From Patescibacteria group bacterium (GTDB taxonomy: Bacteria > Patescibacteriota > Patescibacteriia > Patescibacteriales > Patescibacteriaceae), in NCBI GenBank assembly GCA_028704945.1, contig JAQWEL010000006.1:1-64000 (forward strand): a stretch of 64,000 bases of DNA, given 5' to 3'. Numbering within the stretch: the first letter of the stretch is position 1; each line of letters starts with the position of its first letter. Positions 1-64,000 of this stretch are shown here, in pieces. A program made the position numbers and the translations under genes. The notes under the pieces were generated by a model, which did not search any database, was not told the DNA's origin, and saw nothing but the letters and a program-made list of their open reading frames with translations.

Positions 1-650
1 TCAATCGCCAGTTTAGCGCTATCTTTAGAGCAAACAGCAATGAAATAATGAGGCTTGATACTGCCGGTAACGGTAATGTCACCACTTTCCCCTGCCCCTT
101 TGATAACGCTGGCTAAGCCGTTGACCTGCTCGTAGATTTTAACAGAAGAAAAATATTTCTGCAAAACGGCTTCAAACTCGGCGCCAGTGAATTCTTTAAT
201 ATGAAAAGGATTCTGATTGCCAAAGACTTCTAAATTTGGAGTGGAAATAAGCGCCTGGCCATTATCTTGTAAAACTCTTTGCAAACTTTTTAAATAACTC
301 TCGTAATCAGGCACATGCTCGATAGTTTCAAAAGAAACTATCAAATCAATGCTGTGATCAGCCACTTCGGTCAAACTTTCAGCCGAGCTGTTAATGAATT
401 CCAAATTATCAAGTCTGTATTTAGCTCGAGCCGCCGCGATGGCTGGCGCGTCGATATCCACGCCAATAACTTTCTTAGCGCCGGCTTTAGCCAAGGCAAA
501 CGAACCGTAACCTTCTCCGCAAGCAATGTCTAAAACTATTTTATCCTTAGCTTGATCGCAAGCCAAGGCGTAACGGACAGCATGCTCATTGTGGATAAAA
601 TCAAAGTCTGAATTGTCAGGAATAAATCTTTCATCAAAACCGTTTTTCAT
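1..650 (-). CDS. Class I SAM-dependent methyltransferase (partial, 3' end outside window)
   Basis: The minus-strand frame opens at the ATG at 648-650 and stays open to base 1, so the C-terminus is missing. The first 217 residues contain the SAM-binding glycine loop VLDIACGEGYGS, then GVDID as the acidic end of strand beta-2, and IDLIVSFETIEHV as the post-I/motif IV region typical of Methyltransf_11/25 enzymes acting on small molecules, lipids or sugars. The substrate cannot be inferred. It starts 5 bases after the stop of the DUF5667-like gene, so it may be the last gene of the sigma/anti-sigma transcript. Confidence 0.85.
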   Translation of the reverse strand, partial: MKNGFDERFIPDNSDFDFIHNEHAVRYALACDQAKDKIVLDIACGEGYGSFALAKAGAKKVIGVDIDAPAIAAARAKYRLDNLEFINSSAESLTEVADHSIDLIVSFETIEHVPDYESYLKSLQRVLQDNGQALISTPNLEVFGNQNPFHIKEFTGAEFEAVLQKYFSSVKIYEQVNGLASVIKGAGESGDITVTGSIKPHYFIAVCSKDSAKLAI

Positions 651-655
651 AATCA

Positions 656-1459
656 TTATTTCTGGATTAGCTCGTTAGCCTTATCCAAAGCGTCTTTAGC
701 GCCCTGGTAATCGGCTTTTTCAAATAATTCTTGAGCTTTATCCAAAATCTCAACCGGATTATCAGATTCTTTCTTTAAGACATCTTCTAATTTCTTGTTG
801 TCAGTTTCACCGACAGAGATGTCGATACCGCCCAAGCCCTTGCTGTCAGCCGCAGTCATAAAAGACGCGTTGGTGTTAGTCTGTGGGGCGGCTGAAGTGG
901 CTCTGGCAGTGGTAGCAGCTGGTTTTTTGCTGCTGGCAACTGGCGTATTAGCTTTTTTTGGCACGACGGGATTATTTTTGGCTAAACGCTCTCTCGCTTG
1001 GGAAACTTCTTTTTTAAAGTTATCTTTCAAGATAGCAACTTTATTTTCTGATTTGGTTTCAGTTTTTAAAACATCATTCATTTCATCAACTCTTTCTTTG
1101 GCAAATTCGACATTAAGTTTAGTTTTGGAATCTTCATTTAAAGTTAAGGTATATTTGGTTTTCTCAGATATCATTTTAGCGGTATAGAGAACTTCACCCG
1201 GCTTAGCGTCTTTTGACATCCAACTGCTTAAAGCGCCTGAACCGGCAAAGAATAAAACAATGATTGCGGCCACGGCGTAAGGTTGGGAAAAGCGATGGGC
1301 AAGCAGATTAAATTTGGCAAAGAAGCCTAATTCTTGGCAATCTTCGCGGCCGTTATAGATTTGGGCGCGCAAAACCTGACGATTGGCTTTTAACCATTCG
1401 CCATTCGGCTTAAGAGATTCCATTTTCTTTAATTGGGCGATTAATTCTTTGTCGTTCAT
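656..1459 (-). CDS. DUF5667-like membrane protein, probable anti-sigma factor
   Basis: 267 residues. The cytosolic N-terminus has a charged helix (MNDKELIAQLKKMESLKPNG), followed by one transmembrane segment at about residues 57-77 (AVAAIIVLFFAGSGA). The outer part begins with the PGEVLYTAKMISEKTKY motif that I associate with DUF5667, then a charged helical region, an Ala/Thr/Pro-rich linker and a C-terminal helical pair (KADYQGAKDALDKANELI). The start is fixed by a strong GGAGGAA ribosome site overlapping the end of the sigma gene, one base upstream. The pairing with an ECF sigma gene and the single-pass topology suggest it holds the sigma factor at the membrane; this role is inferred. Confidence 0.75.
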   Translation of the reverse strand: MNDKELIAQLKKMESLKPNGEWLKANRQVLRAQIYNGREDCQELGFFAKFNLLAHRFSQPYAVAAIIVLFFAGSGALSSWMSKDAKPGEVLYTAKMISEKTKYTLTLNEDSKTKLNVEFAKERVDEMNDVLKTETKSENKVAILKDNFKKEVSQARERLAKNNPVVPKKANTPVASSKKPAATTARATSAAPQTNTNASFMTAADSKGLGGIDISVGETDNKKLEDVLKKESDNPVEILDKAQELFEKADYQGAKDALDKANELIQK

Positions 1460-1460
1460 A

Positions 1461-2051
1461 TTATTCCTCCATTAATTCACGCAAAGCTTTTAAAGCTCTG
1501 AAAACTGTCACTCTAACGCTACCCTTGGTTTTTCCGGTAATATTGGCTATTTCCGAAACTGATAGCTCATTAATATAATACAAAATTAAAACTGTTCGAT
1601 ATTCTCGTTTAAGCTTTAAAAGATTTTTTTGCAAAATATCTTTATCCAAGCTTAAGGCGGCTTCGCCAAAAACATCTTGGCTCTTATCCTCAATATCTTT
1701 TTCGTCCGCGTCAATATCCGCTTCGGAAAAAGAAGTGCTATGCTTCAATCGATAATAATCAATCGCTTCGTTTCTGGCTACTTTATACAAGAAGTTTTTT
1801 AAACCCTTGTAATTGCCATCATCCTTGAGCTGTCCGGATTGGACTAACTGCCAAGCTTTGATAAAAACGGATGAAGTTATATCTTGAGCATCTTCAGTAT
1901 TGCCGACTTTAAAATATACAAATCGATAAATATCTTCGGCGTAAGCATCATAAGCGGTCAAAAACGCCTCTTTATCTTTATATTTCTTTATCCTTAAATA
2001 TAAGTCTTTATCGCTTGTAAAAAATGAATTGTGTGGTTTATTGTCTTTCAT
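1461..2051 (-). CDS. ECF-type RNA polymerase sigma factor
   Basis: 196 residues, the usual size for an extracytoplasmic-function sigma-70 family member. Region 2 is visible as YRFVYFKVGNTEDAQDITSSVFIKAW (core binding and -10 recognition; split here only by reading). Region 4 is the C-terminal helix-turn-helix LKREYRTVLILYYINELSVSE followed by IANITGKTKGSVRVTVFRALK. Regions 1 and 3 are absent, as expected. The acidic linker DADEKDIEDKSQD joins the two domains. It is the first gene of a unit with the DUF5667-like partner and is preceded by a promoter resembling the ECF sigmaW/X class, consistent with autoregulation. Confidence 0.92.
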   Translation of the reverse strand: MKDNKPHNSFFTSDKDLYLRIKKYKDKEAFLTAYDAYAEDIYRFVYFKVGNTEDAQDITSSVFIKAWQLVQSGQLKDDGNYKGLKNFLYKVARNEAIDYYRLKHSTSFSEADIDADEKDIEDKSQDVFGEAALSLDKDILQKNLLKLKREYRTVLILYYINELSVSEIANITGKTKGSVRVTVFRALKALRELMEE

Positions 2052-2068
2052 TACAGTACGTTTAATAA

Positions 2069-2094
2069 TACGAATAAGAAACTACATTGTTACA
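2069..2094 (-). promoter_or_regulatory. Putative ECF-type autoregulatory promoter
   Basis: On the minus strand TGTAAC (2089-2094) is followed by exactly 16 bases and then CGTA (2069-2072). This fits the known sigmaW/sigmaX-type consensus TGAAAC-N16-CGTA in five of six -35 positions and all four -10 positions. The predicted start lies only about 10 bases before the sigma ORF, giving a very short leader without an obvious ribosome site. Confidence 0.55.
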
Positions 2095-2199
2095 CTTAAT
2101 ATTTTATGGCTAATATTAAATAAAAAAATATTTGGTAAAACTCAAATATTATAGTCAAGTTTAACACAAATACAAAATATAGTCAATAAATATGTATTT

Positions 2200-2419
2200 A
2201 AAATATTACCATAGATAACTTTTATGAATTATGAGAAATCGTTTCAATTCAGTAGTAAGACAAGGAGAGTGGCGACACATGTTTGAAGACAAAAATACAT
2301 TATATTAATTAATAATATTTTTGTCTGAGTTGTGGAGCAGCGACGCTAGTCTTACTAAGCTGAATTGACAGATTTCGTGCTAATTCAGAAAGGTTGTCTA
2401 TATAAAAAAGAAAAAAATA
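2200..2419. repeat. 220-bp structured dispersed repeat, copy 1 (ncRNA or MITE-like)
   Basis: About 94% identical by eye to 50463-50681, in the same orientation, with one- or two-base indels. The whole unit is an imperfect palindrome: ATAGATAAC...GTTGTCTAT at the outside, CAATTCAG/CTGAATTG with TAGTAAGAC/GTCTTACTA inside, and GACAAAAATA/TATTTTTGTC around the centre. No ORF spans it. Conserved pairing with a G-U to A-U change between copies is compatible with an RNA; two copies with palindromic ends also fit a miniature inverted-repeat element. The strand of any transcript is unknown. Confidence 0.75.
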
Positions 2420-2482
2420 ATATCTAACAATCAATCTTAAAACTAATACGCATTATCTTAAAAAAAATTACTTTGGGTATAA

Positions 2483-2517
2483 AAAAATACCTGCTTACGA
2501 TAAGTAAACAGGTATTT
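2483..2517 (-). terminator. Intrinsic terminator of the 2542-4404 gene
   Basis: Minus-strand stem AAATACCTG...CAGGTATTT with a short loop and a trailing T run, 25 bases after the stop codon. Confidence 0.75.
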
Positions 2518-2541
2518 GGAGTTACTCCAATTTATTTGTTT

Positions 2542-4404
2542 TTATTTTTTCTGTTGTTTAGTCATTATTTCCTTGATGTCTTCATCGCTCATTTGTTTGA
2601 TGGTTTCTTTAAAGTCTTTAATATCTCCTTTGTCTCGAACCTTGTCTTGTCTGTCCGTCATCTGAGTTTGAACATTCTGCTCATTCTTAGAACTTTGTAA
2701 ATTCAGGGTTAGATTCCGAAAACTTACAACCGGTACAGCTGCTTGGTCAGAAACAATATACTTAATGCTCACCTCATCGCCCTCTCTTGTTAAAGATAGT
2801 TCCGATTGTGTCAAACTGTTAACAATAAAAGAATTCTTGAAGTCGGGAAAATAAAGGTAATACTGTTTTTCAGAATTTGAACCGGATATATCCCAACCCA
2901 ATCTTTGAATCTTGCCAGTATACTCCATGAAATCTTTACTGTTCTCGGTGGTAATCTGTCCGCCGGCAACCATTAATAACTTCTGGAACGCCATCAGAGC
3001 ATTCTTGGGATTATCTCCGTCAGCAACCTGCTTATTTTCATTTTCAACTATAGCTAAACCCTGATAGTTGCCATTTTCACCAAGAATCGGGACTAAGGCT
3101 GATAATTTGCCATAAATATTTTCATAGACTATCTGCGAACTAGCGTGCCACTTTTTATAAGCAATCTTGCTATTAACAGCATCAACTATCGCTTCTTCGG
3201 TGGCGCCGCCAGAAGTTGCATAATAAGTTGATTGTCCGGTCCTGGCATCAGTATACATCAAGCCGGTCATTGCTTCATCATTATGGTTAACTGAAGTTAT
3301 CGGGGTCACAATCACACAGCGTCCATCAGCCGAATAATTAATTGTAGGTGTTTCGCCTTTCAAAATATTTATCTTGCCCCAGAGACTATTCCACCAACCG
3401 TTTTTCAAGCCACCCCAATAATTAATATATTTTTCAATCAATTCAGTCGGGATTACGCGGTCAATCCAATCATATTTATGATTATTTTCAATTTCTTTTA
3501 TAGAAACAAATTCATCAGTTCCGGTTTGCGGATCAAAAACAATTACACCATCAACGACATCACCCCAATAGCCTATCGTGGTTCGACAAACAGTAATAAC
3601 CCAAAAAACATGATTGCTGTCATCTTCTTCAAAAGAATAATCGCACAGGATTTTATTATAATATTTCCAATACAACATCCTTTCTAAATTGTTGCCGAAA
3701 AAAGCGTCAGGCGTATATTTCATTTTTAAGCCGGTTATTAAAATCGGTTTAGCATAAGGATCAGTTGCGGAAACTTTAACATAGCCTGGAACATAATCAG
3801 CCTGCGTCCAAACGCCATAACCTTTAAAATCGAGCGGTATAAGATAATAATAATCATTATTAATCTTTTGGAGAGTGATATGTTTTTCATCGAGCGGGAA
3901 TTGACTGCCAAGAGTAGTACCATCTTGAGTTAAGGTCGTCTTAGCTAATGATATTGCTAATTCTTTTGGCACCAGCCTAATATGAGTTGGATCAAGCGGT
4001 TGGATATCCTGAGACCAATGTTTTTGATTTTTATCCTTTATTTCTCCGATTAATTGCGAGAAAGCGCTGCTATTAGTACACTCCATATTAGATACGCCTG
4101 CGATGATAATAAGGACTATGTAAATAATAGGAAAAAGATTTCCCCAACTCCACCTTTCGCTCCAGACAGCAGTAATGCAGCAAGAGATAAACCACCACAC
4201 GAAAAGCAGAAAGCCTATCCATCCTAATAGAGGATAAGCAAAGGTTGGCATGCCGGCATACAGAAGCCACCACCCGACTAAGGTGTAGATAACTGTTAGA
4301 ATGCCAAAAGCAATTGCTTTCGCGCTTGCGTCTATTTTCTTAGAAATAAAGACGATTCCTGCGCCAATAACGCCTAATATTAAGGCAATTAGAAAAAATG
4401 ACAT
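2542..4404 (-). CDS. Large membrane-anchored protein of unknown function
   Basis: 620 residues from the ATG at 4402-4404, chosen over an upstream in-frame ATG (4434) because GGAG lies at the right distance before it. The first about 110 residues form four hydrophobic segments (FFLIALILGVIGAGIVFI; AIAFGILTVIYTLVGWWLLYA; a segment starting YPLLGWIGFLLF; NLFPIIYIVLIIIAGV). The remaining about 500 residues are soluble, Trp/Tyr-rich and repeatedly strand-like (for example YYLIPLDFKGYGVWTQ), ending in a charged Gln/Lys/Asp tail. I do not recognise the family. Single gene with its own terminator. Confidence 0.8.
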   Translation of the reverse strand: MSFFLIALILGVIGAGIVFISKKIDASAKAIAFGILTVIYTLVGWWLLYAGMPTFAYPLLGWIGFLLFVWWFISCCITAVWSERWSWGNLFPIIYIVLIIIAGVSNMECTNSSAFSQLIGEIKDKNQKHWSQDIQPLDPTHIRLVPKELAISLAKTTLTQDGTTLGSQFPLDEKHITLQKINNDYYYLIPLDFKGYGVWTQADYVPGYVKVSATDPYAKPILITGLKMKYTPDAFFGNNLERMLYWKYYNKILCDYSFEEDDSNHVFWVITVCRTTIGYWGDVVDGVIVFDPQTGTDEFVSIKEIENNHKYDWIDRVIPTELIEKYINYWGGLKNGWWNSLWGKINILKGETPTINYSADGRCVIVTPITSVNHNDEAMTGLMYTDARTGQSTYYATSGGATEEAIVDAVNSKIAYKKWHASSQIVYENIYGKLSALVPILGENGNYQGLAIVENENKQVADGDNPKNALMAFQKLLMVAGGQITTENSKDFMEYTGKIQRLGWDISGSNSEKQYYLYFPDFKNSFIVNSLTQSELSLTREGDEVSIKYIVSDQAAVPVVSFRNLTLNLQSSKNEQNVQTQMTDRQDKVRDKGDIKDFKETIKQMSDEDIKEIMTKQQKK

Positions 4405-4530
4405 AGATACTCCGAATATTGATAAAACAAACAATTTATTGAAATTTTCAAATAACTATCCAAATTTTTTGGATTATAAAAATTAAACATATTTTATCTA
4501 AAATGTCAAGATTTACTTATTTTATATAAC

Positions 4531-4565
4531 AAAAAAGCCGCAATACCTAAGTATACGGCTTTTTT
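4531..4565 (-). terminator. Intrinsic terminator downstream of HU
   Basis: AAAAAAGCCG / CGGCTTTTTT stem with a 15-base loop, directly after the HU gene on the minus strand. The symmetric A and T runs could also stop the opposite strand. Confidence 0.85.
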
Positions 4566-4588
4566 AGTAATTTTGTTGAAACTAAGAA

Positions 4589-4870
4589 TTAGAGAACGGC
4601 ATCCTTAGCAGCCTTGGATAAGCGGAATTTAACAACAGTCTTGGCTGGGATGTTGATAGTGGCGCCAGTAGCTGGGTTGCGACCCTGTCTGGCTTTTCTC
4701 TGAGCTTTAACCATTTTACCAAAACCAGGTAAGGTGAATTCACCATTTCGTTTGACTTCTTTATAAGCCAAAGTGGTCAATTCGTTGAAGAAGTTATTAA
4801 CTTCTTTCTTGGTGGCGCCTAAGGTGCCAGACAGACTGTCCAAAATTTGTGATTTGGTCATTTTTGCCAT
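4589..4870 (-). CDS. hup: HU-family nucleoid DNA-binding protein
   Basis: 93 residues, the standard HU/IHF length. The N-terminal dimerising helices (MTKSQILDSLSGTLGATKKEV) are followed by the GEFTLPGFGKM strands and the DNA-arm signature GRNPATGATINIPAKTVVKFR, which is close to the HU consensus. The dimer bends and compacts DNA. It is transcribed alone, with a promoter at 4958-4986 and a terminator at 4531-4565. A second in-frame Met lies at position 4 (MTKSQ); either start is possible. Confidence 0.97.
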   Translation of the reverse strand: MAKMTKSQILDSLSGTLGATKKEVNNFFNELTTLAYKEVKRNGEFTLPGFGKMVKAQRKARQGRNPATGATINIPAKTVVKFRLSKAAKDAVL

Positions 4871-5195
4871 AATTTTTTTGTCCTTCTTGATTATAAATTA
4901 AATTATTTTTTTAAGAAGGCATATTAATTTAATACGAGCTATTGCTCTGATATTAACATTATACATAAAAAACAATAGAAAAACAAAAGGAAAGGTCAAT
5001 ACTCCTTATTTTTACTACTGTTTTAGTATTTTTAACTTAAACGAACCGTTTTAGAGCTTATTTTTTCTTCTTAATTAGCCAAATATTTAAAAACCTTAGC
5101 TTTTTTAAGAAAACAGCAAAACATTCAATAAAAATAAAATTTTCAAAAAAACAATTTTAAAAATCTTAAAACGATAAAGTTTTCAACAGTTTTAT
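4871..5195. other. 325-bp AT-rich intergenic region
   Basis: Contains the hup promoter; otherwise A/T runs with no ORF and no clear hairpin. No convincing terminator was seen for the glycosyltransferase gene that ends at 5196. Confidence 0.6.
4958..4986 (-). promoter_or_regulatory. Putative sigma-70-type promoter for hup
   Basis: Minus-strand -10 box TATAAT (4958-4963), 17 bases, then a weak -35 TTGTTT (4981-4986). The perfect -10 is the main support. The leader would be about 80 bases. Confidence 0.5.
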
Positions 5196-6281
5196 TTAAA
5201 CTTTCTTAAATGTCCAATAGTTATTCACAAAAAAATTCCAAAACGCAACAATGACGGTAATAATAATCTTGGCATAAACATACCAGATTCCAAGAGTGTC
5301 GACAAAAAGATTTAACAATAAAAAATTCCAAGCTAAACCGCCCAAGGACACCATAAAATATTTAAAATATTGCTTAGCGTAAGCCTCAGAGCTATCTTTG
5401 AACGTCCAAAATTTATTGATTAAGAAAACAACTGTTACTGCCACAATAAAAGAACAGCAGTTCGCCAAATAAAGATTAAGCTTAACAACTTCAACCAAAA
5501 AAACCACAATCGCTAAGTCAACCAAGAAACCGACGCCGCCGGTAGTGATAAATTTTAAAAATTTGCCGTATGGTTTGCCTCTGTTAGAAGAAAAAAATAT
5601 CAACCAAACTCGCCACATCGCCTCCAAAATAATCTTTTTACTCATCTTAGATTTACCGCCTTGCCTTTCTTCAAAAACTATCGGAAACTCTTTAATCAGC
5701 GCTTGCTGTTCATGAGCTCGATGTTTCATCTCAATCTGAAAACTGTAACCCTCGGACAAAATCTTATCTAAATCAATTTTTTTTAAAACTTCATTGTGCC
5801 AAATATTGTAACCGCCAGTCAGATCTTTAATATTGACGCCCAAAATAAGCCGCGCATAAAGACTGCCTCCCTTGCTTAATAAGCGACGGTAAAAAGGCCA
5901 ATTTTCTACTCCTCCACCGTTTACATAACGCGAACCGACCACTAAGCCATACTCAGGTAGGCTAGCAAGCATTGATAGAAGATACTCGGGGTTATGCGAC
6001 AAATCAGCGTCCATCTGAACAATAGCTTCGTAATCATTAGCCAAGGCCCATTTAAAGCCCTTGATATAAGCTGTGCCTAAACCTAATTTAGCCTGACGCT
6101 TTAATAAAAAAATGTCGGCTCTTTCTTTTTGCCAATTCTCCACTAACAATGCGGTGCCGTCAGGAGAGTTGTCATCAATGATTAAAAAATCAAAACCGCC
6201 AGACAGTCCATCCAAGCGGCGGATTAATTCAGGCAAACTTTCTCTTTCATTATAAGTAGGGATGATAATTAAGGTTTTCAT
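5196..6281 (-). CDS. Polyprenol-phosphate mannosyltransferase-like GT2 fused to GtrA-like membrane domain
   Basis: 361 residues. Residues 1-about 230 are a GT-A fold family 2 glycosyltransferase: IIIPTYNERESLPELI, LIIDDNSPDGTA and the metal-binding VQMDADLSHNPE, as in dolichol-phosphate mannose synthases. The C-terminal about 130 residues carry four membrane segments with GGVGFLVDLAIVVFLVE and NYWTFKKV, the GtrA-like pattern (FWTFKD...YWTF). Such fusions transfer a hexose from a nucleotide sugar to a polyprenyl-phosphate carrier for surface glycan assembly; the sugar itself is not determinable. It lies 33 bases after a histidine-kinase gene on the same strand. Confidence 0.9.
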   Translation of the reverse strand: MKTLIIIPTYNERESLPELIRRLDGLSGGFDFLIIDDNSPDGTALLVENWQKERADIFLLKRQAKLGLGTAYIKGFKWALANDYEAIVQMDADLSHNPEYLLSMLASLPEYGLVVGSRYVNGGGVENWPFYRRLLSKGGSLYARLILGVNIKDLTGGYNIWHNEVLKKIDLDKILSEGYSFQIEMKHRAHEQQALIKEFPIVFEERQGGKSKMSKKIILEAMWRVWLIFFSSNRGKPYGKFLKFITTGGVGFLVDLAIVVFLVEVVKLNLYLANCCSFIVAVTVVFLINKFWTFKDSSEAYAKQYFKYFMVSLGGLAWNFLLLNLFVDTLGIWYVYAKIIITVIVAFWNFFVNNYWTFKKV

Positions 6282-6314
6282 GGCGATTGCTGCCCTCCTG
6301 ATTATTAATTTATA

Positions 6315-7655
6315 CTATCCAATCGGAAACTCCAAACTAACTTGCGTGCCAACTCCTTCAATAGAGTCAACTAAAATCTTGCCACGCATCAACTCAACAA
6401 TTTCTTTCGTAATCCAAAGCCCAAGACCGGTGCCTTGGATAGTGGCGGTCTTTTCATTTTTAACACGATAAAATTTTTCAAACAGATGCTCGCGCTCAGT
6501 CGCCTTCATACCGATACCTGTGTCTTTTATCTTGATAACAACTTTTTCTTCGTTCGCTTCTAAAAAGACATTAACTGAACCCGTGGGGGTATATTTGATG
6601 GCATTACCAATTAGATTAATCAGCGCTTGCTTGAATTTATCAGTATCCAGCATAAGCTGCGGAATATTGGCAGACAACTTCTCGAAGGATAATTTCAAAT
6701 TCTTTTCTTGAGCTTGCTGGGATAATTCTTTAATAATACCTTCAATAGTAACAGCGACATCGGTTTTTTTCAAATCAATCTTTAGACGGCCCTGATCAAT
6801 ACGGCTGACATCCAATAAATCCCCGATTAAATCCTTAAGGCGACCAGCTGAAGCCTGCATCATCACTAAACACTCCTTAGCTTTGTCATTCACTTGCATC
6901 GTGCCGCTCTTATCCTCTAAGAGCATTGAAGCATAACCGCCGATAACAGTAATCGGCGTTTTTAATTCATGCGAAGCCATTGAGATAAATTCGTCTTTCA
7001 TCTCATCAACTTCTTTTATCTTATTGTATAAAACCGAGTAATGGAACAATCTGGTGTTGACGGCAATCAATAAAATTATAAATACGACCGTGATTAATAA
7101 AATGATATATGATCTGACCAAGACAGTTTCAGTTAAATTATCCACTAATTTAGTAGACACAAACATCGACATCAATAATTCTTTATTGCCTTGGCTATTT
7201 TTCAAGGGATAAACTACTCGCCAAAAACGTTCATTGGGATTGCCATTAATAGTTGTTTCATCCGCTGTTGGCCAATCCTTAGTCCAAGCGACTGAGTAAA
7301 CCATATCTTTGACTGATTGACCGACTCTATTTTTACCCAGCGAGGCTTGAACAATAAATTTGTCTTCGCTAAACGATAAAATTTCTAAATCTTTAATGTC
7401 TTGATTAAATTTAGCAATATTTTCAATATCGTTTTGCAAAGCAGGCAGATTGCCAAAGTTACGTTGCAGGACGGCGTTAGCGGTTTCAGCCGTGCTCATC
7501 GCTTTATCATACAAACTTTGGTTGATGGCTTTTTTAAAAGAATTAGTAAAAACAAAAGCATTAATAACAATGGCGGCCGGAATAATCACCATCAAAGCAA
7601 TTGAATAAAAAACTTGCTTATTATTTTTTAAGAATTTAAATCTACTCTTGCTCAT
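6315..7655 (-). CDS. Membrane sensor histidine kinase
   Basis: 446 residues. A first membrane helix (about 16-37) and a second (about 178-200, SYIILLITVVFIILLIAVN) enclose an extracellular sensor of about 140 residues. HisKA follows with the phospho-acceptor His in MASHELKTPI (about residue 229), then HATPase_c with N box NLIGNAIKYT, G1 DTGIGM and G2 GTGLGLWI. No receiver domain and no adjacent response regulator is present, so its partner is elsewhere. The first four bases of its frame overlap the stop of the large surface protein upstream (ATGA), indicating translational coupling to that protein. Confidence 0.95.
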   Translation of the reverse strand: MSKSRFKFLKNNKQVFYSIALMVIIPAAIVINAFVFTNSFKKAINQSLYDKAMSTAETANAVLQRNFGNLPALQNDIENIAKFNQDIKDLEILSFSEDKFIVQASLGKNRVGQSVKDMVYSVAWTKDWPTADETTINGNPNERFWRVVYPLKNSQGNKELLMSMFVSTKLVDNLTETVLVRSYIILLITVVFIILLIAVNTRLFHYSVLYNKIKEVDEMKDEFISMASHELKTPITVIGGYASMLLEDKSGTMQVNDKAKECLVMMQASAGRLKDLIGDLLDVSRIDQGRLKIDLKKTDVAVTIEGIIKELSQQAQEKNLKLSFEKLSANIPQLMLDTDKFKQALINLIGNAIKYTPTGSVNVFLEANEEKVVIKIKDTGIGMKATEREHLFEKFYRVKNEKTATIQGTGLGLWITKEIVELMRGKILVDSIEGVGTQVSLEFPIG

Positions 7656-10225
7656 AAGCTTGGCTGGTCTTTTTTAGGCCGAATAGCGGCAAAAAATAAA
7701 AGAATACAGACTACTACTAAAATAACTCCGCCCCAGACATAGCGCTGGACCATATTAGTTGAATTATCTTTAGGTTGAGGCGCTTCAGCTACTTGGATAT
7801 AATCATCCATTGTTACCGCCTGAGCTTCTTTGATAATAAAGTTCATCACTGCTGAACGGCTGACTACTTTGCCGGAATCATCATTGATGGCTACGTAAAT
7901 CTCGTGATTGCCGTCTATCAAAGTCTTATCTAAGTTATAAACCCAATTACCATTAGCATCGGCTTTAGCGGTAACTATGATTGGCATAGCGCTATAAATA
8001 AAGACAGATACAACTTCGTTAGGATTAGCTTTTCCTTTTAAGCGCACTTCGCCGGTTTTTAAAGTTTCATTTGTTCTAACTAACTCAATCTTTGAAACCA
8101 ATAAATCCAATGAGGAACTCACCTTAGCGTAACGAGGATGTTCAATTGGTTTATTTTGCATCATCGCGGAGTCAATCGGAGCAATTTTCGCTTTAAATTC
8201 ACTATCCATTTTGCCTGCCCCCAAGGGGTTGTTGCCAGTAGCGACTTCTTGACCATCAGCATAACCATCTCCATCCGTATCCGGGTTATCAATCTTGGTG
8301 CCTAAGCGATCCTCTAAATCATTAGGCAAACCATCGCCATCATTATCAAAAGCAATCGCGACTGGGGCAATGGATTCCGAAGTGTCGGTTGGCGCCGATA
8401 AAAGCTTGACTTTAGCTGGGCTTTCTTGCGGCGCTAATGGCAAAAGATTAGTGCTGACTTCTGTCTGATTGCTTAAAATTATCTTATCTTTTTGACTATC
8501 AATCGTGGCTGACTGCCCAGCAATCCTTATTAAATCTTCTTTAGCCGTAGGCGAAACTGTTTCTTGGCTTAAGCCGGCTAAGATAACATTATTAATCAAA
8601 TTCAAACAAGTAGCTTCAGAAACTTTAGCACACTTTGCCGGCCGGCCATAATTAGAAATAAAATAACTGCGGCATTCACCTCTCGACTTAATATTTTTAG
8701 CCAAACATTCATCAACGATAGTATTTTGCCTGATATAGATTTCACAATCATCAGAATTAGTAATTTGCGCTAAGCCACAATCAGCGGAAATATTTTTAAC
8801 AGCTTGAAGCGAGGCCGCAACGGCTTGCGTCTCGGCTTTATTAATCGGCGGAACTGAATCAATAGCTAAAGCTTGAGTCTGATTAGTCGAAGCTTGGCTA
8901 TTTGCTTGGCTGTTTACATTTTCTGGGGTTTTGGTTGTTGCTGGGACATTAGAAATAGCTACATCATCATTTTTACTCGGCGTTAGTCGATCATCGGTCG
9001 CTTTACTCGCGCTCACATTAACCCGTGGTGACGGCTGTTCGGTTTTAATGGTGGTAGTTCTTGTTTCAGGTCTTGTCTCAGCTGGAGCTACTTTGTCAGG
9101 TTCAGTCGAGCTGGCGTTAGGTTTAACGACTACTGGATTTTTATCAGTTTTGGGCAAATCAATCTTGCTCACCGTGTCATTAGTAGTCTGACTATCCGTC
9201 TGGACTTCAGCAGAGCATCGTTCGCTCATATAGCCCGAGGCTCTTTTTTGCGTCATTGTCAAAGCTTTTTCCTGAGCCAAACAAGCCTGATTATTTCCTT
9301 TATAAATTTTGTATCGATATTCCATGCCTGGCCCGCAGCTTAAGCTCCAATCTAAACCTGCTCTAAAAGTAATGTCATCACAACACTCCTGTTCCTCTAT
9401 CAAGCCTACGTCAAGGGGCATAATGCAATCATTATGATTGTCATACTTTGGTCTAGTTTGTTTGCCATTACCACAATCGCTCCAGCTACCAGTGGTATTG
9501 CGTCCGCAAATCGACTTAGGGGTGCAAGGCTTTTCAATCGAAGGCTTGCTGTTATTTCTATCTTCACAAATAACATTCGGCTTTAGATTACATTGACGCA
9601 ATAAGCGGCCGGCACTGGGGCAAACCAGTGGATATTCAGTGCAATTCCAATCGTCTTCCACACAATCAGGTCTACACTCTTCCTCTAATTTAGGTATTGA
9701 AGCTGAAGAAGTCGTTACAGTCACACAATACGGCGGAACTCTATTTAAAATAGTGCGTGTATGCAAAAATACACCGGCGCTATTGGGGCGACACTCTCCC
9801 CATTCGGTATAGCTAAAACTTTCGCATGCTTTTTCGCAAGTACGCGTTAAGTTTGGCTGCAAAACCATACCGCCTTGTCCGCTCAAGCTTGAACATTCAG
9901 TTCTTAAAGCCGGACACAATCTGACTTGCCGATATTGATTTGTCCCGGATTCCAATAAACATTCGCTCCAAGTCCCGCATTGCCAAGCATATTCAGAGTT
10001 ATTGCAATTAGCATTAACAACCATGTTGGATTGAGTGGTATTATAGTCGTATGAAGTAATACTTGAGCCTGGCCTAATCGGGGCTGTAAGGTCGGGATTA
10101 GGATTTAAGTTGGTGTTGCCGTTGATATCAGCCGCTTGGATAAAAATTTTAGCTGAAATCAAAAATACTGCTGTCAAAGACAAAGCTGGAAAAATAAAAT
10201 ATTTCAAGAAGCTTTTTGTTGTCAT
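7652..10225 (-). CDS. Large surface protein with thrombospondin-like modules and C-terminal anchor
   Basis: 857 residues. An N-terminal signal-like segment (YFIFPALSLTAVFLISAKIF) precedes Cys-rich modules with WQCGTWSECL, YTEWGECRP and GSWSDCGNGKQTRP, which resemble thrombospondin type 1 repeats. A Ser/Thr/Pro-rich linker follows, then a second Cys-rich stretch, a calcium-loop pair of TSP3 type (DNDGDGLPNDLED, DTDGDGYADGQEV), a bacterial Ig-like beta domain and a final membrane helix (YVWGGVILVVVCILLFFAAI) before a basic tail. Topology is type I anchored with nearly everything outside. It overlaps the histidine kinase by 4 bases, so the two may sense or act together; that is inference. Confidence 0.85.
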   Translation of the reverse strand: MTTKSFLKYFIFPALSLTAVFLISAKIFIQAADINGNTNLNPNPDLTAPIRPGSSITSYDYNTTQSNMVVNANCNNSEYAWQCGTWSECLLESGTNQYRQVRLCPALRTECSSLSGQGGMVLQPNLTRTCEKACESFSYTEWGECRPNSAGVFLHTRTILNRVPPYCVTVTTSSASIPKLEEECRPDCVEDDWNCTEYPLVCPSAGRLLRQCNLKPNVICEDRNNSKPSIEKPCTPKSICGRNTTGSWSDCGNGKQTRPKYDNHNDCIMPLDVGLIEEQECCDDITFRAGLDWSLSCGPGMEYRYKIYKGNNQACLAQEKALTMTQKRASGYMSERCSAEVQTDSQTTNDTVSKIDLPKTDKNPVVVKPNASSTEPDKVAPAETRPETRTTTIKTEQPSPRVNVSASKATDDRLTPSKNDDVAISNVPATTKTPENVNSQANSQASTNQTQALAIDSVPPINKAETQAVAASLQAVKNISADCGLAQITNSDDCEIYIRQNTIVDECLAKNIKSRGECRSYFISNYGRPAKCAKVSEATCLNLINNVILAGLSQETVSPTAKEDLIRIAGQSATIDSQKDKIILSNQTEVSTNLLPLAPQESPAKVKLLSAPTDTSESIAPVAIAFDNDGDGLPNDLEDRLGTKIDNPDTDGDGYADGQEVATGNNPLGAGKMDSEFKAKIAPIDSAMMQNKPIEHPRYAKVSSSLDLLVSKIELVRTNETLKTGEVRLKGKANPNEVVSVFIYSAMPIIVTAKADANGNWVYNLDKTLIDGNHEIYVAINDDSGKVVSRSAVMNFIIKEAQAVTMDDYIQVAEAPQPKDNSTNMVQRYVWGGVILVVVCILLFFAAIRPKKDQPSL

Positions 10226-10301
10226 AAAAACTAATTAAATTAAACTTATTTATATTTTAACATATTTTAAAAAAACAAACCATAAATATAGCTTAATTAC
10301 T

Positions 10302-10340
10302 AAAACAAAAATCACGGTTTATCGCCGTGATTTTTGTTTT
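10302..10340 (-). terminator. Intrinsic terminator of the 10349-13681 gene
   Basis: Perfect 16-bp arms (AAAACAAAAATCACGG and its complement) around a 7-base loop, just after the stop at 10349. Symmetric, so it could work in both directions. Confidence 0.9.
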
Positions 10341-10348
10341 AGCTTTTA

Positions 10349-13300
10349 TTATTTTTGGTAAGAAGTCTGCCCTAACGGGATCTGCCGTAAATTGTCATTA
10401 GAAACGCCTAAACTGAGATACTTCATAACATTATAAGCGGTTTCCGGACTGATATAATATCTCTTAAAATCCTTAGGATTGATATACCAAGCTGCGCCTT
10501 TGTTATCAACATCTAAATAAATGCCTTTCAACTTTTTAGCAAAAACTTTATCAAGTTCTATTTTGCCACTACCATTCGGATTATAGCTACCCATTATCTC
10601 AGTTAAGTCATTAAAGCTATCGCCATCGCTATCGGCCTTATTAATATTGGTGCCAAGAGCTTGTTCTAAGACATCTGGTAAGTCGTCAGCGTCAGCATCC
10701 TTTAAGCCACCATAAAGATTGGGATCATAACCTACGGCTATTTTTTGCAAATCTTTATTAGTAATACCCTTGCCCATAGCGCTTAGAATATCATAGGCAG
10801 CTTGGCCATTGGCTACGTAAAAACGTTCACCGGTTTCGGGCGAAGTATACCAGACCTCTCCTTTTGATTCTGGTTGAATTAAAATTTGACCTTTCAGACG
10901 ATTGGTTAAAATATCATTAATGGCTGTCGTTAATTTAGCTTCCATCTCGACTATCTTTTTTTCTAACTCGCTAATCTGACGATTCAACTTGAGAATCATA
11001 TCGTTAGTTTCGGTCTTAATTATTGTTGCCCTAATTGAACTGCTGGTCGTAGCCTGACTGTCAGTCGAAGTTGACTGCTCATAATATAAAATCGGGTCTT
11101 TCTTTTCATAAGCTATACACGCGCCGTTAGAGCAACCCATTTCCCCACACAAATAAGTTATTTGTTTGTTTTCATTATTATCGCAGTATTGTTCAGTCAA
11201 TACATTACCATTACAGACATCAGCCTTTGTTTCCCTGGTATTATTAGTAAAAGTAACTTCAACAGAGCCGGCGATAAATTTATTTATACCTTTATCAGAA
11301 TCTACGCAAATCTGTTTATTAGTTGTGCAACCAGTAGTCACAAATGATTTACAATCAGTACTGCAAGTTAAAACTCCTCGATCAAAACCAATGTCTGAAC
11401 TGTTACAGGTTTTTTCGTTTAAATTGATACCATCGCAAACTTCGCCGGTTTCAATTTTGCCATTACCGCAAGCAACAGCGTATGTTCTACAAGCGCCATT
11501 TTCACAACCGTTAGCGCAAGTTGTTTCAGCTTGTTTATTTTTATTATTTTCACAATAATATTCTGTCAATACATTGTTATTACAAACGTCTAATTTAGTT
11601 TCCGTAGTTGATGTGCCGCCGGCCGTATAAGTATAAGTAATCGAACCTTTAGTAAACGGATTATTACCAAAATCAGTATCCGCGCAATTTGTGACATTTT
11701 GGCAGCGATAAGTAGACAAAGCGGTGCAATTAGTGTTGCAAGTTAATGTTCCGCCATTAAAACCAAGACTTTGGCAAGTTTGACCACTAAAATTTGTATT
11801 ATCACAAGCCTCGCCTGTTTCAATTATTCCGTTGCCACAAACGGGCTTGCCGGTAGCCACCTTGCATGCCCCATTTTCGCAACCATATTGGCAATCAATC
11901 TGCGCGCTTTTATCTTGTGTGCCATCACAATAATATTCAGTTAAAACACTACCGACACATTTATCAATTGTGTTAAGTCTACTACCGTTCAAATGGATTG
12001 ACAAAATAGAACCTCGGATAAATTGATTATTGCCAGCATCACTATCAGAACAAGACTGTGGCCTAACACAATTATCATAAATAAAAGATTTGCAATCAGC
12101 ACTACAAGACAAAGAGCTGCCCTCGTCAACAAGGTTAAAAAATGTTCCGCAAGTTGCGCCGTTTAAGCTCGCACCGTCGCAAGCTTCACCCGCTTCAATT
12201 ATTCCGTTGCCACAAATACCCGTCTCAGTTATTTTGCAAGCTCCATTTTCGCAACCGTTTAGACAATTAACATCAACGCTTTGGCGTTTATTATTTTCAC
12301 AATAAAACTCTTTAAGCCAAGGACTGTTAGGGTTTAAAGCATCGCAATGATCGCCAAAAGTCGATTTACTATTATCAGTATAGGTGACTGTGGTAAGTCC
12401 ATAATTAGATGAATTATTGCCGTTATCCGTATCAGTACAAGTTGCTATCGTCTTACAATCGGTAGTTACAAAAGACGCGCAATCAGCAGCGCAGGCCAAC
12501 CTGCCATCATCATAACCTTTTGTCTGGCAAGTTTGTCCGCCTAATAAATTTCCATCGCAGACTTCACCGGTTTCAAGTCGGCTATTGCCACAAGCAGACT
12601 CGCCGATATTAGCGGTATAAATGTAACCTCCTTTATCAATTACAGCTACTTTTGTTCCATCAGCCGACATTACTATCTGACCCCAATTACGAGAACCAGC
12701 TAAAGTTTCTTCAGACCAAGATTGGCCACCATTAATCGAAGAAAATATCGGTCCAGAAGCAACTGTGGCTACTATTTTTGTACCGTCATCAGACATGGCT
12801 ATTCGATCCCAATTGCGAACTCCAATTGTTGACCCTCCCCAAGTACCCTCCGGTATCCAACTGATTCCTCCATTATTAGAAAGATAGATAAGACCATTAG
12901 AAACAACCGCTGCCAATTTCGTTCCATCAGCCGAAGAAGCTACGCTATGCCAATTAAGCGTAACAACTTCCGCGCTGTTATTTCTAGCTGATGATTTTGT
13001 CCAACTAGTACCACCGTTAGCTGAAGTATAAATATAACCATCAAAATTATTACCAGCTGCCGGCGCCGGAGTAGCTATAGCTAATTTCATTCCATCATTT
13101 GAAGCTGCTAAGCTTATCCAAGTCTGAGTTTCATACACAATTCCTTTGGTAGTCCAATTATCACCACCATCAGTTGAGGCTAAAAGACTTCTAGGGCCAG
13201 CGCCAGTCAATGGTTTAGCTACTAATTTCGTTCCATCAGCCGAAACTACGATAACATCGCTAAAATCAGTTGATCCATCATAAGCATGCGGTTGCTTTTC

Positions 13301-13681
13301 AATCCACGTAAAACCACCGTCAGCAGAATAATGCAACTTACCATGATTTGAGGGGCCAGTAGCAAAAACTTTCAGTCCGTCAGCCGAAGCTGCTAAACCA
13401 TACCAATAAGCTCGCGTAATCGCCAAACTTTCAGTCCAAGTTTCGCCACCATCATTAGAAGCATAGACCAGCCCATTACTTGCGCCGTCTTTAGCTGTGG
13501 CCACCAATTTCATACCGTCTGCTGACATTGAAATAGCCGTCCATTCTCGTAATCCGGCTGCTGGCCTTGGCGTCCAAACATTAGCCGCCTGAACTGACTG
13601 AGTTGTGGTTATACTAACCACCAACATAGCTAAAAAAAATAATAAATTAAGATACATTTTGCGCATAAATTTTTTAAACAT
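10349..13681 (-). CDS. Giant exported protein: Asp-box propeller plus Cys-rich repeats plus KGxILLQ-type modules
   Basis: 1110 residues from the ATG at 13679-13681 (an upstream in-frame ATG at 13717 would add 12 residues before the signal peptide). Signal peptide MRKMYLNLLFFLAMLVVSI ends near VQAANVW. About seven Asp-box/BNR strands (SNDGGETW, SADGGFTW, STDGGDNW, SANGGTSW, SNNGGISW) indicate a beta-propeller. Four or more Cys repeats follow with CGNG(I/K)IE(A/T)GE(A/V)CD and YYCENN, of the Myxococcus Cys-rich type. A coiled coil (about MILKLNRQISELEKKIVEMEAK), two KGxILLQ-type modules and a TSP3 calcium loop (DADADDLPDVLEQ) end the protein. A role in adhesion or host contact is plausible but inferred. 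Confidence 0.88.
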   Translation of the reverse strand: MFKKFMRKMYLNLLFFLAMLVVSITTTQSVQAANVWTPRPAAGLREWTAISMSADGMKLVATAKDGASNGLVYASNDGGETWTESLAITRAYWYGLAASADGLKVFATGPSNHGKLHYSADGGFTWIEKQPHAYDGSTDFSDVIVVSADGTKLVAKPLTGAGPRSLLASTDGGDNWTTKGIVYETQTWISLAASNDGMKLAIATPAPAAGNNFDGYIYTSANGGTSWTKSSARNNSAEVVTLNWHSVASSADGTKLAAVVSNGLIYLSNNGGISWIPEGTWGGSTIGVRNWDRIAMSDDGTKIVATVASGPIFSSINGGQSWSEETLAGSRNWGQIVMSADGTKVAVIDKGGYIYTANIGESACGNSRLETGEVCDGNLLGGQTCQTKGYDDGRLACAADCASFVTTDCKTIATCTDTDNGNNSSNYGLTTVTYTDNSKSTFGDHCDALNPNSPWLKEFYCENNKRQSVDVNCLNGCENGACKITETGICGNGIIEAGEACDGASLNGATCGTFFNLVDEGSSLSCSADCKSFIYDNCVRPQSCSDSDAGNNQFIRGSILSIHLNGSRLNTIDKCVGSVLTEYYCDGTQDKSAQIDCQYGCENGACKVATGKPVCGNGIIETGEACDNTNFSGQTCQSLGFNGGTLTCNTNCTALSTYRCQNVTNCADTDFGNNPFTKGSITYTYTAGGTSTTETKLDVCNNNVLTEYYCENNKNKQAETTCANGCENGACRTYAVACGNGKIETGEVCDGINLNEKTCNSSDIGFDRGVLTCSTDCKSFVTTGCTTNKQICVDSDKGINKFIAGSVEVTFTNNTRETKADVCNGNVLTEQYCDNNENKQITYLCGEMGCSNGACIAYEKKDPILYYEQSTSTDSQATTSSSIRATIIKTETNDMILKLNRQISELEKKIVEMEAKLTTAINDILTNRLKGQILIQPESKGEVWYTSPETGERFYVANGQAAYDILSAMGKGITNKDLQKIAVGYDPNLYGGLKDADADDLPDVLEQALGTNINKADSDGDSFNDLTEIMGSYNPNGSGKIELDKVFAKKLKGIYLDVDNKGAAWYINPKDFKRYYISPETAYNVMKYLSLGVSNDNLRQIPLGQTSYQK

Positions 13682-13789
13682 AAAATTAATTAATGCCGAC
13701 AACTCGACATTATGCAATATTAAATTGTTATATACGATTTAATTATAACATAAATATAAGAAATCAAATAATCAGTGGCTACAAATTTA

Positions 13790-13815
13790 AAACCGAGACT
13801 ACTTGCCTCGGCTTC
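13790..13815 (-). terminator. Intrinsic terminator downstream of the basic histone-like gene
   Basis: Minus-strand GCCGAGG...CTCGG stem followed by TTTT, five bases after the stop codon at 13821. Confidence 0.7.
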
Positions 13816-13820
13816 AAATT

Positions 13821-14057
13821 TTATTTTTTCTTAGTAGTCTTCTTAGCTGCTTTCTTAGGGGCAGCTTTTTTTGGAGCTACTTTCTTAGCTGCTTTCTTAG
13901 GGGCAGCTTTTTTTGGAGCAGCCTTCTTAGGGGCGGCTTTTTTCACAACTTTTTTAACGACTTTCTTAGCAGTCTTTTTAACAGCTTTTTTAGCTGGGGC
14001 TGCTTTCTTAGGCGCGGCTTTTTTTACCGGCTTTCTCACTCCTTTTTTAGTTGGCAT
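13821..14057 (-). CDS. Lysine/alanine-rich histone H1-like protein
   Basis: 78 residues from the ATG at 14055-14057 (an upstream in-frame ATG at 14102 gives a less basic extension and is disfavoured). After MPTKKGVRKPV the whole protein is a low-complexity array of KKAAPKKAAP and KKVVKKVVKK units, like the C-terminal tails of eukaryotic H1 and of bacterial Hc1/AlgP-like proteins. It should be disordered, strongly basic and DNA- or RNA-binding. The DNA repeat makes it prone to length variation. It complements HU encoded 9 kb away. Confidence 0.8.
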   Translation of the reverse strand: MPTKKGVRKPVKKAAPKKAAPAKKAVKKTAKKVVKKVVKKAAPKKAAPKKAAPKKAAKKVAPKKAAPKKAAKKTTKKK

Positions 14058-14161
14058 AAATTTTAATGAGACGTAATTCGTCTTCAAATTAATCTTATCC
14101 ACATTATAACAAATTTAAAAAAAACTTACAAAATATTTTTTCATTATTTTTTTTGTAAAAT

Positions 14162-14194
14162 AAAAATCCGCCAGTTGTTAAACGAAGCGGATTA
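14162..14194 (-). terminator. Intrinsic terminator of the 14211-14846 gene
   Basis: Minus-strand AATCCGC...GCGGATT stem followed by TTTTATTTT. Confidence 0.75.
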
Positions 14195-14210
14195 TAATTC
14201 AGATCAAATT

Positions 14211-14846
14211 TTATCTGTCTGACTGGATGAGTTTTACAAGTTTGCCGTTATTTTTTAACGTGATACTGCCGACGATTTCTTGCTGATACTTAATTTGGTC
14301 ACCGTAATTGGTCTTAACCATAATTGGCTGGCCGAATGAATCAGTCACGTCATAAATCAAGATAGTGATATCGATATCGCCTTCTACGATTTGTCTCGGG
14401 TTAATTTTTACTTTGAGTAAAAAAATATTTTTGTATTCGCCCATCGGCTTGATAGTTTTACTCGGATTAGTCTTAACCGAAAAGCAAGCTATGCGAGCAC
14501 CGGGATTCAACTTCGGATAATTATATTCAAGATAAGCCCTGTTCTTTTCCCAGGTTGTATCTCGATTGCCTGAAACGAAAACGGTTTGCGGACCAATATA
14601 ATCTTGGATTGAAAAATCCGGATTGATGCCGATAATTTTCATTCCATTGAACGGATTGACTTCGACTCTGACCATGCAGCTCGAATATTGAATCGTGTCG
14701 CGGCTGGCAATTCTTAATGTCAAAACGCTGTCTTGGTATTCAACATTATTTTCATCAAGAAAGTAATAACCCTCCGACTCGATGAAAGCAGCGCTGTTTA
14801 AAGTAGCTCCCAAAAGCATTGCTATCAAGCAAAAAAGCTTTTTCAT
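14211..14846 (-). CDS. Secreted protein of unknown function
   Basis: 211 residues from the ATG at 14844-14846, selected because GGAG lies 8 bases upstream and because the protein then begins with a clean signal peptide (MKKLFCLIAMLLGATLNSA). The mature part is beta-rich (VLTLRIASRDTIQYSSCMV; ITILIYDVTDS), compatible with one or two immunoglobulin-like or cohesin-like sandwiches. No family recognised. Stands alone with its own terminator; neighbours are also unknown genes with similarly strong GGAG ribosome sites. Confidence 0.8.
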   Translation of the reverse strand: MKKLFCLIAMLLGATLNSAAFIESEGYYFLDENNVEYQDSVLTLRIASRDTIQYSSCMVRVEVNPFNGMKIIGINPDFSIQDYIGPQTVFVSGNRDTTWEKNRAYLEYNYPKLNPGARIACFSVKTNPSKTIKPMGEYKNIFLLKVKINPRQIVEGDIDITILIYDVTDSFGQPIMVKTNYGDQIKYQQEIVGSITLKNNGKLVKLIQSDR

Positions 14847-14944
14847 AAAAAACTCCAGTTGAAAATGAACAAACAATTATTTTTCGTATTTGTCTTACTT
14901 ATATCATATTATTCACTTTTTGTCAAGTATTAGCTGTTTTAAAA

Positions 14945-14993
14945 TAAAAAATCCCCGCCTTTTCTGTTTTTTATTCAGAATTAAAACGGGGAA
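14945..14993 (-). terminator. Intrinsic terminator of the 14998-15477 gene
   Basis: Minus-strand CCCCG...CGGGG stem with a nested TTCTG/CAGAA pair, then ATTTTTTATTTT. Confidence 0.75.
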
Positions 14994-14997
14994 ATAA

Positions 14998-15477
14998 TCA
15001 TCTATCAATAGCTAAAAATCGACTATTAGCACGGAGTAAAAATATGGATAAAGCACAAGCAACACCTAAAGAACGGCGACGCTCTTCGACTTCTAAATAA
15101 AACATGAAGTCGGAAAAACCTTTTTCACCAAGAGCAAAAAAATTGTAAGGCTTTGGAAGGTTTGAATATTGCTTACTAAATCTCAATAAATCAAAAGTCC
15201 CTGCCGCATATAAACCAATTTTTTCTATTTCGGACTTAACTTGAGCCAAATCAACTAAGTCAGTACCGCCAGATCTATTGGTTAAATCAATCACATAAAA
15301 ATCGGATCGCCTTTCCGGTATTACTATTTTATTTAGAAGCGAAAAGGCTCTTTTGTCTATATTGTCATATTCTTTATAGGAAATCATTTCTTTGAGTGAT
15401 ATATCATCACCCATGTCTTGATATGGATATACAGAATATATACAACCTCCGACAAACTGTTCAACAAGCTTTTTCAT
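14998..15477 (-). CDS. Hypothetical protein
   Basis: 159 residues. ATG at 15475-15477 is preceded by AAGGAG at good spacing; the in-frame TTG one codon earlier is less likely. The sequence is a soluble alpha/beta protein (KIVIPERRSDFYVIDLTNRSGG; YAAGTFDLLRF), ending in a more hydrophobic helix (ACALSIFLLRANSRFLAI). I recognise no family. It follows the 15514-16050 gene by 36 bases on the same strand and probably shares its transcript. Confidence 0.65.
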   Translation of the reverse strand: MKKLVEQFVGGCIYSVYPYQDMGDDISLKEMISYKEYDNIDKRAFSLLNKIVIPERRSDFYVIDLTNRSGGTDLVDLAQVKSEIEKIGLYAAGTFDLLRFSKQYSNLPKPYNFFALGEKGFSDFMFYLEVEERRRSLGVACALSIFLLRANSRFLAIDR

Positions 15478-15513
15478 CAAGAGCTCCTTAAATTTTTAAA
15501 CAACTATTTTTTA

Positions 15514-16050
15514 TCAGTCATTAGTAAGAAAAACCTTATTAGCCAACGCCAACGAGGCAAAAGATATCCTATTTAACAAATCTTGATTATTTTCGACAAA
15601 AATAAAAATTATCTGTTTGCGGGCGCTGGATTTTATAATAAGACCATACGGGGTGTCTACTCTTGAATCCCACTTACCATTATAGATAAGCTTAGGCTTA
15701 AGACCATTCTTGAGATATAAACCATCAGCCAAATATTCGACTTGATATTTATTTTCATTCCTAAATATCGGAATAATAATTTCGCCTGGTCGAAAACGTT
15801 TTTCAACTCCCCTATATTTTACTATTATAGTAATTCTGTTATTACTATATTCGAAATCGATTGATTCGACCTCATCGCGCTGATTATAATCAGCCAAAAT
15901 AAGACTAGCGCCGGTTTTAGCGTTATAGAAAAAATCTCTTAGTATTTCTTTAGTTCCTTTTGGTCCTTGACCAGAAAAAATTCTTTTTGAGGTTGACAAA
16001 AAATCCCTTAAAAATACCAAAGCCTTTCTTAGAACTCCCCTAATCCTCAT
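15514..16050 (-). CDS. Hypothetical protein
   Basis: 178 residues with ATG at 16048-16050 behind AAAGGAGC. The basic N-terminus (MRIRGVLRKALVFLRDFLST) is followed by a beta-rich core (RITIIVKYRGVEKRFRPGEIIIPIF; YGLIIKSSARKQIIFIFVENN). No signal peptide or membrane helix is obvious. Family unknown. Divergent from the 16205 gene, with a 154-bp shared upstream region that should hold both promoters. Confidence 0.65.
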   Translation of the reverse strand: MRIRGVLRKALVFLRDFLSTSKRIFSGQGPKGTKEILRDFFYNAKTGASLILADYNQRDEVESIDFEYSNNRITIIVKYRGVEKRFRPGEIIIPIFRNENKYQVEYLADGLYLKNGLKPKLIYNGKWDSRVDTPYGLIIKSSARKQIIFIFVENNQDLLNRISFASLALANKVFLTND

Positions 16051-16204
16051 TAAAAGCTCCTTTAAAATATTAATATTTAAAATAACTAATCAAGATTTAA
16101 ACACATTTAAGCATTTTTTGCAAGTCCATTGACAAGCTGCTGTTTATGCAATTTAATATAACTAATATAAAAATTGTTCATTTTAAAACAAAAAAGGTGC
16201 TATT

Positions 16205-16693
16205 ATGAAAAGCTTGCAGACTACGTTAAAAATTCTTTCTTATCTGGAAAGAAACTCTGGATCTGAACCGATACCGCAGGATATTATCTTAGGGATTATG
16301 GACGAGATAGACGACGACACCCTGAGCTCATTATACAACGAAACGTTCAACAAATGTCTTGAACTATTAAAGTTAAAAGACAAAACCGAGCCGGAGCTTA
16401 TTAATTTAATCACTGTCACGAGAGACAAGGATTATCAAAAGTCTATTTGTGAAGCATGCCTTCCATTTCTAAAATCAGAAGACATTATTCTGCAAATCAT
16501 CGAAAGATCTAGTGAATTCAAAAATATACTAAAGCTCGGGATTAAGGCGTTGAATCTGGAAGAAAAAAGTGACGATGAAATATTGGGAATAGCCGGACGA
16601 TTAAATTATAAGCCAGATTTTTGCGGTGCCATAACCAGCTTCATCAAATCGGAAAAAAAAAATAATGAAGTTAATCAAGTTAATGGATTATAA
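16205..16693 (+). CDS. Helical-repeat protein, 5' part of a frameshifted gene
   Basis: 162 residues. The second half consists of a repeat of about 25-30 residues of the pattern I..I......DY....C..A...LKS (KDYQKSICEACLPFLKSED; LNYKPDFCGAITSFIKSEK). The reading frame leaves the repeat exactly at a run of ten A (16653-16662) and ends soon after in NNEVNQVNGL, which does not fit the repeat. The next frame continues the same repeat without a break. The intact protein would be about 240 residues. This could be a sequencing error, a real frameshift mutation or slippage. Function unknown. Confidence 0.7.
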   Translation: MKSLQTTLKILSYLERNSGSEPIPQDIILGIMDEIDDDTLSSLYNETFNKCLELLKLKDKTEPELINLITVTRDKDYQKSICEACLPFLKSEDIILQIIERSSEFKNILKLGIKALNLEEKSDDEILGIAGRLNYKPDFCGAITSFIKSEKKNNEVNQVNGL

Positions 16694-16928
16694 CGACAGC
16701 GTTGTTGACCAAGCTATCTCTTTACTAAAGACGGAAGACAATATCATGAAAGTGTTGAAAAAATCTGATTATCGAACTTCGCTTTGTCAACAAGCAGTCG
16801 CTTCATTAAAATCAACACAAAACATCATCAGGCTAATGGGAAAAACCGACTATGATCCATTTGTTTGCGAAATTGGCACCAAAACTATGAAGAAAAAATT
16901 ACCTAATCCGCATCCTATAAGAAGATAA
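16665..16928 (+). CDS. 3' part of the frameshifted helical-repeat gene
   Basis: The frame shifted by one base from 16205-16693 encodes repeats of the same kind (ISLLKTEDNIMKVLKKSDYR, SLCQQAVASLKSTQNI, IRLMGKTDYDPFVCEIG). Read through the A run with one A fewer, the junction becomes SEKKIMKLIKLMDYNDSVV, which restores the repeat phase. The ATG at 16665 is therefore probably an internal Met rather than a separate start. A clean terminator follows at 16937-16972, so this is the true end of the transcription unit. Confidence 0.65.
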   Translation: MKLIKLMDYNDSVVDQAISLLKTEDNIMKVLKKSDYRTSLCQQAVASLKSTQNIIRLMGKTDYDPFVCEIGTKTMKKKLPNPHPIRR

Positions 16929-16936
16929 GCCGTTTG

Positions 16937-16972
16937 AGTTAGATATAATAAATGTATCTAACTCTTTTTTTA
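16937..16972 (+). terminator. Intrinsic terminator of the helical-repeat gene
   Basis: Perfect 10-bp stem GAGTTAGATA / TATCTAACTC with a 9-base loop and seven T. Confidence 0.93.
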
Positions 16973-16992
16973 TCTAAAAATAATTTATCAGT

Positions 16993-17187
16993 CTATTCTT
17001 CAAACTCAAAGATTTCCTCTATGTTTGACTTAAGAGCTTTAGCTACTTTAAAAGCTAAATTTAATGAAGGATTGTATTTTCCTTGTTCTAAAAAAACAAT
17101 AGTTTCACGGCGAACTTCGGCTAAATTCGCTAATTCCTCTTGGGTGATATTTAATTTTGCTCTTAGTTCCTTAATTCTGTTTTTCAT
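16993..17187 (-). CDS. Small XRE-family transcriptional regulator
   Basis: 64 residues from ATG at 17185-17187. A single Cro/C1-type helix-turn-helix: IKELRAKLNITQEELANLAE, VRRETIVFLEQGKYNPSLNL, AFKVAKALKSNIEEIF, close to the YozG/YgzD-type minimal repressors. An upstream in-frame start (17235) would overlap the partner gene and is rejected. It sits 4 bases behind a DUF2178-like membrane protein; such XRE plus membrane-protein pairs are common, with the small repressor controlling its own operon. Confidence 0.92.
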   Translation of the reverse strand: MKNRIKELRAKLNITQEELANLAEVRRETIVFLEQGKYNPSLNLAFKVAKALKSNIEEIFEFEE

Positions 17188-17191
17188 AAAA

Positions 17192-17737
17192 TTAGCGGCA
17201 AGGCGCGGTTGGCGCTGGAAAATCGGGCTGGCCATGCTTTACCCATTGGCCATTTTGGCAAATCCAATTATCCTCCCCGCTTAAAACTCTGAGCGAAACT
17301 AACATAAATAAAACTATCAAAACTGCGCCAATAGCTATATACCATTTTTTATGTTTGCTTAATTGAATTTTTTGATAAAATTTAAAAATAATCGAATAGG
17401 CTATTAAAATACCAAAAATTGAAAACGACAAGGTATTAGCGATAATTTCATAAGCCGGGTTAGTATCTTTAATTCCTAAAAGAATAAACATAGCGCAAAC
17501 AGCCGTGTAGCAATATGCGGTTATAGTCCAGCGAGCAGCGTGTCCAGCCAGCGCATAGTCACGTTCATCCTCGGTAACTTCTTTTACCTTTTTCTTTAGA
17601 AACAATAAACCCAAAGTGGCTAAAGCCATGGCGATAATCGGAATTATATAATTCTTATTATTGACAGCGACACTAACTACGCTGGAAAGAATAATGATGA
17701 GAGCGATTCTAATCGCAAAAAATTGTTTGTTAGTCAT
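17192..17737 (-). CDS. DUF2178-like multi-pass membrane protein
   Basis: 181 residues with five predicted membrane helices (about 7-25, 30-46, 68-90, 99-122, 132-151). The conserved element VTEDERDYALAGHAARW between helices 2 and 3 matches DUF2178-type proteins, where a conserved DER motif is followed by a small-residue helix. The C-terminus ends in a Trp/Cys-rich tail (NWICQNGQWVKHGQPDFPAP). First gene of a two-gene unit with the XRE regulator. Biochemical role unknown. Confidence 0.8.
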   Translation of the reverse strand: MTNKQFFAIRIALIIILSSVVSVAVNNKNYIIPIIAMALATLGLLFLKKKVKEVTEDERDYALAGHAARWTITAYCYTAVCAMFILLGIKDTNPAYEIIANTLSFSIFGILIAYSIIFKFYQKIQLSKHKKWYIAIGAVLIVLFMLVSLRVLSGEDNWICQNGQWVKHGQPDFPAPTAPCR

Positions 17738-17837
17738 AATTTTATAATATTAATTATTTCTAACATAATGTTATATTATTCTAACAATATTGTCAAGAAC
17801 AATATTTAAAAGAATTTTTTACATTTTTTAAACTAAA

Positions 17838-17868
17838 ATAAAACACGGCCTAAACCGTGCTTTATTTA
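17838..17868 (-). terminator. Intrinsic terminator of the RRM gene
   Basis: Minus-strand AAAGCACGG / CCGTGTTTT stem, 6-base loop, then TATTTT. Confidence 0.88.
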
Positions 17869-17882
17869 ATATATTGGAGAAA

Positions 17883-18230
17883 TTACCAATTATTGTTTCT
17901 GCGTTCACCACCGCCGAATCCTCCGCGGCTACCGCCACGACTATCGCGATTAAAATTACCGCGTGGTCTGTCGGTTCTCGGTTCCTGAGGACGAGCCTCG
18001 TTAACAGAGACGGCGCGACCATCGAGCTCTTTACCATCAAACATGCTGATAGCATTCTGAGCTTCTTCTTCAGTAGACATTTCTACGAATCCAAAACCCT
18101 TAGAGCGTCCGGTCATTTTGTCAGTGATGACAATGGCGGAAGTCACAGTGCCAGCCTCTGAAAAAGCTTCTTCAAGCGCTTTTTGGCTGGTGTGATAAGA
18201 TAATCCGCCGACATACAACTTCTGAGACAT
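17883..18230 (-). CDS. RRM-domain RNA-binding protein with Gly/Arg-rich tail
   Basis: 115 residues. A single RNA recognition motif: RNP2 is KLYVGGL at the N-terminus and RNP1 is RSKGFGFVEM near residue 43, with the usual beta-alpha-beta-beta-alpha-beta spacing. The tail is RGG-like (RGNFNRDSRGGSRGGFGGGE). This is the architecture of the cyanobacterial Rbp proteins, which bind RNA and are often cold-induced. The approximately 115-base leader between promoter and start is unusually long for this window and could be regulatory. Confidence 0.95.
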   Translation of the reverse strand: MSQKLYVGGLSYHTSQKALEEAFSEAGTVTSAIVITDKMTGRSKGFGFVEMSTEEEAQNAISMFDGKELDGRAVSVNEARPQEPRTDRPRGNFNRDSRGGSRGGFGGGERRNNNW

Positions 18231-18353
18231 AACGTTTCCTTATACAAATTCAATTTAAATTAGCAAGTCGACCCTTTAAATTTTTCAAAACATTTCTTTT
18301 TCTTAGTGCTGTTGCACAAGGAAACATAAGTTATTGAACACTTGCTAATTGAC

Positions 18354-18382
18354 AATATAACCATAATTTATAGCTTTGTCAA
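18354..18382 (-). promoter_or_regulatory. Strong sigma-70-type promoter for the RRM gene
   Basis: Minus strand: TTGACA (18377-18382), 17-base spacer, TATATT (18354-18359). A start near 18347 leaves about 115 bases of untranslated leader. An 11-bp inverted repeat, AATTAGCAAGT at 18258-18268 and its complement at 18340-18350, brackets that leader, but its outer arm overlaps the predicted start point. Confidence 0.7.
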
Positions 18383-18447
18383 ATATTTTGACAATTCAAA
18401 CAATAACCTTATTTTAAACAAAAATAGCTTTAATTTTATAACTTAAA

Positions 18448-18639
18448 CTATTTTTTAACTTTAATGGTGTTATAAAGTTTAGAATTACTTAATCTATTTT
18501 TTATTTTATCTTGCAAAAGTAATCGGATACCTAAAAGTTCAAGCCCTAAAAAGATTATCCAACCGGCTGGAAAAAAGGGAATAAGATGCAAAATCAAACC
18601 TAAGATAATCAAAGTAATTCCAGCGATTTTTTTAAACAT
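18448..18639 (-). CDS. Small two-helix membrane protein
   Basis: 63 residues, mostly two hydrophobic helices: IAGITLIILGLILHLIPFF and PAGWIIFLGLELLGIRLLL, followed by a basic tail. The P(A)GW element between the helices resembles the PGPGW-type transmembrane family. It begins 20 bases after the zinc-ribbon protein gene on the same strand and is probably co-transcribed with it. Confidence 0.7.
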   Translation of the reverse strand: MFKKIAGITLIILGLILHLIPFFPAGWIIFLGLELLGIRLLLQDKIKNRLSNSKLYNTIKVKK

Positions 18640-18659
18640 AGACTTGCTGTCGGAGCTAA

Positions 18660-19199
18660 TTATTTTTTGGCTTTTTTAGAAGCAGCTTTAGTTTTAGTGG
18701 CAGCCTTTTTGACCGTCTTGGTTTTGGGCTTTTCCTCTAATTCTTCTTCCGGTATTTCTTCAACTTCAGTATCATCGACTAAAAAAGTAAGTGATCTTAA
18801 AATATCCAAAACTTCATCCAGTTTAGCATTCAAAGCTTCAAACTGAGCTGAATCTTGTCTGCTATTTTGTGGCATCTCATGTCTACTACCAGAAAAACTA
18901 GATTTTGAGAAGCTTCCTCTATCGTCTCGCTTGTTATAAGAACCGTCGTCTTGTTGCTTCTTAAAGCATTCTTTGCAAAGCACTGGTCTGTTATCGGTTG
19001 GTTTAAAAGGGACTCCGCAAGCCTTACCGCATTCGCTGCAAATCGTGCTGAACATTTCGCGTGAATCCGAACGTGAGTCTGAGCTTTTCTTAAAGCTGCT
19101 GCGTCCGGAACCGCCAAAACTCTTTCGGCCGGAATCTCTGTTAAAATCCCTACCACCACGTTTTGCTTTTGGTTTACTGTCGTGACTAAAATTTTTCAT
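18660..19199 (-). CDS. Zinc-ribbon (CxxC...CxxC) basic protein
   Basis: 179 residues. A zinc ribbon with two CxxC knuckles is visible: CSECGKACGVPFKPTDNRP and VLCKECFKKQ. It is flanked by a Ser/Arg/Gly-rich N-terminus (GGRDFNRDSGRKSFGGSGRS) and, after an acidic helix (FEALNAKLDEVLDILRSL and EVEEIPEEELEEKP), a Lys/Ala tail (KTKTVKKAATKTKAASKKAK). The layout suggests a nucleic-acid-associated protein; similar zinc-ribbon proteins are frequent in Patescibacteria. Function unknown. Confidence 0.8.
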   Translation of the reverse strand: MKNFSHDSKPKAKRGGRDFNRDSGRKSFGGSGRSSFKKSSDSRSDSREMFSTICSECGKACGVPFKPTDNRPVLCKECFKKQQDDGSYNKRDDRGSFSKSSFSGSRHEMPQNSRQDSAQFEALNAKLDEVLDILRSLTFLVDDTEVEEIPEEELEEKPKTKTVKKAATKTKAASKKAKK

Positions 19200-19325
19200 A
19201 ATGTTTATAAATTACAAAGTTTAATTTTTTATTTAACTTTAGCTGTATAAAAATTAACCATAACACTAAAACAATTATTTGTCCATTAACGTAAATAATG
19301 AGCTAAATTGACTCTATAAAAAATA

Positions 19326-19355
19326 AAAAGGGGCGGTTTTTAAGTATGCCCCTTT
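19326..19355 (-). terminator. Terminator overlapping the oxidoreductase stop codon
   Basis: AAAAGGGGC / GCCCCTTT hairpin. On the minus strand the 5' arm is within the last codons and the stop is in the loop. Confidence 0.6.
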
Positions 19356-20461
19356 AGTTCGTCCATGATTTTTTTTACAGTGGTTATTTCGGTTACGCGC
19401 CAAGCATTTGCTCCGGCAGTATATATGCCTTCTTCTCCGGAATTATAGCCGATAGAAGCTAACAATCCGTTACAAAGGCAAACAAAGTTATGATTATCAG
19501 TTTTAGCCGGACAAATTGTAAAATTTCCCTCTGCATCTTTTCTGAGTAAGTAACCTTTATCACAACGCAGTGGTCGCGTTGCTGATAAATGGGCTTGATA
19601 CATCGGAGAGCTTAAGACAACTCGAAAAGGCAATCCGCAAGGAGAGCAAGTGGATACTATTATATCCTCTGGTTTCGTGGCATTAACTATGGCCAGCTTA
19701 TATTCCAAACTAGCGTCAGACTCTTCTGTTGCTAAAAATCTGGTAGCCATCTGCACGCCATCAGCTCCGAGCGACATAATACGCAGAATATCTTCATGCG
19801 TATAAATACCGCCGGCAGCAATGACTGGGATGTTTCCATTTTCTTGAGCAATCTTTTTAATGTCTGGTAAAATAGCTTCTAACTGAAACTCCGATTTAGT
19901 TACTTGATCAACAGTGAAGCCAAGATGTCCGCCGGCTAAAGGCCCTTCCACAATAAAAGCGGCTAATTCGTAACCCATCTCTTTCCATTTGTTTTTTTTA
20001 AAGCGATGCAAAACGATGTTAGCTGTTCTGGCAGAAGAAACTATAACCGCGATAAAGGTTCGGTGAGGATGATCGATAATCGGCAAATTACCAATTAACC
20101 CGGCTCCGACTGAAATAAAGTCAATATTGGCTTCAACGCCCGCTCTAATCGAATCCTCATAATCTCTGGCAACGGCTACCATTACGTTTAAACCGATTAC
20201 TCCTGCAGGACTAAGCTTTCTAGCGGTTTCCACTTCAAGCAAGACTGCTTCATAAGTAGAAACTTTGCGTTTTAATTTTTGCGACCAAATTTCTCTAATA
20301 CCGACTGTTGTCAAAGTTCCGGCGCCGCCTTCATTAGCGACAGCGGCAACTAATCTGCTTAAAGAAATTCCAGCACCCATTGGCCCCAAAAAGAAAGGAA
20401 AGGTCAACTCACTGTTGCCAATTATTAATTTGGTCCAATCCTTGTTTTGTGTTGTTCTCAC
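19340..20461 (-). CDS. NAD(P)H-dependent flavin oxidoreductase / nitronate monooxygenase-like
   Basis: 373 residues with a TIM-barrel FMN fold of the 2-nitropropane dioxygenase/FabK type: PFFLGPMGAGISLSRLVAAV, VIGLNVMVAVARDY, DFISVGAGLIGNLP, GPLAGGHLGF, IPVIAAGGIYTHEDILRIM and LGADGVQMATRFLATEES are the successive phosphate- and flavin-binding segments. A C-terminal extension rich in Cys (CSPCGLPFR, CDKGYLL, CPAKTDNHNFVCLCNG) is not in typical FabK or nitronate monooxygenase and could bind metal. The stop codon lies in the loop of a GGGGC/GCCCC terminator hairpin (19326-19355). Enzyme specificity is open. Confidence 0.85.
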   Translation of the reverse strand: MRTTQNKDWTKLIIGNSELTFPFFLGPMGAGISLSRLVAAVANEGGAGTLTTVGIREIWSQKLKRKVSTYEAVLLEVETARKLSPAGVIGLNVMVAVARDYEDSIRAGVEANIDFISVGAGLIGNLPIIDHPHRTFIAVIVSSARTANIVLHRFKKNKWKEMGYELAAFIVEGPLAGGHLGFTVDQVTKSEFQLEAILPDIKKIAQENGNIPVIAAGGIYTHEDILRIMSLGADGVQMATRFLATEESDASLEYKLAIVNATKPEDIIVSTCSPCGLPFRVVLSSPMYQAHLSATRPLRCDKGYLLRKDAEGNFTICPAKTDNHNFVCLCNGLLASIGYNSGEEGIYTAGANAWRVTEITTVKKIMDELKGHT

Positions 20462-20617
20462 TTTACTCCCCTTTATTTTTAGTTTTTTATTGGTGACAAA
20501 AAATACCTTTTAAATCCTCCTTAACCACTACTAAAAAATATTATTAAAGAACTATAATCATAAAAAACATAACACAATTATCGTATTTATGTCAATTTAA
20601 TTTAGCTAAATAGGTCT

Positions 20618-20646
20618 TTGCAATTTTTTTTCAGGCGCTGTATAGT
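20618..20646 (+). promoter_or_regulatory. Sigma-70-type promoter for the IMPDH-family gene
   Basis: TTGCAA (20618-20623), 17-base spacer containing eight T, TATAGT (20641-20646). Start predicted near 20653, leaving a leader of about 27 bases with no clear ribosome site. Confidence 0.65.
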
Positions 20647-20679
20647 ATTACGGGTATTTACTAATCTTAAAATAAATTT

Positions 20680-21720
20680 ATGGCCAGAATCATTGGCAAA
20701 GGCTATTCCTTTAATGACGTTTTAATCGTTCCTAAATATAATAAAGTAATCTCAAGACACGACGTTAATTTCCAAACTAAAATCACTAAAAATCATACTA
20801 TTGATATTCCCATATTAGCAGCCAATATGGACACTGTCTGCGAATCAGCTATGGCTATTGCTATCGGGATACTGGGCGGACTTGGCGTCATCCATCGTTT
20901 TATGAGTCAAGAGTCGCAAGCTCAAGAAGTTAAAAAAGTTAAAGCTCAAGGACTTTTGGCTGGCGCTGCTATCGGCATCAAAGATTATGAAACGCGCGCC
21001 ACTGCTTTAGCCGAAGCAGGCGTTGATATTTTAGTCTTAGATGTAGCTCACGGACATTGCAAACGAGCTGGAAAAACCTTGGATTATCTTAAAGCGAATT
21101 ATCCGCAAATCGATGTCTTGGTTGGCAATATAGCTACCAAAGACGCGGCTGAATATTTTATCAGTAAAAAAGCCGACGGCATTAAAGTCGGTATCGGCCC
21201 AGGCTCAATGTGCATTACTCGACTAATGACTGGCGCCGGCGTGCCGCAAATTACAGCCATCATGGATGTCTACGAAGCATCTCAAGGACGAGTGCCGATT
21301 TGCGCTGACGGCGGCATCAAACAACCAGGTGATTTAACCAAAGCCATCGGCGCTGGAGCTGATACTGTTATGCTCGGCTCAATGTTTTCCGGGACCGATG
21401 AAGCACCGGGCGAAATCATTACTAAAGACGGCCAACAATTCAAAGAGTATCGCGGTATGGCTAGTTTTTCAGCCACTGTCAAAAAATTAAAATTAGACGG
21501 CAAAAAAATAGAAGAAGACATTCATGTTGAAGGCGAAGCGACTTTAGTGCCCTATAAAGGTTCTGTTACTAGGATAATCAATAAATTATTAGGTGGCTTA
21601 GCCTCTGGTATGACTTATATCGGCGCCACCAATATTGAACAGATCAAAGGTAAGGCTGATTTTATAGAAATCAGCAGCGCCGGCTATGGCGAGAGTGTGG
21701 CGCACGGATTAAATAAATAA
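20680..21720 (+). CDS. IMP dehydrogenase / GMP reductase family enzyme (CBS-less)
   Basis: 346 residues, a TIM barrel without the CBS pair found in most bacterial IMPDH. Key elements are [34 protein letters not shown], the active-site Cys loop [55 protein letters not shown] and YRGMAS. The Cys attacks C2 of IMP (IMPDH) or C2 of GMP (GMPR). GPGSMCITR and the CBS-less length are compatible with either; I cannot separate the two by eye. Isolated plus-strand gene with own promoter and terminator, next to no purine genes. Confidence 0.93.
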
Positions 21721-21739
21721 ACCATCAATAAGGATAAAC

Positions 21740-21767
21740 AAAAAACGGACATCGTTGTCCGTTTTTT
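21740..21767. terminator. Bidirectional intrinsic terminator
   Basis: Perfect AAAAACGGAC / GTCCGTTTTT stem with a 6-base loop between two convergent genes (20680-21720 plus and 21778-22971 minus). Confidence 0.92.
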
Positions 21768-21777
21768 AGTTGTTAAA

Positions 21778-22971
21778 TTATTCACCAATCTTTATCTGAC
21801 TTAATGTCTTATTGGTAACGCCTAAGGCTAATTCCCGCATTATCCGTCTGGCATCGTCCGGGCGTCCAAGATAGTAAAGTTTCAAATCAATCGGGCTGAT
21901 AAAATAAGCCTTTCCGCTGTCTTCAACTTTTAACAAAATCATACCTGATAAACGTTTCTTATCTTTTGAAGATAAGCTTGTAAAATTTTTATTAGAAATT
22001 CCCAAAGATAGCTTACGCATTACTTTAAAAGCATCCTGAGGACAACCCAAATAATAACGTTGCAAATTCTTGGGATAAACATACCAAGCTCTGCCCAAGT
22101 CTTCAGTCTGGAGCAAAATTAATCCAGACAAACGGCGGCTTAAAGCTAAATTAACTGCGCCGAATCTTTCTTTTTCTTTTTTCAAAAAATTTTCTCGATC
22201 ATCATCGCACTTCTTGTCAGCAACACTTTGATAAGCGACTATAATTTTTTGCGGCGCTGAAGAATGTCCGGTTGAACTAAAAAATTTTAACCAAACTTCA
22301 TAATTACCAGTTGGACAATTACCCAAGGGACAGATGTTGATTGCTAAATTATTCTGAAAAGGAAAAATTGAAGCATTATCAAAATCAGATGTTAAGGAAA
22401 AGCTAACTCCTTTAACGTCTGAACCGCCACTTAATGGTATATTAATTTCAGCATTAGAACTTGAAACTATTAATTGATTATAGGCAACGGGTATATCGAT
22501 TGAAGCGCTCTGCGGATAAACAGGGACAACAGCCACCGAAGACCTGTTGGACGCGGTGGCTTCTTGCCAGTTAGTTTTAACAGCGCAATGATCACAAGAA
22601 AAATTAATTGTTCCTGATTCTGACCCTGTTGCTTGTCCAGAGAACAATCCATTGCTGATGGTTACGCCGCTAAAATTAATCCAACCTAAATTTTCTGACC
22701 AAGCTGAACCGCTTAAATTACCATGACCATCGTTCACGACTCCAGCGTTGCTGGGGCTTAAGTTGATCCAACCATAATTAGCGCTCCAAGCATAGCCGCT
22801 TAATAATGTATTAGAAACGGTTACTCCCCCGCCTTCAGGATTAAAATTAATCCAACCTAATTTATCTCCCCAAGCATATTTTAAAACACTATCAATATTT
22901 TCAACGGCATTAGCTGCCACTGGCAAAATCAATATTACAAATAACAAAAAATATTTTTTGAAGGTATGCAT
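21778..22971 (-). CDS. Exported protein with GYAWSxNxGWIN repeats and two KGxILLQ-type modules
   Basis: 397 residues. Signal peptide MHTFKKYFLLFVILILPVA ends at ANA. Three repeats follow (YAWGDKLGWINFNPEG, GYAWSANYGWINLSP, GSAWSENLGWINFSG), a beta-solenoid-like pattern I associate with Parcubacteria surface proteins. An Ig-like beta domain is in the middle, and two copies of the about 50-residue module end the protein (LSGLILLQTEDLGRAWYVYP... and LSGMILLKVEDSGKAYFISP..., each with YYLG and GI/GV-(S/T)NK). It lies 3 bases behind 22975-25785 and must be its operon partner. Confidence 0.85.
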   Translation of the reverse strand: MHTFKKYFLLFVILILPVAANAVENIDSVLKYAWGDKLGWINFNPEGGGVTVSNTLLSGYAWSANYGWINLSPSNAGVVNDGHGNLSGSAWSENLGWINFSGVTISNGLFSGQATGSESGTINFSCDHCAVKTNWQEATASNRSSVAVVPVYPQSASIDIPVAYNQLIVSSSNAEINIPLSGGSDVKGVSFSLTSDFDNASIFPFQNNLAINICPLGNCPTGNYEVWLKFFSSTGHSSAPQKIIVAYQSVADKKCDDDRENFLKKEKERFGAVNLALSRRLSGLILLQTEDLGRAWYVYPKNLQRYYLGCPQDAFKVMRKLSLGISNKNFTSLSSKDKKRLSGMILLKVEDSGKAYFISPIDLKLYYLGRPDDARRIMRELALGVTNKTLSQIKIGE

Positions 22972-22974
22972 AAC

Positions 22975-25785
22975 TTAATAGGTTTTACTGCCGACACTAT
23001 CACTACCAAAGGAATCAACCATATAGTGAAAATCGGTTTCAAGCAAATAAGCAGCGCTATTATAAGTATCTAAAACATTATTAGAATCTCTAAAAATCCG
23101 ACAAGACAACATGCTGGAAATATCTTTCCCTGACCCGTTCATATTAGGGAAATGAGCTATGATGTGCTTTTTTGAGCCAGACGCAGCAACAACGATTGAA
23201 TTAAGCGTGGTTGTGCCAATGTCACTATTAACATTATTCCAAACACATTCCATTCCCCAAACAACATTACCAGTATTGGCATCAGCTGGTACCCAATGAA
23301 TATGCGGATGCAAATCTGTTCCAGCTAACCAAGCATGTGGCAGTTGGACTGAAAAAAACAATTCTCTGGCCGTAGTGTTGGTTGGAAAAGAATATGCGTA
23401 AACACCTCGACTGCCAGCACCATTATTGGTAATTTGGACAAAAGTTGGGTCATTAGCACCGCCAGCCTTGCTTGTTTCCATTGGAACGCGTAAATCTTCC
23501 CAAGCGACAGCGCTGCCTGTTAAGCGAAGTGAGCCATTATTGCTAATTTTTAAATTACTAGTCGTGGTTCCAAAAGTTGTTTCGCCTGAAGAAGACATGG
23601 CTAAATAAGTTGCGCCTTTAGCTCCAACCTGCAATGGCTTTAACGAAGATCCGTTGGCCGTAACTGCACTAAACAAATAACCGGTGCCACTATTACTGGC
23701 AGTGTCAGATAAACTGAATAAATTATCAACGCCAGTTGCCGAACCAAAATTAAAGCTAGTTTTATAGTTGCTGAGATCTAAACTTAAGCTAGCGGTCGGG
23801 GTTGTTAAAGATGACCAAGCAGTTGAACCGCCCGAGCCTAAGCCAGCCACAAAATTACCTCTAGTCATTTTACGATAGCCAGAATCGGCTTGACTATAAA
23901 TCAAGACTTCATCAGTATTCGCGATAGCTGTTTCTGAACTTAAACTATGAAAATCATCGTCAGCTGGACGATTGGATAAATCACTATAATTCTTAGTAGC
24001 TAAATCAGCTAAGGAAGAACCGCTTTTGCTGACTTTTGACCAATCAATTGTTGTTGTTCCGTTAGTATTAATTTCTGAAATAATTCCAAACGCGCCAAGC
24101 TGCGTAGCCGTAACTTGATGAGGATTGCTATAATTAATTATATGACTATCTATTTGAGCGTGAGTGTTGGAGCCGATGTTAGATAATAAAAGATGATCGG
24201 TAATCCCGCCTGGAACTGCCGCCCACAAGACATTAGCTCCGTCAGTGGTTAAGAATTTACCATTATTACCTGTTTGCGAAGGAGCTGACTGATCAACCGT
24301 AACTTGATGAGGATTGCTATAATTAATTATATGACTATCTATTTGAGCGTGAGTGTTGGAGCCGATATTAGATAATAAAAGATGATCGGTAATCCCACCT
24401 GGAACTGCCGCCCACAAGACATTAGCTCCGTCAGTGGTTAAGAATTTACCATTATTGCCTGTTTGAATTGGCGCTAAAGCGTTAAACGCGGTGCTAGTTG
24501 TAGTCTGTCCGGTGCCGCCCTTATCAACGCTCAAAACACCGGTAAAATTATTTAAATTTAAGACAGATTGGTCAACTGAAAAAGCATTGCTAGCTAAATT
24601 TAAACCTGTGCCAGCCGTATATAAAGTATCAGAATCAGTACCCCAAACTGGCAAACCACTATTTATTTTTAAAACTTGGCCGGTTGAACCCGGACCAAGG
24701 CTGCTAAAAATATTCGTGCCGGAACCATAAATTAATTCTCCAGTGGAAATTGAACTCAAACCGGTTCCGCCATTACTTGGTAAAAGAGGTGTGCCGCCTA
24801 AATTATTCATCGACAACACACTCTCATTAATATTTAAAGACAATGTGTTATTGCTATCGTCATATATTTTATAAATTCCAATTCCATCATTAATGAGGGC
24901 TCCGACTCGATCATCTGATCGCTCATCAGTAAAATATAAATTTGTTCCTTCAGGGATGTCGGTTGTCGTTAAATCGACTGCGCCGGTTTTAGAATTAACA
25001 CTCGCAACAGAAGCTGGCGTTAATAATTCTATCCCATTACCTAAAGTGCTGGCCGGCAAACTTTGCAAAACATAAGTCTTATTATTGCTGGTGGCAACCG
25101 CCAGATCGCCAACCAAAGCTGATAAAGAAGTTAGATTGGCGGAGCTGGTAACAACAAAAGTGTTATTGACTGATATCTGATTTAATTGGTCAGTCGGTAT
25201 TTTACCGTCAGCGCCCAAAGTTGCCAAACCGTTAAGCTGGGCTTTTTGTAGAATAATGCGCTCATCAACTGATCCATTAAAATCAGAAATTTGATTGGCG
25301 TTCAAATTTAAACTGCTATCATTTACTTCCAATGCCCCGCTATTAATCACCAAATTATTATGCAACGCCAACGGAGATAGATTATTAGCGCTATTTGCAT
25401 ATAAAAGTTCACCGGCGCCTATCGTGCTCAACCCAGTTCCGCCTTTTAAAACGCTTAGGGTTCCATCAATATTATTTAATCCGACCGTTTCCCACGCCGG
25501 TAAATTACTATTAGAAATTTTAAAAAATTGGCCATTAGAACCACCGGAGCTTAAACCTGTTCCTCCTTGGCTGACTGACAATGGAGTTGTTAAGCCACTC
25601 AAAGAAGTGATGTCTGAATTTGCGCCAGCAGCTGAAGCTGGAGTAACCGTGCAATTAGTCGTCCCGGGATTGCAAGTCGGATTAAGTGTTTGACCGGGAG
25701 CATAAGGAGATGTTGGCGGAGCGGCTGCCGTTGAACTTGCTAACAAAAAACAAAAGACGAATAGCCAATAAATTTTTTTAGTCAT
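22975..25785 (-). CDS. Large exported fibre-like protein with phage tail-fibre-type C-terminus
   Basis: 936 residues. Signal peptide MTKKIYWLFVFCFLLASSTA. The long body is made of short repeats typical of trimeric fibres: LSVSQGGTGLSS, SVLKGGTGLST, LPSNGGTGLSSISTGELIYG and SVDKGGTGQTTTS. A 63-residue unit is tandemly duplicated (TDHLLLSNIGSNTHAQIDSH; see 24109-24467). The C-terminal about 150 residues (VQLPHAWLAGTDLHPHIHW, VVWGMECVW) resemble jelly-roll domains on phage tail or head fibres. Such modules on a secreted bacterial protein suggest a receptor-binding adhesin, which is inference. Confidence 0.85.
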   Translation of the reverse strand: MTKKIYWLFVFCFLLASSTAAAPPTSPYAPGQTLNPTCNPGTTNCTVTPASAAGANSDITSLSGLTTPLSVSQGGTGLSSGGSNGQFFKISNSNLPAWETVGLNNIDGTLSVLKGGTGLSTIGAGELLYANSANNLSPLALHNNLVINSGALEVNDSSLNLNANQISDFNGSVDERIILQKAQLNGLATLGADGKIPTDQLNQISVNNTFVVTSSANLTSLSALVGDLAVATSNNKTYVLQSLPASTLGNGIELLTPASVASVNSKTGAVDLTTTDIPEGTNLYFTDERSDDRVGALINDGIGIYKIYDDSNNTLSLNINESVLSMNNLGGTPLLPSNGGTGLSSISTGELIYGSGTNIFSSLGPGSTGQVLKINSGLPVWGTDSDTLYTAGTGLNLASNAFSVDQSVLNLNNFTGVLSVDKGGTGQTTTSTAFNALAPIQTGNNGKFLTTDGANVLWAAVPGGITDHLLLSNIGSNTHAQIDSHIINYSNPHQVTVDQSAPSQTGNNGKFLTTDGANVLWAAVPGGITDHLLLSNIGSNTHAQIDSHIINYSNPHQVTATQLGAFGIISEINTNGTTTIDWSKVSKSGSSLADLATKNYSDLSNRPADDDFHSLSSETAIANTDEVLIYSQADSGYRKMTRGNFVAGLGSGGSTAWSSLTTPTASLSLDLSNYKTSFNFGSATGVDNLFSLSDTASNSGTGYLFSAVTANGSSLKPLQVGAKGATYLAMSSSGETTFGTTTSNLKISNNGSLRLTGSAVAWEDLRVPMETSKAGGANDPTFVQITNNGAGSRGVYAYSFPTNTTARELFFSVQLPHAWLAGTDLHPHIHWVPADANTGNVVWGMECVWNNVNSDIGTTTLNSIVVAASGSKKHIIAHFPNMNGSGKDISSMLSCRIFRDSNNVLDTYNSAAYLLETDFHYMVDSFGSDSVGSKTY
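24109..24467. repeat. Tandem duplication, period 189 bp, inside the fibre gene
   Basis: About 167 bp starting GTAACTTGATGAGG at 24109 recurs from 24298 with only about three to four base differences; period 189 = 63 codons, so the frame is kept. The near identity indicates a recent duplication or ongoing homogenisation. Confidence 0.92.
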
Positions 25786-25899
25786 ATTGATAATGGCTTT
25801 AACCCTTAAATTAATTTAGTTAATTGGGTAAATTATATTATACCATATTTTAATAATGTTGACAAAATAAGTTGTATAGAACATTTATGACACCATAAT

Positions 25900-25928
25900 A
25901 AAAAAGCAGACAATTACGTCCGCTTTTA
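25900..25928 (-). terminator. Intrinsic terminator of the 40-aa gene
   Basis: Minus-strand AAAAGCGGAC...GTCTGCTTTT stem followed by TTATTAT, 30 bases past the stop. Confidence 0.75.
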
Positions 25929-25959
25929 AATTATAGGTAATCTAAAAATGATATAAACC

Positions 25960-26082
25960 TTATTTATGCCTTCTCTTAGCAGCTTTTTCTTCCAGCATCA
26001 CTCTTTTAATCTCAAGCCTTTTGGCAGTTTTGTGAGAAGTTGATTTTTTACCCTTGCCGACTCCGGTGCTTCTTTTAGCCAT
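25960..26082 (-). CDS. Very small basic protein (40 aa)
   Basis: Short ORF: MAKRSTGVGKGKKSTSHKTA then KRLEIKRVMLEEKAAKRRHK. Fifteen of 40 residues are Lys or Arg, Gly/Ser-rich at the start and helical at the end, similar in style to small ribosome- or RNA-associated proteins. It has its own terminator (25900-25928) and fills an otherwise empty 413-bp gap, which supports it being real. It is too short for family assignment by eye. Confidence 0.6.
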   Translation of the reverse strand: MAKRSTGVGKGKKSTSHKTAKRLEIKRVMLEEKAAKRRHK

Positions 26083-26198
26083 ATTTTTTATAAATAATAA
26101 TTAATAATATTTTATTTTTATACGATTTTAAATATAGCACAACTCACATCATAGTCAAGTTTATCTTTAAATTAGCCAAAACAAGCTGATGATTCTTA

Positions 26199-26939
26199 CT
26201 ATTTCACTTCGTAAGTCAAAGTAACAGTTACTTTAATTTGGTTTTGGCCGGTAGCGATTTCTGGGCTGGCAATTTGGTCGGCATTAGAACCAGCAGCAAA
26301 TTCCATTTTAGCATTGGCATACATTGGAACAACTCCGCCTTCATTTGAACTTTCAGAAACATTTTTTACTTCACCGAGCTTCATGCCAGATTGTTCGGCA
26401 ATTAAAACTGCTTTTTCTTTAGCCTTAGTAATAGCTATTTCTCGCGCCTGATTTTTTAAAGCAAACTCATCATCAATTGTAAAATTGATACCGCCGATTT
26501 GGTTAGCGCCTTTTTCAGTGCCACGAGCTATAATGTCGCCGATTTTAGTCAAATCACGCACTTTAATACTTAAATTCTGATAAACTTCGTAACCTGTCAA
26601 TTCCTGCCCTTTAACATTGGTGTAGTTATAGACCGGATTAAGGTTATAGTTGCTGGTTTGGATATCTTTTTCATCCACTCCTAAAGATTTGATTACCTTA
26701 ATGATGTCGCTAATCTTTGCGCTACCTTCGACAGTTGCTTCGGCAGCTGTTTTTTTAGTTGCAGTCTTAAAACCAAGTTGGATGTTGGCAATATCGGCCT
26801 TGGCATAAATAATACCAGATCCCGAAACCGAGAAACGGTCTTCGTTTTTCTGTTGACCATTAAATTTTAGAGCACAAATAACAATGGCTGTGACCGCCAA
26901 AATTAGCAGCACTGCTAAAAATACGTGTGATTTCTTCAT
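26199..26939 (-). CDS. SIMPL-domain (DUF541) exported protein
   Basis: 246 residues. An N-terminal signal anchor (VFLAVLLILAVTAIVICAL) is followed by the SIMPL fold: FSVSGSGIIYAKADIANIQLGF, SLGVDEKDIQTSNYNLNPVY, GYEVYQNLSIKVRDLTKIGD and AREIAITKAKEKAVLIAEQSGMKLGEV are the characteristic blocks. Members are periplasmic or surface oligomers related to the E. coli YggE/BP26 group, with poorly understood stress-related roles. Single gene. Confidence 0.93.
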   Translation of the reverse strand: MKKSHVFLAVLLILAVTAIVICALKFNGQQKNEDRFSVSGSGIIYAKADIANIQLGFKTATKKTAAEATVEGSAKISDIIKVIKSLGVDEKDIQTSNYNLNPVYNYTNVKGQELTGYEVYQNLSIKVRDLTKIGDIIARGTEKGANQIGGINFTIDDEFALKNQAREIAITKAKEKAVLIAEQSGMKLGEVKNVSESSNEGGVVPMYANAKMEFAAGSNADQIASPEIATGQNQIKVTVTLTYEVK

Positions 26940-27073
26940 AAGTTTTAAAAATTAATTGCTTACTTAAGTTATTATACAACAATATGATAAATCAAACAAT
27001 TTTTTTCAAAACTATAAAAATAAGAACGAGTTTTTATATTATGGCATTTCTTATGTGTAATTTTCTGTAAAAG

Positions 27074-27108
27074 AAAAACGCCTCAAATTTTATCTTGAAG
27101 CGTTTTTT
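27074..27108 (-). terminator. Intrinsic terminator of the 27147-27560 gene
   Basis: Minus-strand AAAAAACGC...GCGTTTTT stem with a nested CAA/TTG pair. Confidence 0.75.
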
Positions 27109-27146
27109 GAATTTAGAGTCAATCGTGGCAACCACTTTAAATTATT

Positions 27147-27560
27147 TTATTTTTTATGTTCAGAATTAACACTGATATTAAAAATTTTAATCGAACCAGT
27201 GATAATGGATATGGTGTAAATAAAGAAAAATAAAATAATTATTAGCTGCACGGTATCAATAGTTTCGATATAATCAAATGTTTGCTTGAGAGATTGGCTA
27301 TCGGTCCAGAAACTAAAAATAGTTTTAACTTCTGTTAAATATATTTTTGTTAAGAAACCAATAACAATGCTACCGGCCAATTCTCTAATTGAACCAAACA
27401 AAATAGCCAGAACTATCAAGCAGATAATTATTAAAATTGGCAATAATCCCATACCGGCAATGACTAAAGCAATAAAAAATATTATTACAAACACACCGCC
27501 AATCAATTGTGCGACCCGACTATTTTTAATCGTAAAAAACCAATTAGATGGAAAATTCAT
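27147..27560 (-). CDS. Four-helix membrane protein of unknown function
   Basis: 137 residues with hydrophobic segments at about 16-36 (LIGGVFVIIFFIALVIAGMG), 36-60, 62-76 and 104-124 (VQLIIILFFFIYTISIITG). No enzymatic motif. The start ATG at 27558-27560 has a GGAG 7 bases upstream (minus-strand TTAGGAGTACTTTAAAATG, slightly longer spacing). Single gene; no family recognised. Confidence 0.75.
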   Translation of the reverse strand: MNFPSNWFFTIKNSRVAQLIGGVFVIIFFIALVIAGMGLLPILIIICLIVLAILFGSIRELAGSIVIGFLTKIYLTEVKTIFSFWTDSQSLKQTFDYIETIDTVQLIIILFFFIYTISIITGSIKIFNISVNSEHKK

Positions 27561-27684
27561 TTTAAAGTACTCCTAAATGTATTAACAAAAATACCTAGTT
27601 GCGACTATAACACTAACAGTAAAAATTGTCAACAACATAATAAATTATCAGTAGTAGTGATTACGCACTCACTTATTTATCCAG

Positions 27685-27720
27685 TCCGCCATAGGCGGAT
27701 GTTCGAATCCCTCCTAATCC
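27685..27720 (+). repeat. GC-rich hairpin joined to tRNA T-loop-like sequence
   Basis: TCCGCC-ATA-GGCGGA hairpin (27685-27699) followed by GTTCGAATCCC (27701-27711) and TCCTAATCC. The T-loop consensus is intact but its 5' stem strand is replaced by the hairpin, so it cannot fold as a tRNA. See also 30224-30233, 30271-30421 and 48743-48811. Confidence 0.55.
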
Positions 27721-27726
27721 AAAGCA

Positions 27727-27755
27727 ATAAAAATAAAAGCGAGTTTTTATTTTTA
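27727..27755. terminator. Probable terminator of the 27779-30157 gene
   Basis: ATAAAAATAAAA / TTTTTATTTTTAT arms with a GC-containing turn (GCGAG), just past the minus-strand stop at 27779. Confidence 0.55.
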
Positions 27756-27778
27756 TACACTCGTAGTTTGGAATATGA

Positions 27779-30157
27779 TTAGTTAGTTAGTTTTGTAATA
27801 GCTTTTCTGGTTATCGGCCCAAAAACTCCGATTGCTGGAGAAATATTGTTTGCTTTTTGAAATCTAGCCAAAGCTGCACTCGTCATCCGTCCGAAATAAT
27901 TACTTTCATTACCAGGAGATCCAATCCCCTTGGCAGCAATTAAAAAGCCATTGCTATTTAAGAATTTTTGTAATTCCTCAACATCCGGCGCTTCCATCCC
28001 CAGCTTTAAATCTTTTTTAAAATTAAATATTTGTTTAGAGGGTATTTGTTTAGCGGGATTAATTGGCTTAGTCGAAGCGATAGATTCTTTTGGAACAGGA
28101 ATAAGCTTAATAGGTGCAGCAGCTTGTTTTTGGCTGACAACTTCCTCGGCCTCTTTTGGAGGAATAACATAAACCTTACTTTCCCCTCCGTCCGGGCTTC
28201 TGAATTTTATATATAAATTTTTATCCGTCTGCTTATATGAATCTTCATAAGGAACCCAGCTTGATTTGGAAAAATCAGCGTTTTCAGAAATAGCCATCTG
28301 ATAAACATTGGTGACCGACCAATTAATCGTATTATTTGTAAACAATGGTTCAACTGATATTTTTGGAGTTGATGGTGGGGTAAAAGAACTACTTGGGGAA
28401 TGGACAAAATTAGCAACTGCTGAAAAATTCGATTTAACATTAGTTTCTGTCCGAGATTTTTCTTTGCAACCGTCATCCCAACCAGAAAAATAATATCCAG
28501 AATTGGGCGTGGCTGTCACGCTTGATCCGTCATCACCGTAATACACGGTTTGAGTCGATAATCCAGAAATATAGCCACCCGAGGAAGCTTGGTAATTTAA
28601 AGTGTAAGTTGGCGTAGATGCATAAGTCAAACTAAAATCTTCTAATTTAGGTGAATGAAGGCCGTCGCCGCTTGTTAAAGCTACTTGATATTGAATATAG
28701 CGCTGCCGGTCTTGAACGCAGTTACTAACAGAAATATCCGCTCCGGAAGTTATTGAATCGCATGAACTGAAAGCACTTGCCCCAGTCATATCGGCATTAT
28801 TGGAAGTCCTGATTTTTAACGTAACGGATGTGTTCGTTGTGGTCGCATAAGAAAAAGATACCGAGCCGAAATCGCTCGCGCTACCGGTATCAAAAATAGA
28901 CGAGGTCAAAGTGCCGGAAGATGTATAAGAACCCTCTTCATTTTGCGGAGTTGAAACGGTCGGTTCGGAATCAGAATAGCTTCTGACGTAAAAAAATGAA
29001 TAAGTGGCCGTGCTGCTTCCCGAAATTAAATGAGGCGTAACAAATAAAGTGACATATTGCGTATCGGTCGCTCCCCAAGGAATTTCTGTATTACCTTGTT
29101 TACTCCAGCTTGAACCGTTAGCACTATAATAGCCACTAATTTCCTTACTGTTGTCTTTAGTGAGTTTTAAAAACAAAGGAAAACTATAGGAGCCGCCGTT
29201 AGTTTGGAGATTTGGCGCAACAACACCTGGACAGCTACCTTCGGAACACAATTCCCCTTCCAAGGATTGATATTGGAAAGCAATACCATTTCCTGGTGTT
29301 GTTACAATAAAAGCTTGGCCGTTGCCACCCCCGGAAGCCACGGTATTTTGGACAGTAATACCGGTTTTAGCCCATTCACTGGAACCCGTTTGAGAATTAA
29401 TCAAAGCTTCGGCCACAAAACCGTTACTAACTGTAGATGTGCTATAAGCATGAGTAGCGCCATAAGAGCTCTGCCAGACATCTTCCCCGTAAACATTGGA
29501 AATTGACAATACTCCGCCGCCAACTGTCGCGCTGCCGGCCGTGCCGATATCAGTTTTTGTCCAGCCACTAGGCAATGAAGATCCGGAAGTAAAATCGGCG
29601 AATATCGAAAAAACATCCTGACCATTGCTGACAGCCGCGGCCTCATTATTTCCATAATAGATGTATAAGGAAGTCCCTGTCACCGGCAATAATGATAGCT
29701 TAACCCATAATTTTGTCGCTGTATGGTTACAAGAATTGGCCGTCGGCGCAGTCGCAATCCAGGTAGGCAAAACATTGCCATTAACGTCAACTACTCTAAT
29801 ATCATTGCAATCAGAAGCCATCTTGGAATCGCTGATTAATTGGGCAGTATTTATATAGATAGGGATCTGGTAGTTGTTCAAGTCAGAATCAGCGTTATTG
29901 GTGATCGAAACACTTTGACGATATTTCCAGGAAGCGTCATACCAATTATTTTTTGTTTGCAAAATAAGGCCAGTACTAGTTGCGCTTAAACCGGAAGTAC
30001 TATCGTATTTAGTATCATCTGACCAGCTGCTTTGTCCCGAGCCGCCAAGCCAATTATTCTGTTCCCAAGTTAAACCGCTAGCACAAACAAAACGAGTAAC
30101 ACAAAAAACAATTGCTATCGTTAAAATAAGTAATAGTTGGAAGGCTTTTGAGTGCAT
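27779..30157 (-). CDS. Exported DUF2341 protein with InlB-type repeat and peptidoglycan-binding C-terminus
   Basis: 792 residues. Signal peptide FQLLLILTIAIVFCVTRFV. A DUF2341 domain is visible as WYDASWKYRQSVSITNNADS and LWVKLSLLPVTGTSLYIYYG, followed by a lectin-like region. A Listeria-Bacteroides-type repeat follows (YQASSGGYISGLSTQTVYYG with FSGWDDGCK). The last about 70 residues form a PG_binding_1 domain (VEELQKFLNSNGFLIAA, FGRMTSAALARFQKANNI, GVFGPITRKAITKL). Together this reads as a carbohydrate-contacting surface protein held non-covalently on cell-wall peptidoglycan. Confidence 0.88.
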   Translation of the reverse strand: MHSKAFQLLLILTIAIVFCVTRFVCASGLTWEQNNWLGGSGQSSWSDDTKYDSTSGLSATSTGLILQTKNNWYDASWKYRQSVSITNNADSDLNNYQIPIYINTAQLISDSKMASDCNDIRVVDVNGNVLPTWIATAPTANSCNHTATKLWVKLSLLPVTGTSLYIYYGNNEAAAVSNGQDVFSIFADFTSGSSLPSGWTKTDIGTAGSATVGGGVLSISNVYGEDVWQSSYGATHAYSTSTVSNGFVAEALINSQTGSSEWAKTGITVQNTVASGGGNGQAFIVTTPGNGIAFQYQSLEGELCSEGSCPGVVAPNLQTNGGSYSFPLFLKLTKDNSKEISGYYSANGSSWSKQGNTEIPWGATDTQYVTLFVTPHLISGSSTATYSFFYVRSYSDSEPTVSTPQNEEGSYTSSGTLTSSIFDTGSASDFGSVSFSYATTTNTSVTLKIRTSNNADMTGASAFSSCDSITSGADISVSNCVQDRQRYIQYQVALTSGDGLHSPKLEDFSLTYASTPTYTLNYQASSGGYISGLSTQTVYYGDDGSSVTATPNSGYYFSGWDDGCKEKSRTETNVKSNFSAVANFVHSPSSSFTPPSTPKISVEPLFTNNTINWSVTNVYQMAISENADFSKSSWVPYEDSYKQTDKNLYIKFRSPDGGESKVYVIPPKEAEEVVSQKQAAAPIKLIPVPKESIASTKPINPAKQIPSKQIFNFKKDLKLGMEAPDVEELQKFLNSNGFLIAAKGIGSPGNESNYFGRMTSAALARFQKANNISPAIGVFGPITRKAITKLTN

Positions 30158-30270
30158 ATTGTAGATAAAATAATTTTATCATTTTATCTTTTTTCAGTCA
30201 ATTATAAACAATAATACTACCTCTTCGAATCCCTTCCAAAACTACAAAATAAAAAGACACTAATTTTATA

Positions 30271-30284
30271 CGGGAATAGGGATT
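30271..30284. repeat. 14-bp direct repeat of tRNA-Gln 3' region (candidate attachment-site copy)
   Basis: CGGGAATAGGGATT here is identical and in the same orientation to 48661-48674, which is the acceptor/T-stem 3' strand of tRNA-Gln. The copies are 18,390 bp apart and bracket the recombinase-bearing island. The identity is short, so this is a candidate att core rather than a proven one. Confidence 0.45.
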
Positions 30285-30421
30285 TATCGTGCTCGGCTAC
30301 GGCTTCGCCATAACGCCTTGCTTATCCAAGGCTTTCCCAAAGCCTTGTCCGACGCTCGTTGCGATAACTTGGCTCACCCGCCAAGCTATCTAACTCGCTT
30401 CCAACCTGTTCGAATCCCTAT
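30285..30421. repeat. GC-rich hairpin cluster between inverted tRNA-Gln pieces
   Basis: Hairpins CAAGGCTTT-CCC-AAAGCCTTG and CTTGGC-TCACCC-GCCAAG, a GGC-TTC-GCC turn and a TTATCG/CGATAA pair lie between CGGGAATAGGGATT (left) and GTTCGAATCCCTAT (30408-30421), which is the other strand of overlapping tRNA-Gln sequence. Clearly richer in G and C than its surroundings. Origin unknown. Confidence 0.6.
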
Positions 30422-30431
30422 CAATTCAAGA

Positions 30432-30484
30432 CAACAAAAAATAAGAGCAAGTTTTTTAAAAAAACTTGCTCTTATTTTTTGTTG
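30432..30484. terminator. 53-bp near-perfect palindrome, possible bidirectional terminator
   Basis: CAACAAAAAATAAGAGCAAG and its exact complement flank a T6/A7 centre with essentially no loop. As RNA it would form a stem of about 20 pairs with U-rich 3' side in either direction. It stands 184 bases beyond the HEPN gene stop. Confidence 0.6.
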
Positions 30485-30667
30485 CTCCCCACGTTGGATT
30501 CAAACTGGAAAACTAGCGTTTTCCAAGGGGTTTAAGGATGATTTTTCTAGGTCAAAATAACAGAAGTCGGTCGGGTATTTGGAATAAAAATGGGACAAAC
30601 GGGACAGTATAAATGACTTATTTTATTAGCTATTTGACAGAATAGTAAAATTATGAGATTTACTAAA

Positions 30668-31951
30668 TTATTTGATACCCAACTTCAAAACCAACAAAGA
30701 AAAGACATTGCTAACAGAAATAAATATGAAGCCTAATAATTTTTCATTATAAGTAATATAACCCTTATGTGCGTAGCTACATCGTAATTTATATAATTCA
30801 TCAAACCAAGGCAGTAAATCTGACTTTAATGCATTTATTCCCCCAACAATAAAGGTTTTATTCTCTGTTTTCCCTTCCCCTGGCACGAATAAATGCTCCA
30901 AGGCGCAATATATTAGTAATATTTTTGCACCTAAATCCTGCATTTGAGTTACAGAGCTCAATATATCGAGAGTTGGCTCAATGTCTTTCATTGATTTTTC
31001 AGACCATGGATTAGATAAATGTTCAAAAATTATTTTATTTTCAGATATATATTTACTTAAATGCTCAAAAGTTCTAGTATCTAGCCACATTTCTGATAAT
31101 CCACGATAACCAAAAGACAAAAACATAGCGCCGTCGGGAATTTTTTCCCATGGCCTTTTTTTGTATTCATCCCAACAATAGCAACCGAGACAATGAGAAC
31201 CTAATATAGTAGGGCTCTCGGGAGCCATAATTGATATTTTATTTTCATCAAAATCTATCTGCGCTGGACGAATAAAACTCGCTATACGGAGCATATTAAA
31301 AAATGCTCGTAAATGTGCCGTAGCATAAAAAGTAATATATCCATCAGACCCTAATACAGAATAGGCAATTGATGGCATTTGAAAAAACTCTATTGATGAT
31401 TTTAGATCATAACTTCTATAACCAGGTTCAATTTCTTTATGTTTATTAATAATGTTTTCATCCTTGATATAAGCCATAAAAGGTAAATCCAATTCGGCAA
31501 ATAATTTATCAAAGAAGTCTTGTGTTTCATTATTATCGCCCCTAAAAAATTTAATATGAGACAATAATTTCTTCTCATTAATATTAAATAGCCCTTTAAT
31601 TTTTATATCAATAAGACTTTCTGCGCCCAAATTTTTGTACCCCCAGAAACCATAAAAATTACTACCGACTCTTTGCATATACTCCTTCTCATTATTAACA
31701 GCAAAAACCATCTTACATCTAAATAGAATATTAATAATTTCTATTGGCAATATTTTAAGTTTTAAATTCTCAAATAAGTAAAAAATATCTGATAATTCAT
31801 TTAATAAAAATCTTTGATGATAATATTTATCTTGATGCCATTTATCAACTAATTCCATCTTCAAAGACAAGGCAATCTCTTTGTCCGCTTCTTTGCTTAA
31901 CCTTAAATATATATCATCTCCGATTATTTTCTTTAACTCTTCAATGGTCAT
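30668..31951 (-). CDS. HEPN-domain protein, probable RNase-type defence accessory
   Basis: 427 residues, mostly helical. Near the C-terminus the pattern ILLIYCALEHLFVPGEGKT ... ALKSDLLPWFDELYKLRCSY-AHKG matches Apea-like HEPN domains. RCSYAH is an Rx4H motif, the catalytic signature of HEPN ribonucleases, at about residue 393. The middle contains a short Cys cluster (GSHCLGCYCW). It is the last gene of the hamA-hamB run, two bases after the membrane protein. HEPN proteins in defence loci usually degrade RNA on infection; that this one does so is inferred from the motif and location. Confidence 0.72.
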   Translation of the reverse strand: MTIEELKKIIGDDIYLRLSKEADKEIALSLKMELVDKWHQDKYYHQRFLLNELSDIFYLFENLKLKILPIEIINILFRCKMVFAVNNEKEYMQRVGSNFYGFWGYKNLGAESLIDIKIKGLFNINEKKLLSHIKFFRGDNNETQDFFDKLFAELDLPFMAYIKDENIINKHKEIEPGYRSYDLKSSIEFFQMPSIAYSVLGSDGYITFYATAHLRAFFNMLRIASFIRPAQIDFDENKISIMAPESPTILGSHCLGCYCWDEYKKRPWEKIPDGAMFLSFGYRGLSEMWLDTRTFEHLSKYISENKIIFEHLSNPWSEKSMKDIEPTLDILSSVTQMQDLGAKILLIYCALEHLFVPGEGKTENKTFIVGGINALKSDLLPWFDELYKLRCSYAHKGYITYNEKLLGFIFISVSNVFSLLVLKLGIK

Positions 31952-31953
31952 AA

Positions 31954-32316
31954 TTAATTAAATCTTAACTTTCGTAAAAATCTTCCAACCAGCCAATAAC
32001 ATAATAGATATAAAAGAAAATAGACAATATCTACATAGGTATTAGCAAAAATCTTCGGTCCAAAAATTAATCCTGAAACAAACAATATCCCCCAATATAA
32101 ATAATTATAAGCTATACTTCCAAACATTCCCCATCGCCCATTAATTGCCTTAATAAAAGAAACTACTAATAAAAACAGTAATATGCCGGTAACCGAAAGC
32201 CAATTTGAAGAGAGGAATAAAATTAAACCATCCCAAAGAGCCTGATAAGCTTGTACTTGAGCATCACTAATGATTTTAAATAAATATTTTACGACTTCTG
32301 TAGTTGAGGCATTCAT
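31954..32316 (-). CDS. Small membrane protein in the Hachiman-linked run
   Basis: 120 residues. An amphipathic N-terminus (about 1-32) is followed by three hydrophobic segments: LSVTGILLFLLVVSFIKAI, YLYWGILFVSGLIFG and IVYFLLYLLCYWLVGRFL, ending in a basic RKLRF tail. No enzymatic motif. It overlaps the preceding 53-aa gene by 4 bases (ATGA) and is followed 2 bases later by the HEPN gene, so it is translated with both. A membrane partner next to a HEPN effector could be a sensor or pore; this is inference only. Confidence 0.75.
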   Translation of the reverse strand: MNASTTEVVKYLFKIISDAQVQAYQALWDGLILFLSSNWLSVTGILLFLLVVSFIKAINGRWGMFGSIAYNYLYWGILFVSGLIFGPKIFANTYVDIVYFLLYLLCYWLVGRFLRKLRFN

Positions 32317-32474
32317 AATTTACCTTTTAGACTTTTATCTGGAGGAGTTATCTTGCCATCCTTAATCTTATACCCTTCTTTAATTAAACGAATATGAACT
32401 TTCTTAAGCGCATCAAAAAATCCAGCAAAATTTTCTATCTCTTTTTCAGTAAATATATATTCTTTTTTCTTCAT
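32313..32474 (-). CDS. 53-aa hypothetical protein
   Basis: Short ORF beginning MKKKEYIFTEKEIENFAGFF and ending PPDKSLKGKL. Mainly charged and probably helical, with no signal or membrane segment. Its UGA overlaps the AUG of the membrane-protein gene in the sequence ATGA, and it starts 45 bases after hamB on the same strand; both features support it as a true gene of the run. Confidence 0.7.
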   Translation of the reverse strand: MKKKEYIFTEKEIENFAGFFDALKKVHIRLIKEGYKIKDGKITPPDKSLKGKL

Positions 32475-32519
32475 ATTTCTTATTTAAATATTTTTACAAT
32501 AGCCACAAGATATATAAAT

Positions 32520-35036
32520 CTATTTATTCGTAAAAAATTGGATTTCAAAAATTAATATATCATTTTCTTTATTTGAGCGCATATCTTCCACAATATTATA
32601 ATCTACAATGATATGCCCATCCACCATATCTATATATTTAAAATATTTTTCATCCTTCATTTTTTTTGCCAACTCCATAGAGAACCCCTCCTTTAACATC
32701 ATAATTAAAGTTTGATCATCTGTCCCATATTTTATTTTTTCATAAAAACTTTTATTCAGAAACCCTAAATCATTTAAAATTTCTACATATTTTACAATAA
32801 AATAATCAATATAATCTTGCTCTTCTTTTATACGAACAATCGCCAGATTGACTATTGCAGACTCAGTTTTCTCGTCTAAATCAACATAGTTATTTCTGAA
32901 ATCAGTATCATTCATTTTACAGTCACCCCAAGTAGACCCTACATAAATTTTTCTTTTTCCTGACTCTAGCTTATTCCAATATGAAACTATTTTTCCAATC
33001 ATCATTTTATAAGGGGCGCTATTCATTTTCCATGATAAAAACATAGCATAAAATCGCCTTGTTTTTTCATCACTTAAACGACTAATATTCTTTTCGCTGA
33101 ATTTCTTTTCTTTATTATAAAGTTCTTTTTGCCTTAAACTTACATTTTTAATAAAAATATCAAATATTACCGATAGCAACTCCTCGGGGTCATTAATGTT
33201 TATTCTCTCCTTATTATCATCATAGTTTTTATTAATAACGGATTCATTTTCATATATATCAAAGTCATAAACATTATTTTTAAAACACAACTTCGCTATT
33301 TCTGATTTTACTATTCTTACGTCTTTATCTGTAACGATTTCTGGTTCAATATTTATTAAGTATTCAAGAGATTCATTAAGATTTTGCTTTTCTAAATCAT
33401 TAAGTTCACTGGTGTTTTGTTTTATCAATGGATTTTCAATTTTATCTTTAATTATCTTGTTCTCTTTCACGGATTTTATTAAAAAATTTTCTGGATTGAA
33501 TTTTTTTGACGAATATCTACTTTTCAAAACGTAAACTTCTGGTTCTAACATATTAAGATTACCAGAAAAGTCATCAAAAACTTCACTAAATCTACAAACC
33601 CTACCAGTCAAATTTTTAAACTGAGAAGGATTTAAACTCTTTTTCCCTTTAGCGGATGACAATAAAAATATTTTTTCAGCAGGAATATTAACTCCCTGTA
33701 ATAAAGTTGAGGTGGTAACAATATATTTAACATTATTAATTCTTGAGAATATATCCTCAACATACATGCGAACATTTTCCGGCATGCTTCCATGATGATA
33801 AACCACTCCATTCTCAATTGTCTTAATTAAGTTATAATCCTTATGGAGAAAATCCTTTAAAGCCTCCTGGGCTTTTTTTATTTCTGTACCAACCTCGATT
33901 GGATTTTTGACAGACAAAGAAAATGATTCAATATCAATAGGCCTATTTAGGTAAACTATGTTTTTCGTCGCTCCGTGTTGATTAATAAAATCAAATTCCT
34001 TAACATCTGTCTGTTTCTCAGACTCAAAAGTCATATTAAGGAATTGATCATAAATACATAGTTTTCTATCCTTCGCCGTTAAATCAGAATAAAAATATTT
34101 TTCAACTTTTATAAACTCATTAATATTTTCGACAGCTAAGTTATCATCACTTGAAAATATTCTTATATTCTCCGGTTGAGATAAAAATGGAGTAAAATAG
34201 TAAAACTTTGTTAAGCTATTTCTATTCTTTAAAATATGCAAATCCTGCACGGCCAGGGTTTCCCTAGGGTCAATATCTATTATATTATGCGCCTCATCTA
34301 TCAAAACTACATCAAAAATTAATTTTGGATGCTTTTGCAATAGTCTAAGCAATCTTTCTTGAGTTAAGACAGCAATAAATCCGTTGACTGATTCGGAATA
34401 CATATCCGGATGAGTTATCACTCTGGACTTAGAGTTTCTAATTTTAACATTCTTTGTTAAATTTCTCTTTGTTTGCGCCAATAACGATTTTGTCGGCACA
34501 ATAATACATACATTTTTACCAATATTATCTTCAACCTTAGAAATAATGATTTCTGATTTTCCATAGGAGGTAGGAGCGACGATAATAAAATCTTCTTCTT
34601 TTTTAGAAAAAGTATCCAATCTTTTCTGCCCCTCAGAAAGATATATGGTTCTATCTCCTTTTTCTTTTTTAAAATAATCACAAGAAGCGGAAATAAATGA
34701 ATTATAAAAACTATCATTAAATAGATACTTGCTAAGATATTTTCCCTCAATGAATTTAGACACCGGGATGTAATTATAATTTATTGAAATATCATACAAA
34801 GGGATATAATTATTAGATAAGTTTGAATATCTTAAAATTATTTTATAACCCAATTTTCTTAGATGATAATCCTCTGTATTTGAAAAAATGACTGCAAATT
34901 TTAATAATAAAAAAAGATCGTCTTCTGACAAATCTTCATATTTATCAAGAAACAATCTTTTATAGGCAGCAAAAAAAATAGATTCATTTAATAATTTTTT
35001 ATTTTGTATATCTTTTAATTTTGCGGCCTTGTTCAT
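32520..35036 (-). CDS. hamB: HamB-like superfamily 2 helicase (Hachiman)
   Basis: 838 residues. Walker A/motif I is VAPTSYGKSEI (about 153-163), motif Ia-like VCIIVPTKSLLAQTKR, motif II LIDEAHN (DEAH, about 246-252), and motifs V and VI are STLLQGVNIPAEKIFLL and NLTGRVCRF (about 475-483), a Ski2/DEAD-like arrangement. The N-terminal about 120 residues and the C-terminal about 300 residues are helical and family-specific. It starts one base after the DUF1837-like gene, the gene order of Hachiman, in which HamB surveys DNA and restrains the HamA nuclease. Shorter family members exist, so length is not decisive. Confidence 0.8.
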   Translation of the reverse strand: MNKAAKLKDIQNKKLLNESIFFAAYKRLFLDKYEDLSEDDLFLLLKFAVIFSNTEDYHLRKLGYKIILRYSNLSNNYIPLYDISINYNYIPVSKFIEGKYLSKYLFNDSFYNSFISASCDYFKKEKGDRTIYLSEGQKRLDTFSKKEEDFIIVAPTSYGKSEIIISKVEDNIGKNVCIIVPTKSLLAQTKRNLTKNVKIRNSKSRVITHPDMYSESVNGFIAVLTQERLLRLLQKHPKLIFDVVLIDEAHNIIDIDPRETLAVQDLHILKNRNSLTKFYYFTPFLSQPENIRIFSSDDNLAVENINEFIKVEKYFYSDLTAKDRKLCIYDQFLNMTFESEKQTDVKEFDFINQHGATKNIVYLNRPIDIESFSLSVKNPIEVGTEIKKAQEALKDFLHKDYNLIKTIENGVVYHHGSMPENVRMYVEDIFSRINNVKYIVTTSTLLQGVNIPAEKIFLLSSAKGKKSLNPSQFKNLTGRVCRFSEVFDDFSGNLNMLEPEVYVLKSRYSSKKFNPENFLIKSVKENKIIKDKIENPLIKQNTSELNDLEKQNLNESLEYLINIEPEIVTDKDVRIVKSEIAKLCFKNNVYDFDIYENESVINKNYDDNKERININDPEELLSVIFDIFIKNVSLRQKELYNKEKKFSEKNISRLSDEKTRRFYAMFLSWKMNSAPYKMMIGKIVSYWNKLESGKRKIYVGSTWGDCKMNDTDFRNNYVDLDEKTESAIVNLAIVRIKEEQDYIDYFIVKYVEILNDLGFLNKSFYEKIKYGTDDQTLIMMLKEGFSMELAKKMKDEKYFKYIDMVDGHIIVDYNIVEDMRSNKENDILIFEIQFFTNK

Positions 35037-35037
35037 A

Positions 35038-35853
35038 TCAGCTATTAATCTCTTGCTCTAGAAAACTTTCTATTTTTTTGTATGTAGGCTTTTGTATCGA
35101 AAAAATAATAACGCCATCAAAAGCCTTATCCTTGATTTTCGCTTTATAGTCCCCTAACTTTACCGGACAAATTTTATTATCCAACGCCTTATATAAAACA
35201 GAGCTAAGAAGTACATTCTTGCTCTTATGCTTTATAACATCAGAATAATCGGATTTTAATAATTTTTTGATGTCCAATACTTTTTTTGAATCAAAGACGG
35301 TTGACTTTACATCGTCTAAAACTGAATCCCAAAAAACTTTTTCTGGTTTTTCAGAAATATGAGATAAAATTCCACTATTTTTTGATTTAGCTCTATTTAA
35401 TAAAATAATATTCTTCCGATTTGTTTCATCGTCATCCTTATCTCCGCCTGATTTTACCTCAGAATACCACAACCCCTTCTGTTCATTGTCATAATAAACA
35501 ACGTCAAAACCTTTTTTTACTCCAGACTCTTCTTTATTGTTCATGATAGAAATTGTTTGAAAATTGTTTATATACTTCGGAATTAATAAATGTGCGAGGA
35601 GTTCACCAATCATACCCTTTCTGGTATTTTCTTTTTTTTGTTTATATCTTCTTAAAAACTCTCTTAGTGTTTCTTTATAGCTATAATAATCACCCGGCTC
35701 AGATGCAACAACTTGACCATAACATATGCCACTGAGCATATTTCTTATTTCTGACATTAATTCAGGGCTAAAATCTTCTATATAACAAATATAAACACCA
35801 CTATCCTTGGAAGCTTTAAAGTCTATGCCTTTAATTTTAGTGCTGCTATTCAT
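35038..35853 (-). CDS. hamA: HamA-like DUF1837 nuclease (Hachiman)
   Basis: 271 residues from the ATG at 35851-35853 (MNSSTKIKGIDF). The frame is open further upstream but that part is a spurious hydrophobic run covering the promoter and operator. Elements fitting a DUF1837/PD-(D/E)xK nuclease are KGMIGELLAHLLIP (about 78-91), GFDVVYYDN (about 114-122) and LWYSEVKSGGD with the ExK pair (about 128-138). In Hachiman, HamA is the DNase effector released when HamB detects damaged or invading DNA. Assignment rests on these motifs plus the adjacent helicase. Confidence 0.75.
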   Translation of the reverse strand: MNSSTKIKGIDFKASKDSGVYICYIEDFSPELMSEIRNMLSGICYGQVVASEPGDYYSYKETLREFLRRYKQKKENTRKGMIGELLAHLLIPKYINNFQTISIMNNKEESGVKKGFDVVYYDNEQKGLWYSEVKSGGDKDDDETNRKNIILLNRAKSKNSGILSHISEKPEKVFWDSVLDDVKSTVFDSKKVLDIKKLLKSDYSDVIKHKSKNVLLSSVLYKALDNKICPVKLGDYKAKIKDKAFDGVIIFSIQKPTYKKIESFLEQEINS

Positions 35854-35901
35854 TTTAAAACTATATATTAACCATTTTAATGATGTAATTTTCCCATAAA
35901 A

Positions 35902-35931
35902 ATTGACAAAAGTCAATGAAATTAGTAATAA
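35902..35931 (+). promoter_or_regulatory. Divergent promoter region with palindromic operator
   Basis: TTGACA (35903-35908), 17 bases, TAATAA (35926-35931) makes a promoter for the plus-strand regulator gene. A perfect palindrome ATTGAC-AAAA-GTCAAT (35902-35917) covers the -35 box and also supplies a TTGAC on the minus strand facing hamA. A repressor bound here could control both directions. Confidence 0.55.
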
Positions 35932-35950
35932 TATAAACAAATATAAATAT

Positions 35951-36532
35951 ATGGAAACAATAAGCAAGGACCAGCACGAGGCCTTAAAAATATACAAGGA
36001 AATAAGTGAGTTACAGCGAGAAACCGTTAAAAAAATGAGAAAAGCGGGTTTTTATGATGACCTCGATAAAAGTATAGCCGAGCTTATTGCTAGCCATAAA
36101 GTATCACCAAGAACAGCTGAGATTCTAAAAAATTATCTTGTGCATCCAAGCCTAGACAAGGCTTTAGATCAAGTTGAGGCTATTTCTCTGTCTATGTTTG
36201 ATAAGATACTGGCCGGCAAAGGCATAGACGGGAAGATAAATCTACGTTTATATAAAAATGGCGTGCTTGGATATAACCCAATCGATAACCGCAGATACGT
36301 AATGAATAAAGAAAAGATGAGAATCGAAATATTGAAGGTATTAGCTAATGAGCAATTAAAAGCTCAAGAAATTTCAGACATACTCAACTCAACGCCTGGC
36401 TCCATAAGAAAAGCCATAGAATCAATTAACAAAAATTCTTCATTATTTTTAGAAATTGATGATAAGTTAATAGAGTCTGATAATAAGCTTGGATACTTTT
36501 TGAATGAAAAGTATTATTTGATATTAGATTAA
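35951..36532 (+). CDS. Probable winged-helix regulator divergent from hamAB
   Basis: 193 residues from ATG at 35951 (METISKDQHEALK); the frame extends 16 codons upstream but would overlap the promoter. The N-terminal half is helical. The C-terminal half contains a winged-helix-like HTH: KMRIEILKVLANEQLKAQEI, SDILNSTPGSIRKAIESI, then a beta wing (FLEIDDKLIESDNKLGYFL). Divergent placement 97 bases from hamA with a palindrome in between suggests it regulates the defence operon and itself. Family not recognised beyond the HTH. Confidence 0.65.
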   Translation: METISKDQHEALKIYKEISELQRETVKKMRKAGFYDDLDKSIAELIASHKVSPRTAEILKNYLVHPSLDKALDQVEAISLSMFDKILAGKGIDGKINLRLYKNGVLGYNPIDNRRYVMNKEKMRIEILKVLANEQLKAQEISDILNSTPGSIRKAIESINKNSSLFLEIDDKLIESDNKLGYFLNEKYYLILD

Positions 36533-36568
36533 TCCGTTCCCGCAACCTAGAGTTAATAACTTAAACAA

Positions 36569-36592
36569 GAGAGCTAATTTTAGCTCTTTTTT
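36569..36592 (+). terminator. Intrinsic terminator of the regulator gene
   Basis: GAGCTA-ATTT-TAGCTC stem followed by six T, 37 bases past the stop. Confidence 0.85.
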
Positions 36593-36672
36593 GTTATGCA
36601 ACTCCAGTCCAGGGATTATTGTATTGATGTCATAATTAAAATAGAAAAATTAAAAAATTTATTCAAAAAATT

Positions 36673-38040
36673 ATGACAAACAACAATCTAAAAATCGTGG
36701 AAGTTCCGATTAACGAACTTAACCTCGCACCGTATAATCCAAGAAAACATACTCGAGAGCAAATGCTTCAGCTTCAAGAGTCCATTAAGAGCTTTGGGGT
36801 GGTCGACCCGATAATTCTTAATGGTTCTCCGGAACGAATGAATATCGTTATTGGCGGACATATGCGCCTTCAAGCCTTACATGAACTCGGCGAAACAACT
36901 GTCCCGGCCGTCTATATTCATATAGATGATATAGAAAAAGAAAAGGAATTAAATCTTCGCCTAAACAAAAATACTGGTGAATTTGATTATGACCTTTTAG
37001 CAGAATTCGATGAATTTTTCCTTAAAAATGTGGGATTTTCCTCAGAAGAAATAGATAATGTCTTCCCTGTTGATGAAACGACGGATCAATTCAATTTACA
37101 AAAAGAATTAGAAAAACTTAATATCACCGATGTAAAAGCCAAGACTGGAGATATCTATGATTTAGATGGATCGAGGCTAATGGTTGGAGATTCTATGATA
37201 GAAGCTGACACGATAGCCCTAATGGATGGAAATAAGGCCGACATGTGTCTAACTGATCCGCCATATATTTTAGACTACCTGAAGGGCAAAACTAAAAACA
37301 AAGATGGCATTACCGAAGGCTTTGGCGCAAAAAAGAATAGAATATATATTGGCACCGAATCTTTGCCCGATAACTTTACCGAACTTTGGATAGGTAATAT
37401 CAGTAAAGTAGCTAAAGAAAACTTTTCCATTATTGTATACGAAAACTGGAAAAATCTAAGGACAATCTGGAGCGAAATGGAAAAACATTGGAAGGTAAAG
37501 AATATGATTGTCTGGCATCTGCCTAATCGAGTACAAGGTTTCTCTTCTAAACATAAATTCTTTAACAAACACGATATTGCCATGGTTGGCGGAAGCGAAG
37601 ATATCGAACTAAATATTGAAAATGAGGGCGATGAACTACTGGATAATGAATATGACACAGCTCTTTATGCTATTGCCGGCAAACCGCATTGGGAATCATA
37701 CGGCAAGGGCAAAAAAATCTGCCCGACTGATTTCATTGAATATATTGCCGATGATGAGAAATCTTCCGGACAAGGCATTATCTTCGGTACCAAACCCTTA
37801 GAAATACTTATTCCCTATATCAAGGTTTTAACTAAGCGTGGAGATTTGATAGTAGAGCCTTTCGGCGGAAGCGGGTCGACGCTTATCGCTTCTGTAAGAA
37901 TGGGGCGTCGTTGTTTCATCATGGAAAAATGTCCTATCTATGCTGAAGTTATTATTAAGAGATGGGAAAAAGAAACCGGAAAGACGGCTGTTAAAATAAC
38001 TGAGAACAAAACAGATGAAGAGCCAGCAGTTGAAAAATAA
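36673..38040 (+). CDS. ParB/Srx-domain DNA N-methyltransferase (phage type)
   Basis: 455 residues. Residues 1-about 110 form a ParB-like nuclease/Srx domain: LAPYNPRKHTREQMLQLQES, GVVDPIILNG and VIGGHMRLQALHELG. A beta-class amino-methyltransferase follows, with CLTDPPYILDY as the catalytic DPPY (about 200-206) and VEPFGGSGSTLIASVRMGRR as the SAM-binding FxGxG motif near the C-terminus. This fusion is common in phages, where it protects phage DNA or acts in packaging. It is co-directional with, and overlaps by 26 bases, the small-terminase-like gene, supporting a phage origin. Confidence 0.9.
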   Translation: MTNNNLKIVEVPINELNLAPYNPRKHTREQMLQLQESIKSFGVVDPIILNGSPERMNIVIGGHMRLQALHELGETTVPAVYIHIDDIEKEKELNLRLNKNTGEFDYDLLAEFDEFFLKNVGFSSEEIDNVFPVDETTDQFNLQKELEKLNITDVKAKTGDIYDLDGSRLMVGDSMIEADTIALMDGNKADMCLTDPPYILDYLKGKTKNKDGITEGFGAKKNRIYIGTESLPDNFTELWIGNISKVAKENFSIIVYENWKNLRTIWSEMEKHWKVKNMIVWHLPNRVQGFSSKHKFFNKHDIAMVGGSEDIELNIENEGDELLDNEYDTALYAIAGKPHWESYGKGKKICPTDFIEYIADDEKSSGQGIIFGTKPLEILIPYIKVLTKRGDLIVEPFGGSGSTLIASVRMGRRCFIMEKCPIYAEVIIKRWEKETGKTAVKITENKTDEEPAVEK

Positions 38041-38569
38041 ATTACTCAAAGAACTAGAAAGTTTCGGTAATGTCCTCTCTGCATGCAAAAAGGTTGGAAT
38101 AAGCACCTCGACTTATTATCGCTGGTTTGAGAATAATAAAGATTTCAGGAAAAAAGCTAAAGCTGCTGTTATAATTGGTCAAAAAAATATTATTAATTTA
38201 GCTGAGCATGGCTTGATATATAACGTGGGCAATAAAGATCAGCGAGCGATAGAGTACACTTTATCTCATTTATCAAAGAAATACCGTAAACATAATGAGT
38301 CCAATGTCGTTATTGTTCATCGCCGAGACAATTTCAATCTGGCACCTCAAAAGGAAATTACTCTTGAAGATATATTAGATAAAGCTGATCGTGAAGCAGA
38401 TGAGAATAAGGCAAAATGGGATGCCGCCGCTCAAATCTTATGGGACCAGCTTAAAAAGAATGGCGATATTCCAACAAAGCCCAACGGCGAACCGATAGGC
38501 TTTGAAGAAATATATGAGTTTAAAACTTATATAGAAGAATATCAGAAGAAAGCTAAAGAAAATAATTAG
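38015..38569 (+). CDS. Terminase small subunit-like HTH protein
   Basis: 184 residues. The N-terminal helix-turn-helix reads KELESFGNVLSACKKVGIST then STYYRWFENNKDFRKKAKAA, the pattern of phage small terminases and phBC6A51-like proteins that recognise packaging sites. A second helical region (NIINLAEHGLIYNVGNKDQR, AIEYTLSHLSKKYRK) is the usual oligomerisation segment. The acidic tail is longer than usual. No large terminase follows: the next gene is convergent, so this is a residual or repurposed phage gene. Confidence 0.72.
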   Translation: MKSQQLKNKLLKELESFGNVLSACKKVGISTSTYYRWFENNKDFRKKAKAAVIIGQKNIINLAEHGLIYNVGNKDQRAIEYTLSHLSKKYRKHNESNVVIVHRRDNFNLAPQKEITLEDILDKADREADENKAKWDAAAQILWDQLKKNGDIPTKPNGEPIGFEEIYEFKTYIEEYQKKAKENN

Positions 38570-39690
38570 TTACAAGACGGACTTAAGGTTTTAGACGGGA
38601 AAGCGGATAATAATTCGGATAACGAATTAAATGACCTTAAATAGCTTGCATCTAAGCCCTTCCAGCCATCGCAAGACTCCGGATAGTAATATTTCGAGGT
38701 GCTATATGAGGAAGTATAGTATTTATTAATCGAGGTTGTGGTGGTGGTACTAGAAGCGGTCGACGACTGAGAAGATGAATCGGCCGCTTTCGTGGTATCG
38801 CCATTACAGGTATCGACAGCCCACAAGCCGCGCAGATTAGTACTGGCTTCTTTCTGAGCCGCTTTAAACTGAGCCTGATATTTGTACGGCTTATCATAAG
38901 TATATTCATGAGCATAACCATCTCTTATCATCTTATCGTTATACAAAGTGCCATCTTCAAGATAAACATATTTAAGTGGTCGAGAATATTTATCTAATTC
39001 CTCTTTAATAGAATCATCTTCTAATCTAACCATTTTACCGAATAATAATCCCTTAGCTTTAGCTGAAGCTTCTTTACCGAAGCATTGGACGACTTTCCTC
39101 GGATCAAGAGTTTCGGGAGTATCCATGCCAATTAATCTAATAGTAGTTGTAGCCCCGTTTAAATTAACTTTTATTGTATCGCCGTCAACAACTTCCAATA
39201 CTTGATATAGAGTGACCAATAAAGACGAACTTTTATCTTTTTCGGATAATTCAATCTTGTTTAAATCACTAGTCTTTATTCCTAAACCGAGCTTTCTCAT
39301 TATCTGATAAGCGGCTTCACCATCCTTTAGATAATTAGCATTGCCGTTTGAATCAATATAATAGGCTTCGCCGTGAGATTCTACTTGGAGCAAGATTTTG
39401 CCAGACTGTTTCTTGGCGGCATTCTTATAGGCCTTTATTTTATCTAAATCGGAATTAGTAATACCAACACCCAAAGTACGCATGATGTTATAGGCTTCTG
39501 AACCATTAGCCATATAATATCGCTTGCCGTCTTTCGGATTTACATACCAAGCTTCGCCGTGAGATTCTACTTGGAGCAAGATTTTGCCTTTCATCTTAGA
39601 AACTAGACTCTCTGCTCCAAAAGTTTTAAATGGAATTATTCCTAAAGCAACAATTACTGCTAAAGAAATGATTAATAATTTATTTTTCAT
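38566..39690 (-). CDS. Secreted thermonuclease (SNase) with two KGxILLQ modules
   Basis: 374 residues. Signal peptide LIISLAVIVALGIIPFKTFG. Two about 50-residue modules follow (MKGKILLQVESHGEAWYVNP and QSGKILLQVESHGEAYYIDS, each with RYYMANG or NYLKDGE and GVGITNSDL or GLGIKTSDL). The staphylococcal-nuclease fold then contains VVDGDTIKV, IRLIGMDTPE, YVYLEDGTLYNDKMIRDGYA and AQKEASTNLRGLW, including the Arg and Glu expected at the active site. A Ser/Thr linker and a Cys-containing tail end it. It should cleave DNA or RNA outside the cell. Its 3' end overlaps the convergent terminase-like gene by 4 bases. Confidence 0.92.
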   Translation of the reverse strand: MKNKLLIISLAVIVALGIIPFKTFGAESLVSKMKGKILLQVESHGEAWYVNPKDGKRYYMANGSEAYNIMRTLGVGITNSDLDKIKAYKNAAKKQSGKILLQVESHGEAYYIDSNGNANYLKDGEAAYQIMRKLGLGIKTSDLNKIELSEKDKSSSLLVTLYQVLEVVDGDTIKVNLNGATTTIRLIGMDTPETLDPRKVVQCFGKEASAKAKGLLFGKMVRLEDDSIKEELDKYSRPLKYVYLEDGTLYNDKMIRDGYAHEYTYDKPYKYQAQFKAAQKEASTNLRGLWAVDTCNGDTTKAADSSSQSSTASSTTTTTSINKYYTSSYSTSKYYYPESCDGWKGLDASYLRSFNSLSELLSAFPSKTLSPSCN

Positions 39691-39691
39691 A

Positions 39692-39955
39692 TTATTTCTT
39701 TATCATGGACAATATCCATTCTTGACATTTATTGGCCCAAGTAGACGGCATCTTTGTTTTAGCCAACTCAGTGCCGTGGCCAATAATCTTTAATTCCCCT
39801 TGCCCCATACTAACGACATCAACAACGACCGTTTCGATATCGTTAACCATTACTCTAAAAGTTTTGCCATAAGGATTTAGAAAATTCAGATAACCATCTT
39901 TGATTTTCAAAGTTCCTCCAGCCCCTAATAGGCCTATCTTCATTTTTTCTTCCAT
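39692..39955 (-). CDS. Small hypothetical protein preceding the nuclease
   Basis: 87 residues; a second Met at codon 5 (MKIGLLGAGG) is an alternative start. The sequence is short beta strands (GTLKIKDGYLNFLNP, FRVMVNDIETVVVDVVS, GELKIIGHGTELAKT) plus a final helix (ANKCQEWILSMI), reminiscent of PH-like or bPH domains. One base separates its stop from the nuclease start on the same strand, so the two are translated together. No function can be assigned. Confidence 0.65.
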   Translation of the reverse strand: MEEKMKIGLLGAGGTLKIKDGYLNFLNPYGKTFRVMVNDIETVVVDVVSMGQGELKIIGHGTELAKTKMPSTWANKCQEWILSMIKK

Positions 39956-40275
39956 AAAATAATAAGTTAATTATTAAATGGTTGGGTAATCCGTTAAAAA
40001 CAAAAACGGACACCCGACCTAGTTGCAAAACTACATTTTTGGTTTCCGCAAGGATTCCTACTCATGCTGGTCGGAGTGTCCGTTCCTGTGCACGAATAGG
40101 AAAATTAACCAAAAAATGGCTAAAATCCTTGCGTTTAATAAATGTAGTTTTGCACTTAAAATATAGCTTAAAAACACATAAAAGTAAAATAAAGTTGTCT
40201 ACAGCTTGTCTGTTTATCGGTCTAGACTTCCCTGTCGCTTTGCGTCATTAATTGCTTGTAATAACAAACAAACAT
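39956..40275. other. 320-bp region upstream of the serine recombinase
   Basis: No gene is supported. It contains two overlapping inverted-repeat pairs described at 40005-40153, and AT-rich sequence with no obvious consensus promoter. Confidence 0.6.
40005..40153. repeat. Nested, mutually exclusive inverted repeats upstream of the recombinase
   Basis: Pair 1: AACGGACACCCGACC (40005-40019) with GGTCGGAGTGTCCGTT (40069-40084). Pair 2: GCAAAACTACATTT plus CGCAAGGATT (within 40025-40056) with AATCCTTGCG plus AAATGTAGTTTTGC (within 40124-40153). The left arm of pair 2 lies in the loop of pair 1, so as RNA they form either a pseudoknot-like topology or two competing folds; as DNA they resemble the symmetric arms of recombinase sites. 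Confidence 0.75.
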
Positions 40276-41631
40276 ATGAATCAAGCAAGTACGACCCACG
40301 GCGCCCAAACGGTCGCCCTGGGGCAATCTAGGGGCAATTTAGAGGTATTACCGGTCGTAATGAGGTATTGCTTATACGCCCGTAAATCAACGGAGGAAGA
40401 TGAAAAACAAGCTCTTTCCATCGACTCTCAGATTAAAGAGATGCTAGAGATGGCAATGAGGGATAATATCCAAATAACTGAAATACGGAAAGAAAGCCAC
40501 TCAGCTAAAGATTCAGGCCAACGGCCTGTTTTTAATAAGCTAATATCGGATATCAAAAAAGATGTCTTTAACGGCATCTTATGCTGGGCCCCGGACAGGT
40601 TAAGCCGTAATGCCGGCGACCTTGGAGCGATAGTTGATTTAATGGATCAAGGAAAGATAATTGAAATTAGGACCCATGGCCAGAAATTTACCAATAGCCC
40701 AAATGAAAAATTCCTTCTAATGATATTAGGCTCTCAAGCCAAGCTTGAGAATGACCATAAAGGTGAGAATGTAAAACGAGGATTAAGGGCCAAATGCGAA
40801 CAAGGCTGGCGACCCGGCAGACCACCGCTTGGCTATCTACATGATAAATATGCTGAGAAAGGAGAAAGAAAAGTATATGTTGACCCCAAGCGAGCACCGA
40901 TAGTAAAGAAGATATTTGAGAAGATGGCGAACGAAGAATTAAGCTGCCGCAAAATCCACCAATGGCTAAATAGTGAAACCGATTTCAAAACTAGAAGCGG
41001 GAAACTCATGCCGCTTAGTCTTGTCCAAAGGATAATTAAGGAACCATATTATTATGGCGAGTTTGAATATCCAACCGGAAGCGATAAATGGTATAAGGGC
41101 GGATATGAGCCAATAATATCAAAGGAGCTTTATACAAAGGCTAATGAAAGGTTAACCAGGAATAATATCTCCAGACAGGATTGTAAAGAATTCGCCTTTA
41201 CTAAACTTATTAAATGCGGACATTGCGGTTCAGGTATAACTGCTGAAGAAAAATTTAAAAAACTGGTCGACGGATCAGTTAAAAGATATGTCTATTATGG
41301 ATGTGCTAGGTCCAGAAATACAAAATGTAATCATGGCTTATTAAGAGAAGAAGAAATGATTGAACAATTAGTCGGGCTAATGGACAAAATTGATATCAAC
41401 GAGATAGGGATAAAGAACAAATTTGAGGATGAGGTAAATAGATTTTATAAATTCAGCAAAGGAATACTTGGAGTGACCGGTAGCGATTTCGAAAAACAAA
41501 AGAACCTAGATATTAGAAACTACGCTAAATACGTGCTTAAAGAAGGATCTATTCTTGAAAAACGAGAAGTGCTTGGGTGCTTGGAAAGTAAGTTGGTTAT
41601 GAGAGATAAACAAATTACTCTAATAAACTAG
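40276..41631 (+). CDS. Large serine recombinase / integrase
   Basis: 451 residues from the ATG at 40276; a TTG at 40252 and an ATG at 40360 (MRYCLYARKS) are alternatives, and the fold proper begins at 40360. The resolvase domain shows YARKST with the nucleophilic Ser, LCWAPDRLSRNAGDLGAIVD and KFLLMILGSQAKLEND. A Recombinase domain follows (GWRPGRPPLGYLHDKYAEKG ... YYYGEFEYP), then a zinc ribbon (IKCGHCGSGITAEE with YYGCARSRNTKCNHG) and a helical C-terminus. Such enzymes integrate and excise phages or islands at short att sites. It is the only recombinase in the island. Confidence 0.95.
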   Translation: MNQASTTHGAQTVALGQSRGNLEVLPVVMRYCLYARKSTEEDEKQALSIDSQIKEMLEMAMRDNIQITEIRKESHSAKDSGQRPVFNKLISDIKKDVFNGILCWAPDRLSRNAGDLGAIVDLMDQGKIIEIRTHGQKFTNSPNEKFLLMILGSQAKLENDHKGENVKRGLRAKCEQGWRPGRPPLGYLHDKYAEKGERKVYVDPKRAPIVKKIFEKMANEELSCRKIHQWLNSETDFKTRSGKLMPLSLVQRIIKEPYYYGEFEYPTGSDKWYKGGYEPIISKELYTKANERLTRNNISRQDCKEFAFTKLIKCGHCGSGITAEEKFKKLVDGSVKRYVYYGCARSRNTKCNHGLLREEEMIEQLVGLMDKIDINEIGIKNKFEDEVNRFYKFSKGILGVTGSDFEKQKNLDIRNYAKYVLKEGSILEKREVLGCLESKLVMRDKQITLIN

Positions 41632-41653
41632 GGCTTTAAAAACTCCTATTTTT

Positions 41654-43504
41654 ATGGTACATTCATATAGTATAGAAATAGCCAAAATGAATAAAATATA
41701 TAACTTATACAATTCAATACCGACAGGATCCTTAGATAAAAAGTTAGTTGACAATCTTCTAACTTTTTTGTCAAACAAACCAAAGACAGATGATACTCTG
41801 CTTGATTTTTTATATAAAAATTTAAAAAATGACCCTATTAATTTATTACATCTAATTGGGGTCATTAATCAAAAAAGCAAAGAAAAAGAAAAAATAGCAA
41901 ATACGGACAAGCGAAAACACTTTGGGATATATTACACGGATTACGCAATCGCCAGACGCTTAGCTAAAGAATCTATTTGTAATATACAAAATAAAGATTT
42001 AGAAAATCTTACTTTTTTTGAACCATGCGCTGGCGTTGGCATCTTTATTATTGCGTATATCGACGAAATTACTGAAAGATTAAAAAACATCAATACCGGA
42101 ATACTTCAAAAAATTATTAATAATATTTATTATTCTGATATAGATGGCGACGCCATAGATATAATAAATAAATTTTTGCCTTTATACTTAAATCATAAGT
42201 ATTCAGCAAAAATTAAAATAAGCCAAAAAAATTATTATAAGGGAGATGTTTTGTTCAAAATCTGCAAAACAGATATTCAAAAGAATAACCTTTTTAAAAT
42301 ATTTAATGAGGATAAAAAGTTTGATGTAATTTTAACAAATCCTCCATATAAATTATTAAAGGCGAATGCTAATAAGTATAAAGACGGAGATAAAAATAAT
42401 TATTTAGACGAAGTTACTCTCTTATTGAAATTCATCAGAGAAAATAAGGTTTATCAGTATAACGAAGGGACTCTAAATTTATATAAAATATTTTTAGAAG
42501 AAATACTTGAACAGTATTCCACGGCAAAAGCGACCATTGGGGTACTAATACCAATAACACTCCTAAACGATCAACAAAGCGAATTGCTAAGAAAAAGAAT
42601 ATTAAATAATTACAAAATAAATAAAATCTACACCATCTCGGAAAAAAATGATTTTTTTCCAGATATTTCTCAAGCTTTTAGTTTTTTCGTTATAGACAAG
42701 GCCAACAAAACAGATCTTATAGAAATAGTTGATGAAATTAATAATTATAAGCAACTCGATAAACAGGGATATAAAATCAGTCATGAAACTATAACAAACA
42801 TCTCAAACTCTAGTCCAATAATTATAGAAAGTGAAATCGGTATAAATATTCTTAAAAAAATAAGTAAAAATAAAAAAATTAGAGAATTTAAAAATATTTT
42901 AAATCTCAGAGGAGAACTAGATTTAACATTTTATAAATCTTCAATCACAGAACAAAAAACTGAACTCCCTCTTATAAAGGGCTCTAATATAAAAGAATTC
43001 AATATTCAAGAAACGAATCTATTTGTAAAAAATGATTTTGTAAAAAAAATAGGACCAAAAAGTAGTCACATAAATAATAAAAGAATTGTTTGCCAACAAA
43101 TTTCAAATATCCATTCTAAAAAAAGGCTAAAGTTTGCCTTAATAGACAAGAATTTTGTATTAGGAAACTCGTGTAACTATATTGCAATAACAAATGACTT
43201 GTTTAAAACGGAAGAAAGCTTATCACTTAAATATTTATTAGGGGTTTTAAACTCTAATCTGATGGATTGGCGATTTAAATTAACAAACTCAAATAATCAT
43301 GTAAGTAATTATGAGATATCCGAATTACCAATTGTTCTACCGAACGAGAAACAAAGGAAAGAGATAGAGGATATTGTAAATAAAATTTTGTTAAAAAAGA
43401 CTAGTAATACAAACACTTTAATCAATAATTTAAATGATTTAATTTTTAATCTTTATAATATTAGTAAAGAAGAAAAGCTTTATATTACCAAACAATATTT
43501 ATGA
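41654..43504 (+). CDS. Adenine N6-methyltransferase of Alw26I/Eco31I/Esp3I-type system
   Basis: 616 residues. The gamma-type arrangement has the SAM motif FFEPCAGVGIFIIAYIDEI (about 121-139) followed by the catalytic IILTNPPYKLLK region (NPPY at about 229). A C-terminal target-recognition region contains SCNYIAITNDL and SNLMDWRFKLTNSNNHVSNY, as in type IIG/IIS N6-methylases. A second Met at 41687 is an alternative start. It overlaps the permuted cytosine methylase by 4 bases (ATGA). The convergent endonuclease identifies the system type; the exact target sequence is unknown. Confidence 0.88.
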   Translation: MVHSYSIEIAKMNKIYNLYNSIPTGSLDKKLVDNLLTFLSNKPKTDDTLLDFLYKNLKNDPINLLHLIGVINQKSKEKEKIANTDKRKHFGIYYTDYAIARRLAKESICNIQNKDLENLTFFEPCAGVGIFIIAYIDEITERLKNINTGILQKIINNIYYSDIDGDAIDIINKFLPLYLNHKYSAKIKISQKNYYKGDVLFKICKTDIQKNNLFKIFNEDKKFDVILTNPPYKLLKANANKYKDGDKNNYLDEVTLLLKFIRENKVYQYNEGTLNLYKIFLEEILEQYSTAKATIGVLIPITLLNDQQSELLRKRILNNYKINKIYTISEKNDFFPDISQAFSFFVIDKANKTDLIEIVDEINNYKQLDKQGYKISHETITNISNSSPIIIESEIGINILKKISKNKKIREFKNILNLRGELDLTFYKSSITEQKTELPLIKGSNIKEFNIQETNLFVKNDFVKKIGPKSSHINNKRIVCQQISNIHSKKRLKFALIDKNFVLGNSCNYIAITNDLFKTEESLSLKYLLGVLNSNLMDWRFKLTNSNNHVSNYEISELPIVLPNEKQRKEIEDIVNKILLKKTSNTNTLINNLNDLIFNLYNISKEEKLYITKQYL

Positions 43505-44625
43505 TATATAATCACGTAACATATCCACTTAGCGAAAACGACATGAAAATGGTTGTATCCATCCCTGCTGGTGGAAACTGGAAAAATATTCCAAAATCAA
43601 TACCATCAAAAAGGCTAGAGCAAATTAGATTGAGTGGTGGGCGGACAACTCTTTACGGAAGATTAGAGTGGGGTAAACCTAGTTACACTATAACCACATA
43701 TTTTAACAGACCGGGTAATGGGGCTTACATACATCCAAAAGAAAATCGTGTCATAAGCGCACGAGAAGCGGCGAGATTGCAATCTTTTCCTGATAATTAT
43801 ATATTTGAGGGATCCAACACATCTTTTTGTAAACAAATTGGGAATGCCGTCCCCCCATTATTGGCCTACTCAATTGCCAAACAAATAAAAAAAGAAACAA
43901 AAACTAAAAATGTGCTTGATTTATTTTGCGGATCAGGTGGTTTAAGTAAAGGGTTTGAGTTAGCTGGTTACAATATAGTAGCGGCTAATGATAATTTTAA
44001 TGCGGCTTGCCAAACTTATAAGAAAAATCATAAAAATACAATATTTATTGAAGGTGACATAACTAAAAAAGAAATAAAGGACGATTTATTCAAAGCAATA
44101 AAAAATAAAAAAATTGATATCGTAGTAGGCGGACCACCTTGCCAGGGTTTTTCTTATGCCGGAAAAAGAATTGTTGAAGACCCTAGAAATTTTTTATACA
44201 AGGAATTCGTTGAAATAGTTAAAAAAATACAACCCAAGGTGGTTGTAGTAGAAAACGTTGAAGGCATAATAACAAGTAATGGTGGAAAAACTTACGAAAG
44301 CATCAAGGAAAACTTTTCTGATTTAGGATATAAATTTTTTGGTAAAAAAATGCATGCTGTTAAGTTCGGTGTTCCCCAAAAAAGAAAAAGGGTTGTAATG
44401 ATTGGCGTAAAAAATGGCAATCCCGAGAAATGTTTTCCCGAAGAAATTATAACGGAAGAGTCAAATTATGTTACTGTAAAAGATGCTATTGGTAATCTTC
44501 CTAACGTAAAGATAAGCAATAGAGAGAATCTTATCAACTTAACTCCAAAGCCAGAGTGTGAATATCAAAAATTTTTATCTGGCAAAATTACAGCCGACGA
44601 ATTAATAAATAAAATCAAAAAATAA
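43501..44625 (+). CDS. Circularly permuted DNA cytosine-5 methyltransferase
   Basis: 374 residues. Motifs normally at the C-terminus come first: a target-recognition-like part with GRTTLYGRLEWGKPSYTIT, motif IX-like REAARLQSFPDNY (about 93-105) and motif X CKQIGNAVPPLLAYSIAKQI (about 119-138). Then follow motif I VLDLFCGSGGLSKGFE (about 138-154), motif IV GGPPCQGFS (catalytic Cys, about 215), motif VI VVENVEG and motif VIII KFGVPQKRKRVVMIG. This order is a circular permutation of the canonical enzyme. It would methylate one strand of an asymmetric site, complementing the adenine methylase. Confidence 0.92.
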   Translation: MIYNHVTYPLSENDMKMVVSIPAGGNWKNIPKSIPSKRLEQIRLSGGRTTLYGRLEWGKPSYTITTYFNRPGNGAYIHPKENRVISAREAARLQSFPDNYIFEGSNTSFCKQIGNAVPPLLAYSIAKQIKKETKTKNVLDLFCGSGGLSKGFELAGYNIVAANDNFNAACQTYKKNHKNTIFIEGDITKKEIKDDLFKAIKNKKIDIVVGGPPCQGFSYAGKRIVEDPRNFLYKEFVEIVKKIQPKVVVVENVEGIITSNGGKTYESIKENFSDLGYKFFGKKMHAVKFGVPQKRKRVVMIGVKNGNPEKCFPEEIITEESNYVTVKDAIGNLPNVKISNRENLINLTPKPECEYQKFLSGKITADELINKIKK

Positions 44626-45999
44626 CTACCAACTATTAGCCGCTTGGTCAGCAAGTATTTTAAAAATCTGTTGCAGGTTTTTAAACGCTTGCTGATTTTT
44701 ATTACCCTTAAGTTGAGCCAACAACTTCTCTATTTCTTTATTAATAATAGCGTTATTTAATTCTTTTGTCTTCCGGTTACTAATACTCCTATATTGATCC
44801 AATTCATCAAAAGCTATTCTTAAATATCTTCCAACATTATTCTGCTGATTTTTTCCAGTGCGCTCAATAGCTTTTACTTCTTTATATGTTCCATCTTTTG
44901 GGTTAAACCCTATAAATTTATAATCATAAAAAGAATACTCTGGATGCAATAAACGTTTTAAGAAACTCTCATATCCATTATCTTTAATGATAGAAAATAT
45001 AGTTAAAATATGATGCAAATTTGCCCTCATCAAAGAACTCAATTTTACAGCATCTTTATCGTTTTTCACCCCACCTTTTAAATTATCCCAAATGAACCTA
45101 GAATGCCAAGAAATAACTTTATCTCCTTCAAGTTCATCATTTATTAAAATTTTTACATCGTTAAAACTCATCCTATTATTTTTTGTAGAGTTTTGTTCTC
45201 TGGTCATTGGTTGAAATTTAGGACGATGGCAGAAACCTAGAGATATTGGACCAATGTGATCAGCACTCAAACCATAGTTACTAAATTCTGACATCAACCT
45301 ATCTGCCATCTTCCAATTACCGTCAGCCCAATTTTCATAGACTCTCCTATCCTGACCATACCTAGATAAATTATCTTTATGCCTCCCTTTGTCGGAAACG
45401 CCCCTGCAACAATTACCATCAGAATGGAATCCGTCAAATCTATCAGGAGAATTACTCATGACACCCGGGGATAAAAATGCTTTTACATTTTTTTGTGTAA
45501 ACTCTTGATATATATAATCATTAAGCTCTTTCTTAGTCTTAATAGATGGGCCACTTATTTTAAAAATTGTTAAGAATTTATTCAAATTTATTAGGTTTTT
45601 GGCAAGATCATTAACTATATCAAAGATTGTTTTATCGTATGGAGTATACTCAATACCAAATTCTTTCTTGATATTATTAATCAATCTTTTGTTTGGATAT
45701 ACATATTCTATAATCAATGATTTTCCACAAATCTGACAAACATGTTTTTTTGTCGGATGAATTGCTAATGCGATTTTGGCATAACACCCCGGTTCTATTT
45801 TTATTTTATTTTCACGGCACCTCGCATTCCACCAGACTCTTCTCTTTAAGCCGTTATCAGATTTTCCAGTGACAACCCATTTAACATTACCATCTGCGGA
45901 ATACTCAAAAAATAACCCCTTATAATTTGGGTGCTTAACAATAAAATCTGTATATTTTTTAAAATTAGGATGCCAAATACGAGAGGCTTCTTCTGGCAT
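44626..45999 (-). CDS. Alw26I/Eco31I/Esp3I-family type IIS restriction endonuclease
   Basis: 457 residues. A zinc knuckle (CQICGK, about residue 92) and the block GVMSNSPDRFDGFHSDGNCC, RGVSDKGRHKDNLSRYGQDR and RVYENWADGNW are features I associate with this family. ADHIGPISLGFCHRPKF followed by NSTKNNRMSF (about 243-275) is its HNH-type catalytic segment. Family members cleave outside short asymmetric sites containing GTCTC; whether this one shares that site is unknown. The stop abuts the methylase stop (44623-44628, convergent), and the gene has its own promoter, as is usual for endonucleases expressed after methylation. Confidence 0.88.
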   Translation of the reverse strand: MPEEASRIWHPNFKKYTDFIVKHPNYKGLFFEYSADGNVKWVVTGKSDNGLKRRVWWNARCRENKIKIEPGCYAKIALAIHPTKKHVCQICGKSLIIEYVYPNKRLINNIKKEFGIEYTPYDKTIFDIVNDLAKNLINLNKFLTIFKISGPSIKTKKELNDYIYQEFTQKNVKAFLSPGVMSNSPDRFDGFHSDGNCCRGVSDKGRHKDNLSRYGQDRRVYENWADGNWKMADRLMSEFSNYGLSADHIGPISLGFCHRPKFQPMTREQNSTKNNRMSFNDVKILINDELEGDKVISWHSRFIWDNLKGGVKNDKDAVKLSSLMRANLHHILTIFSIIKDNGYESFLKRLLHPEYSFYDYKFIGFNPKDGTYKEVKAIERTGKNQQNNVGRYLRIAFDELDQYRSISNRKTKELNNAIINKEIEKLLAQLKGNKNQQAFKNLQQIFKILADQAANSW

Positions 46000-46051
46000 A
46001 AAATATTATGTTTAATTTAGAAAAAATTTATATTTTCTTTATCTTTTCTTT

Positions 46052-46080
46052 ATAATCCCACAAATTAACGCTAAAGTCAA
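46052..46080 (-). promoter_or_regulatory. Putative promoter for the restriction endonuclease gene
   Basis: Minus strand TTGACT (46075-46080), 17 bases, GATTAT (46052-46057); TATAAA overlaps at 46049-46054 as an alternative -10 with a 20-base spacer. It lies between the reverse transcriptase stop and the endonuclease start. Confidence 0.45.
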
Positions 46081-46117
46081 AAAAACAAATATATGTTATA
46101 CCGTTATCATTGGTGAT

Positions 46118-47701
46118 CTAGCGATATTTACCAATTTTTAAGCCTACTTTTTTATCAATTTCTTCAAGCATTATATTGTATCGTTTTGACAATTGTTTTC
46201 TTATAGAATCACTGCCTAATATCTTCAAACTTATATCAATAGACCGATAAGCATACGAAATAAAACTTCTCCGTCCTCTATAAATATATTTCTTTATTAA
46301 CAATTTTGTAAATATTTTTCTATCATCTTTGCTTTTTGATCTCTTTCCATAGGCCATATTAACTGACTTGCCTATTTTTGATTTCATTTTTCTATAGTAT
46401 TTTGATAAGCTACTAGACCTTAAAAATGCATTTTGTCCGTCATATTCAAACCCCAAATATTGCATGCTTTTATAAAAAAGATTTTCTGTCTTTTTATCCA
46501 CTGATTTTAAATATATTTCTTTAAACCCTCTAATCAAGCCACTATTATTTTTAATAAATAATGTTATATCGGTTTTATTTGGATTGATTTTTAACTCATA
46601 CTTTTTTATGCTTTCACAAACAAATTCAATAGCCTCTTTGTATTTATCAATGCCACAAATAACGACTAAATCATCGCTATATCTTCTATAAATCCCGCCG
46701 ATCTTATTAACATAATCACTAATTTCTTTATCAAACTCTAACATGTATATATTGGCCAAAGTAGCGCTAATCGGCGCTCCTTGCATTATGCCACACGTTT
46801 GACCCATTCTTTTACTATCTTTTAAATTATTTTTATTATGATTACCCTGAATAAAACCATTATCTACTATTAGACTCAAAAATTCCTTTTTATCTTCACA
46901 AATCTTTTCAATCTTCTTCCCATTTTTAAAAGGAGCCTTAAAAATTTTGATATCATGTTTATCTGTTTTATCTACTATTTTTTTAAATTTAATCCCAGCT
47001 TTTTTAAAAACATTCTTAGCGTCAACAAATTTAAATTTTGTCAGGTTGTTATATACTGAATAATGATCGTTTGGTAATTTCTGAGAGTCTGTTTGGCCAA
47101 TAACTTGGCACCATTCTTTTTTTAAAATTTCGTGATCTAAACTATCAAAAAATTTAGTAATGTCGGAAACGATAGCAACACACTCCTCCTTCTGACGAAT
47201 AAAACCAAAAACTTCAAAAGCAAAATCTATGCTTGATTTATTTTTTTTATCGCCATTAGTTACAGGAATCTTCCTGTAGGCTGTCACACAATCATTTATC
47301 CCAAGTAATTTTAATTTATCTTCATAAAAACTATTAAGGAGAAACGAATACCAAGAATATATAAGGGCGTCATAATGAGATGCATAATATACCTCTCTTT
47401 TCTTTATTTCTTTTCTTCTATCTCTATTCTTAAATTTTCCGACAGCATCTTCTTTGACATTTTTTATTCTCGGAGTATCAATAGTCATCTTTAAAAATGG
47501 CCAATACCCATGTCTTGCAACCTTATCTTGGTTTAAAAATTCATTTTTTAAACTAAAAAGAGAAGACTTCGGTCTTCTCAGGTCAAAATGTAAATACGTT
47601 CTTTTAGCTCCCGCCTCTTCTTTCCTATTAACTTTTTTTCGAGAAAGTTTTACTCCCTCAGCTTTTACCCATTTATCAAATAAATCTTCAATAAGAGCCA
47701 T
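46118..47701 (-). CDS. UG/DRT-like reverse transcriptase, probable antiphage system
   Basis: 527 residues. RT signatures: IVSDITKFFDSLDHEIL (motif A, about 178-194), GIMQGAPISATLANIYM (motif B, about 305-321), YRRYSDDLVVIC (motif C with YSDD, about 336-347) and ELKINPNKTDI (motif D). The N-terminal block REVYYASHYDALIYSWYSFL ... VTAYRKIP is typical, as I recall, of the unknown-group/Abi-like RTs including DRT enzymes. QG rather than the DGR-type LPxGNxxS in motif B, and no maturase or HNH domain, argue against a diversity-generating or group II intron enzyme. Subtype is not determinable by eye. A structured upstream region may be its ncRNA. Confidence 0.85.
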   Translation of the reverse strand: MALIEDLFDKWVKAEGVKLSRKKVNRKEEAGAKRTYLHFDLRRPKSSLFSLKNEFLNQDKVARHGYWPFLKMTIDTPRIKNVKEDAVGKFKNRDRRKEIKKREVYYASHYDALIYSWYSFLLNSFYEDKLKLLGINDCVTAYRKIPVTNGDKKNKSSIDFAFEVFGFIRQKEECVAIVSDITKFFDSLDHEILKKEWCQVIGQTDSQKLPNDHYSVYNNLTKFKFVDAKNVFKKAGIKFKKIVDKTDKHDIKIFKAPFKNGKKIEKICEDKKEFLSLIVDNGFIQGNHNKNNLKDSKRMGQTCGIMQGAPISATLANIYMLEFDKEISDYVNKIGGIYRRYSDDLVVICGIDKYKEAIEFVCESIKKYELKINPNKTDITLFIKNNSGLIRGFKEIYLKSVDKKTENLFYKSMQYLGFEYDGQNAFLRSSSLSKYYRKMKSKIGKSVNMAYGKRSKSKDDRKIFTKLLIKKYIYRGRRSFISYAYRSIDISLKILGSDSIRKQLSKRYNIMLEEIDKKVGLKIGKYR

Positions 47702-47724
47702 ATATAAATTTGCTATAAATCAGT

Positions 47725-47844
47725 GGAAGAGTTTAGGCAAGGTAATCCTATAAATAACTCTTCCGCGCGGATGTGATTAGGCCAAACACAACATCAGAGA
47801 TTTCAACTACTGGAATAGGGCTTCCTCTGATAAGCTGACGCCCT
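47725..47844 (-). ncRNA. Candidate structured RNA associated with the reverse transcriptase
   Basis: Read on the minus strand towards the RT gene. AGGGC (47840-47844) pairs with GCCCT (47817-47821), and ATCAGAG (47825-47831) with CTCTGAT (47793-47799): the two stems interlock as an H-type pseudoknot. Then GGAAGAGTT (47756-47764) pairs with AACTCTTCC (47725-47733) around a 22-base loop ending 24 bases before the RT start. Several DRT families carry a template ncRNA in this position. Ends and transcription are unknown; part of the region is also an open frame (47748-47858). Confidence 0.5.
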
Positions 47845-47858
47845 CTAAGCCAATTCAA
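47748..47858 (-). other. 36-codon open frame overlapping the candidate RNA
   Basis: From a TTG at 47858 the frame reads LNWLRGRQLIRGSPIPVV then EISDVVFGLITSARKSYL and stops at TAG (47748-47750). It has no ATG and no ribosome site, but its composition is protein-like for such AT-rich surroundings. It may be chance, a leader peptide, or relevant if the RNA is copied into coding cDNA as described for DRT2. Confidence 0.25.
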
Positions 47859-47926
47859 GTACCTAGTAAATTAAATGATATAATTTATATGTTCGTTAAT
47901 TTAATCTATTTAATTATTTGCTTGTT

Positions 47927-47975
47927 GCCGCGAAGCGGCGCGAAGCGCACGCTGAGCGGTAAAGCTCAGGTGTGC
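47927..47975 (-). other. GC-rich triple hairpin cluster upstream of the RT RNA
   Basis: GCCGC-GAA-GCGGC (47927-47939), GCGC-GAA-GCGC (47938-47948) and an imperfect stem GCACGCTGAGC...GCTCAGGTGTGC (47947-47975) follow each other with almost no spacer in very AT-rich DNA. They may belong to the RT-associated RNA, be a terminator-like structure, or be another of the GC-rich inserts seen near tRNA relics. Confidence 0.6.
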
Positions 47976-48118
47976 TGCGAAATAGTCCGTTTTATAGGGC
48001 TATTGACAGGCATTAAATAAATCCCGAAAAAAGCTTAAATTTCTTAATTTAACAATTTTCGTATCAAATGGCCTAATTTGATCAATTTAATAATAATATA
48101 AAAACTAATTTTAGTCAA

Positions 48119-48151
48119 AAACAAAAAGACCTAATGAAGATCTTTTTGTTT
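48119..48151 (-). terminator. Intrinsic terminator of the DUF2188-like gene
   Basis: AAACAAAAAGA / TCTTTTTGTTT stem with a short loop, 10 bases past the stop codon. Confidence 0.88.
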
Positions 48152-48160
48152 AAATTTTAT

Positions 48161-48403
48161 TTAACCTTTAGAGCTTTTTGGGTCTTCGCTTTTTGGATAA
48201 GTTCTTTCTTCCTGAAACTTCCCGTCAGCCTTCTGAATCTTAACAGATCCGCCTTCTTTCCCTACCGCCTTTTTTAATGCACCAGCAGTAGTTGCAGCAT
48301 CTTTGGTTTCAAAAGATTTAACAACTTTATCGGTTTTATCATTAGTCAGATCCCACTTACCCTTTTTCTCATTATAATCTAAGGTAAATTTTGATAACGC
48401 CAT
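48161..48403 (-). CDS. DUF2188-like small protein
   Basis: 80 residues. The pattern FTLDYNEKKGKWDLTNDKTD, then VVKSFETKDAATTAGALKKA, then EGGSVKIQKADGKFQEERTY matches the two strand-helix-strand layout of DUF2188 proteins (a W-rich strand, a helix of 'A...A', and a strand with I.K.DG.IQ.E.TY). Small, soluble and highly charged; the role of the family is unknown. Independent gene with its own terminator, immediately inside the right edge of the island. Confidence 0.78.
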   Translation of the reverse strand: MALSKFTLDYNEKKGKWDLTNDKTDKVVKSFETKDAATTAGALKKAVGKEGGSVKIQKADGKFQEERTYPKSEDPKSSKG

Positions 48404-48655
48404 ACTAAATTAAAATTAATTATATTTATAGATGACACCGACCTTTAGTTTATCATCGTTTAAAAAGTATCTACATTTATTTTAACATAAAAATATAAAT
48501 AAAAACGGGGACTCGGACTAGAACTAAAAATCCCCTTTATTTACAGCTCTTTTCACTAATTTGGCTCTAACAAAAAAACATGACCTAAATCATGTTTTCT
48601 TGTTTTTTGGCTGATATTAGACGAAATATCTCGGTCTACTACACCAAAAATGTGT
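48404..48655. other. 252-bp gap between the DUF2188-like gene and tRNA-Gln
   Basis: Holds the tRNA terminator (48572-48600) and, at about 48528-48550, minus-strand GTTCTAGTCCGAGTCCCCG followed by TTTTTATTT, which looks like another decayed tRNA 3' end. Otherwise AT-rich and empty. Confidence 0.5.
48572..48600. terminator. Probable terminator downstream of tRNA-Gln
   Basis: AAAACATGA-CCTAAA-TCATGTTTT hairpin. Read on the minus strand it has seven or eight T after the stem, about 56 bases beyond the tRNA CCA end. Confidence 0.7.
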
Positions 48656-48729
48656 TGGCTCGGGAATAGGGATTCGAACCCCAATAAACAGGACCAGAAC
48701 CTGTTGTCCTACCATTAGACGATTCCCGA
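48656..48729 (-). tRNA. tRNA-Gln (anticodon CTG)
   Basis: Minus strand 74 nt including encoded CCA (48656-48658) and discriminator G. Acceptor TCGGGAA/TTCCCGA pairs perfectly; the D arm contains TAATGGTA; the anticodon stem ACAGG/CCTGT holds loop TTCTGGT, giving anticodon CTG; the T arm is TGGGG-TTCGAAT-CCCTA with the invariant TTCGAAT. This is the right-hand anchor of the accessory island, and its 5' half is partially duplicated just upstream at 48743-48811. Confidence 0.97.
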
Positions 48730-48742
48730 ATAAATAATTTTA

Positions 48743-48811
48743 AACCTGTTGCCCCCGTCTCTTCGGCGGGTCGCCGATGAGGCGACTACCATTAGACGAT
48801 TCCCGAATAAA
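48743..48811 (-). pseudogene. Truncated tRNA-Gln copy with a 34-nt hairpin insertion
   Basis: A 26-base block (48786-48811) repeats the tRNA 5' half (48709-48734) exactly, including the bases before it. The tRNA then continues with a 2-base step to CAACAGGTT; here 34 GC-rich bases (48752-48785) replace that step and only CAACAGGTT follows before similarity ends. The insert folds as TCGCC-TCATC-GGCGA and a CCCG/CGGG hairpin. There is no T arm or 3' acceptor, so it cannot be a functional tRNA. Confidence 0.75.
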
Positions 48812-48814
48812 GGC

Positions 48815-50386
48815 TTAGCCAACAATTCGGCCGCCAAAATTCTTTAACACATCATCAATCGCCTGATCAGCACTAGATAAAACATTTTTTTCTTCATTGC
48901 TATCCAAATCAATCGTTTCATCCAAAATAGTTTCTAAAAACATTTTTCTATTATATATTTCTTCTAAAATATTTTCAATTTTTTGTTTTACATCCTGCTC
49001 AGCAATACGATCGCGATGAATTTTGTGCTTAAAAACCAAGCTTAACTTATTATCTTCAATTTCTCTTGGCTTAGATAAACGGAAGGCAAAAAATAATGCT
49101 GGGTGCCTTTCTTTCAAAACAGCCATAACTCTAGGCCAATCATTCAAAAAACTTGCCGAGGCAACAATAGTTGGCTTTTCAATATTTTTTGGTTCGCTTT
49201 CAAGCGACACATTAACATATTCCTTCTTTTCTGGCAAGACCTCTTCATGAACAATATTTTTATGGATAATTTGCGCATCAGCTATCTCTATTACGGCTAT
49301 TTCCAAAGGTAATTGCTGGAAAACATCATCTTTAAAGCTATTTTTAGCTTCCAAAATCTTCTTTAAAGCTTTAATAAGCCAATCGACGCTAACTCTATCA
49401 ACTATCTTTAGTATCTTAGCAGTCAAAGTTTCTCCCAAATCAACTCCCAATCCGGCAATCAACTCTGGATTAATTTTGATAATCATCATTTGCCTAGTAA
49501 TTTCTATGACATCAATCCAAAAAACTTTTAAATCAAAACCATCATCCAAAACACTATTAATCAAACGGATAGCATTAGCAGCATCTCGCGCCGCTAAAAA
49601 TTCCAACAAAGTGACCGCCTGTTCTAAATCATTTTTAGGAATAACTAATTCGGCTTGATCTTTGGTAATGGTTAATAAACCTCCGGTAGCTGGCATTTCA
49701 GATAAAGAGATAACTTGTCCCAAAGCGCTTTCGGCATCACGCATATGACCACCAGAATAACGAGCGATACTTTCCAACACCTCTTTATCGGCGCTAATCC
49801 CCTCTGCTTTTAAAACAAATTCTAATTTACGGACAATGTCAGTAACACTGATTTTCTTAAAATCAAAACGTTGACAACGGCTAATAATCGTCGATGGAAT
49901 CTTGTGGACTTCAGTCGTACATAAAATAAAAACCACAAAAGCCGGCGGTTCTTCCATAATCTTCAATAACGCGTTAAAAGCAGCTGTTGAAAGCATGTGA
50001 ACTTCATCGATAATAAAAATCTTGTAAGCCAAAGAACTCGGAGAGATTCTAGCGCCGGCAATAATATTTTCACGAACATTATCAACTCCGGTATGGCTGG
50101 CAGCGTCAATCTCAATCATATCAATCGCGTTGCCGGCCGAAATTGACTTGCAGGCCACACACTCATTACAAGGCTCAGCGTCACCTGGTTGGCGATTTAA
50201 ACAATTCAAAGACTTGGCTAAAACACGCGCCAAAGTGGTTTTGCCAACAGCTCGGGGGCCACAAAACAAATATGAATGAGCCAATTGATTGGTCTTTAAT
50301 TCATATTCTAAAGCAATTTTTATATGATTTTGTCCCACCACCTCTTTAAAGCATTGTGGACGATATTTTCTGTATAATGTAGCCAT
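48815..50386 (-). CDS. dnaX: DNA polymerase III subunits gamma/tau
   Basis: 523 residues from the ATG at 50384-50386, preceded by AAAGGAG at ideal spacing; the upstream in-frame start (50428) is disfavoured. MATLYRKYRPQCFKEVVGQN is the standard N-terminus. Walker A is CGPRAVGKTTLARVLA, the zinc site CLNRQPGDAEPCNECVACKS, Walker B DEVHML, and the sensor 1 region IISRCQRFDFKKI. Domain III and a tau-like C-terminal region follow. It loads the beta clamp and organises the replisome. I saw no obvious slippery site for a separate gamma form. Confidence 0.96.
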   Translation of the reverse strand: MATLYRKYRPQCFKEVVGQNHIKIALEYELKTNQLAHSYLFCGPRAVGKTTLARVLAKSLNCLNRQPGDAEPCNECVACKSISAGNAIDMIEIDAASHTGVDNVRENIIAGARISPSSLAYKIFIIDEVHMLSTAAFNALLKIMEEPPAFVVFILCTTEVHKIPSTIISRCQRFDFKKISVTDIVRKLEFVLKAEGISADKEVLESIARYSGGHMRDAESALGQVISLSEMPATGGLLTITKDQAELVIPKNDLEQAVTLLEFLAARDAANAIRLINSVLDDGFDLKVFWIDVIEITRQMMIIKINPELIAGLGVDLGETLTAKILKIVDRVSVDWLIKALKKILEAKNSFKDDVFQQLPLEIAVIEIADAQIIHKNIVHEEVLPEKKEYVNVSLESEPKNIEKPTIVASASFLNDWPRVMAVLKERHPALFFAFRLSKPREIEDNKLSLVFKHKIHRDRIAEQDVKQKIENILEEIYNRKMFLETILDETIDLDSNEEKNVLSSADQAIDDVLKNFGGRIVG

Positions 50387-50425
50387 AAATTTCTCCTTTA
50401 TCTTACCCGTCAGACCATAAAATGT

Positions 50426-50452
50426 CAAAAATCGCCATATTTAGCGATTTTT
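50426..50452 (-). terminator. Intrinsic terminator between dnaX and the repeat copy 2
   Basis: AAAAATCGC / GCGATTTTT stem with a 9-base loop. On the minus strand it would end a transcript crossing the 220-bp repeat or coming from the 50724-51605 gene. Confidence 0.7.
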
Positions 50453-50462
50453 AAATAAAAAT

Positions 50463-50681
50463 AAAATATTACCCATAGATAACTTTTATGAATTATGAGA
50501 AATCGTTTCAATTCAGTCGTAAGACCAGGAGCGTAGCGACACATGTTTGAAGACAAAAATACATTGTATTAATAATAATATTTTTGTCTGAGTTGTGGAG
50601 CAGCGACGCTAGTCTTACTAAACTGAATTGACAGATTTTGTGTTAATTCAGAAAGGTTATCTATATAAAAAGAAAAAAATA
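50463..50681. repeat. 220-bp structured dispersed repeat, copy 2 (ncRNA or MITE-like)
   Basis: Second copy of 2200-2419 in the same orientation. The outer pair is ATAGATAAC/GTTATCTAT here, with a U-A where copy 1 has U-G, and AGCGT/ACGCT pairs here but is disrupted in copy 1. It fills nearly the whole gap between the 50724-51605 gene and dnaX, outside any ORF. If transcribed on the minus strand it would end at the terminator at 50426-50452. Confidence 0.78.
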
Positions 50682-50723
50682 GTTGTCGATATATTATTAC
50701 GAATATTCTAAAACAAAAAATCT

Positions 50724-51605
50724 TTAAATATTATTTTTATGGACAATATTTTCAACCGCTGCCCAGCGACTAGCGCCTTCTTTAGGCACTAAAATCGTTG
50801 CTTCATCACCAACACTGCCTTTAAAATAAGTAACACTAGCTGAAAGGATGCGCCACTTCTTACTGCCAACAAAAACCCAATAATTATCTTCTTCATCTTG
50901 AGCTAAAACGCCAATCAAATGTTTACGCTCAATCGGACCAATTTGCTTAAACACAAATGAACCATTCTTGTTGATTGTCAATTTCATGATGTCCCCCTCC
51001 ACTAATTTAGATTTGGAAGCATAATTTATCGGCACGGAATAAGTTTGTCCGTCCGAACCGATCATTTTTCCACCATCAAAAACTCCTTCAATAATTTTGC
51101 CGGATTCATCTTTCGTTTCAACTGCTGCGCCATCTTTAAAATTAACTGATGGCGCTTCACCAGCTAAAGCGGCGATAGCATCTGATAATTCAATCAAGTC
51201 GGCTTTTAGGCGATCAGCCATATTTTTTAAAGCAACTAATCGAGCGGCTGGTATAGCCACTGAATTAGCTGGCACTTCTTCAGGTATTTTTTTAGCTGAT
51301 TTTTTTAATAGCGCTGATAAAGGTATTTCGCGGACAGTTTCCTCTTCTGAATCATTAAAATCATTATCGTTGTCATTAATATCACTCTGTCTTTCTAAAT
51401 AATCATCAGTTTCATCTTCAATAACCGAATCGTCATCATCATTAACAATCCGAAAACCGTTTTTCTCATATTCTCCATAATTGGAATCCTCGTCTTCTTT
51501 ATAATCTTCAACAGCATCCGCGCCGTTTTTAATATTATTAAAGATAATTTCATCACCTGAATTTAAATCTTTTTCATCACCAAGATACAAATTTGAATTT
51601 TGCAT
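50724..51605 (-). CDS. Acidic hypothetical protein, last gene of the VirD4-like operon
   Basis: 293 residues from the ATG at 51603-51605; a GTG at 51644 would overlap the upstream gene and is less likely. The first about 90 residues are highly acidic and disordered (EDEDSNYGEYEKNG, DIND-N-DNDFND). A helical segment follows (VALKNMADRLKADLIELSDA), then two small beta-barrel-like stretches (GVFDGGKMIGSDGQTYSVPI; RKHLIGVLAQDEEDNYWVFV). I recognise no family. Its position behind the membrane ATPase genes suggests a related role. Confidence 0.7.
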   Translation of the reverse strand: MQNSNLYLGDEKDLNSGDEIIFNNIKNGADAVEDYKEDEDSNYGEYEKNGFRIVNDDDDSVIEDETDDYLERQSDINDNDNDFNDSEEETVREIPLSALLKKSAKKIPEEVPANSVAIPAARLVALKNMADRLKADLIELSDAIAALAGEAPSVNFKDGAAVETKDESGKIIEGVFDGGKMIGSDGQTYSVPINYASKSKLVEGDIMKLTINKNGSFVFKQIGPIERKHLIGVLAQDEEDNYWVFVGSKKWRILSASVTYFKGSVGDEATILVPKEGASRWAAVENIVHKNNI

Positions 51606-51619
51606 ATTTTTGTTTTTGT

Positions 51620-51910
51620 TTATTTTTTTAAATATTTTTGACACAAACTTTTACAATCACGATCATCCGTATTCCTAAGGCTTGTTATTTCACAATCATC
51701 AAGACACTTTGAATACGTTGGCACAAAGAATGAGCGCCATACTATCAGTCCCAAAGAAAACAAGATTGATAAAATAGAGATAATTATAAAAAAAACTTTA
51801 CGCATCAACGCTTGCTCCAATTTGTGTTTTTGCCAAATAGTATTTTCTACTAAAGCCTCTTCACCAGCTTGTTTGGCTTCAAGATAACGCGTCTGTAAAT
51901 TATCTTCCAT
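51620..51910 (-). CDS. Small single-pass membrane protein with Cys tail
   Basis: 96 residues. A cytosolic helical N-terminus (about 1-36) is followed by one membrane helix (KVFFIIISILSILFSLGLIV, about 38-58) and an outer tail with four Cys (SKCLDDCEIT, DRDCKSLCQKY) that could form two disulphides. Eight bases after the VirD4-like gene on the same strand, so likely an operon partner. Family unknown. Confidence 0.7.
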   Translation of the reverse strand: MEDNLQTRYLEAKQAGEEALVENTIWQKHKLEQALMRKVFFIIISILSILFSLGLIVWRSFFVPTYSKCLDDCEITSLRNTDDRDCKSLCQKYLKK

Positions 51911-51918
51911 ATAATAAA

Positions 51919-54432
51919 TTAAAAAGCTTGAGACCTTAACCTTATTTCCGCCTCAACTAATTCACGCTCGACACCGTATTTAATCCTAGAATTTTCCTTT
52001 ATCTGTTGGGCTATCATTTTATCACTTTGACCAAACAAAGGCCAAGGCGTCTGCATGGTGAAAGCTCGGGCATTCATATTATCAATCAATAGTCTGACAA
52101 AAGCTGTGTATTTGTCAACATTCATCAAGTCTGTAACTGAAAATTCCGGTTTAAAGGCTTTTTCTAAAAATTCAGCGTCTTCGGGCCCGACTTTAAAAGA
52201 AATAATCGACCCGACATTGCCGAAAACCGCCTCTTTAATGGCGGTGTTACCTTTAGGCGATAACTGACCAATATACTGATGGGCTAAAATCAAACCAAGG
52301 CCGTATTTCCTGGCTTCCGATAATACTTGAGTAATGGAGTCGGTGGTAAAATTCTGAAATTCATCAATATATAAATAAAATGGATTACGAGCACTTTGAG
52401 GATTATCAGCCCGAGATAGCGCGGCCATCAAAATCTTGCCAACCAAAATCATACCAAGCAGATGAGCATTCAATTCTCCAATCACGCCCTTAGGCAAGCT
52501 AACTAATAGGATTTTTTTAGAATCCATAATTTCGCGTAAATTAAAAGCTGAATTTTGCTGACCGATAATCGGACGCATTATATCATTGGAAATAAAAGTA
52601 GTCAGCTTAGAAGTGATATAGGGTACGATATTAGCCAAAGCCGCATCCCCACCGGCTTTAGCTGCTTCATTTATCCAAAAATTAACCACGGTGGCATCAT
52701 TACAACGGTCAAGCTTAGCATTCCTGAAATCAGCATCAGATAAAACCCTTGGGATTTCAAGCAAAGTCGAACCGGATTCTGGATCAGACATAATTAAAAG
52801 CATAGCATTACGCATATACTGCTCAAAAATCGGTCCGCCAGTTGATTTTAAATCATATAATTTGTCAAAAATACCAATCATTTCATTAATGACAAAAGTT
52901 TTCTGTTCTGGATAACGCGGATCATATTCCAATAAATTCAAACCCATCGGCCGAGCCATATCAGCTGGTGAAAAACAAATAACATCATTAATCCTATTAG
53001 CTGGAATTCTTTCTAAAATATCATCAACCAAATCTCCATGCGGATCCAAAACACAAAATCCATCGCCATTAATAGCGTCTTGTATTGCCATATTAGCTAA
53101 CAAGACTGATTTACCGACACCAGACTTACCAACCATATACATGTGGCGCAAACGGTCAGCTGTCTTTATCTTTATTTCTTGTCGCTCGCCCCGATATTCA
53201 TTATAACCTAAAATCAAGCCTTGCTTAGGCGTTTGGACTGGCGCAGCTGCTTGTTTGGATTCAAGCCAATTAATACTTGGCGTTTCTGCCGTAACTAAAG
53301 GTAAATGAAAAAGACTGGTAATTTCTTCGGTATTTAATAAAAAAGAATTGTTATCATTAAAACGGCGATGAATAAAATCGGAAATTATATTATGCTCATT
53401 GTGTCTTAAAGGCGCGGACAAAAAATTATTCCCATAATCAAAATAATTATACTGAGCAAAGCTTGAAGCTGCGTCATACAAAAAACGTTCAGCATTATTA
53501 ATATAAGGACTAGAAACAACTATGCGGACATTGACATCCAGTCCAGCTTTAGAATTTTTCTCTTCGATAGACTTGATAACTTCACGTTCCATGTCAGTTA
53601 TCTGTTTCTTAGCATTAAATTCAAGCTCGCGTTTCTTGATTTCACTTGACGCAAACATCTGTCCGACAAAATTAAAAACAGCTAAAGTTTTATTATATTT
53701 TAAAGCTTGGGTTAAAGAATTATTACGATAAGCTCTTTTAACAACCGTGCTGCAAGTTTGGTGCCAGCTTTTTTTAGCCGAACGAACAACTAATTGTATA
53801 GCCATTGCCTCATTATCATCTAATTTTGATAAAACATTTAGGATTGAATTAAGAGAGTCGACATCTTCTTTTAAATAAGTCTTAATCGGCAAAACAAAAA
53901 TCCTGGTTGTCATCATCATACCGGCCGCAATCACGTTACTTGGGCGAAAAATATTATAGTCTTTGACTTTTATAACAGAAGCGTCAGGATAATGAGCGTG
54001 AATTTGTTTTTCAACATATAAAGCCTGATGTTCTGGCGTGGCTAAATAAAAATCTATCAAACCGTTTTGAGCCACAATCTCAAGACTAAAAACATCATTC
54101 CGACCCTCAAGCCAAGCCTTAAATCCCCGTTCAGCGCGCAAGCCTCCGATGGCCTCGATAATAGTTTCTGATTTAGCAATTTCGTGACGCAAATATTCCT
54201 TAGGGTCTCGACGTTCATCTTCTTCTTTTATTTCATGGGGCAAACGAATTTGCAAAATAGTATGGATAAAATGCTTCTGCTTGCGATAATTATGCCTGAT
54301 TATTTTTATAATAATCAAACAAATGATAATAATAAAAACAAAAACAGACAGGCCGATTAGGCTGCCATAGTATTGATTAGTAATAACTGGCGCTGGAGAG
54401 CTACTATTGATCAAATCTTCTTCATTATACAT
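51919..54432 (-). CDS. VirD4/TraG-like type IV coupling ATPase, membrane-anchored
   Basis: 837 residues. One N-terminal membrane helix (IGLSVFVFIIIICLIIIKII, about 26-45). A family-specific domain follows to about residue 400. The ATPase has Walker A VGKSGVGKSVL (about 433-443), LDPHGDLVDDILERIP, ICFSPADMARPMGLNLLE and Walker B FYLYIDEFQNF (about 688-698), with ILAHQYIGQL as the arginine-side sensor. These are TraM-recognition/TraD-TraG signatures, pointing to a hexameric motor moving DNA or protein across the membrane. No other type IV secretion genes are in view, so the substrate is unknown. Confidence 0.9.
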   Translation of the reverse strand: MYNEEDLINSSSPAPVITNQYYGSLIGLSVFVFIIIICLIIIKIIRHNYRKQKHFIHTILQIRLPHEIKEEDERRDPKEYLRHEIAKSETIIEAIGGLRAERGFKAWLEGRNDVFSLEIVAQNGLIDFYLATPEHQALYVEKQIHAHYPDASVIKVKDYNIFRPSNVIAAGMMMTTRIFVLPIKTYLKEDVDSLNSILNVLSKLDDNEAMAIQLVVRSAKKSWHQTCSTVVKRAYRNNSLTQALKYNKTLAVFNFVGQMFASSEIKKRELEFNAKKQITDMEREVIKSIEEKNSKAGLDVNVRIVVSSPYINNAERFLYDAASSFAQYNYFDYGNNFLSAPLRHNEHNIISDFIHRRFNDNNSFLLNTEEITSLFHLPLVTAETPSINWLESKQAAAPVQTPKQGLILGYNEYRGERQEIKIKTADRLRHMYMVGKSGVGKSVLLANMAIQDAINGDGFCVLDPHGDLVDDILERIPANRINDVICFSPADMARPMGLNLLEYDPRYPEQKTFVINEMIGIFDKLYDLKSTGGPIFEQYMRNAMLLIMSDPESGSTLLEIPRVLSDADFRNAKLDRCNDATVVNFWINEAAKAGGDAALANIVPYITSKLTTFISNDIMRPIIGQQNSAFNLREIMDSKKILLVSLPKGVIGELNAHLLGMILVGKILMAALSRADNPQSARNPFYLYIDEFQNFTTDSITQVLSEARKYGLGLILAHQYIGQLSPKGNTAIKEAVFGNVGSIISFKVGPEDAEFLEKAFKPEFSVTDLMNVDKYTAFVRLLIDNMNARAFTMQTPWPLFGQSDKMIAQQIKENSRIKYGVERELVEAEIRLRSQAF

Positions 54433-54437
54433 ATATT

Positions 54438-54923
54438 TTAGCGTGTCCTAAGGATTATTTTATCGGCCTTGATTTTGGCCTCCTGCTCAATAAAAAATTT
54501 ATTAACACCAGGAATATTACCAAGCCAACGCCTAATTGCATCAACAATTTTTTGAATAGTCGTTTTAGCATCATACAACATGCTATTTATTTCAACAGCT
54601 GTTTTTTCTCCTTCATTCTTAAATCTCTGCTGATCGACCGGCGATAAAGCAAAATAAATTTCTGCCAGATCTTCTTCTAAAACATTTTCTATTTCTTTAA
54701 TACGCGCCTCTGTTCTTAGCGCGTTAAAAGGCACAACACTTGATGGCTTATTAAACACAGGCTGATAAACTGGTGTTGACGGGACGCTTTCTAATTTTGA
54801 TACTTGTTCTCCACTGCTCTCGAATCTTCTTTTGTTTTCAAAAGACCGATTAGGCACGCTTTCCGGGCGCCTAATCGTTTCTCTTGCTCCTTCTTCTATT
54901 TTGGGAGTAAACTGTTCTGCCAT
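54438..54923 (-). CDS. Hypothetical protein, first gene of the VirD4-like operon
   Basis: 161 residues. The N-terminal half is disordered and Pro/Ser/Glu-rich. The C-terminal half is helical (ARIKEIENVLEEDLAEIYFA, then LSPVDQQRFKNEGEKTAVEI and IVDAIRRWLGNIPGVNKFFI). It lies 5 bases before the ATPase gene and should be translated with it. A cytosolic accessory of the ATPase is a reasonable guess. No family recognised. Confidence 0.75.
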   Translation of the reverse strand: MAEQFTPKIEEGARETIRRPESVPNRSFENKRRFESSGEQVSKLESVPSTPVYQPVFNKPSSVVPFNALRTEARIKEIENVLEEDLAEIYFALSPVDQQRFKNEGEKTAVEINSMLYDAKTTIQKIVDAIRRWLGNIPGVNKFFIEQEAKIKADKIILRTR

Positions 54924-54956
54924 ATATCATAATTATAGCCTATCCAATAAAATAAT

Positions 54957-54987
54957 AAAACTACTAACTTTAAAATTAGTAGTTTTT
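54957..54987 (-). terminator. Intrinsic terminator of corA
   Basis: AAAACTACTAA / TTAGTAGTTTT stem with an 8-base loop, past the corA stop on the minus strand. Confidence 0.85.
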
Positions 54988-55012
54988 GTATAAATATAGT
55001 ATAAAAAAATTT

Positions 55013-55978
55013 TTATGGTAACCAACGTTTTTTAAAAAAATATAACAACATCAATGTGCTTAAACAAAACATTAATATTAAAATCATCCAAAATCCATAA
55101 GGGTTATCAACTAAAGGCATTACTTTAGCATTCATACCAAAAATCCCAGCCACTAAGGTTAACGGATAAACAATAACTGAAAAAATAGTCAAGGTTTTCA
55201 TAATACTGGTCATCTTGTCATTTAACAAAGATTCGTTGGTATTATTTAATACCTCAACCATTTCTTTTTGATTTTCAAGCATTTCCCAAATTCTCTTAGA
55301 ATGTTCAACTAATTCTAAATAATGTTCTTTAATTTCGTTTGGCGGAACAACGGAGCTTTTTAAAAGCATCAATTTCTGTAAAATATTTTTATGGTTCTGC
55401 ATAATCCTGCGAATACTGATAATGTTATGCCGTAAATTTAAAATCAAGGCCACAGCTTGTTTCTGTTCATAATTAAAAATTATTTCCTCAGCTTGGTCGA
55501 TTGATTTTGAATTTTCATCAATAATCAAATAACAAGCCTTAAGCATTTTGTCTAATAATTCAGCTAAAAGTATGGCCGAAGAATCTTGGTTATAACAAAC
55601 TAAATCTTTCGGCGACTTCTTGGCTAAATTAAATAATTCGCTTAAGCCAGTTACATTATTGTTATGAATAGTAATCAAATAGCCATGTCCGATAAAAAAC
55701 TCAATCTCCCCAGTCATAATATGTCCGCCATTAAAGACTGGAAAATGTAAAATCATAAATAAATAATCTTCTTCATCCATCAACATCGGCCGTTGGCTAA
55801 AAACTTTAGCTGTCGAAGCTTTCAAGTGCTGCATATCAAAACCATATTCTTTACGCAAATATTCTATTTCGCTTTTACCAGCATCAACAATATTAACCCA
55901 AACTATTTCATTGGGTGTAGCTGGATTATTTATAATTACTTTTTCAATTTTTGAAGATATTTTTTGATAGTTTGACAT
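55013..55978 (-). CDS. corA: CorA-family divalent cation transporter
   Basis: 321 residues from the ATG at 55976-55978. The cytosolic domain spans about 1-255 with a long helical stalk (NILQKLMLLKSSVVPPNEIK; HSKRIWEMLENQKEMVEVLN). Two membrane helices follow near the C-terminus. The signature GMN lies at the end of the first (LVAGIFGMNAKVMPL) and the second is WMILILMFCLSTLMLLYFF with a basic tail. CorA pentamers import Mg2+, in some lineages Co2+ or Ni2+. Monocistronic. Confidence 0.95.
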   Translation of the reverse strand: MSNYQKISSKIEKVIINNPATPNEIVWVNIVDAGKSEIEYLRKEYGFDMQHLKASTAKVFSQRPMLMDEEDYLFMILHFPVFNGGHIMTGEIEFFIGHGYLITIHNNNVTGLSELFNLAKKSPKDLVCYNQDSSAILLAELLDKMLKACYLIIDENSKSIDQAEEIIFNYEQKQAVALILNLRHNIISIRRIMQNHKNILQKLMLLKSSVVPPNEIKEHYLELVEHSKRIWEMLENQKEMVEVLNNTNESLLNDKMTSIMKTLTIFSVIVYPLTLVAGIFGMNAKVMPLVDNPYGFWMILILMFCLSTLMLLYFFKKRWLP

Positions 55979-56026
55979 ATTTTTTATCAATAATAAATAT
56001 TATAGCATATTTTAAAAAACTTATAC

Positions 56027-56060
56027 AAAAAACAGCCCTTGAATTCAAAAGCTGTTTTAA
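56027..56060 (-). terminator. Intrinsic terminator of the MacAB-like operon
   Basis: Minus-strand AAAACAGC...GCTGTTTT stem, 14-base loop, then TTTG; 20 bases past the DUF5666-like stop. Confidence 0.75.
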
Positions 56061-56080
56061 AATTATTTTAAAAAATTATT

Positions 56081-56593
56081 TTACTCTTGTGGCTTACCGT
56101 TTTCATCCATCATCCGGCCACTTCTTTGCGGTTCGCCGCTGTTAGTATTAGTGCTATCATTTGCATTCAGCTGATTTGGCAAAGCCGGTCTAATTTGAAT
56201 ATACTGAGCGCTCACGCTTCCGTCAGTCCCCGTCTTGCCGCTAACCATAACATTAATTCCAGTGGATAAATCAGCCAAAGTCCCATCAACCGACTTGGCT
56301 ACTTGCGTAGACGTGGCAAAATAAACGGTTTTCGAACCACCATCCATTAATTTAATAGTAATACTTTGATCATCTTTTTTAACAATCTCCCCACCAATCA
56401 TTGCTGAAGTCTTATTTTTGGCTTGACCGGCGTTAACTCGATTGCCTTGACCGTTAAAATTTCCTTGGCCGATAGGAAATTGTTTTCTACTGTTGTTGTT
56501 AAGCTTGGTTCCAGCATAAAAACAACCGGCACCGACTACTAAAACAATGATTATAAAAATAATTAATTGTTTAGAAAATTGTTTTTTTTCCAT
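56081..56593 (-). CDS. DUF5666-like membrane-anchored protein
   Basis: 170 residues from the ATG at 56591-56593. A signal anchor (IIFIIIVLVVGAGCFYAG) is followed by a Gly/Asn-rich linker and a small OB-like beta domain: IGGEIVKKDDQSITIKLMDG, SKTVYFATSTQVAKS and INVMVSGKTGTDGSVSAQYI, the repeat-like strands of DUF5666. Last gene of the four-gene export operon, 25 bases after the permease. It is likely an extracytoplasmic accessory of the transporter; the exact role is unknown. Confidence 0.8.
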   Translation of the reverse strand: MEKKQFSKQLIIFIIIVLVVGAGCFYAGTKLNNNSRKQFPIGQGNFNGQGNRVNAGQAKNKTSAMIGGEIVKKDDQSITIKLMDGGSKTVYFATSTQVAKSVDGTLADLSTGINVMVSGKTGTDGSVSAQYIQIRPALPNQLNANDSTNTNSGEPQRSGRMMDENGKPQE

Positions 56594-56618
56594 ACTTTTA
56601 TTTTTTTTATTTATAATT

Positions 56619-57842
56619 TTATTCATAACGCAAAGCATCAATTGGATTTAATTTAGCAGCTCTTTTAGCTGGATAATAGCCAAAAACAATACCGATTAAA
56701 GCTGAAACTCCAAAGGCCAACAGAACCGAATCCATAGAAACATCAGTGCTTATATTAGCTAATTTAGAAATCAATTGTGCGACCGACCAGCCTAAGGCGA
56801 CGCCCAAAACTCCACCGATAAAAGTCAACATAATTGATTCAGCTAAAAACTGGTTGGAAATATCATCACGTTTTGCCCCAATAGCCTTTCTTAAACCGAT
56901 TTCTCTTGTTCTCTCGGTTACATTAGTAAGCATCATATTCATAATACCAATTCCTCCAACAACCAAAGAAATCCCGGCAATCGCCGCCAATAACATAGTA
57001 AAAGTGCCGGTAACCGACGAAGCGGTAGCGACGATATCAGCTTGATTCATTATTTGAAAATCCGCTTGATCGGCGTTAATAATTTTATGCCGATCTAATA
57101 ATAATTCACTAACCTGATTTTGGACTATGGTCAAATTATTTGAGTCAGTTGATTCGATACTGATAGTTGATAAATATTTGTCACCTGATAAATAAGCTTT
57201 GGCAGCAGTAAGAGGTATGTAGACCATATCATCTTGATTGTTCATACCGCTACCGCCTTTTGATTTAGTAACGCCGACTACTTTAAATTCAATTTTGTTT
57301 ATCTTAATTTTTTGACCGACTGGATTAACATTCTCTCCAAACAAATCATCTCTCGTCGTAGGGCCTAAAACCGCCACCTTTGATTGTGCTTTATAGTCCT
57401 GATCAGTAATAAAATTACCTAAATCAATTGTGACATTGCGCACAGTCGCATAAGCAGTTTCTGTTCCGACTACTTGAGTATTGGTATTTTTACTTTTAGA
57501 AGTAATTTGATAACGCTTTGAAATATCCGAAGCAATGGACTTGATACCGCTTACTTTATTGGCGATAGCTTCGGCGTCATCAATAGTTAAAGTTTGGGCG
57601 CTACCACGTCCAGCGCTAACAGAAGAACCGACATTTCTTTGGAAACTTGGCGAGACTATAATCAAGTTAGATCCGATTGACTGGATGCTTGATTCAATTG
57701 ACTTTTGTGTTCCTTTACCGATTGAAATCATGGCGATAACTGATCCGATACCAATCACGATGCCCAAAATAGTTAAGCTCGATCTAACCTTATTAGATTT
57801 GATAGCTAAATAGGTCTCTTGAGCCAAATCAGTTAACAACAT
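56619..57842 (-). CDS. MacB-like ABC transporter permease (FtsX domain)
   Basis: 407 residues. One N-terminal helix (SSLTILGIVIGIGSVIAMI), then a MacB-type periplasmic domain (about 45-275), then three C-terminal helices forming the FtsX domain: MLLAAIAGISLVVGGIGIMN, AESIMLTFIGGVLGVALGW and VLLAFGVSALIGIVFGYYPA. NVTERTREIGLRKAIGAKR is the coupling loop characteristic of MacB. The ATPase is a separate gene 8 bases upstream, as in many Gram-positive-type MacB homologues. It exports peptides, lipids or drugs mechanically rather than by a channel. Confidence 0.95.
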   Translation of the reverse strand: MLLTDLAQETYLAIKSNKVRSSLTILGIVIGIGSVIAMISIGKGTQKSIESSIQSIGSNLIIVSPSFQRNVGSSVSAGRGSAQTLTIDDAEAIANKVSGIKSIASDISKRYQITSKSKNTNTQVVGTETAYATVRNVTIDLGNFITDQDYKAQSKVAVLGPTTRDDLFGENVNPVGQKIKINKIEFKVVGVTKSKGGSGMNNQDDMVYIPLTAAKAYLSGDKYLSTISIESTDSNNLTIVQNQVSELLLDRHKIINADQADFQIMNQADIVATASSVTGTFTMLLAAIAGISLVVGGIGIMNMMLTNVTERTREIGLRKAIGAKRDDISNQFLAESIMLTFIGGVLGVALGWSVAQLISKLANISTDVSMDSVLLAFGVSALIGIVFGYYPAKRAAKLNPIDALRYE

Positions 57843-57850
57843 AAATTTAT

Positions 57851-58522
57851 TTATTTATTAATAATCACGCCGTCACGCAAATAAATTATTCTATCAGCAT
57901 AAGCGGCTACATCGGCCTCATGAGTAATCAAAACAATAGTATGGCCATCTTTTCTATTTAATTCTCGAAAAGTATTTAACACGATTTCGCCAGTGCTAGT
58001 ATCTAAATTACCAGTCGGTTCATCAGCTAAAATCAATGACGGGTTATTGACTAAGGCCCTGGCAATAGCTACGCGCTGCATCTGCCCGCCAGACAACTGA
58101 TTAGATAAATGATTCCATCTGTCTTCTGGCAAACCAGCCGCGAACAAAGCTTTTTTAGCCATTTCTTCTCTTTGTTCAGGTTTTATTTCAGAATAAATCA
58201 AAGGAAGTATGACATTACGTAAAACCGTTGCTCGTGGCAGCAGATTAAACGATTGAAACACAAAACCAATCTTATCCTTTCTAATATCAGCTAGCTCATC
58301 ATCAGTAAATTTAGAAACATCATGACCATCTAAAAAATATTTACCATTAGTGGGTGTATCTAAAGCGCCAATAATATGCATCATGGTTGATTTGCCAGAG
58401 CCTGACGGGCCAGTAATAGCCACAAACTCCCCTTTGTCTATCTTAAAAGAAATATCTTTCAAAACCCTTGTCTCGACATCGCCTGTATTGTAAATCTTAT
58501 TGATTTTTTTAAATTCAATCAT
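57851..58522 (-). CDS. MacB/LolD-type ABC transporter ATPase
   Basis: 223 residues from ATG at 58520-58522 (MIEFKKINKIYNTGDVETRV); the longer frame runs into the upstream gene. Walker A is GPSGSGKST, the Q loop FVFQSFNLLPR, the ABC signature LSGGQMQRVAIARAL, Walker B LILADEPTGNLD and the H switch ITHE. The short linker RELNRKDGHTIVLITHEADV is standard for MPN/MacB subfamily. Four bases separate it from the adaptor gene and eight from the permease. Confidence 0.97.
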   Translation of the reverse strand: MIEFKKINKIYNTGDVETRVLKDISFKIDKGEFVAITGPSGSGKSTMMHIIGALDTPTNGKYFLDGHDVSKFTDDELADIRKDKIGFVFQSFNLLPRATVLRNVILPLIYSEIKPEQREEMAKKALFAAGLPEDRWNHLSNQLSGGQMQRVAIARALVNNPSLILADEPTGNLDTSTGEIVLNTFRELNRKDGHTIVLITHEADVAAYADRIIYLRDGVIINK

Positions 58523-58526
58523 ATAT

Positions 58527-60608
58527 TTAACGACCGCCACCAGGCATACCTCCGCCACCGAGCATCCTTAAACTACTATTACTTGTAGCCGATGAGCTAG
58601 TTTTTGATGAACTCGTTAAAGTCTTTGACACAATCTGCTCTCCTTCAGTCAATCCTCCGGTTATTTCTGTATTTGTATCATCAGCTAAGCCGATTTGGAT
58701 ATATTTTTTCTCTGGTTTAGCATTAACTTCGACACCATTTTCATTAATCGCTAATGTTTGTCCGCTAAAAACTTCAACATAACTTAGCTGGCTAACGCTG
58801 TCTGTCTTAACAGCTTCATTAGGGACAACTAAAACATCATTTCTTTGATCAGTAACGATAATCGCAGAGACGCTCATTTGCGGTTTTATATTTTCATCTT
58901 GAACATCAAGTGAAATTTTTACTTCATAATTTACAACACCTTGGCTAACGGTGCCGATACTATCAACCTCTGCCACTGAACCAGTGATATTTAATTCGTC
59001 TAAAGCGCTAAAAGTTACATTAGCTTTTTGACCGACTTTAACTTTAGCAGCGTCTACTTCATTCAAGCTGATTACAGCCATTTGTTCGTCAGTAACAACG
59101 GTAACGATAGTTGTCCCAGACGATGCTTGCTCATTCGCTTTTTGATAGACTTTAGCCACAGTGCCTTTGATAGGAGAAATTATTTTAACTTCGTTCAAAT
59201 CATCTAAGGCATCAGCGTAATTATTTTGAGCTTGCTGCAATTGTAATTTTAAATTAGCCAAATCTATCGCCCTGGGTGTGGCAATTTTTTGGTTATGACT
59301 AATTAAAGAATTTTCGTAACTTAATTTTTTTGCTTTAACATCATTTTGAGCTGACTCTAAGCTCTTCTTGGCATCCAGGTTAGCCTGTTCTAAACTGTTT
59401 TGAGCGGAAATATAATTATTTTTAGCGGTATTCAAAGAAGAATAAGAACTACCAACACTATTATCAGAAGATAAGCTGCCAGAAGTTTTGCTAAGTTTAG
59501 CGTCGCTAATCTTTTGGATAGCTGATTGGATTGAGTTTATATTAGAAACCATCGACGACTCATTGGAGATAGCTGATTGTTTCAAACTATCAAGCGCCGA
59601 TTGGCTCAATTCAGAAGAAATTATTGTGTTTAAAAAGACATTATACAAACTATGAGATAAAGATTTAGCTGATTTAAGCGCGTCTAATCCCTTAAGAAGA
59701 GTTTGGTCGATATTAGCAGTATCAGAACTATTAAGCAACTTTTCAAACTCAGCCATCTTAACTTTAGCTTCACTATAATAAGTTTTAGCATCAAGCACAG
59801 TCTGGGAATTTTTAACACCGTACAGATAACTATAACTCTTCATATTATCCTGATTATCAATGGCTAAAACATTGTCTGCGGCAGACATTAATGAACTCAT
59901 GCTAACATAAGCTGAATTAGCGGAAATATTAGCTGAATCATAAGCGCTGTTTAAGGATTGATCGTTTGAGTTGATTGATACTCCTTGAGAAGAAACAGAA
60001 TTATCATAAGACCGTTGGGCATTATCAAGGCTAATTTTGGCATTATCAAGTTGCAGTTGGGCTTTTTTAAGATTCTGTTCGTTAGTAGCTTTAACATTTT
60101 CTAAATCAACCAAACTGGAATCATAACTATTTTTAGCTGAGTTTACTGAATTTTGTGACAATTCAACTTCTTCATTTGTTGGTCCAGCTAATTTAACATC
60201 CAAACTGGCCTTAGCCGAAGAAACTGAATTAGCAGCTTGACGCAAAGATTTTTTAAGGTCATGGTCATCCAAAACAGCTAAAACATCACCTTCATTCACT
60301 TTGTCACCTGCCTTTACTTTAACTGACTTTATGTCAGCTGAAACTTTTGGCTTGATATCAATTTGGTTAGAAGAAGAAATCTGTCCACTGCCAGAAACAG
60401 TAGACATAATTGTCCCTTTTTCTACGTTAGTCATAACATATTTAGTAACCACCACCGAAGCTTTTTTTGATTGCCAATAATAGTAACTGCCGACTCCAAT
60501 AGCGATTATTAAAAAAATAGTAATAAGCTTATGCTTCTTAAACCAACCAATTATTTTCTTAAACTTCAGGCCAAAATTTTTCATAAAAAGTTTTAAGTTG
60601 TTTGCCAT
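58527..60608 (-). CDS. HlyD/MacA-like membrane fusion protein with extended coiled coil
   Basis: 693 residues, much longer than a typical MacA of about 370. N-terminal anchor (LITIFLIIAIGVGSYYYW), lipoyl half-motif VKAGDKVNEGDVLAVLDDHD, a very long helical hairpin (about 120-470, rich in Ser/Ala/Asn/Gln with ANSVSSAKASLDVKLAGP and NAKISLDNAQRSYDNSVSSQ), the second lipoyl half VKIISPIKGTVAKVYQKANE and beta-barrel parts (GQKANVTFSALDELNITGSV). It ends in a Gly/Met tail. The extended hairpin could bridge a thicker envelope. First gene of the operon. Confidence 0.92.
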   Translation of the reverse strand: MANNLKLFMKNFGLKFKKIIGWFKKHKLITIFLIIAIGVGSYYYWQSKKASVVVTKYVMTNVEKGTIMSTVSGSGQISSSNQIDIKPKVSADIKSVKVKAGDKVNEGDVLAVLDDHDLKKSLRQAANSVSSAKASLDVKLAGPTNEEVELSQNSVNSAKNSYDSSLVDLENVKATNEQNLKKAQLQLDNAKISLDNAQRSYDNSVSSQGVSINSNDQSLNSAYDSANISANSAYVSMSSLMSAADNVLAIDNQDNMKSYSYLYGVKNSQTVLDAKTYYSEAKVKMAEFEKLLNSSDTANIDQTLLKGLDALKSAKSLSHSLYNVFLNTIISSELSQSALDSLKQSAISNESSMVSNINSIQSAIQKISDAKLSKTSGSLSSDNSVGSSYSSLNTAKNNYISAQNSLEQANLDAKKSLESAQNDVKAKKLSYENSLISHNQKIATPRAIDLANLKLQLQQAQNNYADALDDLNEVKIISPIKGTVAKVYQKANEQASSGTTIVTVVTDEQMAVISLNEVDAAKVKVGQKANVTFSALDELNITGSVAEVDSIGTVSQGVVNYEVKISLDVQDENIKPQMSVSAIIVTDQRNDVLVVPNEAVKTDSVSQLSYVEVFSGQTLAINENGVEVNAKPEKKYIQIGLADDTNTEITGGLTEGEQIVSKTLTSSSKTSSSATSNSSLRMLGGGGMPGGGR

Positions 60609-60757
60609 TAATGACTTATCTTAATTCATTGCTTACTATGTTAATTAAAAAATTTTACATAATAATTTACTATAAAATTTAATAGCAAAGAACAATAACG
60701 CCTCTTCAAAAGAAGGTTATTATCCGTCGCTCCATAAATCCAAACAAATAAATATAA

Positions 60758-61234
60758 TTATTTTACAATTGTGGTCTGGCTTAATCCAGGCTTCATTGTG
60801 TTCAAACCAAGGACATCTCTAAGTTGTTTTACTTGTTTTTCAAGATTATACAGTTCTATGTATTTCGGAAATTTATCAAGAGTAATGATTTTAACAATCG
60901 GCGCAGTAGATCCTTCTGCTGCTACCCAAGCTTTATAATCATTGGCTTCGATTGCTTTGTTAACAGCTTGGCGTTTTGCTTCAATTTTAGCTAAATCAGC
61001 CTTTGCTTTATCTTTATTAGTAATAGTTTTTGTAGTGGTGGTTTTTGTGGTAGTGATTTTTTTGGCGTTACAAGCGCAAGTAGCGCTATTTTTAGAACAT
61101 TCGGTGTTAGCACAGCCACTTGTTCCATTTTTTAATTTTTGACTGCAACCGCAAGCGGCTTGAGTTGTTAACGGAGCAGCAGTGATAGCGGCCATTGTCA
61201 AAATAGACATAGCGGCAATTTTTTTGTTTAGCAT
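60758..61234 (-). CDS. Secreted Cys-rich small protein
   Basis: 158 residues. Signal peptide MLNKKIAAMSILTMAAITAA ends near TQAACG. The mature N-terminus has eight closely spaced Cys (ACGCSQKLKNGTSGCANTEC, SKNSATCACNAKK), suitable for metal binding or disulphides. A Thr/Lys linker (TTTKTTTTKT) leads to a helical domain (AKADLAKIEAKRQAVNKAIE; YIELYNLEKQVKQLRDVLGL). The family is unknown. Single gene; a weak hairpin without a clear T tail lies at 60695-60721. Confidence 0.78.
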   Translation of the reverse strand: MLNKKIAAMSILTMAAITAAPLTTQAACGCSQKLKNGTSGCANTECSKNSATCACNAKKITTTKTTTTKTITNKDKAKADLAKIEAKRQAVNKAIEANDYKAWVAAEGSTAPIVKIITLDKFPKYIELYNLEKQVKQLRDVLGLNTMKPGLSQTTIVK

Positions 61235-61315
61235 GGGTTTACTAATTTAATAATTAATTTTATTGTCACAACCTTTAATACGCTAACAAAAAAATATTCT
61301 TCAAATAATTATTCC

Positions 61316-62128
61316 TTAATGACAAAGGGACTCCGGCATTGGCGCTACTTCGCCACAATGCATCATGGCTTTTACCCTTTCTGGAGGCGGCGGCAATATT
61401 TTTATCTTTCCATAAAAAGCCTTGCCAGGCCGCATTGGTATTATCTTTTCCAACTCAAAATTATTGTTATTAAGCTTACGGCCAATAAATTTGACTGGCG
61501 CGCCAGCTGGAATAGTAATTTTATGCAAACAACCGCAAGGAGCTTTAGTTAACACCGTCCACTCTTTGCCATCGCGATCAATTATTAGATAATCACCCTC
61601 ATTAGTTGAAGTTGCGACAACACCAGACAAACGCCCCTGCTCTGGCTCCGACCAAAATTTAACCGAGGGATTAAGTACCTCTCCATAAAAAGGCGCACGG
61701 CGACCTAAAAGATCATCAATCTGCTCATCTATTCCGCAAAAATGAAAAGTTAAACCAAGTAAAAGACTAATCAATAATGAACCTAAGGAAATCAAAAAGA
61801 ATGAATAACGATAGCCTTGTTTAGTCTCTTTAAAATTGGCATAAACGAGCCAAGAGAAAAAAATAAACAACAACAGCCAAAAAACAGGTATGGAAAAAAG
61901 AAATATTTCCCAACCAAAACCTTTAGTTCTTAAAAATATATTCAAACCTTCATCTGAGAATAAAAATATTATCAGAGAAACAGCTAAGCCGCCAAAGATT
62001 AAAAACAAACCGCCTCCAAGCCACCAGGAAATATTTTTAAAAACAAATTTCCACTTAGGCATCGGATTTAAGTGCTCTTTTTTAATTTTTGTCAGCAAAC
62101 TGTTTTCAAACTCCTTATTTTCAATCAT
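61316..62128 (-). CDS. Multi-pass membrane protein, probable anti-sigma factor
   Basis: 270 residues. A cytosolic N-terminus of about 30 residues (MIENKEFENSLLTKIKKEHL) is followed by three membrane helices (WWLGGGLFLIFGGLAVSLII, EIFLFSIPVFWLLLFIFFSW, FFLISLGSLLISLLLGLTF) and an outer domain of about 130 residues with an OB-like or barrel pattern (GVVATSTNEGDYLIIDRDGK, EWTVLTKAPCGCLHKITIPA). It overlaps the sigma gene by 8 bases, the usual sign of a sigma/anti-sigma pair. Role inferred from coupling and topology. Confidence 0.78.
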   Translation of the reverse strand: MIENKEFENSLLTKIKKEHLNPMPKWKFVFKNISWWLGGGLFLIFGGLAVSLIIFLFSDEGLNIFLRTKGFGWEIFLFSIPVFWLLLFIFFSWLVYANFKETKQGYRYSFFLISLGSLLISLLLGLTFHFCGIDEQIDDLLGRRAPFYGEVLNPSVKFWSEPEQGRLSGVVATSTNEGDYLIIDRDGKEWTVLTKAPCGCLHKITIPAGAPVKFIGRKLNNNNFELEKIIPMRPGKAFYGKIKILPPPPERVKAMMHCGEVAPMPESLCH

Positions 62129-62696
62129 ATTTTTTGTCCAAACTTTTGGTTAATTCCTTTTTAGCCTTATTAATCATTGAGCCAACCGTACCAATCGGTT
62201 TCTTAATAATATCAGAAATCTCTTGATAATTTTTCTCTTCAAAATACTTTAAAATCAAAACTTCTCTATATTTTTCCGGCATTTGTGTCATGACCTGAAC
62301 AACATAATCTTTTAATGCCAGCTGATCAAATTCCTTCTCAATATTAATCTCCGAAGCGATGTTTTGCATTAAGTCATCATCCAAATTAATCTTATAATTT
62401 TCTGGTCGAACTTTACGTTTACGATAATTGCTAATAACCAAATTTCTAGCTATTGCGTAAGCCCAAGAAGAAAACTTCTGAGTTTCATCAAAATCATTAA
62501 TGTTCAAATAAATTTTAATAAAAATATCTTGAACTAAATCTTCAGCATCATCGTCATTAACTCCAGAAATACGCCTAACATAATGAAAAAACTTTAATTT
62601 ATAGCGATTTATGATATATGAAAAATTATTCTGATCTTTTCTTGACAAAATTACAAGTTCCTCGTCTGACAAGTTTTGTATTGTTTGGTTTTCCAT
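62121..62696 (-). CDS. ECF-type RNA polymerase sigma factor (second copy in window)
   Basis: 191 residues. Region 2: FSYIINRYKLKFFHYVRRIS, DAEDLVQDIFIKIYLNINDF and FSSWAYAIARNLVISNYRKR. Region 4: MPEKYREVLILKYFEEKNYQ, EISDIIKKPIGTVGSMINKAK. A clean ECF protein without region 3. The upstream sequence at 62711-62719 (CGTATTAAT on the minus strand) resembles the -10 of the other sigma gene (CGTATTATT), but no good -35 was found. Confidence 0.94.
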   Translation of the reverse strand: MENQTIQNLSDEELVILSRKDQNNFSYIINRYKLKFFHYVRRISGVNDDDAEDLVQDIFIKIYLNINDFDETQKFSSWAYAIARNLVISNYRKRKVRPENYKINLDDDLMQNIASEINIEKEFDQLALKDYVVQVMTQMPEKYREVLILKYFEEKNYQEISDIIKKPIGTVGSMINKAKKELTKSLDKKYD

Positions 62697-62820
62697 CTTT
62701 TCTCGTTATTATTAATACGCAGAATTAATTAAAACCTTTAAAATCTTATTTTTTCTCTAAATTTAGCCTTATTTTAATATTTTAAACCTATTTAAAAAAT
62801 AAGTAAAATTTGCTAAATCA

Positions 62821-62848
62821 AAATACTGGCACTAAAATGCCAGTATTT
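62821..62848 (-). terminator. Intrinsic terminator of the FISUMP protein gene
   Basis: Perfect AAATACTGGCA / TGCCAGTATTT stem with a 6-base loop, 24 bases past the stop at 62873. Confidence 0.88.
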
Positions 62849-62872
62849 ATAATTGAATACTTGTTTTAATAA

Positions 62873-64000
62873 TTAATTTTTTACACAACGGACGCCAAAT
62901 AAGTAAGCTTTGTCGCTATTAGCGTCTCTTGTGATAACGACCGAGGTATTAACCGCATATCGGCTCATCGCACCAGTAATCGGGTTAGAACCCTGGGAAG
63001 CTGACCACAGCCATGAGCGTAGACCACGGCCATCCCAATTACCAGCAACATAGTAGCTATTTCCACGCATAGAAAAACCTAAAGCATCAGTGGGACTACC
63101 CCCGGCGGTAGTCCAATAAGTTGTGCCTGTTTCCTTTAAAACTTTACCGGCATTGGAACAATTACCACCAGTAGCGCAAGTAGAACCAGTGGTTGGTACC
63201 GCTTGATCTTCGGCATAATTAATTAAGGTGGCCCATTCATCATCAGTCGGCACGTGCCAACCGCTTGGGCAAAGACCTTGATGATTAGTTGATATATAGC
63301 TTGAGCAATTAGCAGTATCACAACTAATAGGTAAATTCATAGCTGAAGCCCATGTATATAAATAGCCCAAAGTGGAGGCGGTGCCTGACGTCGGAACACT
63401 AGTACAATCTTCAGCATTACTGGTATTACTAACGCAACGATAGTGAGTATTTTTAGTTAAACCGCTACATTGGGTGGTATTAATTCTTAAATTTCTCTTA
63501 AACCAACATTGCCCATTAATATTGACTGTGTTATAAATCGTTGTCCAGCCATTATAACTAACGCTACAATTATCACCGCAATTAGTAAAGCCGGTGCAAG
63601 AACCGACTTGGACGGCACTGCACAAAGAAGCATAGGGGGTGGTATTAGCTTCGTTGGAGTTAGCACTTGCTACAGAACCTGAACAAATTTTTGCTTTAAC
63701 GACATAATAATACTTCGTGGCATTAATAGCCGTGGTGTCAGTATAGGTAGTTGCTGATAAATCACTAGCTCCAGACAAAACTGAACCATAACTCCCAGCT
63801 GTAGTCGAACGATAAACATCATAAACTGCACCAGAAACAGCAGTCCAAGATAAACTAACTTGATTATTTCCCGGAGTAGCGCTCAACGAAGCAGGCGGAA
63901 TCGGGGCAGGAGGATTACTAGCACAAACCTTGCCACAATTGTCAGTCGCACCAATACATCTACCAGCGTTAGCACAATCTGATGCACAATCATTAAAAAT
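62873..64000 (-). CDS. Exported protein with fibronectin III and FISUMP domain (partial, 5' end outside window)
   Basis: The frame is open to the right edge, giving at least 375 residues without a start. A Cys-rich stretch at the edge (FNDCASDCANAGRCIG, DNCGKVCASNPPAPIP) is followed by a fibronectin type III domain (ATPGNNQVSLSWTAVSGAVY, YYYVVKAKICSGSVASANSN). The rest is a Fibrobacter succinogenes major paralogous domain: VNINGQCWFKRNLRINTTQC, GYLYTWASAM, GLCPSGWHVPTDDEWATLIN, GFSMRGNSYYVAGNWDGRG, LRSWLWSASQ and the terminal LFGVRCVKN. Such proteins are secreted lectin-like adhesins; ligand unknown. Confidence 0.9.
   Translation of the reverse strand: MFNDCASDCANAGRCIGATDNCGKVCASNPPAPIPPASLSATPGNNQVSLSWTAVSGAVYDVYRSTTAGSYGSVLSGASDLSATTYTDTTAINATKYYYVVKAKICSGSVASANSNEANTTPYASLCSAVQVGSCTGFTNCGDNCSVSYNGWTTIYNTVNINGQCWFKRNLRINTTQCSGLTKNTHYRCVSNTSNAEDCTSVPTSGTASTLGYLYTWASAMNLPISCDTANCSSYISTNHQGLCPSGWHVPTDDEWATLINYAEDQAVPTTGSTCATGGNCSNAGKVLKETGTTYWTTAGGSPTDALGFSMRGNSYYVAGNWDGRGLRSWLWSASQGSNPITGAMSRYAVNTSVVITRDANSDKAYLFGVRCVKN

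What the first reader, a model, noticed from the sequence alone, without database searches (positions are those of the whole stretch)
46118..47975. UG/DRT-like reverse transcriptase with an upstream pseudoknot-forming region in a Patescibacteria-like genome
Seen directly: an intact RT (FFDSL, QGAPIS, YSDD) without maturase or HNH domains, preceded by non-coding DNA that can form an H-type pseudoknot (AGGGC/GCCCT interlocked with ATCAGAG/CTCTGAT) plus a 9-bp hairpin 24 bases before the start codon. Established: several DRT systems (for example DRT2 and DRT9) use a dedicated upstream ncRNA as template in antiphage defence. Inference: this locus is a two-component defence RT with its own template RNA, in a lineage where such systems are little studied.
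Basis: partly seen in the sequence, partly recalled or inferred. Interest (0 to 1): 0.88.

Follow-up and report, generated by a model that had tools for sequence, protein, structure and literature searches.

The report
Phage-defence enzyme that builds a gene
A very small bacterium of the little-studied Patescibacteria type carries a DRT2 phage-defence system, whose reverse transcriptase is predicted to copy part of a neighbouring RNA over and over until the copies form a promoter and an endless growth-stopping gene; the way the copies join here, and in other distant DRT2 branches, differs from the one studied case and was not worked out in the papers I could read.

Summary
It is a DRT2 (UG2): PADLOC Drt2 433 bits against 71 for the next family; the predicted fold matches KpDRT2 9c0i at E=6e-37. 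Two details change.

The template lies upstream, at 48018-47872: 147 nt, bracketed by ATTTA/ATTTA instead of KpDRT2's ACA/ACA. Joined head to tail, its antisense strand forms a perfect TTGACA-17-TATAAT promoter across the junction and a stop-free 49-codon neo frame. None of 829 control windows and none of 2000 shuffles does this.

The same search recovers the published layout in KpDRT2 relatives, and finds Bacteroidota-type junction promoters in Bacteroidota DRT2s (15/50 loci against 1/47 others). Tang et al. 2024 found Neo hard to annotate in divergent DRT2 clades; this offers an answer. Everything here is sequence prediction; no biochemistry was done. Neighbours are an Alw26I-type restriction system, Hachiman and a serine recombinase near tRNA-Gln.

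The parts
46118..47701 (-). DRT2 reverse transcriptase, 527 aa
   Evidence: PADLOC Drt2 433 bits; NCBIfam Drt2 388.6 bits, cut-off 390; fold match to 9c0i at 5.9e-37; D180, D343, D344 invariant in 51 DRT2s
48090..48118 (-). Candidate promoter of the ncRNA, TTGACT-17-TATTAT
   Evidence: 10 of 12 consensus matches; not better than chance for the region on its own
47702..48085 (-). Predicted DRT2 ncRNA (ends approximate)
   Evidence: Fold z=-4.2; contains handle, template and scaffold below
48025..48061 (-). 5' handle hairpin CGAAAA...TTTTCG, interrupted helix, 6 nt before the template
   Evidence: MFE fold; handle-to-motif gap is 6-8 nt in 31 of 46 DRT2 loci, null 12%
47872..48018 (-). Predicted template, 147 nt; the antisense (+) strand carries the neo frame
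48014..48018 (-). First jump motif ATTTA (position of ACA-1)
47867..47871 (-). Second jump motif ATTTA (position of ACA-2)
48003..48008 (+). TTGACA, -35 of the neo promoter formed only across the repeat junction
47879..47884 (+). TATAAT, -10 of the neo promoter formed only across the repeat junction
47889..48018 (+). neo frame from ATG to the end of the template; it continues after the jump at 47872
   Evidence: Only open frame of six; 49 codons per repeat
47860..47864 (-). AGGTA, proposed pseudoknot strand 1
   Evidence: By position, as in KpDRT2-type RNAs; for the window alone p=0.29
47740..47744 (-). TACCT in the tower loop, proposed pseudoknot strand 2
47725..47764 (-).
47793..47844 (-).
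   Evidence: Present; found in 10.7% of shuffles
44626..45999 (-). Neighbour: Alw26I/Eco31I-type restriction endonuclease

Best explanation
This is a DRT2 antiphage system. Step 1 (inferred, as in KpDRT2): an ncRNA of about 380 nt is made from the minus strand ahead of the RT, which binds its 5' handle and its 3' scaffold (tower and pseudoknot). Step 2: the RT copies 48018-47872 (147 nt); at the end of each pass the nascent 3' end, templated by the first ATTTA, re-pairs with the second ATTTA, so copies are joined head to tail without shifting the reading frame. Step 3: after second-strand synthesis each junction brings TTGACA and TATAAT together at 17-bp spacing, a promoter that does not exist in the genome. 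Step 4: transcription in the antisense direction gives an mRNA with a stop-free 49-codon hydrophobic repeat (Neo), whose translation stops growth of the infected cell. Shown here by sequence: family membership, RNA layout, repeated motifs, junction promoter and open frame. Inferred from KpDRT2: phage triggering, template jumping, second strand, translation, toxicity.
For: RT. Junction promoter 12/12 with open frame and 5-nt motif: 0 of 829 control windows, 0 of 2000 shuffles. The same script ranks the published ACA layout first in KpDRT2 relatives. Only one of six frames open, GRAVY 0.94; 1.7% of open shuffles as hydrophobic. Handle 6 nt before the motif, as in 31 of 46 loci at 6-8 nt. Full RNA fold z=-4.2. 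Other divergent DRT2s give perfect host-type junction promoters.
Against: A 7-nt repeat (ATTTAAT) is present at both ends and would give a 142-nt, frame-breaking repeat with 12-bp promoter spacing if the RT used it. The jump motif is not ACA. The KpDRT2-type covariance model does not find the scaffold. The proposed pseudoknot is not significant in the window alone. The ATG lies only 4 nt after the -10, so translation would have to start in a later repeat or at another codon. Neo of the other Patescibacteria loci is only moderately (L003, L130) or not (L102, L131) supported.
Confidence: 0.8

Rival explanations
1. A DRT2-family RT with an upstream template RNA, but the product is not a neo gene: the repeated cDNA itself, or cDNA joined at another junction, is the effector.
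For: The jump motif is not ACA, a longer competing repeat exists, and Tang et al. suggested alternative mechanisms in divergent clades.
Against: Perfect junction promoter, open frame and hydrophobic product together, absent from 829 controls and 2000 shuffles.
Confidence: 0.12
2. One reading: the template RNA is 47702-47865 itself, with the H-type pseudoknot as its key structure.
For: The helices exist.
Against: By comparison with KpDRT2-type loci that stretch is the 3' scaffold; the pseudoknot occurs in 10.7% of shuffles; the segment is no more stable than shuffles.
Confidence: 0.03
3. A decayed or silent DRT2 locus.
For: QGAPIS preceded by GIM instead of the usual GIP; long insertions relative to KpDRT2.
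Against: Intact frame, invariant catalytic aspartates, confident fold, intact template with open frame.
Confidence: 0.04
4. A group II intron, retron or DGR reverse transcriptase.
For: Weak shared RT-core scores.
Against: Drt2 scores 433 bits against 71 or less for the rest; fold match 9c0i at 6e-37 against 2.9e-9 or weaker for group II-type RTs; no maturase or HNH domain.
Confidence: 0.01

Closest known systems
KpDRT2 (Klebsiella pneumoniae DRT2; PDB 9c0i; PMC12039810, PMC11100668, PMC12596737)
   Same: RT family and fold; ncRNA just upstream with 5' handle, template, 3' tower; repeated motif at the template ends; antisense promoter TTGACA-17-TATAAT formed across the junction; stop-free hydrophobic frame of a multiple of three.
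   Different: About 35% RT identity and roughly 100 extra residues; ATTTA instead of ACA; 147-nt instead of 120-nt repeat; scaffold not found by a KpDRT2-type covariance model; start codon 4 nt after the -10 rather than after a ribosome-binding site.
Divergent DRT2s of Bacteroidota (L034, L085, L050, L090 and others)
   Same: Same RT family; same layout; non-ACA jump motifs; junction promoter and open frame.
   Different: Junction promoter of Bacteroidota type (TTTG-19/20-TAnnTTTG) instead of sigma-70 type.
DRT9 (PMC12483538)
   Same: Defence RT plus upstream ncRNA.
   Different: Far weaker fold match (1.7e-11); makes a protein-primed homopolymer, no neo frame.

Membership tests
DRT2 (UG2) | RT most similar to DRT2 proteins | tested here: met
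   NCBIfam equivalog score 388.6, just under the 390 cut-off
DRT2 (UG2) | Catalytic aspartates (xxDD and D of motif A) | tested here: met
   D180, D343, D344 invariant in 51 sequences
DRT2 (UG2) | Upstream ncRNA with 5' handle, 3' tower and pseudoknot | tested here: inconclusive
   All parts present by position; covariance model misses it; pseudoknot p=0.29
DRT2 (UG2) | Template whose antisense concatemer forms a junction promoter and an endless frame (neo) | tested here: met
   By sequence only:
DRT2 (UG2) | Phage-triggered concatemeric cDNA, toxic Neo, antiphage defence | not testable with these tools
   Needs experiments
KpDRT2-type subclade | ACA-1 and ACA-2 bracketing the template | tested here: not met
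   ATTTA in their place; the window lies outside the KpDRT2 clade
Group II intron, retron or DGR RT | Best similarity to those classes, or maturase/HNH domain | tested here: not met

The most novel reading that the evidence does not exclude
Neo gene assembly is the general DRT2 mechanism, not a KpDRT2 speciality. The jump site is set by structure (6-8 nt after the 5' handle, just before the pseudoknot), the jump motif is free to vary (ACA, ATTTA, AGTTAT, TATTTC, ATACC and others), and the junction promoter is rewritten to suit the host's RNA polymerase when the system moves between phyla, Patescibacteria included.
Probability: 0.6. Interest if true: 0.72.

Novelty: new variant of a known kind. 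Interest (0 to 1): 0.62.

Why it matters
Tang et al. left open whether divergent DRT2s make Neo in the same way. A simple rule (repeat at the structural jump site, frame-keeping length, host-type promoter across the junction) predicts the hidden gene in the window and in many Bacteroidota loci, and gives exact junctions to test. It also places a gene-writing, probably growth-stopping defence in a 1-Mb Patescibacteria-type genome, where defence is little studied, and suggests how such a system is re-tuned to a new host's transcription machinery.

Tried and rejected
Single-protein scans of genome and viral collections found no close relative; only an alignment query worked. No Rfam family matches the locus. 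A covariance model of the KpDRT2-type scaffold, made without the window, failed on the window and on other distant loci, so scaffold homology rests on layout, not on a model score. A family-wide single-locus test of the post-template pseudoknot was weak (mean longest helix 4.7 bp observed, 4.2 shuffled), partly because the tower was misfound in many Bacteroidota loci; only the KpDRT2-type alignment gives clear covariation. For L102 and L131 no confident junction was found, and for L003 and L130 it is only moderate. A jump through the longer ATTTAAT repeat was judged less likely because it breaks the frame and gives 12-bp promoter spacing.

Full report
WHAT IS THERE. The RT frame (46118-47701, minus) is intact and carries FFDSL, QGAPIS and YSDD. 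RVT_1 is its only Pfam domain. PADLOC puts it in Drt2 with 433 bits; the next family, RT_UG17, scores 71. NCBIfam Drt2 gives 388.6 bits, just under its 390 cut-off. Solved KpDRT2 chains match at 1e-54. A model from 51 DRT2s (mean pLDDT 91) hits KpDRT2 9c0i at 6e-37 with target TM 0.88; DRT9 follows at 1.7e-11 and group II-type RTs at 3e-9. In a tree of 98 DRT2s plus outgroups the window groups, with modest support, with two Patescibacteria-type loci (L003, a genome of the same order, and L102 from Moraniibacteriota) and some Bacteroidota, apart from the KpDRT2 clade and a large Bacteroidota clade. DRT2 is rare among the window's relatives: 2 of 111 genomes of its order, 4 of 381 of its class, its own included.

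THE KNOWN MECHANISM. In KpDRT2 the RT copies a 120-nt template between two ACA trinucleotides, jumps back, and builds concatemers; a -35 and a -10 that lie in the wrong order in the genome meet across the junction, and the antisense strand encodes an endless frame, neo (PMC12039810, PMC11100668). The pseudoknot pairs bases just after the template with a distant 3' segment, G155-C159 with G250-C254 (PMC12596737). Tang et al. could predict ncRNAs in divergent clades but found Neo annotation more challenging there and raised the possibility of alternative mechanisms.

THE TEMPLATE IN THE WINDOW. I enumerated all pairs of short repeats upstream of the RT whose spacing is a multiple of three and whose antisense concatemer has an open frame, and scored a TTGACA-N-TATAAT promoter across the junction. 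In KpDRT2 relatives L113, L115 and L117 the ACA layout described for KpDRT2 comes first with 12/12. In the window one candidate also scores 12/12: ATTTA at 48018-48014 and 47871-47867, 147 nt, 17-bp spacing. None of 829 other 480-nt stretches of the window reaches 12 (8 reach 11), and none of 2000 dinucleotide shuffles. One of six frames is open; it reads MFVNLIYLIICLLPRSGAKRTLSGKAQVCCEIVRFIGLLTGIKLNDIIY, GRAVY 0.94. Among shuffles of the template 8% have an open frame and 1.7% of those are as hydrophobic. Hydrophobic bias is reported for Neo. The -35 half with its flank, TTGACAGGCATTAAAT, occurs once in the genome, here.

THE SCAFFOLD. Its 9-bp hairpin fits the 'tower'. AGGTA (47864-47860), 2 nt after the second ATTTA, can pair with TACCT in the tower loop, the position of the KpDRT2 pseudoknot. 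In 23 KpDRT2-type relatives this helix is 100% paired, with changes on both sides in 4 of 5 pairs (GCGGC/GCCGC, GTGGC/GCCAC, GCGAC/GTCGC, GCAGC/GCTGC, GCGGT/ACCGC). The window's row is gapped there, so it contributes nothing to that count. For the window alone the helix is not significant (p=0.29) and the covariance model does not reach it. The 179-nt segment is no more stable than shuffles (z=-0.16); the full 384-nt RNA is (z=-4.2).

FAMILY-WIDE RESULT. The same search gives perfect sigma-70 junction promoters in 14 of 47 non-Bacteroidota loci and 0 of 50 Bacteroidota loci. A Bacteroidota-type junction promoter (TTTG-19/20-TAnnTTTG, 10/10; consensus from my own knowledge) occurs in 15 of 50 Bacteroidota and 1 of 47 others. 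In the large Bacteroidota clade, with motifs of 5 nt or more, 11 of 42 loci score 10/10 against 0 of 1142 flanking control stretches. Related loci are not independent, so these counts overstate the number of separate events. Motifs vary: ATACC, TATTTC, CAATTTC, AGTTAT, TTGTTT, AGTATTA. Although the search ignores structure, the motif lies 6-8 nt after a hairpin in 31 of 46 loci, null 12%. In the window the automatic test picked the inner helix (gap 16); counting the outer CGAAAA/TTTTCG helix seen in the predicted fold, the gap is 6 nt.

CONTEXT. The RT is flanked by an Alw26I/Eco31I-type restriction enzyme and two methyltransferases, a large serine recombinase, Hachiman (HamA, HamB) and a DUF2188 gene, next to tRNA-Gln. 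In a same-genus genome the same tRNA-Gln is followed at once by a different serine recombinase and another methyltransferase, so this looks like an integration hotspot. The lineage fits Patescibacteria (small genome, no L30), but no tool named it.

LIMITS. All mechanism beyond sequence is inferred from KpDRT2. The start codon of the first repeat, the RNA ends, the primer and the phage trigger are unknown. A competing 7-nt repeat could give a different junction. The promoter spacing was part of the search, so spacing and score are not independent evidence; the controls were searched in the same way. The literature search covered open-access PubMed Central papers only and no supplements, so earlier reports of Neo in divergent clades may exist.

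Noticed in passing
32520-35997 (-): A Hachiman pair: HamB-like helicase (PADLOC 4e-75) and a diverged HamA (Pfam HamA 1.7e-9).
   Followed up: partly
40252-45999: Large serine recombinase (CcrB/XisF-like), two Alw26I/Eco31I-type methyltransferases and the matching endonuclease: a mobile restriction-modification cassette beside the DRT2.
   Followed up: partly
48656-48812; 30271-30284; 30408-30421: tRNA-Gln with partial copies: a 27-nt copy of its 5' part at 48786-48812, a 14-nt direct copy of its 3' part at 30271, and an inverted 14-nt copy at 30408; possible attachment-site remnants.
   Followed up: partly
L136:12447-14197: In the same-genus genome G001 the same tRNA-Gln is overlapped by the 3' end of a different large serine recombinase with other methyltransferase cargo nearby: an integration hotspot.
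   Followed up: partly
48161-48403 (-): DUF2188 protein, a PADLOC candidate defence family (PDC-S16, 4.7e-8), directly upstream of the ncRNA.
   Followed up: no
L132 (relative G086, contig C38): The nearest Patescibacteria-type DRT2 lies beside what look like type III restriction-modification genes (my reading of the frames; not scanned against family models).
   Followed up: no
L034, L085, L050, L090 and other Bacteroidota loci, upstream of the RT: Junction promoters of Bacteroidota type and non-ACA jump motifs, suggesting that the neo promoter follows the host.
   Followed up: yes
own genome G000:C11:33004-33297 (L002): A second RT fragment with in-frame stops, probably a pseudogene.
   Followed up: no
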